Of a stretch of DNA of 64,000 bases, positions 1 through 64,000 are shown one piece after another. Origin of the DNA: Niabella soli DSM 19437. Lineage in GTDB: Bacteria > Bacteroidota > Bacteroidia > Chitinophagales > Chitinophagaceae. Below the pieces are notes generated by a model. That model worked only from the letters and a program-made list of their open reading frames with translations. It searched no databases and had not been told where the DNA came from. Position numbers and translations under genes: made by a program. The stretch spans positions 2,294,001-2,358,000 of the forward strand of contig NZ_CP007035.1 of assembly GCF_000243115.2 (NCBI RefSeq), given 5' to 3'. Numbering within the stretch: the first letter of the stretch is position 1; each line of letters starts with the position of its first letter.

Positions 1-362
1 GATCCTCCTTTGTCTACATAAAAAAAATTGCCATTGACCGCCGCAGTGGCGCCGGCTGCCCTAGCAAAGGCCTCCGTCGTTTTTAGTTCTTTTGCCTCCG
101 CTGCTATATTGAACCCGTTCTTCCTTTTTTTATTTTTTATGATCACGTAGGAGATATATTGATTGGAACCAAAGAGCGATTTATTAAAAAACTGCCGGTT
201 TACTAAAAACACTCCCTTCGCTACCTTTTCTTTCTTCCAGGCAGGCTTTACAAAATATAGGGAATCTGTATCCTGACCGGATGCGGCAGGGCTGCTGCAC
301 ACCATGACCCAAAGCAATAGTGCGGTTCCCTTTACCAACCAGCCCGTTCTGTTCTTACTCAT
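1..362 (-). CDS. Phosphodiester glycosidase (NAGPA/DUF2233-like) family protein, partial (3' end outside window)
   Basis: The gene starts with ATG at 362 and runs off the left edge. About 120 residues are visible. Residues 1-25 form a signal peptide (a basic start, a hydrophobic stretch around LLLWVMVCSS, then a likely cut near ASGQD), so the product is exported. The visible mature part ends in AAVNGNFF, which resembles the conserved Asn-Gly/Phe-Phe block of the NAGPA (phosphodiester glycosidase) fold, where this strand carries active-site residues. The rest of the catalytic domain is missing, so the substrate cannot be judged. Its start is divergent from the neighbouring gene that begins near 466, leaving about 100 bp for both promoters. 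The family call rests on this one motif and the spacing around it. Confidence 0.5.
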   Translation of the reverse strand, partial: MSKNRTGWLVKGTALLLWVMVCSSPAASGQDTDSLYFVKPAWKKEKVAKGVFLVNRQFFNKSLFGSNQYISYVIIKNKKRKNGFNIAAEAKELKTTEAFARAAGATAAVNGNFFYVDKGG

Positions 363-465
363 GTCTTATTTTAATAGTACAAAAATGCGCACTTTTACCA
401 AATCTATTTTGAATCCACCTGCTATTCATGTAATTTTAATGGGCACATCCTATAAATCAATGCTT

Positions 466-1077
466 ATGCCATTCAAATCGATGCGATCTGCGCTGCTGCT
501 GCTCTCCTTATTAAACGTGTGTACCGTTTTCGCGCAATTCCGGACTAAACAGGAAAAAGGGTATTTCAATATTACTAACCCGGTTGAAATACAAATAATG
601 AGCTCGTTAGATTCGGCGGTAATGAAAAATGGGATGGCTCGTATAAAAGGCGGATTTGAGGTGAACACGATCAACGGGTATTTCATAAACCCCTCTTTCT
701 CAGTAGGATTGGGTATTGGTTTGCAATTCTCCAATTATAATTATTACCCGAACCCCGGTTCCGGGGGTAGCTATGTGAAAAAAAGCGGGCCCGGCATCGT
801 GCTGCTTCCCCTGTTTGCTGATTTTCGCTATTATCCCAAGAATGCAATAAGCGCCCCAATGTTTATACTGGATGCCGGCTATGCCCCGGTCTTAAAGATG
901 GCAAACAAGGACGATCAGCAATATTTAAATGGCGGTGCGCTTTTTAAAATAGGCGCCGGTTATAAGTTTTATCTGGGCGATTTTCTTTCTTTTGTGCCTT
1001 CGCTCAATTTTAAAGCGCAACTATTTGGCAATCATACTGCTGTAGGCGGCGTACTGGGACTGGGATTATTGTTTTAG
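466..1077 (+). CDS. Outer-membrane beta-barrel-like secreted protein
   Basis: About 203 residues if read from ATG 466; ATG 481 is equally possible. Either start gives a clean signal peptide (MRSALLLLSLL...VFAQ). An in-frame ATG at 304 would overlap the divergent gene and add a non-hydrophobic N-terminus, so it is not used. The mature part alternates short amphipathic strands with Gly, Asn and aromatic residues (VGLGIGLQFSNYNYYP, GAGYKFYLGDFLSFVPSL) and ends in GLGLLF, a typical last strand with a terminal Phe for BAM-dependent barrel insertion. It therefore looks like a small 8-10-strand porin-like or outer-membrane-protein-family barrel. No specific role is visible, and no partner gene is in the same operon. 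Confidence 0.6.
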   Translation: MPFKSMRSALLLLSLLNVCTVFAQFRTKQEKGYFNITNPVEIQIMSSLDSAVMKNGMARIKGGFEVNTINGYFINPSFSVGLGIGLQFSNYNYYPNPGSGGSYVKKSGPGIVLLPLFADFRYYPKNAISAPMFILDAGYAPVLKMANKDDQQYLNGGALFKIGAGYKFYLGDFLSFVPSLNFKAQLFGNHTAVGGVLGLGLLF

Positions 1078-1081
1078 CAGT

Positions 1082-1109
1082 TCATGGCTCATAGTCGATA
1101 GTTCATAGT
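1082..1109. repeat. Heptad array, 4 units (TCATAGT type)
   Basis: Four consecutive 7-bp words starting at 1082, 1089, 1096 and 1103 share the ending AT(G/A)GC or ATAGT. The array starts 4 bp after the stop codon of the upstream beta-barrel gene. Confidence 0.7.
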
Positions 1110-1139
1110 TTGGATTCTATTGACTCAATCATTTCCACT

Positions 1140-1155
1140 CCCGATAGCTATCGGG
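1140..1155. repeat. Perfect 16-bp palindrome
   Basis: CCCGATAGCTATCGGG is its own reverse complement. A broken relative (CCCGATAGCCAGCAGG) lies at about 21771 in another spacer. It may be a fragment of a dispersed intergenic repeat. Confidence 0.7.
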
Positions 1156-1209
1156 ACTCAAATTTTCACACTTCCAATTATGATTTAGTGCTACGTCAGG
1201 CACATTTTA

Positions 1210-1271
1210 TTAAGCCACAAAGGCACTAAGCCACTAAGTTATTATTCTTGAAGCCTTCGTGTCTTCGTGGC
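1210..1271. repeat. Octad element with inverted ends
   Basis: Four 8-bp words (for example CAAAGGCA, CTAAGCCA) fill 1210-1241. Three words of the complementary sense (for example TTCGTGTC, TTCGTGGC) fill 1248-1271, so the two halves can pair imperfectly. Similar cacgaaggcacaaag-type repeats are common in Bacteroidota spacers. Confidence 0.65.
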
Positions 1272-1434
1272 ACCAGACATCATATAACTAACTTAACATT
1301 AGTAATCATTTTCCCGCTGATTAGCGCTGATTTTTTTCGCAGATAAACGCTGAATACCTGACTTTCTTTGATAAACTGAACACTGCTCTACTGGTAAATA
1401 ATGTCACCTAAAGCCCCATTTTCAAATTTTCAAA

Positions 1435-2466
1435 TTATTCCATAAATTTCTTCCGCATTTGCTCGGCCTTGCGGCCAATAAGCCAAAAAGAAAGCGCCAG
1501 TACAGCAAAAAAGATCCCTTTATTGGTACGGTCCCAGAAATACTCAAAATAACGGGTATAAATATTTAATAGAAAAAACAATAAAACCAGGTCTCTGAAA
1601 AACTCATCTTTCCGTTTATAGGCATACCCTACCAGCCCGCAAAGCAGCAGGCTATAGACCAGGGCCCATACCCAAAGCCTTCCCTGCCGGATATTGCTCC
1701 ATACCTCATAGCTTAAATTTCCTGAGACAGAAACAAGCAAACCGGAAAGCAAAAACAGCACCCACATCAACTGGCTGCTGATCTCATAATCAGGGATTTC
1801 AGTTCCTGATTTTTTTATCCCATAAAGCAACAGCAGCAACATTCCGCAAAACACCGTTATCCGCAAGGGATAGTTCATCCCCAAAAAATAATCATGCTGC
1901 GGACCGGACCAGCTCCAGCTTTGTACGGCAAAACTAATTACCAGGGTCAACAACGCGCATACCCACAGGAGCTTCGATTGAAGGTATCGAGACACCAACC
2001 CATAGGTTACGGACAACAGGAAGATCACCAATCCATATAATGGATAACCGCCGCCGGTGGCACGCGCCAGGTAGGTAAGCGCAACGCCGAGACTTAATAC
2101 GATGAGCACGGTAAAACTTTCATTACTGAGGACCGCCTCCGGGTATTTTTGTTTTCTTTTTTTTGCGATCCAGGTAAAGGCTACAGACAATGCAAGAAAT
2201 AACACGCCGATCAGCAATTCTGAAAAGGAAAAAAAGTTCCGCAGCCGCTCAATCCATTTTTCATCCAGTACAATGGCCCCAAAAGCGAGGATAGTGCAGG
2301 ATATGGCCGCCACAAAGGCGTAAAAAGTTAGTGAGCCCAGATCATCTTTGTGCTCTGTAACAGCTTTTCTGAGTTCAGCCGCCTTCACCGGATCGATCAC
2401 CTGCTCTTTTTCCCATTCATCAATGGCGCTGTTGAGTATAGCCGCTTCCTTTTTATTTACGCGCAT
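1435..2466 (-). CDS. Multi-pass membrane protein, DUF2157-like
   Basis: 343 residues from ATG 2466. An earlier in-frame ATG at 2526 would translate repeat-array DNA and is rejected. The first ~45 residues are soluble and charged (NKKEAAILNSAIDEWEKEQ... ELRKAV), like the N-terminal helical part of DUF2157 proteins. About nine to ten hydrophobic segments follow to the C-terminus, for example LTFYAFVAAISCTILAFGAI and LLIGVLFLALSVAFTWIA. The C-terminus is short and basic. It should sit in the inner membrane. No catalytic motif is visible and the role is unknown. The gene is monocistronic, with repeat-filled spacers on both sides. Confidence 0.6.
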   Translation of the reverse strand: MRVNKKEAAILNSAIDEWEKEQVIDPVKAAELRKAVTEHKDDLGSLTFYAFVAAISCTILAFGAIVLDEKWIERLRNFFSFSELLIGVLFLALSVAFTWIAKKRKQKYPEAVLSNESFTVLIVLSLGVALTYLARATGGGYPLYGLVIFLLSVTYGLVSRYLQSKLLWVCALLTLVISFAVQSWSWSGPQHDYFLGMNYPLRITVFCGMLLLLLYGIKKSGTEIPDYEISSQLMWVLFLLSGLLVSVSGNLSYEVWSNIRQGRLWVWALVYSLLLCGLVGYAYKRKDEFFRDLVLLFFLLNIYTRYFEYFWDRTNKGIFFAVLALSFWLIGRKAEQMRKKFME

Positions 2467-2491
2467 TTTTACAAGATAGGAATTTTGCAGG

Positions 2492-2547
2492 AATGCTGCA
2501 TGCTGAAAGCATGACGCTGAACACACAACGCTTAATGCATAACGCGA
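2492..2547. repeat. Heptad array, 8 units (AAYGCNN type)
   Basis: Eight words in strict 7-bp phase starting at 2492, most fitting AAYGCNN (AATGCTG, AACGCTT). The array lies about 25 bp upstream of the start codon of the minus-strand membrane protein. Confidence 0.85.
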
Positions 2548-2551
2548 GTGC

Positions 2552-2579
2552 CGTTGACCATTGGCTATTCACTTTTGAC
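2552..2579. repeat. Heptad array, 4 units (TTGAC/TTGGC type)
   Basis: Four 7-bp words in phase (CGTTGAC, CATTGGC and two more). On the other strand they read as GTCAATG-like words, the same family as the array at 31335. Confidence 0.7.
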
Positions 2580-2585
2580 CTAAAT

Positions 2586-2662
2586 GTTTGAGGTCTGAGG
2601 TTGGTTCTCGTTCCGGGTTTGAAATTTACCGTTTGTCGTCTCTCGTTTGACGTTTGAGATTG
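2586..2662. repeat. Heptad array, 11 units (GTTTGAG/GACGTTT type)
   Basis: Eleven consecutive 7-bp words in phase, drifting from GTTTGAG through CTCGTTC to GACGTTT and GAGATTG. On the complementary strand they read as AAACGTC/CTCAAAC words, matching the second half of the array at 39311-39394. Confidence 0.8.
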
Positions 2663-2683
2663 GGTATTCTTTTTCGATAACAG

Positions 2684-2725
2684 AATGCTGCATGCTAAAC
2701 GCATAACGCTGGATGCATAATGCGG
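2684..2725. repeat. Heptad array, 6 units (AAYGCNN type)
   Basis: Six words in phase starting at 2684 (AATGCTG, CATGCTA, AACGCAT and so on). The first two nearly repeat the first two words of the array at 2492. Confidence 0.85.
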
Positions 2726-2764
2726 GCGCCATTGACTACTTAATGTTGTTTGCACCCTCATTTT

Positions 2765-2805
2765 CAAATTCTCACATTTCCACATTTTTCATATTTCCAC
2801 ATTGT
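2765..2805. repeat. Octad array, 5 units (CACATTTC type)
   Basis: Five words of 8 bp, one stretched to 9 (CAAATTCT, CACATTTC, CATATTTC and relatives), about 50 bp upstream of the next plus-strand gene. Confidence 0.75.
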
Positions 2806-2854
2806 CCTCAACCTTTTCCCCCTTTCGCTCGTCCATTTATAAACGTACAAAAAA

Positions 2855-3241
2855 ATGAAGCGGCTCCTATTACTTATACCTCTTACAATTTCACTATCAG
2901 CTCTTTATGCCCAGAAAACAGAGGGAATTTATGCGCATCTTTATACAGATAGTTTAAAAAAAGGAACGTACAATTATATCAACATCGATGGCAAAATGAG
3001 CGATGGCAGTTGGAAGCCCCTGACCGATAAGGAACTGCTGTTTAAAACCAGCTATGGCCGGTTTGAGGGAAATAACCTGGTGTTACCGGATAACCCGGCA
3101 ACAAAAAAGGTTACGGTTACTGCTACGCTCAGAGAAAATACGAAACTCACTAAAACATTCGACATTTGGATCAAACAACTGCCTGATCCGCCGCTGGTGA
3201 AAGATGAAGGCGGCGCCATTCGCAGTCGCCGGAGAAGATAA
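2855..3241 (+). CDS. Small secreted protein, unknown function
   Basis: 128 residues. Residues 1-19 are a signal peptide (MKRLLLLIPLTISLSALYAQ). The rest looks like one beta-sandwich: alternating polar and hydrophobic strands, with KVTVTATLRENTKLTKTFDI resembling a late strand pair of a bacterial Ig-like domain. The end is rich in Arg (RSRRRR). No catalytic motif, lipobox or sorting domain is visible. The gene stands alone between two repeat-filled spacers. I do not recognise a named family. Confidence 0.55.
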   Translation: MKRLLLLIPLTISLSALYAQKTEGIYAHLYTDSLKKGTYNYINIDGKMSDGSWKPLTDKELLFKTSYGRFEGNNLVLPDNPATKKVTVTATLRENTKLTKTFDIWIKQLPDPPLVKDEGGAIRSRRRR

Positions 3242-3249
3242 GCTTGCTG

Positions 3250-3320
3250 AATGCAGAACGCGCAATGCGGAACGCAAACCAACCTTGAACCTGAAACTTT
3301 GAACCCTGTAACCTGAATCC
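3250..3320. repeat. Heptad array, 10 units, switching word family
   Basis: Four AAYGCNN words (from 3250) pass without a phase break into TTGAACC/TGAAACT words. One 8-bp unit at 3306-3313 is the only slip. The array lies between two genes that converge. Confidence 0.8.
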
Positions 3321-3325
3321 GGCGT

Positions 3326-3631
3326 TTACGCCTGAGCCGTCGGGCCGCCGAAATTCACAGGTAGCTGCACTTCGTCCAGGTCTTTAATTTCGCCCTGGGC
3401 CGCCTCAAATTTTTCAACATTATCGATCAGCGCTTTCATAAAACGTTTAGCGTGCTGGGGGGTAAATACGATCCTTGATTTTACTTTGCTTTTGGGTGTT
3501 CCCGGCATAATATTTACAAAATCTATCACAAACTCAGCCATTGAATGGGTGATGATGGCCAGGTTGGCATAAGTGCCCTCTGCAATTTCTTCTGAAATTT
3601 CTATATTGATCTGATTAGGTTGTTCCTGCAT
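3326..3631 (-). CDS. DUF3467 domain-containing protein
   Basis: 101 residues, soluble, with no signal peptide. The sequence fits the DUF3467 family over its whole length: an N-terminal strand (INIEISEEIAEGTYANLAII), then SMAEFVIDFVNIMPG and a conserved VKSRIVFTPQHAKRFMKAL block. Family length is about 100 residues, so it appears complete. The biochemical role is unknown. The start at 3631 places MQEQPNQ at the N-terminus. The gene stands alone and convergent with the small secreted protein gene. Confidence 0.85.
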   Translation of the reverse strand: MQEQPNQINIEISEEIAEGTYANLAIITHSMAEFVIDFVNIMPGTPKSKVKSRIVFTPQHAKRFMKALIDNVEKFEAAQGEIKDLDEVQLPVNFGGPTAQA

Positions 3632-3707
3632 TATAAATAGTATTTGAAGTGAAGATAGACAATATTCCCATTTACCCGTTGTGCCGCTTTATAATATTAT
3701 AAATAAA

Positions 3708-3730
3708 AGGCCGCTTATTTAAAGCGGCCT
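3708..3730 (-). terminator. Rho-independent terminator after the first susCD unit
   Basis: A 9-bp perfect stem AGGCCGCTT with a short AT loop is followed on the minus strand by TTTTATTT. It lies 26 bp past the susD stop codon at 3756. Confidence 0.85.
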
Positions 3731-3755
3731 AAAAAGTTGTGAATAAATGTGTTGG

Positions 3756-5234
3756 CTATTGTACACCCGTCCGGGTATCCCACCACATTTGCTGCCCCCA
3801 GTAATTATCTTTTGCTTTTGCTACATAAGGAGCGCTATTTTTTTCATTAAGCCTTGTTTCACTATCCGGGTAAGGATAACGGAACGGAGGCCTGTTATGT
3901 CCTGTATAAGGAGATCCGGCAGCCGGAGGCAAAAGAGGAACGTCTGTACGGCGCGATTCTGCCCAGGCTTCGTGGCCGTTTTTATATAAGGCGATCCATT
4001 TCTGAAGGTAGATCCTTTTTATATCTCCGTTCCAAACTACATTTGCCGTTGTCTTGTAATTTCCCACATCCACTCCGTTCTCGGCAAAAGAAAGATCGAT
4101 CCCTTTATTGTAAGCAACCGCAGCGGTAGTGCCGGCGTTCCATCCTTTTGCTGCTGCTTCGGCCAAAATAAACTGCACTTCAGCCGCTCCTAAAAATGGT
4201 GTAAACCCGGTTGGATCTCCGCTAAATCTTTCTCCTATTCTTGAATAATTATTTATCCCTCCCGGAGCCACAGACCCTGTTGGTCCGATAGGTGTTCCCC
4301 GGTATATTGAATTGGTGGCATCATTGGGCGGGTGGGTTGCAAAAACAGTGATCCTGTTGTCGTTATACTGCAAAAGTATATTTATCAACGGGGCGCCAAC
4401 GGCATAGTTATCCGCCCTGCTTCCCAGGAATAAAGCGGTATACCAGGGCTCGCTTGTTAAAATAGTACCGGTTCCTGCCCCGGGCCACATTAAATAAGCA
4501 TTGTCTGTATTATCCGTAATGATCGGGTTTGCGGTAGCATTGCCGGTTATTTCCTCGATGGTAGCTTTAGCCACCGTAGGGGCTACATTAGATATTCTTA
4601 TAGCCATCCGAAGGCGTAAAGAATTGCAAAACTTTTGCCATTTTGTAGCATCATTACCGAAAAGCAAATCACCGTCCCCAATAGAACCGTTATTTTGCGC
4701 CAATAATGTATTCGCATCTTTGAGCTGACTTAACAAAGCGGGGTATATGGTTTCCTGTGTTGTATAAGCAGGGGCGATCTTTCCTGAATCTGCGGCCAGC
4801 GCCTCTGTATAGGGAATGTCCCGCCACCGGTCTGTTGCTATTTGCCATATATACGCCTGCATAACCATTGCGGCGCCTTGTAAATTTGTATTATTCTGGT
4901 CCTTTGCTTGGTTAATTGCCACCTGGAGGCTTTTCAATTCCCGGTAACAATACGTCCACATATTTTCAACGGTACCCGGACGAAACTGGTACCTGGATTC
5001 ATCAATGTACTGGATCTTCCCAATGTGACCGGAATAACTTTCCGGCTCATCAATATCGCCCCAGCTATCCCATAAATGCGCTCCAAAATCCTGTATACTG
5101 AAGGCAAGCAGGTTGGAGGGAGGTACTGAGGACGGATTGTTCGGATCCGTATTAATCTTGTCGAATTTTTTTGTACAAGAATAAAACAACAGCACCGCAA
5201 CCAGGAAAATCGATATATATTTTAATTTGCTCAT
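3756..5234 (-). CDS. SusD/RagB-family outer-membrane lipoprotein (SusD-like_2 type), unit 1
   Basis: 492 residues. It has a lipoprotein signal with a lipobox around LLFYSC, the mature protein starting at Cys about residue 20. Next come the usual Bacteroidota charged stretch (TKKFDKINTDPNNP) and SusD-like tetratricopeptide helices (for example AAMVMQAYIWQIATDRWRDIPYTEAL). DIPYTEAL and the C-terminal NEKNSAPYVAKA are typical of the SusD-like_2 branch. SusD proteins form the lid of a SusC barrel at the cell surface and capture the ligand. It lies 17 bp after its susC and is surely cotranscribed. No degradative enzyme is nearby, so the ligand is unknown. Confidence 0.92.
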   Translation of the reverse strand: MSKLKYISIFLVAVLLFYSCTKKFDKINTDPNNPSSVPPSNLLAFSIQDFGAHLWDSWGDIDEPESYSGHIGKIQYIDESRYQFRPGTVENMWTYCYRELKSLQVAINQAKDQNNTNLQGAAMVMQAYIWQIATDRWRDIPYTEALAADSGKIAPAYTTQETIYPALLSQLKDANTLLAQNNGSIGDGDLLFGNDATKWQKFCNSLRLRMAIRISNVAPTVAKATIEEITGNATANPIITDNTDNAYLMWPGAGTGTILTSEPWYTALFLGSRADNYAVGAPLINILLQYNDNRITVFATHPPNDATNSIYRGTPIGPTGSVAPGGINNYSRIGERFSGDPTGFTPFLGAAEVQFILAEAAAKGWNAGTTAAVAYNKGIDLSFAENGVDVGNYKTTANVVWNGDIKRIYLQKWIALYKNGHEAWAESRRTDVPLLPPAAGSPYTGHNRPPFRYPYPDSETRLNEKNSAPYVAKAKDNYWGQQMWWDTRTGVQ

Positions 5235-5251
5235 TGTAATATTTTTATTTT

Positions 5252-8200
5252 TTAGAATGATACATTCAGCTTTAACCCTACGCTTCTGTTTGAGGGGATC
5301 TGGTATTGCTCGAGCCCCAATCCACTGTTGCCAACGCCGAAGCCTGTTTCCGGATCAATATGCGCCCTGTTGCTTTTAGAAGTGGCCAATAATGCTACAT
5401 TATAGGAGAATAATGAAATGGTAACTCCTTTTACCACATTTGAATTGGCAAGTAACCGATGCGGAAGGGTATAACCTAGTTGAATCTGTCTTAACTTAAT
5501 AAAACTGGCATCAATGATATTGAACTCCGTACCGCCGGTTGTAGAATAGGACATCCGGCCAAAGGCTGTTTCCGGGTCAACGGCAATATCATTTGGCGTA
5601 CCATCCGCCTTTACAAATTTTGTATCCTGGTAGGCATTCTTTCCAAGGATCACCCCGGTTTCCCTCACATTGTTGGCAGCAGTGTAATCGAGCACACCGG
5701 TGTACGCCCCCCACATATCGGTGAAGCTGAAAATATCACCGCCTTTTCTAAAGTCAATCAGGAAGGAAAGATTAAAGTTCTTATACCGGAACGTATTGTT
5801 GATGCCCCCGGTAAAATCGGGTGATACATTCCCAATTTCCTGAACTCCTTTAAAAGTAGGCAACCCGTTTGCCCCCACAATAACATTCCCCAGTGAATCC
5901 CGGTCTGCCTTTCCGCCCCGGATCACACCAAATGGTTTCCCGGGAATCGCATCAACTGTAATGCCCCAGGCTCCCGCCAGGTTGAATGATTGCAAGGGCT
6001 GCCCTGTTGTAGGGTCTACATATAATTTATTAACCTTATTGCTGTTTTTTGCAAAATTGATATCCATATCCCAGTTCAACCCTGCGTCGGAGGCCGGGCG
6101 AAGAATACCCAGATGCAATTGTAATTCCACCCCTTTATTTTCAATTTCGCCGGAGTTAACCACTTTTGAAGAACTACCTCCTGCATTTGATATATTCACC
6201 TGCATGATCTGGTTAGAGGTTATTTTATCATAGTAGGTAGCGTCCAACCCCAATCTGTTTTTAAAAAACTGCAACTCCAACCCTACCTCATTACTCTTAG
6301 CCATTTCCGGCTTCAGGTTTATTCCCGCAGGCAGTGCTGCAGGATACCTGTACATGTTTACCCCATTGAAAGAATAGGTAACCGGTGTGTAAACCGGGAA
6401 TACCTGGTACGGGCCTGTGCCATTACCTACTTTAGCCCAACTGGCCCGCAGCTTTCCATAACTGAATACATCCGATTTAAGATTTAAGGCATCGGAAAAG
6501 ATCCAACTGGCGCTTACGGACGGATAGAAGTAGGAGCGGTTATTGGCGGGAAGCGATGAGCTCCAGTCATTTCTTGCTGTTACATCTACAGAAAGCCAGT
6601 TTCTGAAACCAAAGCTGGCCTGCCCGAAAATACTGTTGGAACGAAGATGATAGTCATACATTGTTTGGGTAGTATTTCCTTTTGCATTTGAGATGGTATA
6701 AAAATTGGGAATGGCCAGGTTCCCGGCTCCAATGGAGGAGTTCTTTTGAGTGTAGTCTCTGTAATTGGCGCCAGCCGTATAGTTTATTGTTACATCGCTA
6801 GTCCCAATCTTACCTCCCCCCGTTGCAATCGCATCCAGGTTCAACTCATTCAGATGATATTCCCATTGGGTAAACTGCCCGCCTTGACCGGCAAGAACAT
6901 TACCATAATCCCTGTTTGAAGTGGTTTCTTTACGAAACTCAGTAGACCAGTCATCCCCTGCTCTCAGTTTCAGATTGAACCACTTGTCAAACGCGTAAGC
7001 CATACTCACATAGCCAAACATCCGGTCTTTTGTCCGGGAGTTCTGATAAATGTCGTATACTTCGGCAAAGGGGTTATTGTGGTAATTGCTATTCCAGTTA
7101 TATGGAAATCCATTCGGATAGTCTTTGGAAATGGAACCAGCTAATGTGTCAGCATAATGTGCCTTCAGGTCTTTGAGATCCACCTGACGCCCGAACCAAC
7201 TGCCGATACTTTCCATCGGGTTGTAGGCGTTGTACCCCTGGCCAACCAGGTTGTTATTTTTAATATGCAGGTAATTCACATTACCTTCAACGGTGAATTT
7301 CTTGGTCAGGTTTTGTACTGTATTCAAATTTAACGAGTACTTGGTTTGGTCTGTATTCGGAATACTTCCCTGCTGTTGCTGATACCCCAGACCCATGCGG
7401 GTACTTCCTTTTTCGGTATTGGAGGTAAGGGCAACATTATGGTCCATTGTGTAACCGGTTTGGAAAAAATCCTTTACGTTGCTAGAGTGAGAAATCCAGG
7501 GTGTCGGGATCCTGTTCCCATTTGCATCCAGCGGGCTGTTATATTGTGGTAAATTTAACCCGGCATCCAGTCTGGGGCCCCAGCTTTCATCATAACTATC
7601 GTTCACACCATCGCCCCGCCCATTAACATAGGCGAATCCGTTTTGAATGGCGTAATCCTGGTAGCTCATATTAGGATCACTCTTTTTCCAGTTGTACTCA
7701 TCACCTGTAGATCCCTGGCCGTACAGATTTTGATACCTGGGCATTATATAAGGCTTTTCAAAAGATATGCCTCCGGAATAGGTAACGCCAATGCCTTTTG
7801 CACCTTTCCCTGTTTTTGTTGTAATCAGGATAACGCCATTACCCGCTCTATATCCATATAAGGCGGCGGCGTTGGCGCCCTTAAGTATGTTTACCGATTC
7901 GATGTTATCTGGGTCAATCTCCTGAAGCCCTGATCCATAGTCCACCGACCCATACCCGCCGATATTGGTGGCAGAATTACTTATAGGCACACCATCCACA
8001 ACAATCAGGGGCTGGTTATCATTAAATGAATTATTCCCTCTTAAAACAAGGCGGGAGCTTGCACCCACTGCCCCACTTGCGGCTGTAATCTGAACCCCTG
8101 CAACCCGTCCCTGCAGTGAGTTGATCACGTTAGGTTGGGTCGTTTGCGTCAGATCACTTCCTTTAACCTCCTGGGTTGCGTAACCCAGGTCCCTTTTCTG

Positions 8201-8533
8201 CCGCCTGATGCCCAAGGCAGTTACAACCACTTCCTCAATGGTTTGTCCTTTTCCTGCTTTTAATACAGCATTGAGTGGCTCTGTTGCTTTAAAAACCTGT
8301 GTTTCAAAACCTGTTGCGGAGATCTCAAGATCAGCTCCTGTCTTCGCTTTAATACTAAAATTTCCCTGCGCATCGGCGGAAACTGCATTTTTCGTGCCCT
8401 TTTCCATGACAGTTGCAAAAGGAATCGGATTACCGGAGTCATCCTTAACGGTGCCGGTTGCTGTTTTTGTTTGAGAAAATCCATACATCCCGATAGACAT
8501 AAAGATCGTTAGAAACAATACAATTTTTCCCAT
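5252..8533 (-). CDS. SusC/RagA-family TonB-dependent outer-membrane transporter, unit 1
   Basis: 1093 residues. Order of parts: signal peptide (1-20, ...MYGFSQ), a carboxypeptidase-D-like regulatory domain (about 22-105), a TonB box region (EEVVVTALGIRRQKRD), a plug domain with SusC signatures (LRGNNSFNDNQPLIVVDGVPI, GANAAALYGYRAGNGVILITT), and a large beta-barrel ending in VGLKLNVSF. No N-terminal STN domain is present, so it is not the sigma/anti-sigma type of SusC. It imports a SusD-delivered ligand using TonB energy. It is closely similar in start and plug to the two next SusC proteins and is probably a product of tandem duplication. Confidence 0.95.
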   Translation of the reverse strand: MGKIVLFLTIFMSIGMYGFSQTKTATGTVKDDSGNPIPFATVMEKGTKNAVSADAQGNFSIKAKTGADLEISATGFETQVFKATEPLNAVLKAGKGQTIEEVVVTALGIRRQKRDLGYATQEVKGSDLTQTTQPNVINSLQGRVAGVQITAASGAVGASSRLVLRGNNSFNDNQPLIVVDGVPISNSATNIGGYGSVDYGSGLQEIDPDNIESVNILKGANAAALYGYRAGNGVILITTKTGKGAKGIGVTYSGGISFEKPYIMPRYQNLYGQGSTGDEYNWKKSDPNMSYQDYAIQNGFAYVNGRGDGVNDSYDESWGPRLDAGLNLPQYNSPLDANGNRIPTPWISHSSNVKDFFQTGYTMDHNVALTSNTEKGSTRMGLGYQQQQGSIPNTDQTKYSLNLNTVQNLTKKFTVEGNVNYLHIKNNNLVGQGYNAYNPMESIGSWFGRQVDLKDLKAHYADTLAGSISKDYPNGFPYNWNSNYHNNPFAEVYDIYQNSRTKDRMFGYVSMAYAFDKWFNLKLRAGDDWSTEFRKETTSNRDYGNVLAGQGGQFTQWEYHLNELNLDAIATGGGKIGTSDVTINYTAGANYRDYTQKNSSIGAGNLAIPNFYTISNAKGNTTQTMYDYHLRSNSIFGQASFGFRNWLSVDVTARNDWSSSLPANNRSYFYPSVSASWIFSDALNLKSDVFSYGKLRASWAKVGNGTGPYQVFPVYTPVTYSFNGVNMYRYPAALPAGINLKPEMAKSNEVGLELQFFKNRLGLDATYYDKITSNQIMQVNISNAGGSSSKVVNSGEIENKGVELQLHLGILRPASDAGLNWDMDINFAKNSNKVNKLYVDPTTGQPLQSFNLAGAWGITVDAIPGKPFGVIRGGKADRDSLGNVIVGANGLPTFKGVQEIGNVSPDFTGGINNTFRYKNFNLSFLIDFRKGGDIFSFTDMWGAYTGVLDYTAANNVRETGVILGKNAYQDTKFVKADGTPNDIAVDPETAFGRMSYSTTGGTEFNIIDASFIKLRQIQLGYTLPHRLLANSNVVKGVTISLFSYNVALLATSKSNRAHIDPETGFGVGNSGLGLEQYQIPSNRSVGLKLNVSF

Positions 8534-8566
8534 GAATTTTTTTTTGATAATAGAATAAAATCAAAA

Positions 8567-8600
8567 GCCTTAAAGAGGTACATGTGCACATCTTTAAGGC
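8567..8600 (-). promoter_or_regulatory. 10-bp perfect hairpin in the susC unit 1 leader
   Basis: GCCTTAAAGA and TCTTTAAGGC form a perfect 10-bp stem with a 14-nt loop, ending 34 nt before the ATG. It has no U-run directly after it on the minus strand, so it is not a standard terminator. It could act on mRNA stability or translation. Confidence 0.5.
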
Positions 8601-8756
8601 AATCGCTAGTCCAAATTACAAGTTTTTTAACGATAATTTTATATTTCGTTAACGTAGCATAAAAAAACTACCAGATGTTAGTTGCTAAAACAACTATTAA
8701 TTACTGACAATCAATAACCTATCAAACAATAAAAAATTTAGATAAAATTCAAAATA

Positions 8757-8770
8757 TTGATTAAAATCAA
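8757..8770. promoter_or_regulatory. CRP/FNR-type palindrome upstream of susC unit 1
   Basis: The site reads TTGATTAAAATCAA, a perfect TTGAT-N4-ATCAA. Its near edge lies 224 bp upstream of the ATG. The same site occurs at equivalent positions upstream of susC units 2 and 3. Confidence 0.6.
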
Positions 8771-8893
8771 GCAACTACTTGAAGAATTTCAAATCAAAAA
8801 TCGCCGGGAAAAAACTTACAAATGTTAAAGCCCGGCAATCGTAAGGTGTACGATTACGAATAGTTCATGGATCCCTGCGGCATCCACAAAACA

Positions 8894-8922
8894 AAGAAGA
8901 GCCCCAAACCGGGGCCCTTCTT
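8894..8922. terminator. Terminator after the 227-aa-ORF gene
   Basis: AAGAAGAGCCCC pairs with GGGGCCCTTCTT (one mismatch) over a 5-nt loop. On the minus strand it is followed by a T-rich run. It lies 26 bp past the stop codon at 8948. Confidence 0.8.
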
Positions 8923-8947
8923 TTATCTGCAACTAAGCAGGTATCTG

Positions 8948-9604
8948 TTATTTAGCTTTTGCCAAAGACCGGACGTATTTCAGCAACTCAATTGCCTCAT
9001 TTTGATTAGCAAAATCGTTTACATTTTTTTTAACATATTCATCAAGATCAGATTTACTTACTCCGTAAGCTTTACTCAGATCTTTTGTAGAACGTATTTC
9101 CAATAGTTTGTTACCTTTTAAAGCCCAAATATTCTTTACAAATTCTAAGCCGTCCTGATTTTTGTAGTTCCTGCCCATGTAGATACCGGAAACATCGTTG
9201 CTAACTTCTCCACTTGTAGTTTCTTTAATTCCGGATTTATCTGTTCCGGATTTTTTCACCACAGGCCGGTTACTATAGCTTATAAAAACATCAGGGTCTG
9301 GGGTGGTTTGGTAGACCTTTCCCCGGATAGGTACAAAAACCGTTTTATCAATAGAGATCGTTTGAATCTTATCAAGATTGTCCAGGGTCATAAAAACGCC
9401 CTCCTGAACAAAGATTACAGACTGGTTGTTCGTATTATAATTCAAACTTACCTGAGCAGTTTCCCCGGATTTCATAAGGACCGAGGATGGAATAAAGTTT
9501 TTAAAGAGCAACGGGCGCAGGTCCAGTTTTGCATTTACAGACTGTGCAGCGCAACAAACGCTAATTAAAATGATTCCGGAAAAGAGCATAAGAAACTTTT
9601 TCAT
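8948..9604 (-). CDS. Secreted protein of unknown function
   Basis: 218 residues from ATG 9604 (MKKFLMLFSGIILISVCCAAQ). The ATG at 9631 would precede the signal peptide with nine extra residues. After a clear signal peptide the protein has beta-rich repeats (TAQVSLNYNTNNQSVIFVQEG, KVYQTTPDPDVFISYSNRP), a low-complexity Lys/Ser/Thr linker (about 115-135), and a C-terminal helical part (SKSDLDEYVKKNVNDFANQNEAIELL). No known family was recognised. A very stable hairpin separates it from the DUF1735-like lipoprotein gene upstream, so it may be a partial read-through member of susCD unit 2 or have its own promoter. Confidence 0.6.
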   Translation of the reverse strand: MKKFLMLFSGIILISVCCAAQSVNAKLDLRPLLFKNFIPSSVLMKSGETAQVSLNYNTNNQSVIFVQEGVFMTLDNLDKIQTISIDKTVFVPIRGKVYQTTPDPDVFISYSNRPVVKKSGTDKSGIKETTSGEVSNDVSGIYMGRNYKNQDGLEFVKNIWALKGNKLLEIRSTKDLSKAYGVSKSDLDEYVKKNVNDFANQNEAIELLKYVRSLAKAK

Positions 9605-9634
9605 AGACTGATCTTTTATTAAAGTTAACAAAAA

Positions 9635-9670
9635 AAGAAATCATATAATAATAGTATTATATGATTTCTT
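9635..9670. terminator. AT-rich 15-bp perfect hairpin between unit 2 and the secreted-protein gene
   Basis: Two perfect 15-bp arms (9635-9649 and 9656-9670) enclose a 6-nt loop. T- or A-runs on both sides make it a likely terminator for the minus-strand susCD unit 2 (stop at 9693), possibly leaky. Confidence 0.8.
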
Positions 9671-9692
9671 AAAGAGTAATTTCAGACACTAT

Positions 9693-10646
9693 TTACCGGG
9701 GTCCGATATATTTTAAAGTATCAAAAAATGCACGTTGCGGGTTACCGCCATACATCCATGAAACGTAGATAGTTTTGGTAGACTGGTCCTGAAGATTAGA
9801 CAATGCACCTGCACCGGTATACAGTGATATTACCGTTGCACCACCTATATTGTAAGCGCTGGTTATTTTATCTGTTGCCGGATCAAAAACAATAACAGGA
9901 GAAATAGCGCTGCCATACCAGCTCAGATCGTTGTCCGGGCCTACGCCAATAGGATGCCCATAACTTTCTGCGTCTGGCCAGTAAAAAGCAACAGAGCTTG
10001 CTCCCGTCGTCATTAAGTGTATTTCAGTCTCATATGGGAAATCATAGGGCGCGCGATTGTGATGCCCGGTCAACGTATATCTTCCATCGTATTTATTCCG
10101 TACAAGGAAAGAGTATAAAGCCGATCCAAAGTTCTGGCTTATTGTTTTAGCCGGACTTGTCGATTTTATTTTTAAAGGAATCGCGTAAGTTTTATTATAA
10201 TCAAAATCAGCGCTAATGGTTATTGCCAATTGAACTGTAGCCTGATTGCTCCCTTTCTTAATTACAGCGGTCGCGGGAAAAGCATATACACTGGTGGGTG
10301 GTACTTCAAACTCAGCACCATTCTGGTCATTATACAATTGCAATGCGGCCTGATCCAGCTCTAAATTCACAGTTATATCTTCGGGCGCAGCGGCTTCGGT
10401 GCCTGAATAACCAACGTTGATGTTCATTGCAAACTTATCACCCACCTTCGCAACCCCCAGATCCTTATTATAACTTGGGTATTTTGAAGAGGGCTGTGCC
10501 ATATTGTTACCCGTATTCTTGAACTCGACCAGGTTGGTTGTGTTGCCATTTCCTGTATCGATATTTCCAATTCTCTCCTTCAAACAAGACGTTAGTAAGA
10601 GGGAAAAGACCGAAACTATTAATGAATAATTAAATATTGTTTTCAT
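9693..10646 (-). CDS. DUF1735-like surface lipoprotein, third gene of susCD unit 2
   Basis: 317 residues. A lipoprotein signal peptide ends in LLLTSC (Cys about residue 21). The middle part (about 65-165) has the sequence pattern of DUF1735-type beta-sandwich domains found beside SusD: ITVNLELDQAALQLYNDQNGAEFEVPP, then YAFPATAVIKKGSNQATVQLAI and TYAIPLKIKS. The C-terminal half looks like a second beta domain (YTLTGHHNRAPYDFPYETEIH). In known loci such proteins are surface ligand-binding partners of a SusCD complex. It begins 24 bp after the unit 2 susD and is in its operon. Confidence 0.75.
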   Translation of the reverse strand: MKTIFNYSLIVSVFSLLLTSCLKERIGNIDTGNGNTTNLVEFKNTGNNMAQPSSKYPSYNKDLGVAKVGDKFAMNINVGYSGTEAAAPEDITVNLELDQAALQLYNDQNGAEFEVPPTSVYAFPATAVIKKGSNQATVQLAITISADFDYNKTYAIPLKIKSTSPAKTISQNFGSALYSFLVRNKYDGRYTLTGHHNRAPYDFPYETEIHLMTTGASSVAFYWPDAESYGHPIGVGPDNDLSWYGSAISPVIVFDPATDKITSAYNIGGATVISLYTGAGALSNLQDQSTKTIYVSWMYGGNPQRAFFDTLKYIGPR

Positions 10647-10670
10647 ACTTATGTTTGTTTAAGACTTTTT

Positions 10671-12245
10671 TTATTGCGCCCAAAAGATCAACGAAGTAAA
10701 AGGGCTTATTCCTTTGGGAACATTTGTTGAATTGTATGCCCCCTCTGTTCCCGGATACAAAATACGTGTTGGTAAGTGATCGGCTCTGGTTGATTTGGAT
10801 TGAGAAGATGCAAATGTTTGTGTTCCCGTTGCACCATTAGCATTATTCAAAGTAGGGTAATGCGTCCTCCTGTAGTCATTCCAGGCTTCCTCTGAATTTA
10901 TCATGTTTAATGCTATAAATTTTTGAGTGATGATCGCCTCCAATTTTTGGGCGGGGCTGGTTGCCAGACTAAAATTAACGAGCGGGCTGGTACTATTATC
11001 ATCGAGATATTTTGCAACAAGCGTGCTGATGCTATCAGAGGAGATAGCGCTGGTTCCATCCGGTAACTGATACAGATATTTGAATGAAGCATTGATACCG
11101 GCACTAAAAGCATCGGAAGAGGAACCGGTAATAATTCCCTTTTCTATTGCTTCAGCCTGGATGAAATCACTTTCGGCTGCTGTAAGAATGGGCATCGACG
11201 CTTCGGGGCCTTTTAACACCCCTGTGGCACTTCCTGCAGTTTTGCCATCCCTGTTATCGCTTGGCAGCCAAAAACTTCCACTGGGGCTGGATTCGATACT
11301 GGAACCTTCAAGACCCAGGCGGTTCGTTGGCGTATTGGGGTATTTGTAGTAAATAGCCCGTCCTCTTCCCGCATCTTTTAATTTGGCGCCGGTGTAAAAA
11401 GCAAGAATAAAAGTACTGGGCATCCAGGCTTTGTTACCGTCTGATCCGGTAGAGCTAAATCCCCAGGTTTGCCATTTCGGATTTTGTTTATTCACATCTC
11501 TTACATAACCTGGATTAACCAACGCATCCGTAGTCAAAAAACCGGCCGGGTCAAAGTTCTTATTGCTGAAAGTTGCCTTTCCATTGCCTGTAACCATAAT
11601 CCGCAGTTTGAGCGTATTGGCAAACTTTTTCCACAGATTCATATCACCGCCAAACATAGGGTCCTGGGTTGGCTTTACAGCAACCGGCTTAACGGTAGCC
11701 GCCTGCGCGGCATTTATATCTGCAATAGCTTTATCCAGTTCCTTTGCAAGATCTGCATAGATGACAGCAGGGTCGTCATATTTGGGTTGCAACTTCTTTT
11801 GTCCCTGGAGCGCTTCTGAATAAGGGATAGAGTTATATGCATCAACAAGTTTCTGAAAAGCATGGGCCTTCATAATTCGGGCGATTGCATTAAAAAACTT
11901 AAGACTTTCATCAGTGGCTGATCCATCAATTACGGTTTGTAAATCTTCCAATACATCATACATACCCGGCCATCTTCCGGAATTGTATCCGCTGGAAAAT
12001 TCATAGGTCACCGTTTCTCCAAATGCACCATAGCCTCCGGCATTAGCCATATAAAGACCAAATTGTGCCCCCATGCTATTATATCCGTTCAACTGGCTTG
12101 CTGTACCAGTAATTGCCTGAGGCAATATCAGTTGCGGAGTGGAACTGGTGGCATCATTGGGGTTTTGATTTATATCCAGAAACTTTTTACAGGATGTTCC
12201 CCAAATAACAAGTCCCGACAAAAGCAAAATATTTATTTTTTTCAT
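10671..12245 (-). CDS. SusD/RagB-family outer-membrane lipoprotein (SusD-like_2 type), unit 2
   Basis: 524 residues. The lipoprotein signal ends in VIWGTSC with Cys near residue 19, followed by KKFLDINQNPNDATSSTPQLIL, the standard mature start for this branch. Helical repeats follow (AIARIMKAHAFQKLVDAYNSIPYSEAL). The C-terminus RILYPGTEGAYNSTNVP is the usual closing block. It binds the ligand on the SusC barrel surface. It lies 18 bp downstream of its susC and 24 bp upstream of the DUF1735-like gene. Confidence 0.92.
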   Translation of the reverse strand: MKKINILLLSGLVIWGTSCKKFLDINQNPNDATSSTPQLILPQAITGTASQLNGYNSMGAQFGLYMANAGGYGAFGETVTYEFSSGYNSGRWPGMYDVLEDLQTVIDGSATDESLKFFNAIARIMKAHAFQKLVDAYNSIPYSEALQGQKKLQPKYDDPAVIYADLAKELDKAIADINAAQAATVKPVAVKPTQDPMFGGDMNLWKKFANTLKLRIMVTGNGKATFSNKNFDPAGFLTTDALVNPGYVRDVNKQNPKWQTWGFSSTGSDGNKAWMPSTFILAFYTGAKLKDAGRGRAIYYKYPNTPTNRLGLEGSSIESSPSGSFWLPSDNRDGKTAGSATGVLKGPEASMPILTAAESDFIQAEAIEKGIITGSSSDAFSAGINASFKYLYQLPDGTSAISSDSISTLVAKYLDDNSTSPLVNFSLATSPAQKLEAIITQKFIALNMINSEEAWNDYRRTHYPTLNNANGATGTQTFASSQSKSTRADHLPTRILYPGTEGAYNSTNVPKGISPFTSLIFWAQ

Positions 12246-12263
12246 TATTATCTTTTTTATAAA

Positions 12264-15200
12264 CTAGAATTTGAAGGTTACTGTAGCTCCGTAAAATCTT
12301 GAGGGAGGCGTTTGACCAATACCTGTTAAACCAATACCGTTGCTATCATTGCCGGCATCGCTATATTCAGGATCTGTATAAAGGTTGTCCTTGGGTAACC
12401 AAACAAATAAATTCCTTGCCTGCGCGCTTATCCGAACCCCTTTGATAACTTTTCTGCTTCCGAGGAACGAATCCGGAAAATCGTAGGCTAATGAAATTTC
12501 TCTTAACTTCCAGAAATCCGCAGAAGTAATATAGTTAGAGGTAACGTCACGATTGGTTCCATCTGTCCAGAAGCCTGCATTACCACCACCGTCTTTTAAT
12601 GTTACGTTGGTATTTTTTACATACACCGGATTATCAGCAGTTCCTGTATTAATTACAGAATTAGGAAAAACGAATCGCTCCCTGTTGTAGATAGCTGTTC
12701 TGTAACCGGTACCAGACCAATCCATTTCAGGCCCCATATTGTTATACATAACAGCACCGCCGCGGTAATCGAATAATACACCCAATGTAAAATTCTTGTA
12801 AGTAACTGATGCATCTAAACTTAACTTATTAGGGTATACAGCGCTACCTAGATAACTAATGGTATCTGCTTTTTTAGGCCATCCTGTAATACCATCTACA
12901 ATTACATGTCCCTGGGGATCTCTTTGATAATCATATCCCATAATAACAGGGAAGGGTCTTCCCGGCACGGCATAAGAACCGGGGCCATCGGTACCATAGG
13001 TTGCAATAGAAAGCCGCGTTAAATCGGTAGACAAGGCTAATACATTGTTGTTCAGATAGGTGTAGTTTCCACCCACGGTAACGGACCAATCACTGTTCCT
13101 GATCGGAGTTACATGCGCTGTAACCTCAAGCCCCTTACTTTCAGTTGCTCCAACGTTAGTTAACAAGTTGGTGAAGCCGGACGCGGTGGATACTTTAGTA
13201 CTAATGGTCTGATTATCCGTTTTAGTATGATAGTAGGTAACGGAAGAAGTAAAGCGGTCTTTGAACAAATTCAGGTCAAAACCAAATTCAGGCCCGGTTG
13301 TAATTTCTGGTTTCAGATTATTTGACACCAATACATCTCCTACTGTAAAGCCGGGTGATGATCCATAGGGGTATCCATAAGCCTGGTAATAGGTTGGCAG
13401 TAATTGGTACGCGCCATAGAATCCATTTCTTAAGTTCACCTGACCTACTTTAGCCCAGCCTCCTCTTAATTTTAAGTAGCTGATAACTTTGCTGTTCTTT
13501 AAAAGAGGAATGGCATCTGAAGCTACAAAAGATACGTCAACAGAAGGATAGAAGAACGTGTTATTTCCCGGCGCAAGAATTGAAACCCTGTCCTGGCGAC
13601 CCGTTCCGTGTAAGAATAAATAATTCTTGTACCCGATACGGGCTTCTGCATAAATGCCGACCTGGCGGGCTTTAGCATTAAATTCGTTCGCATCAGGAGT
13701 TCCTATCCTGTTACTAACGTTAAACAATCCCGGAATTACAAGCCCTTGCGCTCCTACACCTATGGTCTTTGTTTCATCCTGACGTACCTGCAAACCTCCT
13801 AAAGCATGTAAGCTATAGTCGCCAAATTTTTTATTATACTGTGCAAAAATATCCGATAACAATTCAGTCAAGTACCCACTTCCGTCAGATACTGTACCTG
13901 GTATATCTGATTTAGAACTTGCATCAGTATGTTTTGAATATTCAGAGTACAAAAACTCTCCCTGAGTATATTTAAAGGAATAGTTTCTGGAAGCAATCCC
14001 CTGACGTGCAACCAGGTCCAATCCGGTAATCGGCGTAAATTTAAGCTCCACATTACCTGTCAGATAATCATTGCGTGATTTATTACGATAGTTATCGGCA
14101 CTGAAATAGGGGTTCAGGTACCAGGGGTTATAGTAACCAATCGGGTTGGCAAAAGGATCGGTCCTCCAGTTCTTATATCTTGTAACGTCCACATTCTGGG
14201 GCATATTCAACATATTAGTGTACATGGATCCGGTTTGCGTGGTAATGTCATACCTGTTTTGCGTGTAGCCGGTGTTATAGGTTATTAATACTTTGTTACC
14301 AATCTTCCGGGTACCATTCACACGCATAGCCGTACGGTTGTACTTGTCGCCCGGTGTGGTACCTGTAACATTAGCATATTGACCTGAAACATACAGTGTG
14401 GATTTGTCATCACCTGTTGTCAGTGAAACGTCTTCCTGATTGGTAATCCCTTTTTGCCAGAATTTAGAGTGGCTGTCGTTATAAGAATAAAGTGCGGAAT
14501 CCTGGCTGCCATCCTCCAAAGGGGCGCCCAATGGCCGCATTGATCCGTCAAATGCAGGTCCGTAAGATTGATTCTCTATATAGGACCAGGTTACTTTACC
14601 GAACTCATCGTAACCGTAAGATGCCCCACCTGCCCCGAACTTCTTCTGAAATTTCGGAAAGTAAGCAACACTTTCAGCAGTTGTGGTATGTGACAATGTA
14701 ATTGCAGTTTGACCATTTCTTCCTTTTTTTGTGGTCACAATGATCGCACCATTGGATGCCTGGGAACCATACAAGGCTGCGGCGCCGGCTCCATTCAGAA
14801 CCGTTACATCTTCAACATCATTAGGATTTAAATTACCCAGCACTTCATTGGGCACTATCACGTTATCGAGAACGATCAAAGCCTGGTTATTACCGGTCAG
14901 GGATCGCTGACCTCTAAGAATAATCCGGAAGTTAGGGTTTACACCGCTTCCTGTTCCGTTGATCATTAAGCCTGCAACCTTTCCCTGCAAACCAGCAGCA
15001 ACGTTAACGGCTCTCCCTTTAACAAGGTTTTGTCCTGTAACCAAAGTGGCGGCGGTACCTACGTCTTTTTTCTTTGTTTTTATACCCCCTGCAGTTACGA
15101 TCACTTCTTCAATAGTGTTTCCGATTGCTTTAAGGTTAACGGTAATGGTGCTGGCATTCGAAGCAACTTCCTGTTCGGTATAACCGGTTGCTGAAATTAC

Positions 15201-15407
15201 CAACGGTGCATTCCCGCTGATATTGATTTTAAAATCACCGCTTGCGTCTGCCGAAACACCAATATTGGTCCCTTTTTGGGTAACAGATGCAAAGGGGATG
15301 GCAACACCCGTTTCATCATACACGTGACCTGTTATGGTCCGGGTCTGGGAGAATGCCACAATCGAAAATGCCATTAGCATTGTAAATAGCAATACAATTT
15401 TTCTCAT
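12264..15407 (-). CDS. SusC/RagA-family TonB-dependent transporter, unit 2
   Basis: 1047 residues with a signal peptide (MRKIVLLFTMLMAFSIVAFSQ), a carboxypeptidase-D-like domain (about 22-103), a TonB-box-like EEVIVTAGG, a plug (LRGQRSLTGNNQALIVLDNVIV; GAGAAALYGSQASNGAIIVTT) and a barrel ending GATVTFKF. It has no STN domain. It is a paralogue of the units on either side, with an almost identical leader peptide and CPD domain. The plug differs from the others at the usual VVDGVP position (VLDNVIV). Confidence 0.95.
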   Translation of the reverse strand: MRKIVLLFTMLMAFSIVAFSQTRTITGHVYDETGVAIPFASVTQKGTNIGVSADASGDFKINISGNAPLVISATGYTEQEVASNASTITVNLKAIGNTIEEVIVTAGGIKTKKKDVGTAATLVTGQNLVKGRAVNVAAGLQGKVAGLMINGTGSGVNPNFRIILRGQRSLTGNNQALIVLDNVIVPNEVLGNLNPNDVEDVTVLNGAGAAALYGSQASNGAIIVTTKKGRNGQTAITLSHTTTAESVAYFPKFQKKFGAGGASYGYDEFGKVTWSYIENQSYGPAFDGSMRPLGAPLEDGSQDSALYSYNDSHSKFWQKGITNQEDVSLTTGDDKSTLYVSGQYANVTGTTPGDKYNRTAMRVNGTRKIGNKVLITYNTGYTQNRYDITTQTGSMYTNMLNMPQNVDVTRYKNWRTDPFANPIGYYNPWYLNPYFSADNYRNKSRNDYLTGNVELKFTPITGLDLVARQGIASRNYSFKYTQGEFLYSEYSKHTDASSKSDIPGTVSDGSGYLTELLSDIFAQYNKKFGDYSLHALGGLQVRQDETKTIGVGAQGLVIPGLFNVSNRIGTPDANEFNAKARQVGIYAEARIGYKNYLFLHGTGRQDRVSILAPGNNTFFYPSVDVSFVASDAIPLLKNSKVISYLKLRGGWAKVGQVNLRNGFYGAYQLLPTYYQAYGYPYGSSPGFTVGDVLVSNNLKPEITTGPEFGFDLNLFKDRFTSSVTYYHTKTDNQTISTKVSTASGFTNLLTNVGATESKGLEVTAHVTPIRNSDWSVTVGGNYTYLNNNVLALSTDLTRLSIATYGTDGPGSYAVPGRPFPVIMGYDYQRDPQGHVIVDGITGWPKKADTISYLGSAVYPNKLSLDASVTYKNFTLGVLFDYRGGAVMYNNMGPEMDWSGTGYRTAIYNRERFVFPNSVINTGTADNPVYVKNTNVTLKDGGGNAGFWTDGTNRDVTSNYITSADFWKLREISLAYDFPDSFLGSRKVIKGVRISAQARNLFVWLPKDNLYTDPEYSDAGNDSNGIGLTGIGQTPPSRFYGATVTFKF

Positions 15408-15628
15408 GTAAATTTTTTTGTTAATAAGAATTATTAGTCAATTTTGAAATAAGACATGCAATCTTCTTTCTCATAATATCCGCGCAAAATACATTTTTTT
15501 AACAAAAATTTGATACTCCTTTAACATTAACAATTGCCTCCATACCCAATACTGGTTGCAGATGCAATCATTTTATTTGATTACCAAACGGTTATATACT
15601 GAAGTTTTTTTAGACAAAAAGCAAAAAA

Positions 15629-15642
15629 TTGATTCAAATCAA
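15629..15642. promoter_or_regulatory. CRP/FNR-type palindrome upstream of susC unit 2
   Basis: The site reads TTGATTCAAATCAA, a perfect TTGAT-N4-ATCAA. Its near edge lies 222 bp upstream of the unit 2 ATG at 15407. Confidence 0.6.
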
Positions 15643-15710
15643 CAAGATAATTAGAAATTTTTCAATTATCAGCCTGATAATACGCTACGGAAACATTCTG
15701 CAGGGGGATG

Positions 15711-15748
15711 AAAAAAAGCTGCCCCGTTATGTACGGAGCAGCCTTTTT
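15711..15748 (-). terminator. Terminator after susCD unit 3
   Basis: GCTGCTCCG pairs with CGGGGCAGC on the minus strand over a 6-7 nt loop and is followed by seven Ts. The plus strand also ends in a T-run, so it could work both ways. It lies 20 bp past the susD stop at 15768. Confidence 0.85.
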
Positions 15749-15767
15749 GAAGCAATAATAGCTTAAA

Positions 15768-17228
15768 TTAAAATTTATCCCAGAACAGCTTGGTCTCTAC
15801 TTTGTCGCCTCCGATTTTCGCAGCGGCTTTTGTATAATTTTCCTTGTTCACGAGTTGCTCGGAACTTGGATATAAGTACCGGTTGGGGAATCCTGAAATA
15901 GCGGATACCGGAGGAGTAAGTACCGGCTGGTCTAATCTCCGCATCTCAACCCAGCCATCAAAAGGCCGGTTGTAAAGCCCGATCCATTTCTGAAATCCTA
16001 TCTTTTGTTTCCAGCTACCGCTTGCGGTAAGATAGGCTACCTGCGGTTGCAACATATAGGCTGTTGCGTTGGCGTCGGACCCGCCCCAGAATGCTATAGA
16101 AGCCCTGATCCCGTTTTCATAGTGGGTAGCTGCGGTCCCGGCAACGTTGAACCCACGTTCAATAGCTTCTGCTCTTAAAAATTCCAGCTCAGTATAATCA
16201 AGGAAAACCAAAGGAGCTGTTGCCGCAGACAAACGCTCGCTTGGCGTTGACATATCGGCCAGGGTATTCTGGGAACCTACAATACCACCCGCATATTGTC
16301 CGCCATTATTGGGTTTAAAGTATAATGATTTCCGAGGATCATTCAAAGTTATAAGCTGGTCCATAAAGTCTTTTGCAGCAACATAATCGCCCCGCTTTCC
16401 CAAAATAATATCGGCATATAACGGGTTGGTATTAGGCGATGCAGACAGATAAACAAATAAGCCATTATCTACACTAGAGGTAAACGCTTTGGCATCTGCA
16501 GCTTCAACATTTGTTTTTGCAACAGCGGCATTCACATCTGCCAGCAGCATGCCCATTTTAAATTGAAGCGTATTGGCAAATTTCACCCATTTTCCGACCG
16601 CCTTCTTCATTTCGACCGGATCTTTTGATCCATAAACCACATCTTCAGTCTGGGAAAATGCAGCAGCGGAAGGATCCAGGTTCCCAATATCCGCAACCAA
16701 TCTTTTTAACAGATCGGTATAAATGGTGGTTGCATCATCGTAGGATGGAACTAAATGTTTTTCTAAATCCAATGCCTCGCTGTAAGGAACATCTCCGAAG
16801 GTATTCACAAGAACATACCAGGTATAAACCTGCATAATATCTAAAATAGCAAGTTGATTTTTTTTAATCGGACTTGCAAGTAGCATATCAGCGGTCACGA
16901 TTTTAGTCGCATCATTATAATCAGCCAAAACATCTTTGTACAAAGCATTCCACCAGGTTCTGTTTATATTTCTGGTTACAAAATCATACCGTGGTTCATC
17001 CTGGTAAGTGGTGGCAGCCCAGTGCTTTACCGTAAAACGCAACGGGTTGGTATTAACGGAGGCACTGGCAAGATTATCGGCCAGGTTTCTGGTTGCATTT
17101 GAAAAAAGCGTTCCTGCCGGAACAGCAGCAGCTCTTTTTGTTTCCTTATTCAAATCCGTTAAATCCTTTGTACAGGAAATCAAACAGACTAAAAAAAGTA
17201 TAAAAGTTATTGAAAAAAATTTATTCAT
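15768..17228 (-). CDS. SusD/RagB-family outer-membrane lipoprotein (SusD-like_2 type), unit 3
   Basis: 486 residues. The lipoprotein signal ends in VCLISC (Cys about residue 19), then TKDLTDLNKETKRAAAVPAGTL. SusD-like helices are visible (ILDIMQVYTWYVLVNTFGDVPYSEAL), with the aromatic-rich C-terminal block MRRLDQPVLTPPVSAISGFPNRYLYP. It should cap the adjacent SusC. It starts 11 bp after the susC stop codon. The ligand is unknown. Confidence 0.92.
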   Translation of the reverse strand: MNKFFSITFILFLVCLISCTKDLTDLNKETKRAAAVPAGTLFSNATRNLADNLASASVNTNPLRFTVKHWAATTYQDEPRYDFVTRNINRTWWNALYKDVLADYNDATKIVTADMLLASPIKKNQLAILDIMQVYTWYVLVNTFGDVPYSEALDLEKHLVPSYDDATTIYTDLLKRLVADIGNLDPSAAAFSQTEDVVYGSKDPVEMKKAVGKWVKFANTLQFKMGMLLADVNAAVAKTNVEAADAKAFTSSVDNGLFVYLSASPNTNPLYADIILGKRGDYVAAKDFMDQLITLNDPRKSLYFKPNNGGQYAGGIVGSQNTLADMSTPSERLSAATAPLVFLDYTELEFLRAEAIERGFNVAGTAATHYENGIRASIAFWGGSDANATAYMLQPQVAYLTASGSWKQKIGFQKWIGLYNRPFDGWVEMRRLDQPVLTPPVSAISGFPNRYLYPSSEQLVNKENYTKAAAKIGGDKVETKLFWDKF

Positions 17229-17239
17229 TTTGTTTAGTA

Positions 17240-20200
17240 TTAAAAGTTAACTTTTAGATTCACACCAACCGTGCGGGCCGTAGGGTATGCGCCGCTCTGG
17301 ATTCCCTGAATGTTTCCGGCCGATAAATTTTCTTCCGGGTCTGCATAGGGAAGGTTTTTATGAATCAACCACAGGTTTCTTCCAATAAGGGAAAGATCAG
17401 CGCCTTTAATGAAACGGGTTCTGGCAACCAGCATTTTTGGAAAAGAATAGGTCAGGTTTACTTCGCGCAATTTTACATAACTGGCATCATAGGCAAAATT
17501 TGCCGCCGGCCATAATGCTTTATTTGCATCTACTACGACCCTTGTTGTATTGGCTTTACCATCGGCAGTTACGCCCGGCAAAACAATTCCGCCTCCGTTG
17601 GCAAGCGTATTACGAACAGGATTTCCCAGGTCATTCAAGCCCGCAGTTTCGGGGTAAAGGCCTGAATACATGGTGCCATAGTACATGTCTAAGGACCAAA
17701 CCGTTCCGCCCTGGCGCACATCTACCAGGAAGCCCAGGGACACATTTTTATATTTGAATGTATTGTAAATACCACCATACCAGTTGGGGTTTACATTTCC
17801 GAAAACATTTGTGGTAGTAGTGCTCATTACGTAGTATCCCTTTGCATCAACCAGTTTTTGGCCCCTGCCATCCCAAGGAATGGTTTTTACCGGATCATTA
17901 GGGTCAGGATTATTCATCATCCAGGTTTTACCCTGAATCGTTCCCATCGGCTGACCTAAGGTAGCATTGACGCTCACACCACCCTGAAATGAGCCAAGTA
18001 TCAGGTTTTTGATGTCCTTATATAATTGAGTAACCTCATTCCGGTTGCGGGTCCAGTTTACATTCATCGTCCATGAAAAGTCATTGGTCCGTACCGGCGT
18101 TGCATTAAGCGTTAGCTCAACACCTTTATTTCGAACGCTTGCTGCATTTACATAAGTGCTGGCATAACCGGTGGAATTCGAAACCTCCAGCGGCATTAGC
18201 TGATTCTTGGTGTTGGTAATATAATAAGTAACATCAAACCCTAAACGATTTTTGAGAAATGCCATTTCCAAACCCAATTCTTTGCTATCCGTAATCGATG
18301 GCTGCAATTCGATATTATTCTTTTGGTTTGGCAGCGAAAACAATATGGTAGATCCAAACGGGTTTGGTTGATCATAAACATCATATATTGATCCGAACTC
18401 AGCGTCGGTACCAACGGTTGCCAAATTTGCCCGCAATTTTCCATAGGATAACCATTTAACATCCGGCAGTAATTTACTAAAGGTAAAACCACCGGAAACA
18501 CCATAATAGTTATAGCCATTATTCCCTTTTGGCAATGTTGAAGTAACATCCCTTCGGAAGGTACCATCCAATGTCAGCAGTTCTTTGTAACTCAGAGTAG
18601 CTCCCCCAAAATAACCGTTCATCCCCGTTGGCTGGTAAACCTCTACCGGGTTGGCAGGTGTGCCCAGGGAATTTGCAATCGAATACAGGCCTGGTACGAT
18701 CAGGCCGCCGCTGGTTGCTAATGCAACGGAACTGATGGTTCTTCTTCGAACATTTGTTCCCAATACACCTCTCAGGTTTAAATCGGGCGTAAGGTCTTTG
18801 TTGATGTCTGCCCTCAGGTCATAGTTCATTTCCAGGAAATTCCGGTTTCTTCTAAAGTAAGAAGGTACGGCCTGGCTCCCTACAGCAATCCTTTCATCCT
18901 GGAATTCACTATAATTATCCATAGTAACCCTGCCCAGGAAATCCAGCCAGGGCAATGCTTTATAGGTAAGCGCTACATTGCCAAAGGTCCGGGAACGGGT
19001 ATCTGTTTCATAATTTTCATACACGGACCAATAATAGTTGTTAGTGTATTTTGCCGTGGTCCCTTCAGGGGTGGAGGGGTCTGCCCAGTTCCAGGTTATA
19101 TTTTGATGATTCCTGAAATAGGCTTCTTTTTGTTCTAAAATATCCACATTTGTCTGGTACCACTGGCGAAAATTCTGGTTTACATTCAGCCCGCTGTAAC
19201 CAGTGCCAAAGCGTCCTTTACCATCGTTTTTAGATACATTTGCTTCGGCGCTGACAGCTAACTTGTCGGTTATATTATAACTGCCGCTCAGGGTTACATT
19301 ATTCTTCAACACCCGGCTATTAGGCAGGATCCCCTTTTCGTCATTCCGGGTATAGCCCACTTTAAAGCTTCCTTTATCCGAAGCTCCTGTAATAAATAAA
19401 CTATTATTAGTTGTAATGCCAGTTTGGTAGAAATAAGAAGGATCATGTTGTGCCGCCACCCATGGCTTTTTCTTATGATAATAAGGAGAAGCCGGGTCAA
19501 ATGCATCCCAATGATACACCATTAAATTTGGGTCAAACTTGGCTCCGAAGGAAGCGTCTTCTGAAGTGGGCACCACCAAATCTTTCACGCCGTCCCCGTC
19601 CACATCAAAATAAAGGAATCCATCCTTCTGGTAGTTACTTGAATAGCCCGCGCCATATTCTTTTTGGTACTTCGGAAAAGTGCTTTTGTCAATTTTGCCA
19701 ACAATAACACCTGTATTCAACGTAATGCCCAATCCTCTCTTTGCCTTTTTTGTGGTGATCATGATTACGCCGTTACCCGCGCGGGATCCATACAGTGCGG
19801 TGGCAGCAGCACCCTTCAGAACACTGATCGACTCAATATCATCCGGATTTATATCTGCCGCAGCATTTCCATAATCATATCCTCCCCTGCCCGTTATCTG
19901 ATTGGTTGTATTGATAACCGAATTGTCTACCGGAACACCATCCACAACAAATAAGGCCTGGTTGCTTTGATAAATATTTTTAAACCCGCGGATCACAACA
20001 TTGGTAGAGCCACCAATGCTATTGCCCTGCTGTATCTGAAGACCCGAAATCTTTCCGGATAACGCAGCGGCTGCATTCCCCGTTCTTGTATTGGCTACCT
20101 CTGCGCCACTGATCTGCTGTACACCGTAGGTCAGCGTATTCCGGGCTCTTTTAATACCCAACGCCGTTACCACCACCTCATCAATTGTTGAAGCACTGCT

Positions 20201-20482
20201 GCGAATAAGGGTGATCGTTAAAGTGCTGCCGGTTACGGATACTTCTTTTGAATCATATCCCGTTGCCGACACAACCAACATGCTTCCGCTTTTTACTTTA
20301 AAAATAAAAGCGCCCTGGTCATTTGCAGAAACGGCATTCCTGGTGCCTTTTTCTGTAATCGTTGCAAATGGCACAGGATCCCCTCCTTCGTTCACCACTT
20401 TTCCTGAAATCGATTCTGATTGGGAAAAGCCAGATAACGACAATGCAAATAGCATTGCCACAAGCAATACAATCTTTCTCAT
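17240..20482 (-). CDS. SusC/RagA-family TonB-dependent transporter, unit 3
   Basis: 1080 residues: signal peptide (MRKIVLLVAMLFALSLSGFSQ), CPD-like domain (about 22-105), TonB-box-like DEVVVTALGIKRARN, plug (IRGFKNIYQSNQALFVVDGVPV; GAAATALYGSRAGNGVIMITT) and a barrel ending VGVNLKVNF. No STN domain. It is paralogous to units 1 and 2. It is the first gene of its two-gene operon; the upstream spacer carries the palindrome shared by all three units. Confidence 0.95.
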   Translation of the reverse strand: MRKIVLLVAMLFALSLSGFSQSESISGKVVNEGGDPVPFATITEKGTRNAVSANDQGAFIFKVKSGSMLVVSATGYDSKEVSVTGSTLTITLIRSSASTIDEVVVTALGIKRARNTLTYGVQQISGAEVANTRTGNAAAALSGKISGLQIQQGNSIGGSTNVVIRGFKNIYQSNQALFVVDGVPVDNSVINTTNQITGRGGYDYGNAAADINPDDIESISVLKGAAATALYGSRAGNGVIMITTKKAKRGLGITLNTGVIVGKIDKSTFPKYQKEYGAGYSSNYQKDGFLYFDVDGDGVKDLVVPTSEDASFGAKFDPNLMVYHWDAFDPASPYYHKKKPWVAAQHDPSYFYQTGITTNNSLFITGASDKGSFKVGYTRNDEKGILPNSRVLKNNVTLSGSYNITDKLAVSAEANVSKNDGKGRFGTGYSGLNVNQNFRQWYQTNVDILEQKEAYFRNHQNITWNWADPSTPEGTTAKYTNNYYWSVYENYETDTRSRTFGNVALTYKALPWLDFLGRVTMDNYSEFQDERIAVGSQAVPSYFRRNRNFLEMNYDLRADINKDLTPDLNLRGVLGTNVRRRTISSVALATSGGLIVPGLYSIANSLGTPANPVEVYQPTGMNGYFGGATLSYKELLTLDGTFRRDVTSTLPKGNNGYNYYGVSGGFTFSKLLPDVKWLSYGKLRANLATVGTDAEFGSIYDVYDQPNPFGSTILFSLPNQKNNIELQPSITDSKELGLEMAFLKNRLGFDVTYYITNTKNQLMPLEVSNSTGYASTYVNAASVRNKGVELTLNATPVRTNDFSWTMNVNWTRNRNEVTQLYKDIKNLILGSFQGGVSVNATLGQPMGTIQGKTWMMNNPDPNDPVKTIPWDGRGQKLVDAKGYYVMSTTTTNVFGNVNPNWYGGIYNTFKYKNVSLGFLVDVRQGGTVWSLDMYYGTMYSGLYPETAGLNDLGNPVRNTLANGGGIVLPGVTADGKANTTRVVVDANKALWPAANFAYDASYVKLREVNLTYSFPKMLVARTRFIKGADLSLIGRNLWLIHKNLPYADPEENLSAGNIQGIQSGAYPTARTVGVNLKVNF

Positions 20483-20695
20483 TTAATAATTTTAGTTTAA
20501 TAAATATGTTTTCTCTTAAGTCCAGTAAAGCTCCTGGTTTATGGAGCGATCCCGACATCCGTGCAAGATAAGGCTTTTTAACAGTCCGTTAGGCTTCATT
20601 ACCACTAATCCAACAAATTAACCGCTCATACAGGTCCTAGTGATAAATCATTAATTGATTGCTAAATACTTAGGGCAGGCCCGTTTTTAAATAAA

Positions 20696-20709
20696 TTGAT
20701 CTAAATCAA
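20696..20709. promoter_or_regulatory. CRP/FNR-type palindrome upstream of susC unit 3
   Basis: The site reads TTGATCTAAATCAA, a perfect TTGAT-N4-ATCAA, 214 bp upstream of the unit 3 ATG at 20482. It also lies about 110 bp upstream of folD on the other side. Confidence 0.6.
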
Positions 20710-20805
20710 TTAAATAAAAAAATACAATGCCTGAAAACCCGCAGTCCTGCCGGTTTTCGGACCGAAATAATTTCTTTAAAAACACCCTGCCTGCTTAACT
20801 TTAGC

Positions 20806-20813
20806 TACCTTTG
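20806..20813 (+). promoter_or_regulatory. -7 element (TACCTTTG) of folD
   Basis: A perfect TAnnTTTG ends only 7 nt before the folD ATG, which implies a very short or absent 5' leader. No clear -33 TTTG is seen. Confidence 0.5.
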
Positions 20814-20820
20814 CCGGCCT

Positions 20821-21699
20821 ATGCAACTACTGAACGGAAAAGAAACAGCCAAAGCGATCCTTGATTCTCTTGAAATTGATGTGGCGCAGCGTGCTGCGTC
20901 CGGAAAAAAAGTTCCTCATCTTGCGGCAATCCTTGTTGGAAACAATGGAGCCAGTGAAACCTATGTGGCTTCCAAGGTAAAAACCTGCAGCGAAATCGGG
21001 TTCATTTCCACCCTGATCCAGTTTGAGGAAGATGTAACAGAGATCAAACTCCTGGAAAAAATTGAAGCATTAAATGAAGATATGGATGTAGACGGGATAC
21101 TGGTGCAACTACCCCTGCCCGCGCACATTTCAGAAAAAAAGGTGATCGAGTCCATTGACCCTGCGAAAGATGTGGATGGCTTTCATCCCATAAATATCGG
21201 CAAAATGACCCTGGGAGAAAAGGACGCATTTATCTCCGCTACCCCTTATGGTATTATGTTGCTGCTGGAACATTACAAGATAGAAACCAAGGGAAAGCAT
21301 GCCGTTGTAATAGGCAGAAGCCATATCGTTGGCCGTCCTATGAGCATCTTGTTGAGCAATAATAGCAACCCCGGCAACTGCACCGTAACCCTTTGCCACT
21401 CCAAAACCACCAATCTTAAGGAAATTTGTTTACAGGCCGATATTATTGTTGCCGCTATAGGCATTCCGGAATTTGTAAAAGCAGATATGGTTAAAGAAGG
21501 AGCTGTCGTAATTGATGTGGGCATTACGCGGATCAAAGACGCCTCAAAAAAATCGGGGCACCGCCTGGTGGGTGATGTGGATTTTACCAATGTAGCTCCC
21601 AAAACAAGCTATATCACCCCGGTTCCCGGCGGCGTAGGCCCCATGACCATCGCAGCATTGATGAAGAATACGTTTAAGGCTTGTGATAACAGGAATTAA
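20821..21699 (+). CDS. folD: Bifunctional methylenetetrahydrofolate dehydrogenase / cyclohydrolase
   Basis: 292 residues, the normal FolD length. FolD interconverts 5,10-methylene- and 10-formyl-tetrahydrofolate in the cytoplasm using NADP. The YVASK segment (Tyr48, Lys52) carries the catalytic Lys of the cyclohydrolase site. [26 protein letters not shown] is the conserved substrate block, [14 protein letters not shown] the Rossmann nucleotide-binding stretch, and [14 protein letters not shown] the C-terminal signature. All expected residues are present. The start codon lies just after a -7 element. The next gene, queE, is on the same strand about 190 bp on, across an octad and a heptad array. 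Confidence 0.97.
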
Positions 21700-21701
21700 T
21701 A

Positions 21702-21738
21702 AATGTGAGAATGTGGAAATTTGAAAATTTGAAAATGG
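21702..21738. repeat. Octad array, 4 units (AATGTGGA/AATTTGAA)
   Basis: Four 8-bp words in phase begin 2 bp after the folD stop codon. On the minus strand they read as CACATT/CAAATT words, the same family as those at 33766. Confidence 0.8.
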
Positions 21739-21830
21739 CTTCCTGCGCGGGAACCACAATACCTTTTCAATCCCGATAGCCAGCAGGACAAATTCGCAAA
21801 TTAACTAATATTGGTGCGGATCCAGAAACC

Positions 21831-21872
21831 AGTATTCAGTATCAAACATCAGACATCGAACATCAGACATCA
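21831..21872. repeat. Heptad array, 6 units (GACATCA type)
   Basis: Six words in strict 7-bp phase (AGTATTC, AACATCA, GACATCG and so on) end 18 bp before the queE ATG. Confidence 0.85.
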
Positions 21873-21890
21873 AATAAGGCTTATCCGGTA

Positions 21891-22472
21891 ATGGAACATT
21901 TCTATACCATCCAGGGTGAAGGGTTTCACCAGGGACGGGCTGCCTATTTTGTGAGACTGGGCGGCTGCGATGTGGGATGTACCTGGTGCGATGTTAAAGA
22001 TAGCTGGTCGTTTGATGCCCATCCCCTGCTGGCAACCGAAGCCATTGTTGCTGCCGTAAAAAATGCAAAGGCTACAATGGCGGTCATTACCGGGGGCGAA
22101 CCGCTATTACATGATCTGAACCCATTAACAGCCGCGTTGCGGGAAAACGGTATTGAAACGAATATCGAAACTTCAGGATCTGCTCCGCTCACGGGAACCT
22201 GGGACTGGATATGCCTCTCCCCAAAAAAATTTAAACAGCCGCGTGCTGAAATACTGCCAAAGGCCAACGAGCTAAAAGTTATTGTTTATAATAAAACAGA
22301 TTTTGCCTGGGGCGAACAGTTTGCTGCCCAGGTTGCACCGCATTGCAAATTATACCTGCAGCCGGAGTGGAGCAAAGCCGATGCCATGACCCCGCTTATT
22401 GTAGACTATATCAAGCAAAACCCCCAATGGGAACTGAGCCTGCAGTTACATAAGTATATTAATGTTCCTTAA
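21891..22472 (+). CDS. queE: 7-carboxy-7-deazaguanine synthase (radical SAM)
   Basis: 193 residues from ATG 21891. QueE converts carboxy-tetrahydropterin to 7-carboxy-7-deazaguanine in queuosine and 7-deazapurine biosynthesis. FYTIQGEGF is the family signature. The cluster-binding cysteines are Cys26, Cys30 and Cys33 (CxxxCxxC spacing), and TGGEPLLH is the SAM-binding GGE motif. Upstream in-frame codons read K-A-Y-P-V before the Met, which looks like the usual QueE N-terminus, yet no in-frame ATG, GTG or TTG follows from the adjacent repeat array. The true start may therefore be misplaced or non-canonical. No other queuosine genes are in the window. Confidence 0.93.
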   Translation: MEHFYTIQGEGFHQGRAAYFVRLGGCDVGCTWCDVKDSWSFDAHPLLATEAIVAAVKNAKATMAVITGGEPLLHDLNPLTAALRENGIETNIETSGSAPLTGTWDWICLSPKKFKQPRAEILPKANELKVIVYNKTDFAWGEQFAAQVAPHCKLYLQPEWSKADAMTPLIVDYIKQNPQWELSLQLHKYINVP

Positions 22473-22474
22473 GG

Positions 22475-22530
22475 AACGCGCAATGCTGAATGCGTAACGC
22501 ACAATGCTGAACGCCTAATGCTTAATGCAC
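22475..22530. repeat. Heptad array, 8 units (AAYGCNN type)
   Basis: Eight words in perfect phase starting 3 bp after the queE stop codon (AACGCGC, AATGCTG, AATGCGT and so on). Every word fits AAYGCNN. This is the cleanest array of the type in the window. Confidence 0.9.
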
Positions 22531-22553
22531 GGGGAACAGCATTCGATTGAACC

Positions 22554-22581
22554 AGCAACCTGTAACCTGTGACCTGTAACC
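22554..22581. repeat. Heptad array, 4 units (TGTAACC type)
   Basis: Four words in phase (AGCAACC, TGTAACC, TGTGACC, TGTAACC), just upstream of the promoter of the M42 peptidase gene. Confidence 0.8.
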
Positions 22582-22599
22582 CGCATCAAAAAAATTCAG

Positions 22600-22607
22600 T
22601 ACGTTTG
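22600..22607 (+). promoter_or_regulatory. -7 element (TACGTTTG) of the M42 peptidase gene
   Basis: A perfect TAnnTTTG ends 19 nt before the ATG at 22627. No clear -33 TTTG is seen. Confidence 0.55.
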
Positions 22608-22626
22608 AGGTCATTAAATTATCATT

Positions 22627-23754
22627 ATGGCCAAATCAGATACAAAAGCAAAAAGCAAAAAAGCAAAAGCTCACAAAAGCATCCTGAACGATACTTCACT
22701 TAATTTTCTGAGAACCTATATCAACAACCCTTCACCAGTGGGCTTTGAAAGCTCGGGTCAGCGCCTGTGGCTGGATTACCTGAAGCCTTATATAGATACC
22801 CATTTTATGGATCCTTATGGCACTGCGGTGGGGGTTATTAACCCCGAAGCGCCGTTCAAAGTAGTTATTGAAGCGCATGCAGATGAGATCAGTTGGTTTG
22901 TAAATTATATTACAGACAAAGGACTGATCTATGTAAAACGCAACGGCGGGGCGGACCACCAGATCGCACCGGCGCAGCGGGTATTCATTCACGGGAAAAA
23001 AGGTGCGGTGAAAGCGGTATTTGGCTGGCCGGCCATTCATACCCGGATCGGCAAGGAAAGCGAAACGCAGCCCAAAACAGAAAACATCTGGCTGGATTGC
23101 GGCGCCCGCAGCAAAAAGGAAATTGAGGCATTGGGCATTCATGTAGGGGCCGTGGTAACTTACCAGGACGGTTTTGATGAATTAGCAAACGATCATTTCG
23201 TGGGAAGGGCTTTTGATAACCGCATCGGCGGCTTTATGATTGCTGAAGTAGCGCGGCTGCTGAAGGAAAACAAGAAATCGGTACCGTATGGGTTATATAT
23301 TGTAAACGCGGTACAGGAAGAAATCGGGCTGCGTGGCGCGGAGATGATCGCACGCCGGATTAAACCTGATATAGCTATCGTAACCGACGTAACGCATGAT
23401 ACCAACACCCCTATGATCAATAAAAATATTGAAGGCGATGTTTTATGTGGCAACGGCCCTTCGCTGGCCTATGCACCAGCCGTGCACAACAAGCTTTTGT
23501 CTTTTGTTGAAAACATTGCTGAAAAAAACAAGATACCGGTTCAATGGCGGGCGCTGAGCCGCAGTACCGGAACGGATACAGACTCTTTTGCTTATGCTAA
23601 TGACGGTTGCCCGTCTGTTCTTATTTCCATGCCGTTACGTTATATGCATACCACTGTGGAAATGATCCACAGGAATGATATCGAGAATACCATCCGGTTG
23701 ATGTATGAAACCTTATTGGCACTAACGCCAAAAACGGATCTGAGTTATTTATAA
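22627..23754 (+). CDS. M42-family metallopeptidase (aminopeptidase)
   Basis: 375 residues, cytoplasmic. M42 enzymes are di-metal aminopeptidases that form large tetrahedral complexes. The visible metal-binding and catalytic motifs are in the family order: EAHADEISW (first metal His and catalytic Asp), VGRAFDNRIGG (bridging Asp), QEEIGLRGAE (catalytic Glu pair), VTDVTHDTNTP (Asp ligand) and HTTVEMIH (last His ligand). The first ~20 residues are Lys-rich and probably disordered. It has its own promoter after the heptad arrays. The exact substrate preference cannot be read from sequence. Confidence 0.92.
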   Translation: MAKSDTKAKSKKAKAHKSILNDTSLNFLRTYINNPSPVGFESSGQRLWLDYLKPYIDTHFMDPYGTAVGVINPEAPFKVVIEAHADEISWFVNYITDKGLIYVKRNGGADHQIAPAQRVFIHGKKGAVKAVFGWPAIHTRIGKESETQPKTENIWLDCGARSKKEIEALGIHVGAVVTYQDGFDELANDHFVGRAFDNRIGGFMIAEVARLLKENKKSVPYGLYIVNAVQEEIGLRGAEMIARRIKPDIAIVTDVTHDTNTPMINKNIEGDVLCGNGPSLAYAPAVHNKLLSFVENIAEKNKIPVQWRALSRSTGTDTDSFAYANDGCPSVLISMPLRYMHTTVEMIHRNDIENTIRLMYETLLALTPKTDLSYL

Positions 23755-23884
23755 TACCAATTAGTCTTTTAAATTACATCAAAAGAAAGATATGTCAGGC
23801 TGAGCTTGACGAAGCCTATTCATCCTTCGCCAGGCTGTTAATGACATACGTTTTAAAGTTATGAAAACCAATCATTATTTTTCT

Positions 23885-23998
23885 CGTCATTGTAAGACCG
23901 GCGTAAGGAGGGGGAGAAATCTCGCTCTTTAATAATGAAATTTACCTTCGGTGATAAAAGTTCTCTTCGTCCGCTTTTGGCGGGCTCATCGTGACGAT
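23885..23998. repeat. CGTCATTG-type dispersed element
   Basis: The element starts with CGTCATTGTAAGACCGGCGT and ends with an imperfect inverted copy (CTCATCGTGACG). It resembles the CGTCATTGCGAG repeats found in spacers of many bacterial phyla. One copy only in this window. Confidence 0.5.
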
Positions 23999-24109
23999 AC
24001 CTGAATGTGTCAACGTCTCAATGATTTTGCCCGCCTGAATGATTGCAGATCGGGCAGGCAGTACGAATAAATAACTCCGGGTGACAGTGTTCTTTTAATG
24101 TCTAATTAT

Positions 24110-24148
24110 AAACAATAAAGGCCGCTCTTTTTGCGGCCTTTATTGTTT
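24110..24148. terminator. 16-bp perfect hairpin terminator after the fourth susCD
   Basis: Two perfect 16-bp arms (24110-24125, 24133-24148) with a 7-nt loop lie 16 bp beyond the susD stop codon at 24164. Confidence 0.9.
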
Positions 24149-24163
24149 CGTTAGTATATTGCT

Positions 24164-25678
24164 TTAGAACCCGGTGTTATTGGGCAGCAGGTTAGGATTT
24201 ACATCGGTTTCCTGTTTCGGCAGAGGGAACAACAATTGCTTCTCTGCATAAGTTGATCCAAACACGGTTGTATGTCCAACAAAATTATCCCAGTTACCGG
24301 TTACGTCGTTGTGGATCTTGCGCGTACGCACCATATCGAACCAGGTCTTGTTTTCAAAGCACAGTTCAAAATAACGTTCCAGCCACACCTCTTTCTCAAA
24401 CGCATCCTGGTTGGTATTGCTGAACGGAGTTAATTGCGCCCGGCCACGAATGTCATTTACACATTTTTGTGCCAGCGTATTGGGCGCCCCGTCTGCCCGG
24501 TTTTGCGCCTCCGCATACAGCAGCATCACATCGGCCAGGCGGTACAGCGTATAATTAAGATCTGATTTTAACGTATTGGTAACTGCATTAACATCAAACC
24601 ATTTATAAATATAAGGATGACCAAAATTAACCGTTGCCCCCGTTTTTGCATTGGGGTAACTGCTGTAAACAAACTGGCGCTCCTGCACCCGTTTATCACC
24701 CGCCGGGAAGGAAGCAATAAACTGTGTGGTGGGGAATACCGAACCATATTCATCCGAATAAAGCGAAATACCGCTGTAGTTGGGGATTGTAAGCGGGGTC
24801 AACGGGTTATTATTATTGGCGGCCGCTGCATATTGAACCTGGAAAATAAACTCTTTGGTGTTTTTATTAGCCGGATTGATCATATCCGTATATTCGGTAA
24901 ACAGCGAATATCCGCCTTTATTAATAACATCAAGCGAGCGCTTGGCCGACTCTGCATAATATTGGTTGCCTCCATTGATGGCGGCACCTGCATACGTAAG
25001 ATACACATCTGCCAAAATTGATTTCACGGCTCCCATCGAAATTAAACCGGTAGCATCCTTCCACGGTAAAGTAGATTGCTCTGCCAACAAAAGATCCGGT
25101 ATGATGATGCTGTCGTAAATATTCTTTGCCGGGGTTCTTGACGGTTTTAATGAATTTAAATCTTTTGGCACTTCAGTGATCTTTGGTACGGCGCCATACA
25201 GGCGTACCAGATAGAAATAATACAAGGCGCGCATCGTATGTGCTTCGGCCAGCATATTTGTTTTTTGCTCCGCAGTCATATCAGCGGCATTGATACCGGG
25301 TATGGAGGCAATTGCCTGGTTGCAGGCGCCCACGCCCTTATACAAATTCTGCCACCAGGTATCTACATAAAAGGCTTCGTTGGTGTACGTAAGCTTTTGA
25401 AAAGTGGTGTATCCTGTTTGCCCCAGATCACTGCCGGACTTACCGGTCATGAATTCCATCAGGTTCCAGGTGCGGCCGCCATAGGAAGAAGGCTGGCCAC
25501 CCAATACGGCATCCCGTAAACTTTGATAACAACCATTGGCAAAGGCCCGTGCCACTTTATAGCTCGATAGCTGTGCGTCGGGCGTAATAAAACCCGTCGG
25601 CTTTTCTTCCAGGAATTTAGTGCACGATGCCGCCATCAATGCTATAAATGCCCCAATAATATATATATGCTTTTTCAT
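24164..25678 (-). CDS. SusD/RagB-family outer-membrane lipoprotein (classical type), unit 4
   Basis: 504 residues. The lipoprotein signal ends in LMAASC (Cys about residue 19), then TKFLEEKPTGFITPD. Unlike units 1-3 it belongs to the classical RagB/SusD branch: EAHTMRALYYFYLVRLYGAVPKIT in the N-terminal helical part, LYRLADVMLLYAEAQNR, and the C-terminal LERYFELCFENKTWFDMVRT followed by LFPLPKQETDVNPNLLPN. It is 18 bp after its susC. No enzymes lie next to the pair, so the ligand is unknown. Confidence 0.95.
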   Translation of the reverse strand: MKKHIYIIGAFIALMAASCTKFLEEKPTGFITPDAQLSSYKVARAFANGCYQSLRDAVLGGQPSSYGGRTWNLMEFMTGKSGSDLGQTGYTTFQKLTYTNEAFYVDTWWQNLYKGVGACNQAIASIPGINAADMTAEQKTNMLAEAHTMRALYYFYLVRLYGAVPKITEVPKDLNSLKPSRTPAKNIYDSIIIPDLLLAEQSTLPWKDATGLISMGAVKSILADVYLTYAGAAINGGNQYYAESAKRSLDVINKGGYSLFTEYTDMINPANKNTKEFIFQVQYAAAANNNNPLTPLTIPNYSGISLYSDEYGSVFPTTQFIASFPAGDKRVQERQFVYSSYPNAKTGATVNFGHPYIYKWFDVNAVTNTLKSDLNYTLYRLADVMLLYAEAQNRADGAPNTLAQKCVNDIRGRAQLTPFSNTNQDAFEKEVWLERYFELCFENKTWFDMVRTRKIHNDVTGNWDNFVGHTTVFGSTYAEKQLLFPLPKQETDVNPNLLPNNTGF

Positions 25679-25696
25679 ATTCTGAAACTTTGATTT

Positions 25697-28600
25697 TTAA
25701 AATACAAGACTAACACCCAGGTTCCAAACCCGCGGGCGTGGATAGGAGAAGAAGTCCAGGTTTTGAGAAAAGTTTGAATTATTACCAAACGAACTATTAT
25801 AGGTATCCACTTCAGGATCATAGCCGGTGTACTTTGTGCTGATGAATAAATTCTGAACACTGGCGTAGATCCTTAATTTCTGGATCCTCCAACGGTCAAT
25901 AGTTGCTTTTGGAATGGAGTAGCCCAGGATAAAGTTCTGGCCGCGGATGTAGGATCCGTCCTCCACCCACCAGGTATCAAATTTGGAATCCTGTGCCCAT
26001 TTGTAGGGGCGTACCTGAGAGATCATTGTATTTTGATGATCAGGGGTCCAGGCATTCAACACTGTTGCCAGGCTGTTGGCGATAGTTTGGCGGTCTTCTG
26101 TTGAATGTTTAAAGGTGGCCGCGGTATTAACGCCTTGTACAAAACGGATATCAAAAGAAAAATCAAAATTCTTATAATTTAAGGTACTGGAAAAAGTGCC
26201 GGTCCATTTGGGCACCGAACGGCCGATAATGCTGTACACTTCTTTACCATTTGCATCCAGCAGGTATTTACGGTCACCCGGCAAAAGCCCCTGGGTAGCG
26301 GCCAAAGCGGCTTCATCCGTGCTATAGGTTCCTAAACGGGTTCTTCCCCAAAAGGATCCGATAGCTTCGCCCACGCGTAAAATATTGGTCTGACCCAAAA
26401 AGTTGGGGCCCGGGAATATGTCTGCATTGCCATCATTTAATTTCAGGATCCGGTTCTTATTAGTCGCGAAAACAAAATTGGTGGTCCATTTGAGGTCTTC
26501 CGTTCTAATATTTTCTGTGGTCAGGCCAATTTCAAGACCGGTATTTCTTACAGAGCCTACATTTCTCATTACATAACTTTGCTGAAGCCCGTTGCTCCAG
26601 GCAATGGGCGCCTGTAACAGCAGGTCTTTGGTGGTTCTGTTATACACATCAGCGGTAAGATACACGCGGTTATTCCACAGTCCCAATTCCAAACCGGCAT
26701 CCCCCTGCCAACTCACTTCCCATTTCAGATCAGGGTTTCCCAAATAAGCGGGCAACAGGGTAGATTGGTTTGCTCCCGCTAATATCGTCGTTGAGGATGA
26801 AATCTGGGGAATGGACATATAGCTGCCTATTTCCTGGTTACCGGAAGCACCATAGCTTGCCCTTATTTTTAAATCGCTGATCAGGGAATTATCCTTCATA
26901 AAGTCTTCTTTTGAAACTCTCCATGCAGCGCCTAAGGACGGAAAAAAGGCATATTTATTATTCTTACCAAATCTTGAAGATCCATCTGCACGGCCGGTGG
27001 CGGTGAACATATATTTATCAGCGATATTGTACATCACCCGTCCATAAAAAGAATTCATGGCATTGTCACCCGTTCCGGAAGTTATATTGTTTCTGACCGA
27101 GCCTGCCTCCAGTTTATACCATTGAAAATAGTTATCTATGAAGTTCTGTGTTTCAGCAAATACGGTTTCTGTATTTGTTTTTTGCCAGGAGGCCCCCAGC
27201 ATGGAAGTCATCCGGTGCCCGTTATCAAATTGTTTATTCCAGGTCAGGTAATTTTCAGACTGCCAGTAAACATATTGAGAGGACCGGATATTGGCTATAC
27301 CGCCCTGGTCCTGCGACAGGTTATGAAGATCATTCGATGAGAAAAAGTTATTCTTCTGGGTGTTTACATTATATCCGAAGTCGGATTTAAAGTCTAAATC
27401 TTTTGTGATCTTAAACTGCAAATACGTATTCCCCTGAACCTGGAGATTATTATTTAACGTATAGCGGCTATTGGCAATGTGCACCGGATTCGCTCCCCCT
27501 TCCATACCGGCCACATCGCTGTTGCCGCCCCATGCGCCATTGGGATATTTAATGGGGATTATCGGCAATTCTTCCGTTACCATCCTGGGCACGTTCAGGC
27601 CACCATTGTTGTCGGATACCATTCGCTGCAAGCCCTTGGAAAAGGCAAGACTACCGCCCACTTTCAGCCATTTATTAACCTCATTATCCAATGTAAAACG
27701 GGCAGAGTAGCGCTTAAACCAGGAGTTGGCCATAATACCATTCTGATCCAGATATCCCATTGCCAGGCTAAAGAGGGTTTTATCGGTACCGCCCCGGAAA
27801 TTTAACTGGTGACTGGTGGAGAGGGCCGGTTTATACACTTCCTTTTCCCAATTGGTATTGTACAGCGGTTTATCGTTTGCATCAAACAACAGCGGATAGT
27901 TCTGATGATTTAATGCTTTGGGGGGAGCAACCGCTACACCGCCGTTCCATTTAGCCGAATTCGCGTAAGCCTGATTATACATATTAACAAACTCCGTGGA
28001 ATTTAATGCGGGGAGGTGCCTGGAAAGTTCGCCTACATTTACATTACCCTCATAAGATACCTGAGTGGGTCCCCTCCGGCCCCGCTTGGTAGTGATCATA
28101 ATAACACCATTGGCGCCCTTGGAGCCGTAAATTGCAGTAGCCGACGCGTCTTTCAGTACTTCCATCGAAGCAATGTCATTGGGGTTGATACTGTTCGGAT
28201 CCACACCTATTACACCATCTACCACATAGGTCGGATCTAATGATGAATTGATGGATCCCAATCCGCGTATACGAACTTTAGCGCCGGCGCCCGGAGCATT
28301 ACTATTGATGCTAACATCCACACCCGGTACTTTCCCCTGCAGCGCCTGCGTCAGATTGGGCGCGGGAGCATCCATCAGTTTATCCGATTTTAAGACGGTG
28401 ATCGCTCCTGCCAAATCAGATTTCCGGGCCGTACCATACCCGATCACCACCACCTCATCCAACCCTGCCCCTCCTGTATTCTTTAGAACAATCGTTCCCA
28501 GGTCTGCCCGTCCGCCTACCCGTTCTTCCAGTGTGGCATATCCTACAGAACTGAATACCAACGTGGCGTTTGCGTTATTCAAATTGATCGTAAAGGCGCC

Positions 28601-28858
28601 GGAATCGTCCGTTACTGCAGCCGCCTGTGCGCCTTTCACCTGAACGGTAACACCGGGCAGCGGCTCTCCTTTTTCATTCGTGACCTTACCTTTTACAGTA
28701 ACTTGCTTTTGCTGAAATAAAATCCCGGGAGCTGCATGTGCTTTTATACCCGGAATAAGGCAAAGTTCGATGGCCGCGGCCATGAAGCAATACTTCAATG
28801 GCGACCAAATCCCTTTCCCAGACTTTGGAAGATGGATTGTACTTCTCATATTGTTCAA
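25697..28858 (-). CDS. SusC/RagA-family TonB-dependent transporter, unit 4
   Basis: 1053 residues. A long N-terminal region (about 45 residues) includes the hydrophobic signal segment FMAAAIELCLIPGIKAHAAP. Then follow a CPD-like domain (QVTVKGKVTNEKGEPLPGVTVQVKG), DEVVVIGYGTARKSDLAGAI (TonB box and plug start), the plug signature IRGLGSINSSLDPTYVVDGVI and KDASATAIYGSKGANGVIMITT, and a barrel ending LGVSLVF. Its plug is of a different subfamily from units 1-3. The upstream spacer lacks the TTGAT palindrome seen in the other three units. Confidence 0.95.
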   Translation of the reverse strand: MNNMRSTIHLPKSGKGIWSPLKYCFMAAAIELCLIPGIKAHAAPGILFQQKQVTVKGKVTNEKGEPLPGVTVQVKGAQAAAVTDDSGAFTINLNNANATLVFSSVGYATLEERVGGRADLGTIVLKNTGGAGLDEVVVIGYGTARKSDLAGAITVLKSDKLMDAPAPNLTQALQGKVPGVDVSINSNAPGAGAKVRIRGLGSINSSLDPTYVVDGVIGVDPNSINPNDIASMEVLKDASATAIYGSKGANGVIMITTKRGRRGPTQVSYEGNVNVGELSRHLPALNSTEFVNMYNQAYANSAKWNGGVAVAPPKALNHQNYPLLFDANDKPLYNTNWEKEVYKPALSTSHQLNFRGGTDKTLFSLAMGYLDQNGIMANSWFKRYSARFTLDNEVNKWLKVGGSLAFSKGLQRMVSDNNGGLNVPRMVTEELPIIPIKYPNGAWGGNSDVAGMEGGANPVHIANSRYTLNNNLQVQGNTYLQFKITKDLDFKSDFGYNVNTQKNNFFSSNDLHNLSQDQGGIANIRSSQYVYWQSENYLTWNKQFDNGHRMTSMLGASWQKTNTETVFAETQNFIDNYFQWYKLEAGSVRNNITSGTGDNAMNSFYGRVMYNIADKYMFTATGRADGSSRFGKNNKYAFFPSLGAAWRVSKEDFMKDNSLISDLKIRASYGASGNQEIGSYMSIPQISSSTTILAGANQSTLLPAYLGNPDLKWEVSWQGDAGLELGLWNNRVYLTADVYNRTTKDLLLQAPIAWSNGLQQSYVMRNVGSVRNTGLEIGLTTENIRTEDLKWTTNFVFATNKNRILKLNDGNADIFPGPNFLGQTNILRVGEAIGSFWGRTRLGTYSTDEAALAATQGLLPGDRKYLLDANGKEVYSIIGRSVPKWTGTFSSTLNYKNFDFSFDIRFVQGVNTAATFKHSTEDRQTIANSLATVLNAWTPDHQNTMISQVRPYKWAQDSKFDTWWVEDGSYIRGQNFILGYSIPKATIDRWRIQKLRIYASVQNLFISTKYTGYDPEVDTYNSSFGNNSNFSQNLDFFSYPRPRVWNLGVSLVF

Positions 28859-29402
28859 AGTTGATTTTACGCTTTAGAAGGCGTTGGAATATAGCGCAAG
28901 GGATCAGGTTACCTCATGTATGTAAACATTATGACTACAGCCTATACTTTTGTAAACGACAAACGAATCCCGGCCTCGTTTGAGTCAACACTTGTATCAC
29001 AATATGAACGGCGCTACACAAAAAAGCACAGCACTTACCGTTAGATTTTTTTACGCTGTAGCTGACTGTTGTTCACTACTTCAATAAACAAGCCGCTATA
29101 TACAAACCCCGTGTATATTTTTAGTTTAATGAGCACTTTATCCCAAGTACAACTCTTAATAGTTATCGGGCGGTCATCGAGGCCAGAGCGCATATCCCAG
29201 GGATAAAGCATATCAAAAACGTTTTTTTTACAAAAGCAACACAATCAGGAAATATCATTTTTTTCATTCAACAGCGCCTTTGCAAAATCGTTATTGCTTA
29301 ACAATGTTACCATCATTTTTTAAACTAAAAAAATAAATTTCTGCGGGCAGTTGTCCCCCAACCTATGTTTTATTCGATAAAGCAGCCGTAGCGAACGGAG
29401 GA
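28859..29402. other. Gene-free spacer between susC unit 4 and nth
   Basis: No credible gene is visible; a 67-codon minus-strand frame at 29041-29244 shows no protein-like features. A small hairpin ATATACA/TGTATAT at 29098-29118 could serve as a weak terminator for nth. No TAnnTTTG element could be picked out for susC unit 4, and no repeat arrays are seen. Confidence 0.55.
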
Positions 29403-30068
29403 TCAGCTAAAAGAAAGATCTCCCTTTTTTAATGCGTTCTGAAAATACTGGCAGGCCTGCTGCAGTCCGCACTCCGGGCATTTGGGCGCCCTTGCCGTGC
29501 ACACATATCTTCCATGAAGAATTAACCAGTGATGAGCTTTATGAATGAGCTCCGGCTTAATATTTTTTATCAATTCTTTTTCTACTGCAAGCGGGGTCGT
29601 TAATTGCCGGGATACAAGGCCAATACGCTTGCTGACTCTGAAAACATGCGTGTCAACCGCCATATTCGGTTGCTGATCAATAACCGAAGTGATCACGTTT
29701 GCTGTTTTCCTGCCCACACCTGGTAAGGTTATCAGTTCCGGCACCGTCATAGGTATCTGGCCATTGAAACCGGTGAGTACTTTTTGGGCCATTCCGATCA
29801 GGTGACGGGTTTTATTGTTCGGATAGGAAATACTTTTTATTAATGGAAACAAGTCATCAAAAGAGGCCTTGCTCAAAGCAGGAATATCCGGGTATTTTTC
29901 AAAAATAAAGGGCGTAGTCATATTTACCCGTTTATCCGTGCATTGTGCGGAGAGAATCACGGCAACCAATAACTGGTAAGGATTATCATACACCAGCTCC
30001 GTTTCCGCATCCGGCATATGCCCCTGAAAATACCGTATCACAAAATCATATCGCTCTTTCTTTGTCAT
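29403..30068 (-). CDS. nth: Endonuclease III (DNA glycosylase / AP lyase)
   Basis: 221 residues, the standard length. Endonuclease III removes oxidised pyrimidines and cleaves the abasic site in base excision repair. The helix-hairpin-helix LPGVGRKTANVI carries catalytic Lys121, and VDTHVFRVS carries catalytic Asp139. The [4Fe-4S] ligands are Cys190, Cys197, Cys200 and Cys206 (C-x6-C-x2-C-x5-C). All required residues are present. The start codon lies only 4 nt after a perfect -7 element, so the mRNA may be leaderless. Confidence 0.97.
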   Translation of the reverse strand: MTKKERYDFVIRYFQGHMPDAETELVYDNPYQLLVAVILSAQCTDKRVNMTTPFIFEKYPDIPALSKASFDDLFPLIKSISYPNNKTRHLIGMAQKVLTGFNGQIPMTVPELITLPGVGRKTANVITSVIDQQPNMAVDTHVFRVSKRIGLVSRQLTTPLAVEKELIKNIKPELIHKAHHWLILHGRYVCTARAPKCPECGLQQACQYFQNALKKGDLSFS

Positions 30069-30072
30069 AAAA

Positions 30073-30080
30073 CAAACCTA
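30073..30080 (-). promoter_or_regulatory. -7 element (TAGGTTTG) of nth
   Basis: A perfect TAnnTTTG on the minus strand ends 4 nt before the nth ATG. A TTG at 30096-30098 (minus strand) is a poorly spaced -33 candidate. Confidence 0.55.
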
Positions 30081-30098
30081 CGTATTTTTGGGTTACAA

Positions 30099-30175
30099 GA
30101 TACTAGATACTGGATATAGGATACCGGATGTTTTGTACGCTTCAAGCATCTAGTATCCAGTATCTCACATCAAGC
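30099..30175. repeat. Heptad array, 11 units, with internal inversion (GATACTN type)
   Basis: Five GATACTN-like words (from 30099) continue in the same 7-bp phase into complementary ATCCAGT/ATCTAGT words (to 30175). The two halves can therefore fold back on each other. Confidence 0.85.
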
Positions 30176-30214
30176 ACTTGTAGCAATAATATTGTTAACC
30201 TAAAACAAATCACC

Positions 30215-30589
30215 ATGAGTTATCGTAATTTGGAAATTTGGCAACTGGCAAAAGAATCGGCTATTGAAATACATAAGATGTCGCTCCAATTGCCCAAATT
30301 TGAATTATTTGAGGAAGGACAGCAAATACGTCGCTCGAGTAAATCTGTGCGATCAACAATTGTTGAGGGATATGGGAGACGACGATATAAAAATGAATTT
30401 ATTCGGTTTCTGGTTTATGCGCAGGCTTCCAATGACGAAACAATAGATCATCTTGAAATATTATTTGAAACCGACTCTTTGACGAACGAAATATGGTTTA
30501 AAGAACTTAGAGAAAAGCTGGATATTCTTGGCCGGAAAATCAATAGATTTATTCAGGCTGTAGAATCAGGGCATATAAGCGCCAAATGA
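30215..30589 (+). CDS. Four-helix-bundle protein (S23 / 23S rRNA intervening-sequence protein family)
   Basis: 124 residues from ATG 30215. An ATG at 30128 would translate the heptad array and is rejected. The sequence follows the TIGR02436/S23 pattern: [19 protein letters not shown] at the start, [25 protein letters not shown] in helix 2, [22 protein letters not shown] in helix 3 and a final amphipathic helix. Members occur in intervening sequences of 23S rRNA genes and as free-standing genes of unknown role. They resemble the Avd accessory protein of diversity-generating retroelements. No rRNA, reverse transcriptase or variable repeat lies nearby. It is flanked on both sides by heptad arrays of the same word family. 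Confidence 0.85.
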
Positions 30590-30597
30590 AACGATGA

Positions 30598-30653
30598 GAT
30601 ATTAGATACTTGATCGAGTATCCAACATCCAGGATCCAGCATCAAGTACCAAG
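30598..30653. repeat. Heptad array, 8 units, with internal inversion (GATACTT / GATCCAG type)
   Basis: Eight words in phase begin 9 bp after the stop codon of the four-helix-bundle gene. The first three are GATACTN-like, the last five complementary (TATCCAA, CATCCAG). It is the same word family as the array upstream of the gene. Confidence 0.85.
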
Positions 30654-30682
30654 CCTGATAATTATTAACATTAATCACATAT

Positions 30683-31342
30683 ATGGGAACGATCGAAATA
30701 AACAACAACCAGCTCCTCATCGCCTCGCATATCATCACCTATGGTACCGCAGCAACAGAAGCGCTTACCGAACAGATGCGGGACGAGATTGAAACAATGT
30801 GGAATGAACCGAATGGTACGGTATTTATAAAAAATACAGCATATGGAGTCCGTTTTAAAATAACCGCCGGTTTTGCGCCGGCAATTGACCCGGTAGAGAT
30901 ATTATCCAACGATAATCCGCTGAATAATTATTTCCGGATCGAAGAATACGTGAAGGGCAACATCTCTTTTGTGGATGGCCTTGGCTGTAATACCGGCTAT
31001 TTTAAGCTGGAGAATTTATATAAAGGCTCTACAACCGCAGCCCATGAATATGGCCATACCCTAGGCCTGGAACATCCGTCAGACCTCGATTACAGGGGAA
31101 AGGGAGTGCCCGGCATCATGTACCCCCGCGGTACACTGGTGGATCCGGAATACCAGTATGAACCCGACAAACCCGCGGGCGCCAAAGGAGGCGCCCTGCA
31201 TCCCATGTACCGGAAAGTGAGGAAGGAAGATATCGGGTTATTAAAAATAGAGCATCTTGATTTTAAAAATGCTGTGGCGGTGCTTGGCGATTTCAGCAGT
31301 GTGTGGCATCCGGAGCATCAGCAGCCGGCAAGTAGTCAATAA
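30683..31342 (+). CDS. Metzincin-type zinc metalloprotease domain protein (matrixin/M10-like), no signal peptide
   Basis: 219 residues. The zinc motif HEYGHTLGLEH (His121, Glu122, His125, His131) fits the metzincin HExxHxxGxxH pattern, and GVPGIMYPRG supplies the Met-turn (Met146) about 15 residues later. These two features define the metzincin fold. There is no signal peptide, no pro-domain with a cysteine switch, and no C-terminal adhesion domain. The N-terminus (MGTIEINNNQLLIASHIITYG) is polar. It is therefore either cytoplasmic or exported by a route not visible here. Neighbouring genes give no hint. Its last codons already belong to a heptad array. Confidence 0.75.
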   Translation: MGTIEINNNQLLIASHIITYGTAATEALTEQMRDEIETMWNEPNGTVFIKNTAYGVRFKITAGFAPAIDPVEILSNDNPLNNYFRIEEYVKGNISFVDGLGCNTGYFKLENLYKGSTTAAHEYGHTLGLEHPSDLDYRGKGVPGIMYPRGTLVDPEYQYEPDKPAGAKGGALHPMYRKVRKEDIGLLKIEHLDFKNAVAVLGDFSSVWHPEHQQPASSQ

Positions 31343-31490
31343 GTGAATAGTCAATAGTCAATGGATCAGTAGTAAACGTGAGGCATGATGCAGTTGGGGT
31401 AATGTGAATGCTAAACGCTCAACCTACAAGGCTTCAACAATGATGCAATGAGCACTTATTGACTATTGACCTTTCACCATTCACTATTCC
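31335..31490. repeat. Heptad-phased spacer filling a convergent gene junction
   Basis: The array starts inside the last codons of the metzincin gene and ends past the stop codon of the convergent histidine kinase gene. GTCAATA words lead (31335-31371), then mixed words, then AAYGCNN words (31407), then complementary CTATTGA/CCATTCA words up to 31490. From 31407 to 31490 twelve words are in unbroken 7-bp phase. Confidence 0.8.
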
Positions 31491-32836
31491 TCCCCCGACA
31501 TATCCAGGGGGAACTCCAGAATAAACGTGCTCCCTTTGCCCAGGGTGCTTTCCACTTTAATAGTGCCGCTATGTGATTGCGTTACTGATTTTACATAATT
31601 CAATCCCAGTCCAAACCCTTTTACATTGTGCAAATTACCGGTATGCGCCCGGTAAAATTTTTCAAAGACCCTTTTCTGGGTCTCTTTACTCATCCCGATG
31701 CCGTTATCCTCGAAACGTAACACCAGTTTACCGGGGGCGTTCTGTGAGGATATCTTTAACAGGATGGGTACATTGTCCTTTGAATATTTCACCGCGTTAT
31801 CCACCAGATTATTTACCAGGTTCGTAAAATGCACGTCGTCTGCTTTTATCAGGTCATTTGAAGCATGCAGGTTCAATTCTGCTTTCCCGCTTTTCTCCTG
31901 CAATTGCAGTAAAAATTTATCTGCAATCAACTGGATCACTTCATGCACATGCAGGGGTTCTTTATCCAGTTCTACTTCCTGTTTTTCAAATTGGGACGCT
32001 TTCAGGATCGCTTCCACCTGCTTATTCATCCGCTGGTTCTCTTCCTTTATAATACCGCTGAAATAGGACATTTTTGTTTTGTCGGACAATACTTTTTCAT
32101 TCTTCAGGGCATCAACAGCAAGCGAAATGGTAGCAATAGGTGTTTTAAACTCATGCGTCATATTATTGATAAAATCATTCTTTATTTCACCCAGCTTTTT
32201 TTGGCGCAGCATTGTGTATACTGTAACAAAGAAAGCGGCAATAATTACCAGCGTAAACAAAATAGCCAGCATAATACTCCCGGTCAGGGATTTCATTACG
32301 ATTTTCTTGTAATCAAGCGCTATGATATACAAAAATTCATCAGGGGGGCTCTCAAAGGAAGACCCGTTATTGGCGATAATAGCAGCCATTGGCGGCCGGT
32401 AATTACTAACCGTATCCTGGCTTGCTTTTTCAAAATTGAACGACTGCTTTTCCACCTGATCAAACGGGCCTGGTGTTTTAGCCAGCAGCGCAAATTCATA
32501 TTTTAAATCACTCAGTCCAACACGATTCAGTGCTTTCTGAATCCGGTCGTTCAATTCCGTTTGATTCAGCCGTGCGTGTATGGTATTCCGTTTCGATAGT
32601 TCATTTGCCATCCTCAAGGGCGGTATAATTCCAAGTGCGTCATTCGCCGGGGGCAGGAACTGCATCTTGTATTGCGTTAACTCATCACGCAAAATATTTG
32701 ATACATTATCAATCTTCTGACGCACCTGGTCTTCCCGCAAAATAACATTATTCTTTAGCCAGGAAACCTGTAGCAAGATAATTCCCAGGAGGGACAAACT
32801 GATTAAAACGATGATAAGTACAAATAGTTTTCTCAC
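31484..32836 (-). CDS. Membrane sensor histidine kinase, no adjacent response regulator
   Basis: 450 residues. Two membrane segments (about 5-27 and 187-210) frame a ~155-residue periplasmic sensor part without a recognisable fold. The HisKA dimerisation domain follows, with phospho-acceptor His228 (HEFKTPIATI), then a HATPase_c domain with N box NLVDNAVKYS, G1 DNGIGM and G2 GFGLGLNYV. All motifs for autophosphorylation are intact. No HAMP linker is obvious. In many Bacteroidota the cognate OmpR-like regulator follows directly, but here downstream is only the heptad spacer. The partner must be elsewhere. The -7 element is 32857-32864. Confidence 0.92.
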   Translation of the reverse strand: MRKLFVLIIVLISLSLLGIILLQVSWLKNNVILREDQVRQKIDNVSNILRDELTQYKMQFLPPANDALGIIPPLRMANELSKRNTIHARLNQTELNDRIQKALNRVGLSDLKYEFALLAKTPGPFDQVEKQSFNFEKASQDTVSNYRPPMAAIIANNGSSFESPPDEFLYIIALDYKKIVMKSLTGSIMLAILFTLVIIAAFFVTVYTMLRQKKLGEIKNDFINNMTHEFKTPIATISLAVDALKNEKVLSDKTKMSYFSGIIKEENQRMNKQVEAILKASQFEKQEVELDKEPLHVHEVIQLIADKFLLQLQEKSGKAELNLHASNDLIKADDVHFTNLVNNLVDNAVKYSKDNVPILLKISSQNAPGKLVLRFEDNGIGMSKETQKRVFEKFYRAHTGNLHNVKGFGLGLNYVKSVTQSHSGTIKVESTLGKGSTFILEFPLDMSGEE

Positions 32837-32856
32837 AAAATTTTAGCTAAACACGG

Positions 32857-32864
32857 CAAATATA
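32857..32864 (-). promoter_or_regulatory. -7 element (TATATTTG) of the histidine kinase gene
   Basis: A perfect TAnnTTTG on the minus strand, 20 nt before the ATG. A TTG on the same strand at 32883-32885 gives an 18-bp spacing, fitting the Bacteroidota -33/-7 pattern. Confidence 0.65.
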
Positions 32865-32941
32865 ATCATAGCAGGCCAACTGCAACGGGATCGCGCCTCC
32901 CCGCAGTAATATTTAACGTGTTTTTGTAGGAAGGGATGTGC

Positions 32942-32996
32942 AATGCCGAACACGTAATGCGCAACACCCAAGGCTTCAGCACGATACACAACGCTA
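32942..32996. repeat. Heptad array, about 8 units (AAYGCNN/AACACNN)
   Basis: Words AATGCCG, AACACGT, AATGCGC, AACACCC and AAGGCTT follow in phase from 32942. Phase slips by one base near 32983-32990. Weaker heptad periodicity continues to about 33060. Confidence 0.7.
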
Positions 32997-33112
32997 AATT
33001 AATGCCGGGAAGTAGGAAATGCGGGATGCTTTTGACTTACCGATGCGTTGACTTACCTTCCAAATACCGGCTTTGGAACAATCTCTTCGCAGTACTTGGG
33101 TAAACGACATTC

Positions 33113-33182
33113 AATGCTCAATGCCGAGCGCTTGTTATTGTAGTTAACTAGCGTTCGGCCTTGTGCGTTAAGCGTTCGGCAT
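33113..33182. repeat. Heptad array, 10 units, inverted halves
   Basis: AATGCTC/AATGCCG words (from 33113) pass in unbroken phase to complementary words (TAAGCGT, TCGGCAT) ending at 33182. The ends pair as CGGCATT/AATGCCG. The array ends 11 bp before the yqgE -7 element. Confidence 0.8.
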
Positions 33183-33193
33183 TCATTTTATCC

Positions 33194-33201
33194 TATATTT
33201 G
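33194..33201 (+). promoter_or_regulatory. -7 element (TATATTTG) of the yqgE gene
   Basis: A perfect TAnnTTTG ends 4 nt before the ATG at 33206, the same geometry as nth. It implies leaderless or near-leaderless transcription if used. Confidence 0.55.
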
Positions 33202-33205
33202 AAAA

Positions 33206-33754
33206 ATGGAACCCGCGAACGGAACTTTTTTAATCGCCAACCCGCACCTGAACGACCCGAACTTTGTGCGCACCGTTGTTTTTTTGTGTGAACATGGCAC
33301 GGAAGGCAGTGTTGGTTTTGTAATGAACAGAAAAACAGACCAAACCATCGGCGACCTGATACCAGAGCTGGAAGGGCAGCTTTTTCCTATATACGAAGGA
33401 GGCCCCGTTGGTATGGATAGCATTCATTTTTTGCATCAATACCCCAACGAGCTGCCGGGCGGCAAAGAGATTACAGATGGTATTTATTGGGGAGGAAACT
33501 TTGAAACCCTGATGGCGCTGATGAGCGCGGGACAGATCGATGCAAATAAGGTTCGCTTTTTCCTGGGCTATAGTGGTTGGGGCGAAGCCCAGTTGGATAT
33601 GGAGATGGAAGAGAAGACCTGGATCGTAGCCAAAGCAAGAAGAGATTTCGTTTTTTGTAGCAATGAGCGGGAGCTGTGGAAAGACATTTTAAAACATCTC
33701 GGCGGCGATTACGAGCTGATCATTAACGCGCCCATCGACCCAAGACTGAATTAG
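33206..33754 (+). CDS. YqgE/AlgH family protein (UPF0301)
   Basis: 182 residues, the usual family length. The conserved N-terminal block is clear: GTFLIANPHLNDPNFVRTVV, then GSVGFVMNRKTD. IYEGGPVGMDSIHFLH and FLGYSGWGEAQLDMEME are the other family signatures. The protein is cytoplasmic and its molecular function is not established. It is followed by a short spacer with an octad array and the DUF4197 gene on the same strand, which may be cotranscribed. Confidence 0.93.
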   Translation: MEPANGTFLIANPHLNDPNFVRTVVFLCEHGTEGSVGFVMNRKTDQTIGDLIPELEGQLFPIYEGGPVGMDSIHFLHQYPNELPGGKEITDGIYWGGNFETLMALMSAGQIDANKVRFFLGYSGWGEAQLDMEMEEKTWIVAKARRDFVFCSNERELWKDILKHLGGDYELIINAPIDPRLN

Positions 33755-33765
33755 GTTTAAGGTTC

Positions 33766-33813
33766 CAAATTCTCACATTTACACATTTTCACATTTTCAA
33801 ATTTTCAAATTTA
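33766..33813. repeat. Octad array, 6 units (CACATTTT/CAAATTTT), abutting a start codon
   Basis: Six 8-bp words in unbroken phase from 33766 to 33813. The next gene's ATG begins at 33816, two bases after the array, so the array supplies its whole translation-initiation region. Confidence 0.85.
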
Positions 33814-33815
33814 TC

Positions 33816-34547
33816 ATGAAGCGCTTACTTTTTTCGGCAGCCGTGGCGCTGTCCCTGATCTTCTCCGGCTGTGATTCATTACAATCCGTAGGCGGAGGTT
33901 TATCGCAATTACAAATGGCCGCGGGGTTGCGGGAAGCATTGACGCAGGGCCTTTTCAGCGGTTTTGAGGCTTTTGCCAACCCCAACCAGGGCAACCCATT
34001 GGTGCGTTTTGCTTTTCCGGGAGATGCCGCAAAAATAGAAAATACACTGCGTAACCTGGGCTTATCATCCGTCGTAAACTCCATGACTGCAAAATTTACG
34101 AATGCCATGGGGCAGGCCGTTGTGGAAGCCAAACCGGTGTTCCTCAGCGCAGTAAAAAATATGAGCATCACCGATGCCGCCTCCCTCCTGCTCACCACCA
34201 ACCGGCATGCGGCAACCGAATACTTCAAAGCACAGATGAGCCCTGAATTGATGAACCGATTCCGCCCGATTGTGGCCAATACCGTGCGCACAAACGGCGC
34301 TGATGCGGATTACCAAAAACTGGTCAGGGCCTATAACGCCATTCCCTTCCTGAGTAAAAAACTGGAACCAAATCTGAACGAGTTTATTGCCGGGCGGGCA
34401 ATTGACGCCCTGTTCTTATCTGTAGCCAACGAAGAAGAAAAGATACGGACCAATCTTGCCTTCAGAAAAACGGCTCTATTGCAAACGGTCTTTGGTTATG
34501 CTGATCAGCAAATGAGAGCTGGCAACGGTGGGTTCCGGCCGCGGTAA
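33816..34547 (+). CDS. DUF4197 domain-containing lipoprotein
   Basis: 243 residues. The signal peptide ends in LIFSGC (Cys about residue 19), so it is a lipoprotein. The rest fits DUF4197 over its length: GLREALTQGLFSGFEAFANP, KIENTLRNLGL, SITDAASLLLTTNRHAATEYF and KLEPNLNEFIAGRAIDALFLSVANEEEKIRTNLAFR. It is mostly helical. Members are periplasmic or membrane-anchored proteins of unknown role. The initiation region is made of octad words. Confidence 0.9.
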   Translation: MKRLLFSAAVALSLIFSGCDSLQSVGGGLSQLQMAAGLREALTQGLFSGFEAFANPNQGNPLVRFAFPGDAAKIENTLRNLGLSSVVNSMTAKFTNAMGQAVVEAKPVFLSAVKNMSITDAASLLLTTNRHAATEYFKAQMSPELMNRFRPIVANTVRTNGADADYQKLVRAYNAIPFLSKKLEPNLNEFIAGRAIDALFLSVANEEEKIRTNLAFRKTALLQTVFGYADQQMRAGNGGFRPR

Positions 34548-34739
34548 AGAGGTCATGCGTTCACGGTTAAGTCTCACGCGGCGACACAAAGGAGCAGCGG
34601 TGCAGCGGAAGGTTTTATTAAATCTGCGAAGGCTGTTAGCACCCTGAAATGTTATGGTCGCCCCCATTTCGGCAAACGGTGCCGTTATTTTTATACCTTT
34701 AAGCAGGAACCCCGTTTTAATCTCTAAAATAGTAAACTT

Positions 34740-35246
34740 ATGACTGATCCAAATTACGGGCCTCAGGGTCCGGCAGAACCAAACCCGTTTAACAATTTAT
34801 TGCCCGTACAATACGGCAATTTCTGGGAGCGATTCGCGGCCGCGCTCATTGATGGCCTCGTTATTGGCGTTGCCTGGTCCATTATCGCTTCGCTTTTGGG
34901 TATTAATTTTTTAGACAGACACATTATAGAATCTGATTCGGGGAGCGGTGTATTCAACTACTGGTCGTTTGGTCCCCGGCAGGGAGTGCCCATCCTGATT
35001 TATTGGTTGTATTTTGCCTTTATGGAATCGGGCCCCAAACAAGCCACACTGGGTAAAATGGCGCTCGGTTTAAAAGTGACCAATACCCATGGGCAGCCCA
35101 TAAGCTTTCTGAATGCGACCGGCCGTTTTTTTGGTAAATACGTTTCTGCGATCATTCTGTTTATCGGGTTCCTGATGGTGCTTTGGGACGACAAATGCCA
35201 GGCGCTGCACGATAAACTGGCCGGAACGCTGGTCGTAAAGAAATAA
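34740..35246 (+). CDS. RDD family membrane protein
   Basis: 168 residues. NFWERFAAALIDGLVIGVAW contains the family's R...D pattern (Arg and Asp near residues 31 and 38). Three or four membrane helices follow: LIDGLVIGVAWSIIASLLG, VPILIYWLYFAFMESG and YVSAIILFIGFLMVL. The C-terminal WDDKCQALHDKLAGTLVVKK is typical for RDD proteins. It sits in the inner membrane. The role is unproven; some RDD proteins have been linked to ion exchange. The N-terminal ~25 residues are Pro/Asn-rich. Confidence 0.9.
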   Translation: MTDPNYGPQGPAEPNPFNNLLPVQYGNFWERFAAALIDGLVIGVAWSIIASLLGINFLDRHIIESDSGSGVFNYWSFGPRQGVPILIYWLYFAFMESGPKQATLGKMALGLKVTNTHGQPISFLNATGRFFGKYVSAIILFIGFLMVLWDDKCQALHDKLAGTLVVKK

Positions 35247-35282
35247 ATATTGAAGTCGTTTACACTTTCAGAGTCCTTTGCA

Positions 35283-35390
35283 TTTCCCGCAGATAACGCC
35301 GATTTTTTACGCTGATATCCGCAGAAAATCGATCTGCGGATATCAGCGGTGTATTAGATCTGCTTAAAATCAGCGGGAAAGCCAGATGCA
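35283..35390. repeat. Nested inverted-repeat element with a 16-bp perfect palindrome core
   Basis: The core arms (35310-35325 and 35333-35348) are perfect 16-bp inverted copies of the CGCTGATATCCGCAGA type around a 7-nt loop. Outer arms TTTCCCGC...AGCGGGAAA extend the pairing to about 35283-35390. Related fragments occur at 1309-1353 and 60604-60680. It lies after the RDD gene and could also terminate transcription. Confidence 0.75.
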
Positions 35391-35484
35391 ACATTGCTTC
35401 TATAAAAAGTTTAAACAACTTTAGTAAAAAATTAAAGCCGGCTGAAAAATCAACCGGCTTTTAATAAACTATTTTTTAGGAGAC

Positions 35485-35736
35485 TTATAGAGCTTCTGCC
35501 CCCTCAATCAAAACCATTACTTTATTATGCAGCACCTCTACAAATCCGCTCTGGATCTGGAAGAAACCGGGCGCTTCTTTTTGATTAAGGATCTTCAGCT
35601 TCCCTTCCTTCAATGCTGCGATCATTGGCGCATGCTTATCCAATACTTCAAAAGAACCGGAAATACCAGGCAACTGTACCCCGCTCACTTCGCCAGTGAA
35701 AATCTTTTTTTCGGGGGTTAATATTTCTAATGTCAT
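35485..35736 (-). CDS. atpC: F1-ATPase epsilon subunit, short form
   Basis: 83 residues. Epsilon links the rotating central stalk to the c-ring. The sequence covers only the N-terminal beta-barrel domain (MTLEILTPEKKIFTGEVSGVQLPG...SFEVLDKHAPMIAAL, then GFVEVLHNKVMVLIEGAEAL). The usual C-terminal two-helix domain, which inhibits ATP hydrolysis in many bacteria, is absent. Short epsilon subunits are usual in Bacteroidota, so this is not a truncation. It follows atpD with a 109-bp spacer made largely of octad words. Confidence 0.93.
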   Translation of the reverse strand: MTLEILTPEKKIFTGEVSGVQLPGISGSFEVLDKHAPMIAALKEGKLKILNQKEAPGFFQIQSGFVEVLHNKVMVLIEGAEAL

Positions 35737-35744
35737 ATAATTTA

Positions 35745-35784
35745 ATGTGGAAATGTGGAAATGTGGAAATGTGGAAATGTGGAG
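35745..35784. repeat. Perfect tandem octad array, 5 x ATGTGGAA (last unit ATGTGGAG)
   Basis: Five units from 35745, four of them identical, begin 8 bp upstream of the atpC start on the minus strand. They lie inside the atpD-atpC operon. Confidence 0.9.
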
Positions 35785-35808
35785 TTAGTAATTTAATCAG
35801 CCTATTTC

Positions 35809-35841
35809 CACATTCTCATATTTTTCACATTCTCACATTAT
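35809..35841. repeat. Octad array, 4 units (CACATTCT type)
   Basis: CACATTCT words, one stretched to 9 bp, run to within 4 bp of the atpD stop codon. They are complementary in sense to the ATGTGGAA array 25 bp away, so the two can pair in the transcript. Confidence 0.8.
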
Positions 35842-35845
35842 TTTA

Positions 35846-37396
<1,551 letters not shown>

Positions 37397-37487
37397 TTAT
37401 TCGCTTTAACCCTGAATAATTATTCAGAACCAATTAATAATTATTAATAAGCTGTGGAAAAAACGTTAAATATCTGTTCCGCTCTCT

Positions 37488-37495
37488 TATTTTTG
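37488..37495 (+). promoter_or_regulatory. -7 element (TATTTTTG) of the L,D-transpeptidase gene
   Basis: A perfect TAnnTTTG on the plus strand, 43 nt before the ATG at 37539. It is divergent from the atpD promoter. Confidence 0.5.
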
Positions 37496-37538
37496 TATAA
37501 ATATTCTGCTAACCAATTAAAAATAATCTCATTATCCT

Positions 37539-39311
37539 ATGGTTGTTCAACGCGCGCTGATCGCAATTTTTATTATATCCCTTTTTACGATTGTTTCCTG
37601 TAAACACGAAGAAAAAAAAGTAAGAGAGAAAGTGATCCGGGTGGAAAAACCGGTCACCAAGGTGGATATCACCATTGATACCGCCAATGCCTTTAATCAA
37701 CTATTTATAGATAGTTCACTGGTAAACAAATTTTTATCATCCGGAGACCTGAGCGACACTCTTATCAACCGGATTAAAAGTTTCTACAACAGCCGCAACT
37801 ACCAATATGCGTGGTTTTCCCCTGAGGGATTGCCGGAACACACGGTTTCCTTCTGGAACATGCTTAAGAATTACCTCAATTATTCAAAAGACTCCACCGT
37901 CTATAATAAGGCGCTGGCTGCCAAAATGGAATCAATCATTAACGCCGATAGCTTACGGATCCGGAACGACTCCACTTACCAGCGCCTGGAACTTTCACTC
38001 ACCAAATATTTTTATTTGTTTGCCGATCACGCCTATGCCTATGATCCCGGTTTCGACATGAAAACGCTGGAATGGTATATTCCCAAGAAGAAATTAACGC
38101 TCGAAGGCATGCTCGATTCCGCTATTGCGGGAAAAGGACAGTTTTCCGAAGCTTACGCCCCTACCAATCCGCAGTATAAAAAACTGCGCCAGCAACTGCA
38201 AAAATACAAGGCCATAAAAGACGCCGGGGGCTGGCCAAAAGTGAATAGCCCGGTAGAAGTTATGAAGCGCGGGTTTAAGGACCCTTCCGTTAAGACGCTA
38301 AAAAAACGCCTGAAAATAGAAGGATTCCTGGAAGGAGAAGACAGCACATTTACTAATACTTATGATTCTGCGCTTGCAGATGCGGTAAACGCCATTAAAA
38401 AAGTTTACGGTTATAAGGAAGACGGCACCGCAGGAAAAACATTTTTAAAAGATGTGAACGTTTCCATTGACGAGCGGATACAACAGATCCTTATCAATAT
38501 GGAGCGCATGCGCTGGATACCTACGGAAACCAGGGATTCCGGTCGCGCCATTATGGTAAACATACCCGAGTATAAAATGCATGTTTATGAAAACGGGCGA
38601 CCGGCCTGGGATATGAATGTAGTGGTGGGCAAAGAAAGCAATAACACTACCGTGTTTACCGGTGTTTTAAAGACGGTGGTATTCAGCCCGTACTGGAATG
38701 TTCCTACCAGCATCGTAAAAAAAGAGATGCACGGGCACCCCAGCACCGGCTATCTTGAAAAAAACCATATGGAAATTGTGAATGGCCAGGTTCGACAGAA
38801 ACCCGGCCCCTGGAACTCTCTGGGGTTGGTGAAGTTCCTGTTCCCGAACAGTTATAATATCTATTTTCATGATTCGCCGGCAAAAAGCCTGTTCAATAAG
38901 GACAAACGCAGTTTCAGCCACGGATGCATCCGCTTGCAGGAGCCGTCAAAATTTGCTGCTTATGTGCTGGACGATTCCGCCCATTGGGATGCATACAAAA
39001 TAGATTCCGCCATGCACAGCTATAAAGAAAAATATGTGCGCGTAAAGCACCCCATACCGGTGCTGATCACTTATTTCACTTCCTGGGTAGATGATGAGGA
39101 CGCATTGAACTTCAGGGAGGATATTTACGGGCACGATGCGATAATAGCCAAGAAGATGTTCCTCAACAGCGTGGGCACCACCTACTCCCGCCAAAAGGCC
39201 ATCAGGGATAGTTTACAGCAGGTAAAGGATTCCATCAAGGCTAAGGAACTGGAATTAAAACAGAAAAGAAAAGCCGATAGTTTGCGGCGGGTGGCCCGAG
39301 GGATACGCTGA
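37539..39311 (+). CDS. L,D-transpeptidase lipoprotein (YcbB-like, YkuD domain)
   Basis: 590 residues. A lipoprotein signal ends in FTIVSC (Cys about residue 21). A large N-terminal helical part (about 45-235) resembles the scaffold domain of YcbB-type enzymes. A peptidoglycan-binding-like stretch follows (KDPSVKTLKKRLKIEGF... about 245-300). The YkuD catalytic domain ends in SFSHGCIRLQEP with His461 and nucleophile Cys463. The C-terminal 30 residues are a Lys/Glu/Asp-rich coil. Such enzymes make 3-3 cross-links in peptidoglycan in the periplasm. The spacer to the next gene is a 12-unit heptad array starting at the stop codon. Confidence 0.92.
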   Translation: MVVQRALIAIFIISLFTIVSCKHEEKKVREKVIRVEKPVTKVDITIDTANAFNQLFIDSSLVNKFLSSGDLSDTLINRIKSFYNSRNYQYAWFSPEGLPEHTVSFWNMLKNYLNYSKDSTVYNKALAAKMESIINADSLRIRNDSTYQRLELSLTKYFYLFADHAYAYDPGFDMKTLEWYIPKKKLTLEGMLDSAIAGKGQFSEAYAPTNPQYKKLRQQLQKYKAIKDAGGWPKVNSPVEVMKRGFKDPSVKTLKKRLKIEGFLEGEDSTFTNTYDSALADAVNAIKKVYGYKEDGTAGKTFLKDVNVSIDERIQQILINMERMRWIPTETRDSGRAIMVNIPEYKMHVYENGRPAWDMNVVVGKESNNTTVFTGVLKTVVFSPYWNVPTSIVKKEMHGHPSTGYLEKNHMEIVNGQVRQKPGPWNSLGLVKFLFPNSYNIYFHDSPAKSLFNKDKRSFSHGCIRLQEPSKFAAYVLDDSAHWDAYKIDSAMHSYKEKYVRVKHPIPVLITYFTSWVDDEDALNFREDIYGHDAIIAKKMFLNSVGTTYSRQKAIRDSLQQVKDSIKAKELELKQKRKADSLRRVARGIR

Positions 39312-39394
39312 ATGCAGAATGCTAAACGCTAAATGGCAATCGACAGACGTAAAACGTCAAACGTTAGCCATCAAACCTCAAACATCCGACATTT
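39311..39394. repeat. Heptad array, 12 units, filling the whole spacer
   Basis: Exactly 84 bp in unbroken 7-bp phase. AATGCAG/AACGCTA words change through ATCGACA and AACGTCA to AACATCC and GACATTT. It begins on the last base of the transpeptidase stop codon and ends 5 bp before the next ATG. Confidence 0.9.
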
Positions 39395-39399
39395 GTAAC

Positions 39400-40596
39400 A
39401 TGAACATTATTGAGGTAACCACGCCGGAGCTGGCAAAATCATTTTTACTGGTAAACGTTATCATCAACCGGGGAGATCCGAATTATATCCGCCCGCTGGA
39501 TAAAGACGTGGAAGAAGTATTTGATCCTGCAAAAAATAAGGCCTTCCGTTCCGGAGAAGCGATCCGCTGGATCCTGAAAGATGCCGATGGTAAGCTAATA
39601 GGCCGTATCGCGGCGTTTGTTAATAAAAAATATAAAACCAAGGGCGATGACGGCCCCGTGGGCGGAATAGGATTTTTTGATTGTATTAACGACCAACCCG
39701 CCGCCAGCCTGCTATTGGATGCGGCTAAGGCCTGGCTGCAGGAAAGAGGAATGACGGCGATGGACGGTCCTATTAATTTCGGGGAGCGCGATAAATGGTG
39801 GGGATTGGTGGTGGAAGGTTTTGATCCGCCGTTGTATTGCATGAACTATAACGCACCTTATTATAAAGACCTGCTGGAGCACTATGGCTTTAAGCCCTTT
39901 TTCTACCAGGCCTGTTTTAGCCTTGACGTAAAGAATCTTTTACAGGAGAAATTTTACGCACGGCATGCTGCGTTGGCAAGGGATCCCAATTTTTCAGCCG
40001 TCACCATTCAAAAGAATAACCTGAAAAAATACGCCAAAGATTTTACGCTCGTTTATAATAAGGCCTGGGCGGGGCATGGCGGTTTAAAACAAATGGAAGA
40101 ACGGGCGGTTTTAAAACTGTTCCAAAGCATGAAGGCGGTGATGGACGAGCGGATCTGCTGGTTCCTCTACTATAAAGAAGAGCCGATCGGGATCTGGCTC
40201 AACCTGCCCGACCTCAACCAATGGTTCAAATACCTCAATGGAAAGTTCGGGTTGATCGGCAAACTAAAATTCCTCTGGTACAAAAGAACCCGGCCCAATA
40301 AAAAATTTGTGGGCCTGGTTTTCGGTATTGTGCCGGAGTATCAGTCCCGGGGCGTTGATGCTTACTTCATTGTAGAGGGCGGCAAAGTGATCCAGGATTG
40401 CCAGGTTGGCCCGGACGGGTATAAAGTGGGCAACACCATTTATGATCAAAATGAACTGCAATGGATCGGAGAGTTTAATCCTAAAATGATCAATGTGGCA
40501 AAATCGCTGGGCACTTATCTCAGCCGCAGGCTGTGCACCTATCGCTATAATTTCGACCGGGAAAAAGAATTTAAAATGCACCCGGTATTGCATTGA
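39400..40596 (+). CDS. GNAT-like acyltransferase-fold protein, unknown substrate
   Basis: 398 residues from ATG 39400. The ATG at 39319 would add 27 residues of translated heptad array and is rejected. The N-terminal half has a GNAT-like arrangement: IRWILKDADGKLIGRIAAFVN (strand pair), GGIGFFDCINDQPAASLLLDAAKAWLQERGMTAMDGPINF (loop-helix-strand) and YKDLLEHYGFKPFFYQACF. The C-terminal half repeats a similar order (CWFLYYKEEPIGIWLNLPDL; GLVFGIVPEYQSRGVDAYFI). It could be a double-GNAT protein. It is cytoplasmic. No specific substrate can be inferred. Confidence 0.7.
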   Translation: MNIIEVTTPELAKSFLLVNVIINRGDPNYIRPLDKDVEEVFDPAKNKAFRSGEAIRWILKDADGKLIGRIAAFVNKKYKTKGDDGPVGGIGFFDCINDQPAASLLLDAAKAWLQERGMTAMDGPINFGERDKWWGLVVEGFDPPLYCMNYNAPYYKDLLEHYGFKPFFYQACFSLDVKNLLQEKFYARHAALARDPNFSAVTIQKNNLKKYAKDFTLVYNKAWAGHGGLKQMEERAVLKLFQSMKAVMDERICWFLYYKEEPIGIWLNLPDLNQWFKYLNGKFGLIGKLKFLWYKRTRPNKKFVGLVFGIVPEYQSRGVDAYFIVEGGKVIQDCQVGPDGYKVGNTIYDQNELQWIGEFNPKMINVAKSLGTYLSRRLCTYRYNFDREKEFKMHPVLH

Positions 40597-40621
40597 ACTA
40601 AATATCTTATAATGTATAATG

Positions 40622-40653
40622 AATAAAGGCGGCCGTTAATGGCCGCCTTTATT
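40622..40653. terminator. Bidirectional terminator between convergent genes
   Basis: A 13-bp perfect stem (40622-40634 with 40641-40653) and a 6-nt loop have A/T runs on both sides. It serves the GNAT-like gene and the convergent lipoprotein gene. Confidence 0.9.
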
Positions 40654-40674
40654 TGTTGGTACTACCAAAATGAT

Positions 40675-41049
40675 TTAACGGCTGCAATTAGCCCCCCAGG
40701 CGTTGCCATCTTTGGTTAGTGCAATACTAAGCTTATTGGCATTGATGGACAGACCACCAGAGTAACCGTTCACGGTGCCAATATACCCCTGGTCACCTTT
40801 TGCCATCTGTACATTTGAAATGGTAGGGATATTGTCTGAAAAGTGAAAATCATAACGATCGCCTACTTTTACAACCTCAACCGAACCATTCGAATTGCTG
40901 ATATTCGCAGACCCCGTGTAGGAAACACTTCCCGTGTATTTTCCCACAAACAAATTATTATCGGCCGGGTTATCGCTTTTACTACATGATGCAACGAGAA
41001 CAATTACCGCAATCAGCATAAGGTTTAAAAACTTAGAAACTGCTTTCAT
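40675..41049 (-). CDS. Small lipoprotein, unknown function
   Basis: 124 residues from ATG 41049 (MKAVSKFLNLMLIAVIVLVASC, lipobox at Cys22). An earlier ATG at 41115 would put 22 residues in front of the signal peptide and is rejected. The mature part is a compact beta-rich domain (FVGKYTGSVSYTGSANISNSNGSVEVVKVGDRYDF...) with many Gly, Ser and Asn, like small META/lipocalin-style Bacteroidota lipoproteins. The penultimate residues include a second Cys (WGANCSR). No partner is visible in the same operon. Confidence 0.7.
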   Translation of the reverse strand: MKAVSKFLNLMLIAVIVLVASCSKSDNPADNNLFVGKYTGSVSYTGSANISNSNGSVEVVKVGDRYDFHFSDNIPTISNVQMAKGDQGYIGTVNGYSGGLSINANKLSIALTKDGNAWGANCSR

Positions 41050-41234
41050 AGAAGTTTGATTTTTGATTAAAAAATAAATATTGATTCTATATAAACAAGC
41101 CCAATGCCAAAGCATAGGATTATTGTCCTAAAAATTTATTTTTCTAAAAAGAAATGTTAACATTAACAGGAAGTGATCTTGTAAACAGGCTAATTCCCTC
41201 ACGAGCAAACACTTTTACGGTCATTTTATTTTGT

Positions 41235-41242
41235 TAGTTTTG
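41235..41242 (+). promoter_or_regulatory. -7 element (TAGTTTTG) of the UPF0173 hydrolase gene
   Basis: A perfect TAnnTTTG ends 16 nt before the ATG at 41259. Confidence 0.55.
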
Positions 41243-41258
41243 TGCTAAATAATGCATA

Positions 41259-41936
41259 ATGAAATTTACTTTTTACGGACAATCCTGTTTTTTGATCGAA
41301 TTAAATGGTAAGAAATTCTTATTTGATCCGTTCATTACGGGAAATGAACTGGCAAAAAACATAGACGTCAACGGCATTGTTGCAGATTACATCCTGGTAA
41401 GCCACGGCCATGGCGATCATGCAGGCGACCTGGTTTCCATCGCGAAGAGAACCGGCGCCCTGGTTATCAGCAATTTTGAGATCATTACCTGGCTGCAACT
41501 ACAGGGTGTTACCAACGTGCACCCGATGAACTTTGGCTCCTACGATTTTGACTTTGGCACGCTTACCCTAATGCAGGCACAGCACAGCAGCAGCTTTATG
41601 GACGGCAGTTATGCGGGCGCCGCAGGCGGATTTATCCTTAATGCTCCCAAAGGCTGCTTTTATTACAGCGGCGATACCAGTTTAATGCTGGACATGCAAT
41701 TAGTTCCCCACTATGCAAAACCAGATGTGGCCATTCTTCCCATCGGAGGCAATTTTACCATGAATGCCCGGGACGCGGTAAAAGCCAGCGATTTCATCCA
41801 ATGCGATCACATTATAGGCGTTCATTTCGACACCTTTGGCTATATCAGGATCGATCATGAAAAAGCCCGGAAACTATTTGAAGACGCAGGAAAGCAACTA
41901 TTAATTCCTGATATAGGGGCCACTTACGATCTGTAA
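41259..41936 (+). CDS. Metal-dependent hydrolase, UPF0173 (metallo-beta-lactamase fold)
   Basis: 225 residues, cytoplasmic. The metal-binding motif HGHGDH (His49, His51, Asp53, His54) is intact. Further ligands are AQHSS (His near 108), YYSGDTSL (Asp) and IGVHFDTFGY (last His). This order matches UPF0173 hydrolases such as the UlaG-like family. The physiological substrate is unknown. The gene has its own promoter and is followed by a spacer rich in GC palindromes before the efflux operon. Confidence 0.92.
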   Translation: MKFTFYGQSCFLIELNGKKFLFDPFITGNELAKNIDVNGIVADYILVSHGHGDHAGDLVSIAKRTGALVISNFEIITWLQLQGVTNVHPMNFGSYDFDFGTLTLMQAQHSSSFMDGSYAGAAGGFILNAPKGCFYYSGDTSLMLDMQLVPHYAKPDVAILPIGGNFTMNARDAVKASDFIQCDHIIGVHFDTFGYIRIDHEKARKLFEDAGKQLLIPDIGATYDL

Positions 41937-41955
41937 TCGCTGGTTGTTTTTTGTT

Positions 41956-41981
41956 GCCGGGAAGCCGGAAAAAACGGGAAG
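41956..41981. repeat. GCCGGGAAGCCGGAAA repeat, copy 1
   Basis: The first 16 bp match copy 2 at 48145 exactly, and the following CGGGAAG is also shared. It lies 20 bp after the UPF0173 stop codon. Confidence 0.7.
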
Positions 41982-42016
41982 GATTTGTTTTTCACTGGTT
42001 TCGCGAATTATAGCTT

Positions 42017-42112
42017 TTCTATCGCCTCCGGCGATCTAGTTTATAACCGGCTATGCGGGGCTTGCAGCCGCGCATCCTTATTCTATCGCCTCCGGCGATC
42101 TAGTTTATAACC
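42017..42112. repeat. 32-bp direct repeat, two identical copies, 32-bp spacer
   Basis: Copies at 42017-42048 and 42081-42112 are identical. Each holds a small hairpin, ATCGCC-TCC-GGCGAT. The 32 bp between them hold GCGGGGCTTGCAGCCGCGC, itself partly palindromic. Confidence 0.85.
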
Positions 42113-42321
42113 ACTTAGAAATTAAGCCCATTAAGAAAAGAACTTAATCCCACTTAACTCCTTACTATTTTTAATTTTGAGCCCCTTAATTTTTGACAGA
42201 ACACTGATCCAAGCTGCCTTTTACCGATAGTTTTTGCCTACAGACAGTTTTTTGCTCTTTAACCGTCATATATATGTCGAAATTCACCTTGCTACAAAAA
42301 TTAAATTACCTATTAAACAGT

Positions 42322-43485
42322 ATGAAAGGTATTCGTATCGTCATTTTCGCCAGTGCACTATTCGCCTCCTGCACCTCAGGTAAAAATAAAGACAACAAAA
42401 AAGATGATGCACCCAAGCCTTACCAGGTGCTGACCCTGGCGCCCCGGCCGGCCACTACCTATCACGATTATCCCGCTACCATACAGGGGCAACAGGTGGT
42501 GGAGATCCGCCCGATGGTAGATGGTTATTTAGAAAAAATTTATGTGCCGGAGGGGGCAGCCGTAAAAAAAGGACAATTACTCTTTCAGATCAGCAATCCC
42601 CAATATGAACAACAGGTGATTACAGCTAAAGCCGCTATCAAAAGTGCCGAAGCCGATGTAAGCGCCGCACAAATGAACGTGGAGAAAACAAAACCGCTGG
42701 TACAGCAGGATATTATCAGCAAGTACGAATTAGAATCGGCACAATACACTTTAAAAGCAAAAGAGGCGGCCTTAGCCCAGGCAAAAGCAACACTCGCCAA
42801 TGCTCTTACCAATATCGGCTACACCACCATCCGCAGCCCGCAATCAGGTATTATTGGCCTGATCCCTTATAAGATCGGCGCCCTTGTAAGCAGCACCACT
42901 TCCAACCCCCTCACCACCTTATCAAACAATTCCAATATATACGCCTATTTTTCATTAAATGAAAAACAACTGTTGGGCTTTACCAGCCGGCACGCAGGCA
43001 ATACCATGCAGGAAAAACTCATGAGCCTTCCGCCGGTGAACCTCGTTCTTGCCGACGGAACGCTGTACAGTGAAACAGGCAAAATTGAGACCGCCAGCGG
43101 CTCTATTACCACCGCCACCGGAACCATCACGTTTAAAGGTACATTTCCCAACCCCGGCGGCGTCATACAAAATGGTGCCAGCGCCACCGTGCGCATCCCG
43201 CGCAGCGAAACAGCAGCACTGTTGATCCCGCAAAGTGCCACCTTCGAATTGCAGGACAAGCGCCTCGTGTACAGGCTCACTTCCGACAACAAGGTGATCA
43301 GCACGGCCATTACGTCCACTGCCACTCCGGACGGTCGATTCCTGATCATTCAAAATGGGTTAAACAAGGGCGACCGCATCGTGTTGAATGGCTTCAACCT
43401 GAAAGACGGCACCGTGGTTATTCCCAGGCCTGTAAATACGGATAGTCTTTATAATTTAAAAGACACCCTGCAAAATAATCTCTGA
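42322..43485 (+). CDS. RND efflux periplasmic adaptor (membrane fusion lipoprotein)
   Basis: 387 residues from ATG 42322 (MKGIRIVIFASALFASC, lipobox Cys17). An in-frame ATG at 42274 adds 16 residues and is possible. The parts are in family order: an N-terminal beta strand region, a lipoyl half (GQQVVEIRPMVDGYLEKIYVPEGAAVKKGQLLFQI), a coiled-coil hairpin (about 80-150; AAIKSAEADVSAAQMNVEKTKPLVQ), the second lipoyl half (TTIRSPQSGIIGLIPYKIGALV) and the beta-barrel plus membrane-proximal domains. It bridges the inner-membrane pump to the outer-membrane channel. It overlaps the pump gene by 1 bp. Confidence 0.95.
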   Translation: MKGIRIVIFASALFASCTSGKNKDNKKDDAPKPYQVLTLAPRPATTYHDYPATIQGQQVVEIRPMVDGYLEKIYVPEGAAVKKGQLLFQISNPQYEQQVITAKAAIKSAEADVSAAQMNVEKTKPLVQQDIISKYELESAQYTLKAKEAALAQAKATLANALTNIGYTTIRSPQSGIIGLIPYKIGALVSSTTSNPLTTLSNNSNIYAYFSLNEKQLLGFTSRHAGNTMQEKLMSLPPVNLVLADGTLYSETGKIETASGSITTATGTITFKGTFPNPGGVIQNGASATVRIPRSETAALLIPQSATFELQDKRLVYRLTSDNKVISTAITSTATPDGRFLIIQNGLNKGDRIVLNGFNLKDGTVVIPRPVNTDSLYNLKDTLQNNL

Positions 43486-46400
43486 TGTTAAAGCGATTTA
43501 TAGAACGACCCGTATTGAGTACCGTGATATCAGTGCTCATTGTATTGTTGGGTGTGCTGGGCGTATTAAAGCTTCCCATAGAGCAATATCCCTACATTTC
43601 CCCGCCTACGGTTCAAGTAAACGCCACTTATAGCGGCGCCAATACCGACGCGGTTTTAAAAAGCGTTATCATCCCGCTGGAGCAGCAGATAAACGGAGTA
43701 GAGGGCATGACCTACATGACGTCCACCGCTACTAATGAAGGCACCGCCAACATCAGCATTTTTTTTGATGTGGGCCGCGACCCCGACCAGGCCGCAGTAG
43801 ATGTACAAAACCGGATCTCCGCCGCCACCGGTAAATTGCCGCAGTCCGTTATACAAAACGGGATCACGGTGCGCAAACAACAAACCAGTAACGTATTGAT
43901 CATTTCGGTTTACTCCGATAAAAAAGATTATGATCAAACCTTTTTGCAGAACTACGCTGCCATCAATCTTATCCCGCAATTGCAGCGGGTAAACGGCGTG
44001 GGAGGCGCCAACGTTTTTGGAAACGTAATGACCTATGCCATGCGCATCTGGCTAAAACCGGATGTGATGTCCGTGTACGGCGTTACCCCTGCTGATGTTT
44101 CTACGGCGCTTGCAGAACAAAATGTAAATGCAGCCCCCGGCGTGTTCGGGCAAAATTCGAACCAACCTTTTCAATATGTAATAACTTATACCGGCACCCT
44201 GGTTACCACGGATGATTTCGGCAATATCATTATTAAATCGATGGGCAACGGGCAGTACCTCCGCCTGAAAGATATTGCCCGCGTGGAACTGGGCGCGCAA
44301 ACCTATACCGGATCTACCGCCACTAATGGAAAACCCTCGTTGGGCATCGCTATCAGTCAAACGCCGGGATCTAATGCACGGGATGTGATCATCAATTGTA
44401 AAACCGTTGTGGAGCAGGCGGCCAAAGCCTTTCCGGATGGCGTTAAATTTATTTACCTGGTAGATATCAATACTTTCCTCAGCGCCTCCATCACCAAAGT
44501 AGTGCATACGCTGGTAGAATGTTTCCTGCTGGTATTTTTGGTGATCCTTATTTTCCTGCAGGACGTCCGTTCTACCATCATCCACGGCATCTCCGTTCCG
44601 GTTTCCATCATTGGCACCTTCTTTTTTCTTTATCTGTTCGGGTTCAGTGTAAACCTGCTGACCCTTTTTGCACTGGTACTGGCCATCGGCATCGTGGTGG
44701 ATGATGCCATTGTAGTGGTAGAGGCCGTGCACGCCAAACTGGAACATGGCTACACGTCGCCACGAAAAGCAGCCATTGATGCCATGCACGAAATAGCACC
44801 GGCTATTATTTCCATCACTCTGGTAATGGCATCGGTGTTTTTACCGGTTACTTTTGTTACGGGATCGGCGGGCGTTTTTTATCGGCAGTTTGGTATTACG
44901 CTGGCCATCGCCATTATGATCTCCGCGTTAAATGCATTGACCCTTTGTCCGGCTCTCGCCGCCATGTTCTTAAAGCCTCCCGCCCATATACAGGATACCC
45001 CCGAAGGAGAAAAGAGGAGCTGGGGCAAACGCTTTGGAACCGCTTTTAACGCCGGCTATGGCGTGCTGGTAACCAAGTACACTAAAGGCGTGCACTACCT
45101 GGCCAAAAGAGCCGGACTTGTTTTTGTAATTATTTTGATTTTTGCAGCGGCATTCCTCCTGCTGATGAAAACCACGCCTACCAGTTTTGTGCCGAGTGAG
45201 GATATGGGGACTATTTTCGTAAATGTAACATTGCCACCGGGCTCTACCATGGAACGCGTGCGGGAAGTGGATGCACAGGTAGACAGCGTGGTGCACAAAC
45301 TGCCCCAGGTAGCCGCCACCATGCGTATGATGGGTCGTAACTTTATTGCAGGCAGCGGTTCCTCTTATGGAATGGTGATCATCCGGCTAAAGCCCTGGGA
45401 TGAGCGACCGGGCGTTTCGGATAAGGATCTGATCAAAAAACTAATTAAGTCTACTGCATTTATCACGGGCGCCAAGATCACTTTTATGCAGCAGCCTACC
45501 ATTTCAGGCTTCGGAACCAGCGGGGGCTTTACCTTTCAGCTACAGGACCGGGCCGCACATTCCACGGCTGATTTTTATAAGGTAGGGCAAAATTTCTTAA
45601 ACGAATTGAGCAAACGGCCGGAGATACAATATGCCGCTACCTCATTCAATCCCAATTTTCCGCAATATCTTTTATCCGTAAATGTTGCCAAATGTAAAGA
45701 TGCCGGCATTCCTGCTACCACCATATTAAGCACCATGGGTGTCTTTTATGGCAGCGCTTACGTCAGCAACTTTAATGAATTTGGCCAGCAATACCAGGTG
45801 ATCCTGCAAGCCGCCCCCAGTTATACCGCCAGCACCCAGGGGCTTAACAATATTATGGTGCGCGCCAGTGATGGGTCTATGAACCCGATTTCGGAATATA
45901 TCACTTTAAAAAGAATTTACGGACCCGAATCCGTAACCCGTTTCAACATGTATAATTCCATGTCGGTAAACGGCTCGCCCAACAGCGGCTACAGTACCGG
46001 GCAATCCTTAAAGGCTATTTCAGAAGAAGCCGCAAAAACGCTGCCGCCGGGTTATAGTTTTGAATATTCCGGCATCAGCCGTGAAGAACAAAACAGCGGA
46101 TCGCAAACCATTTATGTATTTATATTAAGTCTGGTTTTTGTGTACCTGCTCCTAAGTGCTTTATATGAAAGTTACCTGTTGCCCTTTGCTGTGTTGCTTT
46201 CATTACCGGTAGGGTTAACAGGCGTTTTTGTATTTGCAAAATTGTTCGGGCTCGATAACAATATTTACATGCAGATCTCCATGATCATGCTGATCGGCCT
46301 GTTGGCAAAAAACGCCATCCTTATTGTAGAGTTTGCGCTGGAACGCCGCCAGAACGGGATGGGCCTGCTGGAATCTGCACTTGAAGGCGCAAAAGCAAGA

Positions 46401-46658
46401 CTGCGCCCCATTTTAATGACCTCCTTTGCGTTTATCCTGGGTCTAATGCCTTTAATTTTTGCGTCCGGTGTAGGCGCTTATGGCAACCGTTCCATCGGCA
46501 CGGGCGCCATCGGCGGTATGCTATTCGGAACGGTATTGGGCGTATTTGTAATACCTGCCTTATACATCGTGTTCCAGGGACTACAGGAAAGAATAAAAAC
46601 AAATAAATACGATGAGCACGGGGAACTCATTACCGATCCTGAAAATAACAGTAAATAA
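43485..46658 (+). CDS. RND efflux transporter, inner-membrane permease (HAE1 family, AcrB-like)
   Basis: 1057 residues, the standard length. The start is MLKRFIERPVLSTVISVLIVLLGVLGV. Hallmarks of HAE1 pumps are visible: PTVQVNATYSGANTDAV in the porter domain, the TM4 proton-relay region LFALVLAIGIVVDDAIVVVEAV with Asp-Asp, and LIGLLAKNAILIVEFA in TM10 with the key Lys. Twelve membrane segments and two large periplasmic loops are present. It exports hydrophobic compounds using the proton gradient. Its ATG overlaps the adaptor's stop codon. No transcriptional regulator lies beside the operon. Confidence 0.97.
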   Translation: MLKRFIERPVLSTVISVLIVLLGVLGVLKLPIEQYPYISPPTVQVNATYSGANTDAVLKSVIIPLEQQINGVEGMTYMTSTATNEGTANISIFFDVGRDPDQAAVDVQNRISAATGKLPQSVIQNGITVRKQQTSNVLIISVYSDKKDYDQTFLQNYAAINLIPQLQRVNGVGGANVFGNVMTYAMRIWLKPDVMSVYGVTPADVSTALAEQNVNAAPGVFGQNSNQPFQYVITYTGTLVTTDDFGNIIIKSMGNGQYLRLKDIARVELGAQTYTGSTATNGKPSLGIAISQTPGSNARDVIINCKTVVEQAAKAFPDGVKFIYLVDINTFLSASITKVVHTLVECFLLVFLVILIFLQDVRSTIIHGISVPVSIIGTFFFLYLFGFSVNLLTLFALVLAIGIVVDDAIVVVEAVHAKLEHGYTSPRKAAIDAMHEIAPAIISITLVMASVFLPVTFVTGSAGVFYRQFGITLAIAIMISALNALTLCPALAAMFLKPPAHIQDTPEGEKRSWGKRFGTAFNAGYGVLVTKYTKGVHYLAKRAGLVFVIILIFAAAFLLLMKTTPTSFVPSEDMGTIFVNVTLPPGSTMERVREVDAQVDSVVHKLPQVAATMRMMGRNFIAGSGSSYGMVIIRLKPWDERPGVSDKDLIKKLIKSTAFITGAKITFMQQPTISGFGTSGGFTFQLQDRAAHSTADFYKVGQNFLNELSKRPEIQYAATSFNPNFPQYLLSVNVAKCKDAGIPATTILSTMGVFYGSAYVSNFNEFGQQYQVILQAAPSYTASTQGLNNIMVRASDGSMNPISEYITLKRIYGPESVTRFNMYNSMSVNGSPNSGYSTGQSLKAISEEAAKTLPPGYSFEYSGISREEQNSGSQTIYVFILSLVFVYLLLSALYESYLLPFAVLLSLPVGLTGVFVFAKLFGLDNNIYMQISMIMLIGLLAKNAILIVEFALERRQNGMGLLESALEGAKARLRPILMTSFAFILGLMPLIFASGVGAYGNRSIGTGAIGGMLFGTVLGVFVIPALYIVFQGLQERIKTNKYDEHGELITDPENNSK

Positions 46659-46752
46659 TATTTTTTAGCCGGCAGTAATGCTACTATCAGCTTCCTTGTG
46701 TCACTCACTTCAGCTTCAGTGCACAACCGAGCAATACAAAACAAATCAAGGA

Positions 46753-48138
46753 ATGAAACCTGCAACCGCACTATATAAATTAACAGGAATTGTTTTGGCA
46801 ATCGCCTTGCTTCCCGCCTGTAAGGTTACGCAGCCTTACAACTCCTCAAAAAATATAAGCGATCAGTTATACCGCGGTCCGGCAACCAACGACACCACCA
46901 CTATTGCAACCCTGCCCTGGAAAGAATTATTCACCGACACCAAACTTCAGGCGCTGATTGAAGAAGGCTTACATAATAACCTGGACCTAAAGGTGGCTTT
47001 GGCAAGAATGGAGGCCGCACGGGCCAATTTAAACCAGGCCAACCTGGCCTATCTGCCTTCCCTGCAGGCCAATGCCAGTGCAGGGTTCTATAAACCTTCG
47101 GGCGTTCAAAATATTGCAAAACAGGTAGATCAGCTTTACCTCAGCTCTAGCTGGCAGGTAGATGTCTGGGGAAAATTAAAAAGCCTGAAACGTGCAGCCC
47201 TCGCTGCTTTTCTGCAAAGCGATGCTTACAAAAGGGCCGTACAAACACAACTGGTGGCTAACATCGCCTCCGGATACTACGCGTTAATGGCCTATGATGC
47301 AGAACTGAGCCTGACGCTGGCTACCCTTCAGAACCGGAAAGAAGATGTAAAGACCATGCAGCTTCTAAAAGACGGGGATGTGGTTACCGGCGCAGCAGTG
47401 GTCCAAAGCGCCGCCAATCAATATTCTGTTGAAGTGACCATCCCTGACATTAAACAAAACATCCGGCAAACGGAGAACCTCATCTGCAATCTTATCGGTC
47501 GCAACCCCGGACCAGTGGATCGGGACAGTTTAGCTAATGATCCCATACCCACCAACCTGTCCACCGGCCTGCCCGCGCAATTACTCGCCAACCGCCCGGA
47601 TGTGCAGCAGGCAGAGTACCAGTTACGCAATGCTTTTGAAATAGTAAACGTAGCACGCACCTATTTTTATCCCTCCCTTACCATCACCGGGCAGGCAGGG
47701 CTGTACAATACCGGTATTAAAAATTTCTTCAACGGCTCTTCGTTTCTTGCTAATATTATCGGGGGCCTTACGCAACCCATCTTCAATAATGGGCTGAATA
47801 AACAACGCCTTGCCGTTGCCAAAGCACAACAAAAGGAATATGCCGCCGATTTTCAAAAAGCATTATTGAATGCGGGCATGGAAGTATCCAATGCGCTCTA
47901 TCAATACCAGGCAGCAGCCGATAAGAAAGCTGCCCGTACGCAGCAACTGGAGAATCTTGAAAAAGCCGTTTCCTTTACCAAGCAATTATTAAAATACTCC
48001 AACAAGGCGAACTATACCGATGTGCTCACTTCCGAGCAAAGCCTGCTGGCGGCGCAGTTAAGCAGCATCAATGATAAGCTGGAACAGTTGCAGGCTATCG
48101 TGGCACTCTATTCAAGCCTCGGTGGCGGGTGGAAATGA
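46753..48138 (+). CDS. RND efflux outer-membrane factor (NodT/TolC-like lipoprotein)
   Basis: 461 residues from ATG 46753 (MKPATALYKLTGIVLAIALLPAC, lipobox Cys23). The ATG at 46678 would add 25 residues before the signal peptide. The two outer-membrane-efflux domains are visible as long helices and barrel strands: WKELFTDTKLQALIEEGLHNNLDLKVALARMEAARANLNQA and LPAQLLANRPDVQQAEYQLRNAFEIVNVARTYFYPSLTITG. It forms the trimeric outer-membrane channel for the pump. It is the third gene of the operon, 94 bp after the permease. Confidence 0.95.
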   Translation: MKPATALYKLTGIVLAIALLPACKVTQPYNSSKNISDQLYRGPATNDTTTIATLPWKELFTDTKLQALIEEGLHNNLDLKVALARMEAARANLNQANLAYLPSLQANASAGFYKPSGVQNIAKQVDQLYLSSSWQVDVWGKLKSLKRAALAAFLQSDAYKRAVQTQLVANIASGYYALMAYDAELSLTLATLQNRKEDVKTMQLLKDGDVVTGAAVVQSAANQYSVEVTIPDIKQNIRQTENLICNLIGRNPGPVDRDSLANDPIPTNLSTGLPAQLLANRPDVQQAEYQLRNAFEIVNVARTYFYPSLTITGQAGLYNTGIKNFFNGSSFLANIIGGLTQPIFNNGLNKQRLAVAKAQQKEYAADFQKALLNAGMEVSNALYQYQAAADKKAARTQQLENLEKAVSFTKQLLKYSNKANYTDVLTSEQSLLAAQLSSINDKLEQLQAIVALYSSLGGGWK

Positions 48139-48140
48139 TG

Positions 48141-48210
48141 GCTGGCCGGGAAGCCGGAAATACGGGAAGATGTTGTTTCTAACTTGCCGCTTTTGCGCCT
48201 TCCCGGCAGC
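48141..48210. repeat. GCCGGGAAG element, copy 2, with inverted ends
   Basis: It starts 3 bp after the stop codon of the outer-membrane factor. GCTGGCCGGGAAG (48141-48153) pairs with CTTCCCGGCAGC (48199-48210) with one bulge. The 5' part repeats the element at 41956. Confidence 0.7.
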
Positions 48211-48332
48211 ATTACTTTAACGGCTCTTACGAATAGCTATAGACCATAATAGCCAACTACTAAGCTATTTTATCTCTCCGCTAGAAAATATGCCTATTTT
48301 TTTCGAATATTATATTCTGAAAAAAATCATTT

Positions 48333-49838
48333 ATGCGTACCCTGTTTTTTACCGCTACCGTACTGGCCCTGGCCGTTACCATTGTTGCTTTTATTCATAC
48401 CAAACAATGGCAGTCGAAATTTGTGCAGGTCAATCCAGACGGCAGTCTGCATTACACTCCTGATGGGCGCGGCAACATCCTGCCCGACTTCAGCCGGGTT
48501 GGTTATAAAACCGGGAATGTGCCCATCCCGGATGTGCCCATGGTTCAAACCATCGCGCCCGGACCCGATGCAGCAGCGGCGATACAAAAAGCAATTGATG
48601 ATCTTTCAAAAAGACCACTGGCGGCCAACGGTTTTCGCGGCGCCATTTTATTAAAAAAAGGAACCTACTCCATCCCGGGCAATATTAAGATCAGCGCCAG
48701 CGGTATTGTATTACGTGGCGAAGGAGCGGAAACGATATTAGTGGCCCAAGGAAATAATAGAAGAGCCCTGATCAACGTTTCCGGAACGGGCGATATAAAA
48801 GAAGTAAAAGACACCCGCACGGCCCTTACAGACAACTATGTGCCGGTAGGGGCAAAATCCTTTACCGTGGCCAATGCCGCGGCATTTAAACCGGGTGACG
48901 CCATCATTGTTCACTGGGCAGCCAAACAGCAATGGATCGAAGACCTGAAGATGAACCAGATCGAGGCACGGCCGGGCACCAAACAATGGCAGGCATCAGA
49001 ATATGATTTTAAATTTCAGCGGACCGTTACAAAAGTCTCCGGCAATACGGTGTTCACAGACAATCCGGTGGTAATGGCAATGGAATCAAAATATAATACC
49101 GCCGAAATCTATAAATATACTTTTGATGGCCGGATAACAAATGTAGGCGTGGAAAACCTGTACTGTGCCTCCGCTTATACTTCGGACACATCAGAAGAAC
49201 ATTCCTGGGATGCCGTATTGTTTAATAAAATAGAGAACGGATGGGTCCGGAACGTAACGGCCCGGTATTTTGCTTATTCCTGCGTGAACCTGGGCGGACT
49301 GGCCAAAAATATAACCGTGACGGATTGTTATTGCTTTGACCACAAATCGATCATTACCGGGGGCCGGCGTTATTCTTTTAACAATGGTGGCCAGCAGAAC
49401 CTTTTCATGAACTGCAAAGCAAAAGATGGCCGGCATGATTATGTAACCGGTGCAAAAGTTTGCGGGCCGAATGTTTTTTATAATTGCACGGCATCTGTTA
49501 CCCATGCAGATATTGGCCCTCACCATCGCTGGGCGATGGGGACTTTATATGACAATATTGTTACAGATGGTGAAATCAATATCCAGGACCGCGGCAATTG
49601 GGGCAGCGGGCACGGATGGTCGGGCGTTAACCAGATCCTTTGGAATTGCACCGCAAAAAAAGCCACTGTACAAAATCCCTGGGTATCCGGTAAAAATTAT
49701 TGTATCGGGCTTAAAGGGCAAAAAGCAGCCGGAAGACTGGCGGGCAGACCTGAGGGTGTGTGGGAAGGTCAAAACCAGGTTGGGTTGGAACTAAAGTCCT
49801 TATACGCAGCGCAGCTCAAAGCAAGAAAAGACCTATAA
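48333..49838 (+). CDS. Right-handed beta-helix protein, pectate-lyase-superfamily-like (paralogue of the gene at 59005)
   Basis: 501 residues with an N-terminal hydrophobic signal (TLFFTATVLALAVTIVAF). The mature protein is a single-stranded beta-helix of the pectate_lyase_3 style: AAAIQKAIDDLSKRPLAANGFRGAILLKKGTYSIPG (typical first turns), then many short strands. The C-terminal part has GPHHRWAMGTLYDN and RGNWGSGHGWSGV, both repeated in the paralogue. No classical polygalacturonase Asp pair is seen, so it is more likely a lyase or binding helix. It is the only plus-strand gene in the carbohydrate locus and converges on GH105. Confidence 0.7.
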   Translation: MRTLFFTATVLALAVTIVAFIHTKQWQSKFVQVNPDGSLHYTPDGRGNILPDFSRVGYKTGNVPIPDVPMVQTIAPGPDAAAAIQKAIDDLSKRPLAANGFRGAILLKKGTYSIPGNIKISASGIVLRGEGAETILVAQGNNRRALINVSGTGDIKEVKDTRTALTDNYVPVGAKSFTVANAAAFKPGDAIIVHWAAKQQWIEDLKMNQIEARPGTKQWQASEYDFKFQRTVTKVSGNTVFTDNPVVMAMESKYNTAEIYKYTFDGRITNVGVENLYCASAYTSDTSEEHSWDAVLFNKIENGWVRNVTARYFAYSCVNLGGLAKNITVTDCYCFDHKSIITGGRRYSFNNGGQQNLFMNCKAKDGRHDYVTGAKVCGPNVFYNCTASVTHADIGPHHRWAMGTLYDNIVTDGEINIQDRGNWGSGHGWSGVNQILWNCTAKKATVQNPWVSGKNYCIGLKGQKAAGRLAGRPEGVWEGQNQVGLELKSLYAAQLKARKDL

Positions 49839-49860
49839 GGTTTTAAAAACCTTATAGGTC
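49830..49860. terminator. 11-bp hairpin terminator between convergent genes
   Basis: GACCTATAAGG pairs perfectly with CCTTATAGGTC over a 9-nt loop. It contains the stop codon of the beta-helix gene and lies 7 bp from the stop of the convergent GH105 gene. Confidence 0.85.
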
Positions 49861-49867
49861 TTTACGC

Positions 49868-51007
49868 CTAGCGCAGCAATGCTGTCGCGCACCACAACAA
49901 CGGCGCCTGTCCGTGCAAATCACCGGTATTACGTTTACGGTCCAGATAATATTGATGATCATTTTTCTTGTTGGTACCTTCGCACACATCCGTAATATCA
50001 TTATCGGAATTGATATATCTGATCAAAGAAAGCCATGCTTTACGTGCTGCGGGTGCATACACTTTCTTGTCCAGCCAGCCCTCTTTTACACCCGTTATAA
50101 ACGCACAGGTAAACATTCCCGTAGCTGAAGTTTCCTTCCATGAAGCCGGGTCATCAATGAGCTGACGCCACATCCCATCTTCCGCCTGGTATTTCAATAA
50201 GGTGGCCATCATTTTTTTATAGCCCGTCATGATCCGTTCCCGGTTCGGGTTGTTCTTTGGCAATGAACGTAGCAATTCGCTCATCCCTACTGCCATCCAA
50301 CCATCGCCCCTGCCCCAGAAGTAGGGCACATCCGGCGCATGATAAAACAAACCGTTGGGCTGCTGCAGCGAATCGAGATAAAAAACCATTTCTTTAGCGG
50401 CTCGGTTAATATATTTCTGATCGCCGGTTGCACGGTAGGCCTGCGCCTGAACCGCCGTGATCATGAACATATCATCAATCCACAAACGCGTTTGCCAGGT
50501 AAGCCCTTTGTCATAAAAGCGATGCGATTCAGCCGTTACACGCTTTCCTTCGGGCGGACCCCATTGTTTATCAGCCATTGTTTTCCCTATTTTCAGGTAA
50601 CGCGGGTCTTTTGTTTGCATATATAATTCTAAAGGCACCGCGCCAAATACGGTATAGTCCACGTGATCCGGTACGGGGATTAGCGTGTCCTGGCTGCCCA
50701 ATAACGGTTCAAAACGTTCGGCTAATTGTTTCGTCAGCATTTTGTTTCCCGTCTGTTTTGCAAAGATCAAGGCGCCATACCAGGCGCAGGTTTCAGGGTA
50801 AATGATCACTTTCGGCGGCCGCGCGGTGTTAAACCCAGCATGCGGCGAGGCCACAAACCGGGCGGCGATCCGGTCACCGATCTCTTTTGGAGAGGTGCCC
50901 TGTGGCCAGCTTTTAAATTCATCAATTTTTGAAGATTGTGCATAAACCGTTGCGCTTCCAGATAGAACAGAAACAGCGGTTGCGAGCAAGAGGTGAACTG
51001 TTTTCAT
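49868..51007 (-). CDS. GH105 unsaturated rhamnogalacturonyl / glucuronyl hydrolase
   Basis: 379 residues with a signal peptide (ATAVSVLSGSATVYAQ). Enzymes of this family hydrolyse the 4,5-unsaturated uronic acid left at chain ends by polysaccharide lyases. The (alpha/alpha)6 barrel motifs are present: WQTRLWIDDMFM with catalytic-type Asp178/Asp179, YFWGRGDGWMAVGMSELL, and GMWRQLIDDPASWKETSATGMFTCAF. It points to a pectin- or rhamnogalacturonan-type substrate and implies that a lyase acts upstream. It is the last gene of the run 52548 to 49868, 21 bp after the esterase gene. Confidence 0.9.
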   Translation of the reverse strand: MKTVHLLLATAVSVLSGSATVYAQSSKIDEFKSWPQGTSPKEIGDRIAARFVASPHAGFNTARPPKVIIYPETCAWYGALIFAKQTGNKMLTKQLAERFEPLLGSQDTLIPVPDHVDYTVFGAVPLELYMQTKDPRYLKIGKTMADKQWGPPEGKRVTAESHRFYDKGLTWQTRLWIDDMFMITAVQAQAYRATGDQKYINRAAKEMVFYLDSLQQPNGLFYHAPDVPYFWGRGDGWMAVGMSELLRSLPKNNPNRERIMTGYKKMMATLLKYQAEDGMWRQLIDDPASWKETSATGMFTCAFITGVKEGWLDKKVYAPAARKAWLSLIRYINSDNDITDVCEGTNKKNDHQYYLDRKRNTGDLHGQAPLLWCATALLR

Positions 51008-51028
51008 ATATTTATTTTAGAACTGTTT

Positions 51029-52543
51029 TTATTTTTTGTTAAGGGTTGCACCCGGCCAGTTGTCCGTGCGGAAGGGAGAAGCCGGCAACCCGGCCTTATT
51101 ATACAAACCGGGATGAGGGAAATTGGCCCAGCCAAAACGCACGGCCACAGGCGTTTTCACGCCATCGTTCCATACTACCACGGTATTCCCTTCGATACGC
51201 GCTTCTGCGGGAACAAATTGCTGATCGTTACCGGCAATAGCGAAGCGCGTAAGTCCTTCTTTTCCCGTTTCCAATCCATCACTTGCAAATGAAAAGTAAA
51301 TTTTGACCTTATTTCCTTCGCGCTTCATCGATTGATACAACGGGCCCGAATACGCTACCTGTTTCCCGTAATCCTTTGCCAGCGCCCATAAGGCCAATCG
51401 TTGCCCAACTATTTCTTTATTGCGCGGGTGAATATTCAGCGAATCCCCGGCATCGGTAATTACAGCCATGCCTGTTTTGGGAACCTTTTGACAGGTGAAC
51501 AACTGCGCTTCCCGTATCTCGGGATTTTGTTTATACTGTGGGGCGATCTGTACAAAATAAAAAGGAAAGTCGGATCCCCATTCTTTACGCCAGCTTTTAA
51601 TTAATGCAGGAAATAATTTGCGGTACTGATAAGCCCTGTCGGCATTAGATTCCCCCTGGTACCAGATCACGCCTTTAATTGAAAAAGGGATCAGCGGATG
51701 GATCATTGCATTATACAATTTCGTCGGCGACTTGGAGTTCTTCAATGGATCTACAGGTTTTACAGGCTTCTTGTGTCCTGCAGAATCCTGCTTCCACTGT
51801 TCCAGTGCTGTTTCGTATTGCTTTATATCATTGGGATACTTTTTAATAGCCGATTCATACCGGTCCAGGATCGGCGATAAATCCTTATCGGCTGAAAGCA
51901 CTTCCTTCCTCACCCAGGATTCCGCCGGTGTGCCGCCCCAGGATGAATGAATCAAGCCTACGGGGAAACCGGTCGCCTTTCGTATGTCACGCCCGAAATA
52001 ATACGCCACTGCTGAAAAGCCGGCCGCACTTTGTGGTGTGCAGGCCTGCCAGGTTCCGCTTACATCCTGCACCGGTGCTCCGGCCACTTCCTGCTTTACG
52101 GTAAACAGGCGCAGCAACGGGTCGGTAACTTTTACAACTTCCTGTTCGTAATTGAAAACCCCCGTCCGCCAGCCGGCTCCTTTTGCTAAAGGAAATTCCA
52201 TATTCGATTGCCCTGAGCAGAACCATACTTCTCCCAATAATACATTTTGAACCGATAGCTGATTTTGTCCTTTAAAGGTGATGGTGTAAGGGCCACCCGC
52301 TGCGATGGTTTTAACCGAAACCTTCCAGCTACCCTGCCTGTCGGCGGTAACACTTACCGGTTGCCGGTTCCAGCTACAGGTAATCATTACTTTTTCACCA
52401 GCATCCGCCCAACCCCAAAGCGTAACCGTGCTGCGCTGTTCCAGCACCATATTATCGGCAATCAACGCAGGCAATTTAATTTCGGCTTTGACAATGGCAC
52501 TCAAACAAAATTGAGCGAATAACAACATACACAACCTTCGCAT
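51029..52543 (-). CDS. Sialate O-acetylesterase-like carbohydrate esterase (SGNH/SASA fold)
   Basis: 504 residues with a signal peptide (about 1-20). After a short beta domain (LPALIADNMVLEQRSTVTLWGWADAGE) the catalytic SASA domain begins with EVWFCSGQSNMEFPL (nucleophile Ser113). The oxyanion and second blocks are HSSWGGTPAESW and GVIWYQGESNADRAYQYRKLFPALI; LNIHPRNKEIVGQRLALWAL holds the catalytic His. These enzymes remove acetyl groups from glycans, including plant polysaccharides. It is 4 bp downstream of the GH29 gene, thus in the same operon. Confidence 0.9.
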   Translation of the reverse strand: MRRLCMLLFAQFCLSAIVKAEIKLPALIADNMVLEQRSTVTLWGWADAGEKVMITCSWNRQPVSVTADRQGSWKVSVKTIAAGGPYTITFKGQNQLSVQNVLLGEVWFCSGQSNMEFPLAKGAGWRTGVFNYEQEVVKVTDPLLRLFTVKQEVAGAPVQDVSGTWQACTPQSAAGFSAVAYYFGRDIRKATGFPVGLIHSSWGGTPAESWVRKEVLSADKDLSPILDRYESAIKKYPNDIKQYETALEQWKQDSAGHKKPVKPVDPLKNSKSPTKLYNAMIHPLIPFSIKGVIWYQGESNADRAYQYRKLFPALIKSWRKEWGSDFPFYFVQIAPQYKQNPEIREAQLFTCQKVPKTGMAVITDAGDSLNIHPRNKEIVGQRLALWALAKDYGKQVAYSGPLYQSMKREGNKVKIYFSFASDGLETGKEGLTRFAIAGNDQQFVPAEARIEGNTVVVWNDGVKTPVAVRFGWANFPHPGLYNKAGLPASPFRTDNWPGATLNKK

Positions 52544-52547
52544 AGTT

Positions 52548-54332
52548 TTATTTTATCGGTTCGGCAATAATTGATTTCAGCTTGAACAATTCTTTCCCCT
52601 GTTTATAAGGTTTTACAACAATACGATAGATCCCCGGTTTTACAACTGTAAAAATGGCCACAGGATGTTTTATAAATAGAAGCGGCGCTTTGCGGTCATA
52701 TGCTGATGTGCGCAGGGTGCGGTACAAAAAAGTCTTGCCATCTATTTCCAGGCTGCCCTCCTGGTTGGCACTTTCCTGCGGGCAGGCATATTCCAGTATC
52801 AGTTTGTAATCCCCGGGGTCGGTGATTCGTACGGTAAATGCGGCTGCATCGCCGGGGCTCAGCATGTCCGTTACGCAAGTGGTGTGTTTCCAGTCGCCAT
52901 AATAATGACTATAGGTGAGCGACTGTACTTTTGCATTACCACTGGTTTTTGCAAAGATGGCCCCCACAGGATTATTGTCAAAAGCAGCCGAAACCGTTAC
53001 AGGGGCCGAAGCATTATATGCCGGGGCCGTTCCTTTGTATTCCACTACCAGCACAGCGTTGGGGCTGTGAATATTTTTAACAGTAGTCATATTCACATAA
53101 AGATCCGTACTCTTTTGTGTAAACGGGAGATTCATTTTTCCATCGAGGGCATACACTTTTGAAGCAGTATTTGTAAACCCCGGCACCAACACTGTATCAT
53201 TCCCCGGGCGGTTCAGGATATGCAAAAACAACCTGCCCGGCTTTGCCGTGGTAACGCCCCAGGGCTGCGCCGGAATAAATCCGGCGGTAGAAGCATAAAT
53301 ACTCTCCCCGTTTTTTTGCAGCCATGCGCCTGTAGCTTTCAGATACTTTACTGAATAATAAGGTATAGTACCCAGGCCATCGGGGCCCACATTTAACATC
53401 AGGTTTCCGCCTTTGGAAGCTACATTGGCGAGCAGTTCAATAATCTCGTCCGACGATTTAAAATTCATATCGTGCGCGATATAACCCCAGGAATCATTAT
53501 GGGTATAGATCGACTCCCAGGCGCCGGCAATCGGAACGGGAGGTACTTCCGAATCGCCGAAATCCTTGTAATCGCCCAGGCCCTGTCCTACCCGGCTGCT
53601 GAATAAACTTTTGGGCTGCAGCTTGCGCAATTCATTTATAAAGCGCTGCGTTTGCTCTTTGGTCATACCCCCGGGTGTATCAAACCATACAATGCCCAAA
53701 GGTCCGTAATTCGTCAGCAGCTCTTTCAGTTGCGGAATAGCTTTATCGCGATAGTATTGCTGGTAATCCTTTTTTGATTCATCAAAATCCCAGGTGTTTC
53801 TTCCCCCATTGGGTTCATGCCAATCCTGGAACTGGGAGTAATAAAACCCGAATTGTATGCCCCTCATTCGCGTAGCTTCAGACAAGGCTTTCATCGGGTC
53901 CTTTTTATATGGAGTGGCGTCCACGATATCAAAATTGGTTACTTTGGAATCAAACATCGAAAAGCCTTCGTGATGTTTGGCGGTTATGACCATATATTTC
54001 ACACCGGCATCTTTTGCCAGTTGCGCCCACTCATCCGCATTAAAATTTACGGGATCGAAGGTCGCCGCAACCTTATCGTATTTACGAACGGGTATCCTGG
54101 CCTGGTTCATGATCCATTCGCCACTGCCATAATAATTCTTACCCTTCCAGGTTCCGGCCAATTTTGAATAAAGCCCCCAATGAATAAACAAACCAAACTT
54201 CGCATCTTTAAACCATTGAATATTGGGATGTTCCTTTTTTGACGCGGTGCTATCCCACATTTCTTCCATACCCTGCGCCCCGGCTGCCAAACCAGCCACA
54301 ACAAAACATCCTATAAATAAAATTCGTTTCAT
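52548..54332 (-). CDS. GH29 alpha-L-fucosidase with C-terminal accessory domain
   Basis: 594 residues with a signal peptide. The GH29 barrel is clear: WFKDAKFGLFIHWGLYSKLAG, YMVITAKHHEGFSMFDS, and GPLGIVWFDTPGG, where Asp218 fits the nucleophile position. GGNLMLNVGPDGLGTIP is the late-barrel signature. A beta-sandwich domain follows, and the last 120 residues look like an extra galactose-binding-like module (YKLILEYACPQESANQEGSLEIDGKTF). It should release alpha-linked fucose from glycans. It is secreted to the periplasm or beyond. The gene is 4 bp upstream of the esterase gene. Confidence 0.93.
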   Translation of the reverse strand: MKRILFIGCFVVAGLAAGAQGMEEMWDSTASKKEHPNIQWFKDAKFGLFIHWGLYSKLAGTWKGKNYYGSGEWIMNQARIPVRKYDKVAATFDPVNFNADEWAQLAKDAGVKYMVITAKHHEGFSMFDSKVTNFDIVDATPYKKDPMKALSEATRMRGIQFGFYYSQFQDWHEPNGGRNTWDFDESKKDYQQYYRDKAIPQLKELLTNYGPLGIVWFDTPGGMTKEQTQRFINELRKLQPKSLFSSRVGQGLGDYKDFGDSEVPPVPIAGAWESIYTHNDSWGYIAHDMNFKSSDEIIELLANVASKGGNLMLNVGPDGLGTIPYYSVKYLKATGAWLQKNGESIYASTAGFIPAQPWGVTTAKPGRLFLHILNRPGNDTVLVPGFTNTASKVYALDGKMNLPFTQKSTDLYVNMTTVKNIHSPNAVLVVEYKGTAPAYNASAPVTVSAAFDNNPVGAIFAKTSGNAKVQSLTYSHYYGDWKHTTCVTDMLSPGDAAAFTVRITDPGDYKLILEYACPQESANQEGSLEIDGKTFLYRTLRTSAYDRKAPLLFIKHPVAIFTVVKPGIYRIVVKPYKQGKELFKLKSIIAEPIK

Positions 54333-54369
54333 ATATTTTTTTAATTGCCGCCAAAGGCGACAGAATATT

Positions 54370-54394
54370 CATTCGAGGCAAGATGCCTCGAATG
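54370..54394. repeat. 11-bp perfect hairpin in an operon spacer
   Basis: CATTCGAGGCA pairs perfectly with TGCCTCGAATG over a 3-nt loop, beside a second small hairpin CGCC-AAA-GGCG (near 54350). It lies between the bifunctional esterase and GH29 genes and could attenuate transcription or stabilise the mRNA. Confidence 0.7.
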
Positions 54395-54428
54395 GCCGCG
54401 ATCGTCCCAAACTTACCGCCAGGCCACC

Positions 54429-56393
54429 TTACCGGTTTACAAGAAAATGAACGATCCGAACCGCATTCCCCTTTGAACCTACGTTCTTTTCATCAGCAAT
54501 GACTATGCTTAACCGGTGCGTTCCTTTTGATAATCCGTCGCCCAATAACACATACCAGGGCAGGTGCAGGCCATTGCTCCATTGTGTATACAGCTCAATT
54601 TTTTTCCATTCCTTTCCGTCAATAGAATAGCGGATCATACCGGCATCGGGGCCCGAGAGCACGGCAATGCCGATAGCCGTCCCGCTGAAGGGCAGCTCCA
54701 GCGTTGCCCCCGGAGCTATCCCTTCCAACACCGGCAGGTTCACAAACCCGGGACGCGTGTGTACCCCATCTTTGGGCCTCCAGGAAGGATCCAATATAAA
54801 GCCTTTTTTTAAAGCCGCTTTTTCCACGGAGATATAGGCCCCAGTCCTATAACTTTTGGTATCCAGTATTTTGGGCAAGACCGTTTTTACCGGACCCGAA
54901 GTTTCGTTTTTGTCAAAGGCCTTATCTAATAAGGTTTCAATCGCCTGCGCGTATAATGCCTGCCCGAAAGGCGACGGGTGCAGGTTTTTAAAATCGCCTT
55001 CCCAGGTAAATTCTTTATTTTGGATGCGTTCATACACTTCCTTTGCCAGATTGATAAAGGGAAGCTGGTAATAACGCGCCAGCCGTTCATGTAACTGAAT
55101 CTCCCCCGGTATTTTTCCTGCTGCATAATCCGCCAGTTTAAACTCGTCTGCAAACCCCATCAGCACCATATTCATATAAGGGTTCGCTGCCAACGCATGC
55201 CGGATAATCCCTTCCAACGCCCGTTGCTGCGTAACCGCCGGAGTTCCGTTCACATAATCATTTACGGCCGACTCAATAAATAACAGATCCACCCGCCCTT
55301 TATCCAACACATCCTGTTGCAACCGGAATACATGCGGCAGGCTGCCCAAAGAAGGGATGCCTGCATTGATAAAAGTAAAATGAACATCAGGGTAGCGCTG
55401 TGCCAACCAGGTACATACCCGGTCACGCCAGCCCGTCATATTGGTAATAGAGCCTCCTAAAAACGCCACAGTAACCGCTTGTTTTTTCCGGATCCGCTCC
55501 AGCACATTATTCAAATTTCCGAACCGTTGTATAAACCGCTCTTCCGGCAGTGGATCTTTCACCGGGATGCAGTTAGCATACATAAAAGCGGCTAATTTTT
55601 CCGGTTGTTCAATGGTGAAATGATGCCCGCTCAATTCCTGTGGCCCTCTTGTCATGGGAACCACCCTGGCCGGACCTCCATTACTGATATAATTTTGAAC
55701 AAGGAGGCCCGTATTTTCAGTGTAAGGAACAATGCTGTCTTTTAAGCCGATCACATGCAGGATGGGCACCTTGTATGCCGCTAACGTTTCCAGGTTATCC
55801 TTTGGCTGATCTTTATACTCCCAAGCCTGCGCTTCTGTAATGCCGAAAACTTTTAATAGTTTTTCCCAGTCGGCCTTTGATCCTTTGCCTTTTCCCTTAC
55901 CGGCCGGCCAACTGGTAAAATCACAAACAGGCGCTTCTGCATAGATACAGCTTACTTTGGAGGGGTTTCTTTTGGCCCAGGCATAGGCATACAGTCCGCC
56001 CCTGCTAACCGCTTCCAATGCAGGTTTTGGGGCAAATTGTTTCTTCGTGGTAAGGTATTTATAAAGATCGTCCCATACATTTACGGCGGTGTAATGACCA
56101 AACAGATCCGGCGCTTTTACATACGCAATATAAAAGCCGCGCTCCAGCAATATACTGTCCATATCCGTATGCCAGTCGGGAAAATAGGCCCGCCATACCC
56201 AGGGGTTACCTGCGGCAGGTTTTGCAGGCGCTACATACCAGGCATTATGGCCGTTTATTGCAAAACTGTGTTTGTTGAATTTTTTCCAACGGGTATCTTT
56301 TTCATTTGTGATTGTTTGCGCGCTGCAACGGAAGGCAGTTGCCAACACCAACGAAAACAAAAATCCTATTGCTATTTTTATTTGCTTCTTCAC
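54429..56393 (-). CDS. Bifunctional esterase: alpha/beta hydrolase + SGNH hydrolase + beta module
   Basis: 654 residues with a signal peptide. Domain 1 (about 35-275) is an alpha/beta hydrolase: nucleophile elbow VSRGG (Ser130), acid region LKDSIVPYTENT (Asp219), and His near GHHFT (257/258). Domain 2 (about 305-490) is an SGNH/GDSL esterase: TVAFLGGSITN (Ser315), ESAVNDYVNG, and HPSPFGQALYAQAI with the Ser-His/Asp-x-His type C-terminal block. Domain 3 (about 520-654) is a beta-sandwich, possibly carbohydrate-binding. Both active sites look intact, so it may remove two kinds of acyl group. It is in the minus-strand carbohydrate operon, 24 bp after the GH95-like gene. Confidence 0.85.
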   Translation of the reverse strand: MKKQIKIAIGFLFSLVLATAFRCSAQTITNEKDTRWKKFNKHSFAINGHNAWYVAPAKPAAGNPWVWRAYFPDWHTDMDSILLERGFYIAYVKAPDLFGHYTAVNVWDDLYKYLTTKKQFAPKPALEAVSRGGLYAYAWAKRNPSKVSCIYAEAPVCDFTSWPAGKGKGKGSKADWEKLLKVFGITEAQAWEYKDQPKDNLETLAAYKVPILHVIGLKDSIVPYTENTGLLVQNYISNGGPARVVPMTRGPQELSGHHFTIEQPEKLAAFMYANCIPVKDPLPEERFIQRFGNLNNVLERIRKKQAVTVAFLGGSITNMTGWRDRVCTWLAQRYPDVHFTFINAGIPSLGSLPHVFRLQQDVLDKGRVDLLFIESAVNDYVNGTPAVTQQRALEGIIRHALAANPYMNMVLMGFADEFKLADYAAGKIPGEIQLHERLARYYQLPFINLAKEVYERIQNKEFTWEGDFKNLHPSPFGQALYAQAIETLLDKAFDKNETSGPVKTVLPKILDTKSYRTGAYISVEKAALKKGFILDPSWRPKDGVHTRPGFVNLPVLEGIAPGATLELPFSGTAIGIAVLSGPDAGMIRYSIDGKEWKKIELYTQWSNGLHLPWYVLLGDGLSKGTHRLSIVIADEKNVGSKGNAVRIVHFLVNR

Positions 56394-56417
56394 TTTATGA
56401 TTCTGTTCAATTAAACA

Positions 56418-58955
56418 CTAAAATAATTTTGGCGACAACCGGGCTCCCGCTATTCCTTTCGGCACCAGCATAAAATGATCGTTCTGTGCAGTATTAAATA
56501 CAAGCACTGTTTCCTTTGATTCCTGCAGCAGCGCTCCATTTTTATAAATACGCACCAGCCTCCCGCTCCATGGGTTACGTACCCGGCACGCTGCTCCTGC
56601 ATTTGATCTTATGGCAACAAATTCAACTTCCCGGTTTTTGAGTGAAGCCGTTGTCAAAAAATTACCGCGGCACAATAGCGTAAACTGAGCATTCCATTCT
56701 TTGGGCCACGCGGCAAACACCTCAATAACCGGGTCCGCCCCCGGACCCGGAGGAGCGCTCTGGCAAAGACTTTGCTGCAAGGCATCGGCCATCCTTCCAA
56801 TGCGCTGAATATTGGTGGTAAAAAAGCCTTCGCTCAGATCCATCCGGTTTTCCATTACATGGATGCGCCCATTTCCCTTTAACATATTTGGCAGCAGGTA
56901 TTTGATCGCATCTGCGCGGCCCAGCACCGCTGCGGCTGCGGGTATTTTGGACAATATATGCGGGAACGTAGCTGCGGCATTACGCTCCTTAAAATAGGCA
57001 TCAAATGTATTATTGGCAATACGTACCAGATCCCGGTTTCCGCCTTTATTACACAGGTCAAAAAACCACACCGGCATGGTATTCCCGTCCGGTAAACGTT
57101 GCCCAAAGCCTCTTACCTGACTTATGGATCTTTTGGCACCCACCCAAACCTCCGGCTGTTGCCGCATACCCGGGTAATCTTTTGAAGAAGGCAATGGCGA
57201 CAAATGGTTGAACACCTCCTTCCAGATGGAACGCAGATCTGCATCGACATTTAATAGTTCTGATGCTTTTATAGCGGCGGGGAATATTCCCATCATGGCC
57301 GAAATTTCTTCCACAGGGTTTTCCGCATCCCAGATAGACTCATTATCATTTACATGCTGAATAAAGTAGTTACCATCTTTTCCTTTCCTGAAATTGGGAA
57401 AATTGCGATAAAATTCGGCAATACCTTTTAAAAGCGGATAGGCCAGATCGCGCAGCCATTCCCGGTCCTGCGTATATTCATAGCGCTGCCAGTACTGGTA
57501 AGCGATCTTTGCACCTCTTGAAAAAATATGATTGACCGGACCAAAAGGCCCATCGCCCCTGTCAATATACTCCCAGCGCCCATTTTTCCACTGACCGGTA
57601 AACTTCCAGTTCCAGCGGGATAAAAAAGGTTGTTTGGTAAAGGCGTAATTCATAAAGGATGCAGAACGATTGGCCCAGGGCTTTTTCAACAAATACAATT
57701 CACGCATCTCCGATGCAATGGAATCGGGCAGTGCGGGTACCCCATCAAAACCGACGGTTTCCGGTATATATACCCCTTTGGATCCCCATTGTTGTTCTGC
57801 TGCTTTTTGAAACGAAGGGATCGCGGCGGTATACATATGAAACATTGGATCCATTAATTCCAGGTGATTTGTTGGGAATAATGCCTCATAATAACAACTT
57901 TGATTAGCACCCCAGAAAGCGCCACCCCACTGGCGCGCATCTCCACCGGTAGTCCAGAGCATCCCGTTGAACTTAACAGGATACGCGCCCCTTGAACTGG
58001 ACGCCATTACGTATAAAAAATAAGTATAGTTCTTTTCTATTTCGCCGGCAACGCCGTCTGCACCGGATAACTGTATAAAGGACTGTGCCCAGAACGCCGC
58101 CCACCATTTTTTATTAGACTTGTATAGCGGCTCAAACCCCTTCTGCATCGCTGCTTCCAGTTTGAGAATAGCCGCTGCCGCTATATCTTCTGTAGCATCA
58201 AAAGAAGCAGCGCTGGCAATAAAAACAGCAGATGTGTTTGTTCCATTTGTTTTTTTCAGTTGCACGGTAAGATCGTTAGTGATCTCGGCGAAGGTGTTGC
58301 CCGATAGCCCGATAGCAACCGCTGAGCTACAATAATATTCTTTTTCTTTAAACACCTGGGTTAGGACAATGTAGCGGCCTTTTATTTCCACTTTTGACCG
58401 GGCAGCATGATCTCCCCGCAGGGTCACCGGCATCCGCAGCATCCGCAGCTTCACTGCCAGTGCCGCATTTGTTTTTCTTTGATCATTGACCTGCACCGCC
58501 ATAACATCCTGCTCGTTCCAGGCAATAATTTTTGCCGTTACCAACTGACCCTGCACGGCGGAAACGGCATCATAACAGGAGAGCTCTTGTTTAAAGCTAG
58601 CGCCGTTGAATACCGGCTGTTCAAAATCAAGATCCACAAAACCCGCGCCACCGCAATAATCCGTATTGCGCTGGTAAAAATTATCTGTTGCGGAATTGTT
58701 CCCAAAAATATCCACCCGGTTGATCTGCATTCTTATCTGAGAAGGCGTGGTCCATACAAGACTTCCCATACGCCCGTTGCCAATGGGTTGCCCCGCCTCA
58801 CTACGGGAGGCTGGTTTGTTGTATATAAGATCGGCACGGCTAACCAACTGTTTATAGTCTGGTGTACGAAGTACCGGAACAGGTTGCCCTTTTACCGGTT
58901 GTTCGACCAGTAGAAAATAAATACTTAATATTAGCAGGCCCTTTATCTTTCCCAT
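56418..58955 (-). CDS. GH95-like glycoside hydrolase (DUF5703-like N-terminal domain)
   Basis: 845 residues from ATG 58955 (MGKIKGLLILSIYFLL... signal peptide). The upstream ATG at 59024 would overlap the preceding gene and add 23 residues before the signal. The N-terminal beta-sandwich has AGQPIGNGRMGSLVWTTPSQIRMQINRVDIFGN, which resembles the DUF5703/GH95 start. The central part has (alpha/alpha)6-barrel features: GGDARQWGGAFWGANQSCYYEALFPTN, then IQHVNDNESIWDAENPVEEISAMMGIFP. GH95 members are alpha-L-fucosidases or alpha-L-galactosidases. This sequence is only distantly like them, so the specificity is not certain. Confidence 0.65.
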   Translation of the reverse strand: MGKIKGLLILSIYFLLVEQPVKGQPVPVLRTPDYKQLVSRADLIYNKPASRSEAGQPIGNGRMGSLVWTTPSQIRMQINRVDIFGNNSATDNFYQRNTDYCGGAGFVDLDFEQPVFNGASFKQELSCYDAVSAVQGQLVTAKIIAWNEQDVMAVQVNDQRKTNAALAVKLRMLRMPVTLRGDHAARSKVEIKGRYIVLTQVFKEKEYYCSSAVAIGLSGNTFAEITNDLTVQLKKTNGTNTSAVFIASAASFDATEDIAAAAILKLEAAMQKGFEPLYKSNKKWWAAFWAQSFIQLSGADGVAGEIEKNYTYFLYVMASSSRGAYPVKFNGMLWTTGGDARQWGGAFWGANQSCYYEALFPTNHLELMDPMFHMYTAAIPSFQKAAEQQWGSKGVYIPETVGFDGVPALPDSIASEMRELYLLKKPWANRSASFMNYAFTKQPFLSRWNWKFTGQWKNGRWEYIDRGDGPFGPVNHIFSRGAKIAYQYWQRYEYTQDREWLRDLAYPLLKGIAEFYRNFPNFRKGKDGNYFIQHVNDNESIWDAENPVEEISAMMGIFPAAIKASELLNVDADLRSIWKEVFNHLSPLPSSKDYPGMRQQPEVWVGAKRSISQVRGFGQRLPDGNTMPVWFFDLCNKGGNRDLVRIANNTFDAYFKERNAAATFPHILSKIPAAAAVLGRADAIKYLLPNMLKGNGRIHVMENRMDLSEGFFTTNIQRIGRMADALQQSLCQSAPPGPGADPVIEVFAAWPKEWNAQFTLLCRGNFLTTASLKNREVEFVAIRSNAGAACRVRNPWSGRLVRIYKNGALLQESKETVLVFNTAQNDHFMLVPKGIAGARLSPKLF

Positions 58956-59004
58956 GATCCACTGCTCAATTTTCCATTTTATCTGATGAAGGGTACAAAG
59001 AAGA

Positions 59005-60561
59005 TTATTTTTCAGTATACCCAATATGCTGCAACGCTGTATTACCGAGGCGCTCCTTCAACTGCTCCAGGTAAAGGCTTTTTGGGGTAACCGGATGACC
59101 ATGAGCATCGTAAACACCTTCTGCCAAAAGCGGCGCTTTATTAAAGGGCATGGCATTTTTTCTGCGCGTTCCAACCGAACCAATCACCCAGTTAAAAGCG
59201 CCTGGCGGCTGCTGGTTCAAATAGGAATGTGCTTTACAATTCCAGGCAACGGCCCAGCCAATAGCCCACCCGTGTCCGGAGCCCATTTCTCCGCGGTTCA
59301 TAAAATCAATACCTCCATCCGGCACCGTGCAACCATCTATTAAAAGCCCCGTTGCCCAACGCTGGTGAGGTTGAATCCATCCATTGCCTTTAAAGGTACA
59401 ATTCAAAAGCACAATTGGTCCGCTTACTTTTGCGCCCGTTGCCAGGAAAAACACATTATCGCCCTGGATGGTGCACCGGTTAAAGAACAACTGGGCGCCA
59501 TCCGCTGCCAGGTCCGCAGGTTTGGCGGCCCCGATCGTTGGTACTGTATGCAGTATCTGCACCGCATCAACTGTAATTCTTTTTCCTGAAATCCCGATAC
59601 TGTTAACAGTATTCCGGATCTGCACATTCCGGATCCAGCCGTCGGTAAGCCCGCGCGTGCGGATGGCCGAATGATGCCCCTGGCTGATCGTCACCGATTG
59701 TTCCGGCGCTTCAATCTGCAGGTCTTCGATCCCAGCATTTTGCAGTCCTCCGCTTTTTATTATTTTCTGAAGGATGGCTCCTGGTTTTATAAAAGCCGCA
59801 TCATAATTATCTGTAAAAGGGACATCGACGGTTATGGTATTCCCGTTTATTGCCTTTATGGTTCGTTCTACGGAAAGCTCGCCGGTGATCCAGGTTTGCT
59901 TTTTCTTATTACGCACCAGTGTGTCCATGCCCATAAAATGCACCCATTCCTGCGTTATGGGTTTCGAGATCATCACTATATCCCCTGCTTTAAAACCCCG
60001 GGCATCCGAAACGGTTAAAACATTCGCTCCCGACGGGATATAGGTATCTGTAACTGCTATCCCGGCGCCTTCCGGTTTAGTCTGGACAGGAGCTTCCAAC
60101 CTGATGCCCACATGCGGCGGACCCGTCATCAAAATTTTTGAGCCGGCGCCGCTGCCTCTTAGCACCACCCCGCTGTTTTTAATAATAACCGGCTGTGCAC
60201 AGGGAAACGAACCGGGAGCTAAAACCACCGCTCCCCGGAAACCATTTTTTAGGGGCAAATTGCCTATTGAATCAATGGCATGTTGGATCATTGCTGCATT
60301 ATCGCCTTCAACAGGATAGAGCGTAGTTACCGCCTCCACGTGGGGTATTGCAACACCACCGCCACCATAGCCTGCATAAGAGAAATCCATGATCCGGTCG
60401 CCACGTGGTGTTTGCTTATATTGCAATCGCCCCTTTTTCAGTTGTACCCATGCGCTTTGCGCCAATTGGGCCTTTTGGGCTTGCAATTGAAATGCCGTTA
60501 AAAATACAAAAGTGGCGAGCAGGGATGATCTTCTCTGAATGATAAACATGATTCCTGGCAT
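59005..60561 (-). CDS. Right-handed beta-helix protein, pectate-lyase-superfamily-like (paralogue of the gene at 48333)
   Basis: 518 residues; ATG 60549 is an alternative start that sits closer to the signal peptide (LLATFVFLTAFQLQAQ). It shares the whole layout with the plus-strand paralogue: a start like QTPRGDRIMDFSYAGYGGGGVAIPHV, a helical turn AAMIQHAIDSIGNLPLKNGFRGAVVLAPGSFP, QPHQRWATGLLIDG and MNRGEMGSGHGWAIG. The conserved Arg/His-rich blocks in the C-terminal third are a candidate active site. It is likely an uncharacterised lyase or hydrolase of the pectic group. It precedes the GH95-like gene in the operon. Confidence 0.7.
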   Translation of the reverse strand: MPGIMFIIQRRSSLLATFVFLTAFQLQAQKAQLAQSAWVQLKKGRLQYKQTPRGDRIMDFSYAGYGGGGVAIPHVEAVTTLYPVEGDNAAMIQHAIDSIGNLPLKNGFRGAVVLAPGSFPCAQPVIIKNSGVVLRGSGAGSKILMTGPPHVGIRLEAPVQTKPEGAGIAVTDTYIPSGANVLTVSDARGFKAGDIVMISKPITQEWVHFMGMDTLVRNKKKQTWITGELSVERTIKAINGNTITVDVPFTDNYDAAFIKPGAILQKIIKSGGLQNAGIEDLQIEAPEQSVTISQGHHSAIRTRGLTDGWIRNVQIRNTVNSIGISGKRITVDAVQILHTVPTIGAAKPADLAADGAQLFFNRCTIQGDNVFFLATGAKVSGPIVLLNCTFKGNGWIQPHQRWATGLLIDGCTVPDGGIDFMNRGEMGSGHGWAIGWAVAWNCKAHSYLNQQPPGAFNWVIGSVGTRRKNAMPFNKAPLLAEGVYDAHGHPVTPKSLYLEQLKERLGNTALQHIGYTEK

Positions 60562-60800
60562 CTATAGAAATATTGAATTGCGTTTGTTTAACCTTTCATT
60601 TGAATAGTGTTTCCCACAGATAAGCGCTGATCTTTTTCGCAGATAAATCTGAAAATCAATCAGCGAATAGCTGCGTTGCATTTTGATCTGCTCAGACCAG
60701 CGGAACATTAAAGTTCGTTTAATTGAATAAAAACCATTAGAAAGTTAAGATTCATTAAGTCCTGAAAATTTAATTCATTGTCCGCACCTGCAAATCAGCA
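60562..60800. other. Operon spacer with CGCAGATAA/CGCTGAT-type repeat
   Basis: No gene is visible. At 60604-60680 it carries the CAGATAAGCGCTGAT / CGCAGATAA repeat also seen at 1309-1353 and 35283-35390. An internal promoter for the beta-helix gene may lie here, but no TAnnTTTG was found. Confidence 0.55.
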
Positions 60801-62348
60801 CTACCTCTTTTTCATTCCCGGGGGGAGTTGATTTTCTTTTGAATTAATTTCTCCTTTACTAATACCATCTGCTTTTATAAAAACTTCAGGGCCGGCTCCC
60901 ACCTTCGATCTTTCAATAACGACATCACGCGACGTTTTTATTTCAAATACGGATACGGCACCCTTTGTTGCGGGGAGCACACTCCCCTGCATCCGCAGTT
61001 GCTGCGCATCCTGCAGCAATACCGCGGGGCGCCCGTCGCTCCTGCGCAACCGGAAAGAAACATTTTTTATGTTAATATTACTGACATGCCGCGCCCAGAT
61101 ACCATAGGCAGGAATCACCGGGCCAAAGGTTTTTACTTCCGGGTACTTATCAATGGCTTCCGGAACATCTGCGCCCGCCTCATCAGCAGTACCGCCGCCG
61201 GGCAATTCGATCCGGATATTCTCTAATGTAACCCCGGATAATTTGTGTTCCGGTATACCCGTAATAAGAATACCCGACGCAGCTTTCAATTGGGTACTGT
61301 CCGCAGATACGGCTTCTATATTTTTCAATACTACCTTTTCAAACAATCCGGTTTTTTGCTGCACATCCTGCCCTTTACGGAAAACGCTCAACCGGACGCC
61401 CAGGCGCAATAAGATGGGGGTGCGGATATTCATCATCTTAATATCAGAAATAATAACATTACGTATCTGCGCACCATCCACCGATAATAATTTAATACCC
61501 CCGTTCTTTGTATCATAAATAACGCAGTTCCTTATGCTGATGTTTTCAAACCCCGCCATGGATTCCGTTCCCATCTTTATACCTGCCTGGTTACTTTTCA
61601 GCTTCATATCGCTAACGATGATATTATTGCATTTCATTTTACTGGAGGTCGTTTTAAAACACAAGGCATCATCGCCACTCACAATATCGCAATTACTGAT
61701 CCGTACTTCCTGGCAACCATCAATATCGATCCCATCATTGTGTGCCACGCCGGTGCTCCGTATTTTCAACTGTTCCAGTTGCAGGTTCCTGCTTTGAAAA
61801 TAATGGGAGGTCCAGGCTGCTGAATAGTTCAATGAAACGCCTTTTACCAGCACGCCATCGCATCGCACCACCCGCAGCAGAAAAGGACGGCGCCCCCAAC
61901 GCTGACTTTCCGGACGCGTATCGGTAAGGATCTGGCGTTCTTTTAATTTTGATCCCTGCCCGTCGACACCGCCTGCTCCCACGATACCGACATTTTTTAC
62001 ATCAACGGCTGCAATCAGCGCCCAGCCTACATCCACACCCAATCCGTCTTTGAAAGGATCAGGATTGGTATAATCATTCACATCCGTACTCCCGATGATC
62101 CAGGCGTCCTTCTCTAACTGAAGCGTCACATTATTTTTTAACAAGACGGTGCCAGACACATAACGGCCCGCAGGGAATATAACATGCCCGCCTCCTTTTG
62201 CATTGCATGCGTCAATGGCCTTCTGGATCGCGACGGTATTTAAAGTAGTGCCATCCCCTTTTGCACCATAATCGGTCACTTTTATATCGGCTGCCTGTGC
62301 CGCAAAGCCAAGGAACAACAACAGTAAGAGCAAACAATTTTTTTTCAT
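60801..62348 (-). CDS. GH28 family polygalacturonase-like glycoside hydrolase
   Basis: 515 residues with a signal peptide (LLLLLLFLGFAAQA). The beta-helix start KVTDYGAKGDGTTLNTVAIQKAIDACNAKGGGHVIFPAGRY is typical of GH28. The active-site row is visible: HNDGIDIDGCQ (about residue 205, Asp) and SGDDALCFKTT (Asp-Asp about residue 225). Enzymes of this family cleave galacturonic-acid linkages in homogalacturonan, rhamnogalacturonan or xylogalacturonan. The C-terminal ~150 residues extend beyond the minimal helix. It is 17 bp downstream of the second GH29 gene and is cotranscribed. Confidence 0.88.
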   Translation of the reverse strand: MKKNCLLLLLLFLGFAAQAADIKVTDYGAKGDGTTLNTVAIQKAIDACNAKGGGHVIFPAGRYVSGTVLLKNNVTLQLEKDAWIIGSTDVNDYTNPDPFKDGLGVDVGWALIAAVDVKNVGIVGAGGVDGQGSKLKERQILTDTRPESQRWGRRPFLLRVVRCDGVLVKGVSLNYSAAWTSHYFQSRNLQLEQLKIRSTGVAHNDGIDIDGCQEVRISNCDIVSGDDALCFKTTSSKMKCNNIIVSDMKLKSNQAGIKMGTESMAGFENISIRNCVIYDTKNGGIKLLSVDGAQIRNVIISDIKMMNIRTPILLRLGVRLSVFRKGQDVQQKTGLFEKVVLKNIEAVSADSTQLKAASGILITGIPEHKLSGVTLENIRIELPGGGTADEAGADVPEAIDKYPEVKTFGPVIPAYGIWARHVSNINIKNVSFRLRRSDGRPAVLLQDAQQLRMQGSVLPATKGAVSVFEIKTSRDVVIERSKVGAGPEVFIKADGISKGEINSKENQLPPGMKKR

Positions 62349-62365
62349 ATCAACAGGAACCCGGC

Positions 62366-63790
62366 CTAATCCAATGCCCCGGTCTTCATTTTTTGTGAGT
62401 GTTTACTATTTACATTCGCCACCGGGCCTGCTACAACCAACTGCACCACCGAAGCAATTTTATCAGGCGCTGCGGCGGGCAGCTCAACCGTAATTGTTCC
62501 ATTTTCATTTTTTGCTTTTAGCGCTTTCCCGTTCACCAGCAGGTTGGCACTGATCACCTTATTTTGTAATGCCGGCACTACCAGTTTACCATCTGATGGC
62601 CAATCAAAAACGAATAAATTCAGCGCAGTATTGGCTCCCGCTGCTTTCATCGTACACCGGCCCCAGGATAAATCGGGCAAAGGGCTGGCATGTGTGGCAT
62701 AGATCGCTTTGCTGTTCACCTGCATCCATTTGCCAATGGCCGCCAGGCGCTCTACGCTTTCTTCGGGCACCGAGCCATCATCTTTCGGCCCGATGTTCAG
62801 CAAATAGTTGCCGCCTTTAGAGGCTATATCAACCAAATTATGAATAAGCGTTTCAGTAGATTTCCAGTTATGATCCCAGCTCTTATAGCCCCAACTGCCA
62901 TTCATCGTCATGCAGGTTTCCCAATCTGTTCCATCCAATTCTGCCTGTGTAGGAATTTTTTGTTCGGGCGTTTTGGTATCGCCAGGGAAATTGGGCCGCT
63001 TCAACCGGTCATTAGTAATGATATTGGGTTGCAGTTGCAATACATCTTTTAATTTTTGCGCCGCTGCATCCGTCATGTTGGTGGGGGTATCCCACCACAA
63101 CACAGCAATATCACCATAGTTGCTTAAAATTTCCTTCACCTGGGGAACCGAAACATCGTTTATATACTGATCAAATGTTTTTGTTTCCTGTGCCGGATCC
63201 CAGTGGCCGTTATGCGCTTTGGTGTACGCATCAATCTTTGCCGAGTCCGGGTTGGGCCAGCCTTCGCGCATTTCCTTACGCGCAACCGCCCCGCCAGGGT
63301 TATTCCAATCCTGCGCCTGTGAATAATAAAAGCCCAGTTTCATCCCGTATTTCTTGCAGGCTGCTGCCAATGGCTTCAGCAGGTCTTTGCCATAGGCGGT
63401 GGCATCTGCAATATTCCATTTGCTGGCATTCGATTTAAACAAAGCGAATCCATCATGGTGCTTGGCCGTAATGATGATGTATTTCATCCCGGCGTCTTTC
63501 GCCATTTTTACAATCGCATCCGGGTTATAATTAACCGGGTTAAAAGATTTAGCGCGTTCCTGGTATTCTGCAACAGGTATCTTACAGCGGTTCATGATCC
63601 ATTCCGCGCCACCACGAGCCTGCTGATGCCCGTGATAAACCCCGGCCCATTGCGAATAAACGCCCCAATGGATAAACATGCCAAAACGCGCTTCCCGCCA
63701 CCATTTCATGCGGGCGTCCTTATCGGCTGTCTGGCTTTTTGCTGTTCCCGCCAACAGGCATACCAGCATAAATAATGCGATCCTTTTCAT
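62366..63790 (-). CDS. GH29 alpha-L-fucosidase, second copy
   Basis: 474 residues from ATG 63790 (MKRIALFMLVCLLAGTAKSQ). The ATG at 63826 would precede the signal peptide and is rejected. GH29 motifs are WWREARFGMFIHWGVYSQWAG, YIIITAKHHDGFALF and DIAVLWWDTPTNMT with Asp234 as the likely nucleophile. GGNYLLNIGPKDDGSVP closes the barrel. It lacks the long accessory domain of the other GH29 protein. The nucleophile motif (WWD versus WFD) and insert lengths differ, so the two probably act on different fucosyl linkages. It follows the PL6-like gene with an 86-bp spacer. Confidence 0.92.
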   Translation of the reverse strand: MKRIALFMLVCLLAGTAKSQTADKDARMKWWREARFGMFIHWGVYSQWAGVYHGHQQARGGAEWIMNRCKIPVAEYQERAKSFNPVNYNPDAIVKMAKDAGMKYIIITAKHHDGFALFKSNASKWNIADATAYGKDLLKPLAAACKKYGMKLGFYYSQAQDWNNPGGAVARKEMREGWPNPDSAKIDAYTKAHNGHWDPAQETKTFDQYINDVSVPQVKEILSNYGDIAVLWWDTPTNMTDAAAQKLKDVLQLQPNIITNDRLKRPNFPGDTKTPEQKIPTQAELDGTDWETCMTMNGSWGYKSWDHNWKSTETLIHNLVDIASKGGNYLLNIGPKDDGSVPEESVERLAAIGKWMQVNSKAIYATHASPLPDLSWGRCTMKAAGANTALNLFVFDWPSDGKLVVPALQNKVISANLLVNGKALKAKNENGTITVELPAAAPDKIASVVQLVVAGPVANVNSKHSQKMKTGALD

Positions 63791-63835
63791 TTGTATATTT
63801 TTTGTTATAGATATTGCGCTCCTCACGGAGCTGCT

Positions 63836-63858
63836 CTGCGAAGCTTCCAGCTTCGCAG
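63836..63858. repeat. 9-bp perfect hairpin (CTGCGAAGC type) in an operon spacer
   Basis: CTGCGAAGC pairs perfectly with GCTTCGCAG over a 5-nt loop. A second small hairpin GGTTTT-TTC-AAAACC (63862-63876) touches the stop codon of the next gene. Both could be a terminator or dispersed palindromes. Confidence 0.65.
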
Positions 63859-63876
63859 CCTGGTTTTTTCAAAACC

Positions 63877-64000
63877 TTATTTAACCGTCGCTCCTACTTC
63901 CGCTGCACTTAAGACATGCGCTACCATTTTTTCATCACTATACTGATCGGCGCCGATATCCCATTTCCCCTTCCGCAATTGGCCATCCATGTCGACAGCT
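63877..64000 (-). CDS. PL6-like (chondroitinase-B/alginate-lyase-type) protein, partial C-terminus
   Basis: The last 40 codons of a minus-strand gene that runs off the right edge, with the stop at 63877. The reading MDGQLRKGKWDIGADQ, then a short linker and a final A-A-E-V-G motif, matches the closing part of PL6 beta-helix lyases (the pattern R...DIGADE...VGP). If right, it would be a uronic-acid-specific lyase producing the unsaturated ends that GH105 removes. Only this fragment is visible, so the call is tentative. It would be the first visible gene of the downstream GH29-GH28 run. Confidence 0.55.
   Translation of the reverse strand, partial: AVDMDGQLRKGKWDIGADQYSDEKMVAHVLSAAEVGATVK

What the first reader, a model, noticed from the sequence alone, without database searches (positions are those of the whole stretch)
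39311..39394. A whole gene spacer is one 12-unit heptad array that switches word family in phase
The 84-bp run starts on the last base of the L,D-transpeptidase stop codon and ends 5 bp before the next ATG. It begins with AATGCAG/AACGCTA words and ends with AACATCC/GACATTT words, with no phase slip. If arrays grew by simple slippage, one word should dominate. The drift suggests stepwise copying with errors, or assembly from pre-existing arrays.
Basis: seen in the sequence. Interest (0 to 1): 0.6.

Follow-up and report, generated by a model that had tools for sequence, protein, structure and literature searches.

The report
Drifting heptad array filling a spacer
The gap between two genes of a Niabella-like bacterium is filled by a slowly drifting 7-letter DNA repeat; similar repeats across this bacterial phylum often flank small "intervening sequence protein" genes as matched arms, which hints at a little-noticed class of fast-changing hairpin elements.

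Summary
Confirmed: 39311-39394 is twelve degenerate heptads from the stop codon to 5 bp before the next ATG, with no phase slip (lag-7 identity 0.64; 0 of 20,000 shuffles). The "switch" is a graded drift. The nearest relative keeps the array one heptad shorter, 81 against 88 bp. Such arrays are common in this Niabella-like genome. Period-7/8 arrays also flank PF05635 (23S rRNA intervening-sequence protein, IVP) genes as complementary arms, in Niabella and in a Bacteroidota sample, G-rich before the gene and C-rich after it. Words differ between loci and species. The atpD-atpC spacer holds an IVP gene or remnant in 5 of 17 Niabella genomes and an array without one in 11 of the other 12. The target has no IVP gene, folds weakly (z -1.7), and no IVP remnant was found in 60 related spacers. 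Favoured mechanism: heptad-step duplication plus substitution (well supported); descent from the 3' arm of an IVP hairpin element is possible but unproven.

The parts
39311..39394 (+). the twelve-unit heptad array
   Evidence: lag-7 identity 0.636, 0 of 20,000 shuffles; cline
37539..39311 (+). upstream gene, L,D-transpeptidase (YkuD) whose stop codon abuts the array
   Evidence: Pfam PF03734 4.1e-23
39400..40596 (+). downstream conserved gene, 398 aa, no Pfam or NCBIfam family at 0.001
39388..39395 (+). GACATTTG, one letter from the Bacteroidota -7 promoter element TAnnTTTG (consensus recalled, not from a call); possible promoter at the array end
   Evidence: sequence; same letters in G016
30094..30164 (.). 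heptad array 5' of an IVP gene
30215..30589 (+). IVP (four-helix-bundle) gene, absent from the matching G016 spacer
   Evidence: PF05635 3.7e-26, TIGR02436 2.5e-26; absence
30594..30653 (.). heptad array 3' of the IVP gene
35737..35845 (-). atpD-atpC spacer (gene names are my recognition): complementary octad arms, no gene
   Evidence: fold z -6.74; comparison of 17 genomes
22475..22581 (+). spacer with AAYGC heptads followed by AACCTGT heptads
21822..21872 (+). array that passes from CAGTATC words to AACATCA/GACATCA words
3245..3320 (+). AAYGC heptads followed by AACCTTG-type heptads between convergent genes

Best explanation
The 84 bp are a degenerate heptad array of a class common in Bacteroidota intergenic DNA. 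Shown: it is real, graded, one heptad longer than in the nearest relative, and made of word families found at many other loci. Shown for the class: arrays of complementary words often stand on both sides of a PF05635 (IVP) gene, G-rich before it and C-rich after it; the same slots in related species hold an IVP gene with arms, an array or hairpin without a gene, or nothing. Inferred: units are gained and lost one at a time by slipped copying, mutate, and spread locally, which makes a cline in constant phase; in two-armed elements pairing keeps the arms matched; loss of the gene leaves a hairpin or one arm. The target lies just before the downstream start, is C-rich and has no partner, so it may be a lone 3' arm, or an array of the same kind that never had a gene. 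It probably has no folded-RNA role now, beyond supplying DNA next to, and perhaps part of, the downstream promoter.
For: Array and cline. One-heptad difference and conserved 3' end with G016. Genome-wide word families: 205 against 1 and 31 against 0 control matches; in-phase continuation 17% against 4-10%. IVP genes flanked by arrays: 40 Niabella loci against 256 genes, both-side score 9 against 4 (p 7e-17), inverted complementarity 17 against 11 (p 4e-15); in-locus controls, 39 Niabella loci p 9e-14 and 1.5e-17, 30 phylum loci p 6e-9 and 3e-11; genes with spacers on both sides, p 3e-6 for each measure. Polarity: 25 of 27, 21 of 22, 27 of 29, 17 of 19. Same slot, different contents. The target's word types also flank IVP genes at L166 and L172.
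Against: No IVP gene or remnant (E up to 1) in the 60 of 77 read orthologous spacers that are 60 bp or longer. The target folds only weakly, z -1.72 with 11 of 200 shuffles as good. Most array-bearing spacers in the sample are not strong hairpins: 7 of 24 have self-complementarity z above 3, against 25 of 169 array-free spacers. Length differences from G016 are mostly not single heptads. Period 8 alone is not enriched at Niabella IVP genes (p 0.83). Against the strictest control only 7 and 5 of 12 IVP genes of this genome exceed the 95th percentile.
Confidence: 0.55

Rival explanations
1. Plain minisatellite: slippage on a chance seed plus point mutation, with no historical link to IVP elements; IVP genes merely sit in array-rich spacers.
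For: No IVP remnant in related spacers; weak fold; most arrays are single; cline expected from local duplication.
Against: It does not by itself explain complementary, strand-polar arms around IVP genes or the alternation of IVP gene and array in one slot. That speaks to the class, less to this array.
Confidence: 0.4
2. Mosaic assembly: the array was put together from pre-existing arrays by recombination or conversion.
For: Word families are dispersed; junctions between families keep phase elsewhere; in spacer 31343-31483 half of the spacer carries other words than in G016.
Against: Graded rather than blocky similarity in the target.
Confidence: 0.2
3. Regulatory array: repeated binding sites for a protein acting on the downstream gene.
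For: It ends next to a possible promoter; the 3' end is conserved with G016. A binding role was proposed for TAACTGA arrays (PMC4679880, passages).
Against: Units diverge along the array and words differ between relatives.
Confidence: 0.08
4. Coding: the array is an N-terminal extension of the downstream protein starting at 39319.
For: The frame is open from 39319.
Against: The G016 spacer has an in-frame TGA; many relatives align only from about residue 21-28 or have stops in the longer frame.
Confidence: 0.02

Closest known systems
23S rRNA intervening sequences with an S23p/IVP gene, e.g. the Coxiella IVS (PMC4990558, abstract and passages seen)
   Same: same protein family (PF05635); heptamer repeats before the gene that vary in number between strains; the IVS lies in a helix and is excised by RNase III according to that paper
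   Different: here the genes lie between protein genes; the arms are long degenerate arrays; RNA processing is untested
Nostoc trnL intron P6b stem (PMC4476775, two passages seen)
   Same: stem built from 7-nt repeat motifs, with two exchangeable motif classes and similar structure
   Different: one group I intron, no IVP gene; here dispersed intergenic arrays with many word families, several of them single-armed
TAACTGA intergenic heptamers of Beggiatoaceae, Cyanobacteria and some Bacteroidetes (PMC4679880, passages seen)
   Same: heptamer arrays in spacers, often just before start codons; 7-nt indels between two strains
   Different: one fixed word there; degenerate, drifting words here
Avd of diversity-generating retroelements (PMC10053308, passages seen)
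   Same: structural relative of PF05635 proteins according to that paper
   Different: no reverse transcriptase or template/variable repeats were looked for here
Cyanobacterial short tandemly repeated repetitive (STRR) heptamers (recalled)
   Same: heptanucleotide tandem repeats in spacers
   Different: units there are near identical as I recall; not compared here

Membership tests
Bacterial heptanucleotide tandem arrays | tandem 7-bp units beyond chance | tested here: met
   0 of 20,000 shuffles
Bacterial heptanucleotide tandem arrays | unit-step length change between relatives | tested here: met
   81 against 88 bp for the target; other spacers mostly differ by other lengths
Bacterial heptanucleotide tandem arrays | near-identical units (as in STRR or TAACTGA arrays) | tested here: not met
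   mean distance between units about 3 of 7 letters (matrix)
23S rRNA intervening sequence (IVS) | lies inside a 23S rRNA gene | tested here: not met
   lies between two protein genes; no Rfam match in the window
23S rRNA intervening sequence (IVS) | carries an IVP/S23p gene | tested here: not met
   none in the target or in 60 related spacers; met at 30215-30589
23S rRNA intervening sequence (IVS) | complementary arms forming a stem | tested here: not met
   target z -1.72, 11 of 200 shuffles as good; met at 35737-35845, z -6.74
23S rRNA intervening sequence (IVS) | excision by RNase III | not testable with these tools
   needs RNA data
IVP-flanking array class proposed here | C-richer array at 3'-arm position, before a downstream gene | tested here: met
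   21 C, 13 G; position
IVP-flanking array class proposed here | partner array of complementary words | tested here: not met
   spacer self-complementarity z 2.4, weak fold
Diversity-generating retroelement | reverse transcriptase with template and variable repeats | not tested
   no search made

The most novel reading that the evidence does not exclude
Bacteroidota carry a phylum-wide class of IVS-like hairpin elements between protein genes: a PF05635 gene, or nothing, between two strand-polar, complementary arrays of 7- or 8-bp units. The two arms are rewritten together into new words by unit copying within and between arms, perhaps with help from the IVP protein, and the elements are cut out of mRNA. 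The target array is a one-armed relic of such an element.
Probability: 0.25. Interest if true: 0.8.

Novelty: new variant of a known kind. Interest (0 to 1): 0.55.

Why it matters
Heptamer repeats and IVP (four-helix-bundle) genes are two separate puzzles: repeats without a known function and a common gene family without one. The finding that IVP genes in Bacteroidota tend to be enclosed by matched period-7/8 arrays joins them. It predicts that many small spacers are hairpin elements or their remains, and slots such as atpD-atpC, where related species carry different words, make it testable how paired repeats change together.

Tried and rejected
(1) Arm polarity by A+C content was weak: 31 of 51 left and 33 of 50 right. 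The G-against-C axis was taken up after seeing that and the sequences, so it is partly post hoc, also for the phylum set. (2) Direct, not inverted, similarity of IVP flanks: weak in Niabella (p 9e-5; 8e-4), absent in the phylum sample (p 0.48). (3) Placement beside stop codons: 10 of 19 arrays within 12 bp, combined p 0.006; suggestive only. (4) Coding reading: rejected (see rivals). (5) Rfam: no match in the window. (6) Ten paper searches listed no paper linking IVP genes in protein-gene spacers to heptad or octad arrays, apart from the Coxiella heptamers inside 23S rRNA; several lists were capped (e.g. 20 of 878, 30 of 4,836, 30 of 60) and only open-licence papers are held, so this does not prove novelty. 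(7) IVP genes outside Bacteroidota were not examined.

Rows dropped or weak: L161 (short contig) is but not. L056, L063 and L080 were skipped. In one search L039 and L041 gave spacers of 0 and 2 bp, and the L039 reading looks wrong. G003, G004 and G012 could not be read at sufB-sufC; G016 is missing at hisA-hisF. Ties are left out of the polarity counts. The IVP loci of other genomes are the best-scoring ones picked by the tool, not a random sample; the 12 of this genome are all that the search listed. Genes in the 384-kb sample come from a simple caller of my own. Only the first 100 or so of the 205 AAYGC places were listed.

Full report
What is there. The 84 bp at 39311-39394 are twelve degenerate heptads in constant phase, from the last base of the TGA of an L,D-transpeptidase gene (Pfam YkuD) to 5 bp before the ATG of a conserved gene without a Pfam or NCBIfam family. 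Lag-7 identity is 0.636 against 0.278 in dinucleotide shuffles, and 0 of 20,000 shuffles reach it. All 10 of 63,916 windows that score as high start at 39303-39312. Distance between units rises with their separation (permutation p 0.0002), so the two word families are ends of a cline bridged by AACGTTA and AACGTCA.

Relatives. Titles of the nearest records place the window in or near Niabella, Chitinophagaceae. The closest genome, G016, has its match on a contig of 83,772 bp, the length of JAGIAQ010000004.1 (Niabella sp. BIN26). Its spacer is 81 bp against 88 here, with the same order of word types; anchored at the ATG the two agree at 0.73, against 0.43-0.67 at other heptad shifts. Of the eight nearest named loci, L035-L042, six have an array at period 7 or 8 (p 0.01 or lower of 200 shuffles, lower of the two periods) and two gave no usable spacer; the words differ. 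Further out it is 8 of 69 read spacers. In Chitinophaga, L103 has three CTATCGA-type units where L090 and L092 have two, and is 7 bp longer (211 against 204).

Not all change is by heptads. Among the seven array-bearing spacer pairs aligned with G016, the total length differences are 523, 9, 157, -5, 28, 487 and 7 (88 and 81 for the target). Clean 7-bp gaps are seen inside pairs 17 and 39. In pair 16 half of the spacer carries other words.

How common. In 384 kb of this genome (the window and sixteen 20-kb stretches) segments scoring 13 or more number 17 at period 7 and 7 at period 8, against 1 and 0 in locally shuffled sequence; no other period from 3 to 13 exceeds 4, while multiples such as 14 (16) and 21 (6) follow period 7. 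With my own simple gene caller, 24 of 193 spacers of at least 40 bp carry an array (score 11 or more). In the whole genome AAYGCNNAAYGCNNAAYGC occurs 205 times against 1 for the reversed control, and RACRTCNRACRTCNRAC 31 times against 0. Around 51 AAYGC runs that I held, the target among them and some from both strands of one site, RAY trinucleotides are enriched at phase 0: 17.0% downstream and 17.6% upstream, against 3.6-9.8% at the other phases. In-phase change of words is therefore not peculiar to this spacer.

The link to IVP genes. The spacer 30069-30682 holds a gene absent from G016, with arrays on both sides. It is a PF05635 / TIGR02436 protein (3.7e-26 and 2.5e-26; PDB 2gsc 2.2e-4). 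The family is in 17 of 17 Niabella genomes searched, 1 to 20 matches each, in 88 of 118 Bacteroidota genomes, and in 0 of 14 control genomes. Forty Niabella loci against 256 genes: the lower of the two sides' array scores has median 9 against 4 (p 7e-17), inverted complementarity of the flanks 17 against 11 (p 4e-15); period 8 alone is not enriched (p 0.83). With shifted controls in the same loci the result holds in 39 Niabella loci (p 9e-14 and 1.5e-17) and 30 loci of the phylum sample (p 6e-9 and 3e-11). The best period reaches score 10 in 32 of 39 (25 at 7, 5 at 14, 2 at 8) and in 23 of 30 (13 at 7, 6 at 8, 2 at 14, one each at 9 and 13). Against 114 genes with spacers on both sides, the 12 IVP genes of this genome still differ (p 3e-6 for each measure), though only 7 and 5 of 12 exceed the controls' 95th percentile. 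Among arrays scoring 8 or more, the 5' ones have more G than C in 25 of 27 (Niabella) and 21 of 22 (phylum), the 3' ones more C than G in 27 of 29 and 17 of 19, ties left out; this axis was chosen after a weaker one.

Same slot, different contents. The names atpD, atpC, sufB, sufC, hisA and hisF are my recognition of the sequences. Between atpD and atpC, 5 of 17 Niabella genomes hold an IVP gene or remnant (G002, G006, G010; G004 in two pieces; G014 a 23.6-bit remnant), with arm-to-arm duplex z from -1.8 to -3.2 but only weak periodicity (scores up to 9 at period 7). Of the other 12, 11 have an array scoring 11 or more at period 7 or 8 and G008 has none. Fold z is -2.3 or lower in 9 of 12, -1.9 in G001, -0.3 in G003 and 0.1 in G008; in G012 the fold pairs parts of the 5' half with each other. 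Words fall into several families (AATGTGRR, AATTTGAA, TTAGCTAA with ATTATCAC, CAAATTT, CAAACCTT). This genome and its near relative G016 differ in the words of both arms, which suggests that arms change together. At sufB-sufC, 14 of 17 genomes could be read; states run from a full gene with arms, through eroded genes, to short spacers without one. At hisA-hisF, 3 of 16 loci have gene and arms, four have 0-7 bp, and by eye G005, G006, G009 and G015 keep an array-like stretch before hisF without a gene. In a quick protein tree four atpDC copies form one clade (100) and four of six sufBC copies another (100), which fits inheritance in place and repeated loss, with arm words changing faster than the gene.

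What this says about the target. Its word types also flank IVP genes in this genome (AAYGC at L166, GACATC at L172). It lies where a 3' arm would lie and has more C than G (21 and 13). But it has no partner, a weak fold (z -1.72), and the IVP model finds nothing in the 60 related spacers of 60 bp or more, out of 77 read. So unit-step duplication with substitution is well supported as the maker of the present sequence, while descent from an IVP element is a possibility that I lowered. Seventeen of 24 array-bearing spacers in the sample also lack strong self-complementarity: either relics are many, or arrays arise without IVP elements.

Print. PMC4990558 reports heptamers before the S23p gene of the Coxiella 23S IVS, varying between strains, and excision by RNase III (passages). 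PMC4476775 reports a stem built of 7-nt motifs of two classes in Nostoc trnL introns (passages). PMC4679880 reports TAACTGA arrays with 7-nt indels between two Cyanothece strains (passages). My ten paper searches listed nothing that ties PF05635 genes between protein genes to flanking heptad or octad arrays; several lists were capped and only open-licence papers are held.

Noticed in passing
window 35256-35421: A dispersed repeat of about 150 bp that folds into a long hairpin (-60 kcal/mol); related copies lie in many places of this genome and of G016. No Rfam match.
   Followed up: partly
L127 9454-10029 (spacer 39): An insert of nearly 490 bp, absent from G016 at this place, lies within or beside a GTGAATA-type heptad array; part of it matches another place on the same G016 contig at 90%.
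   Followed up: partly
window 39400-40596: A 398-aa protein with matches in 37 of 39 genomes searched (own included) but no Pfam or NCBIfam model at 0.001.
   Followed up: no
L134 15232-15641: A convergent spacer of about 400 bp made almost wholly of heptads of several families, with a long internal duplication visible by eye.
   Followed up: no
L142, L178: Flanks of two IVP genes contain AACTGAT/CTGATAA words like the published TAACTGA heptamer; whether those published arrays sit near IVP genes was not checked.
   Followed up: no
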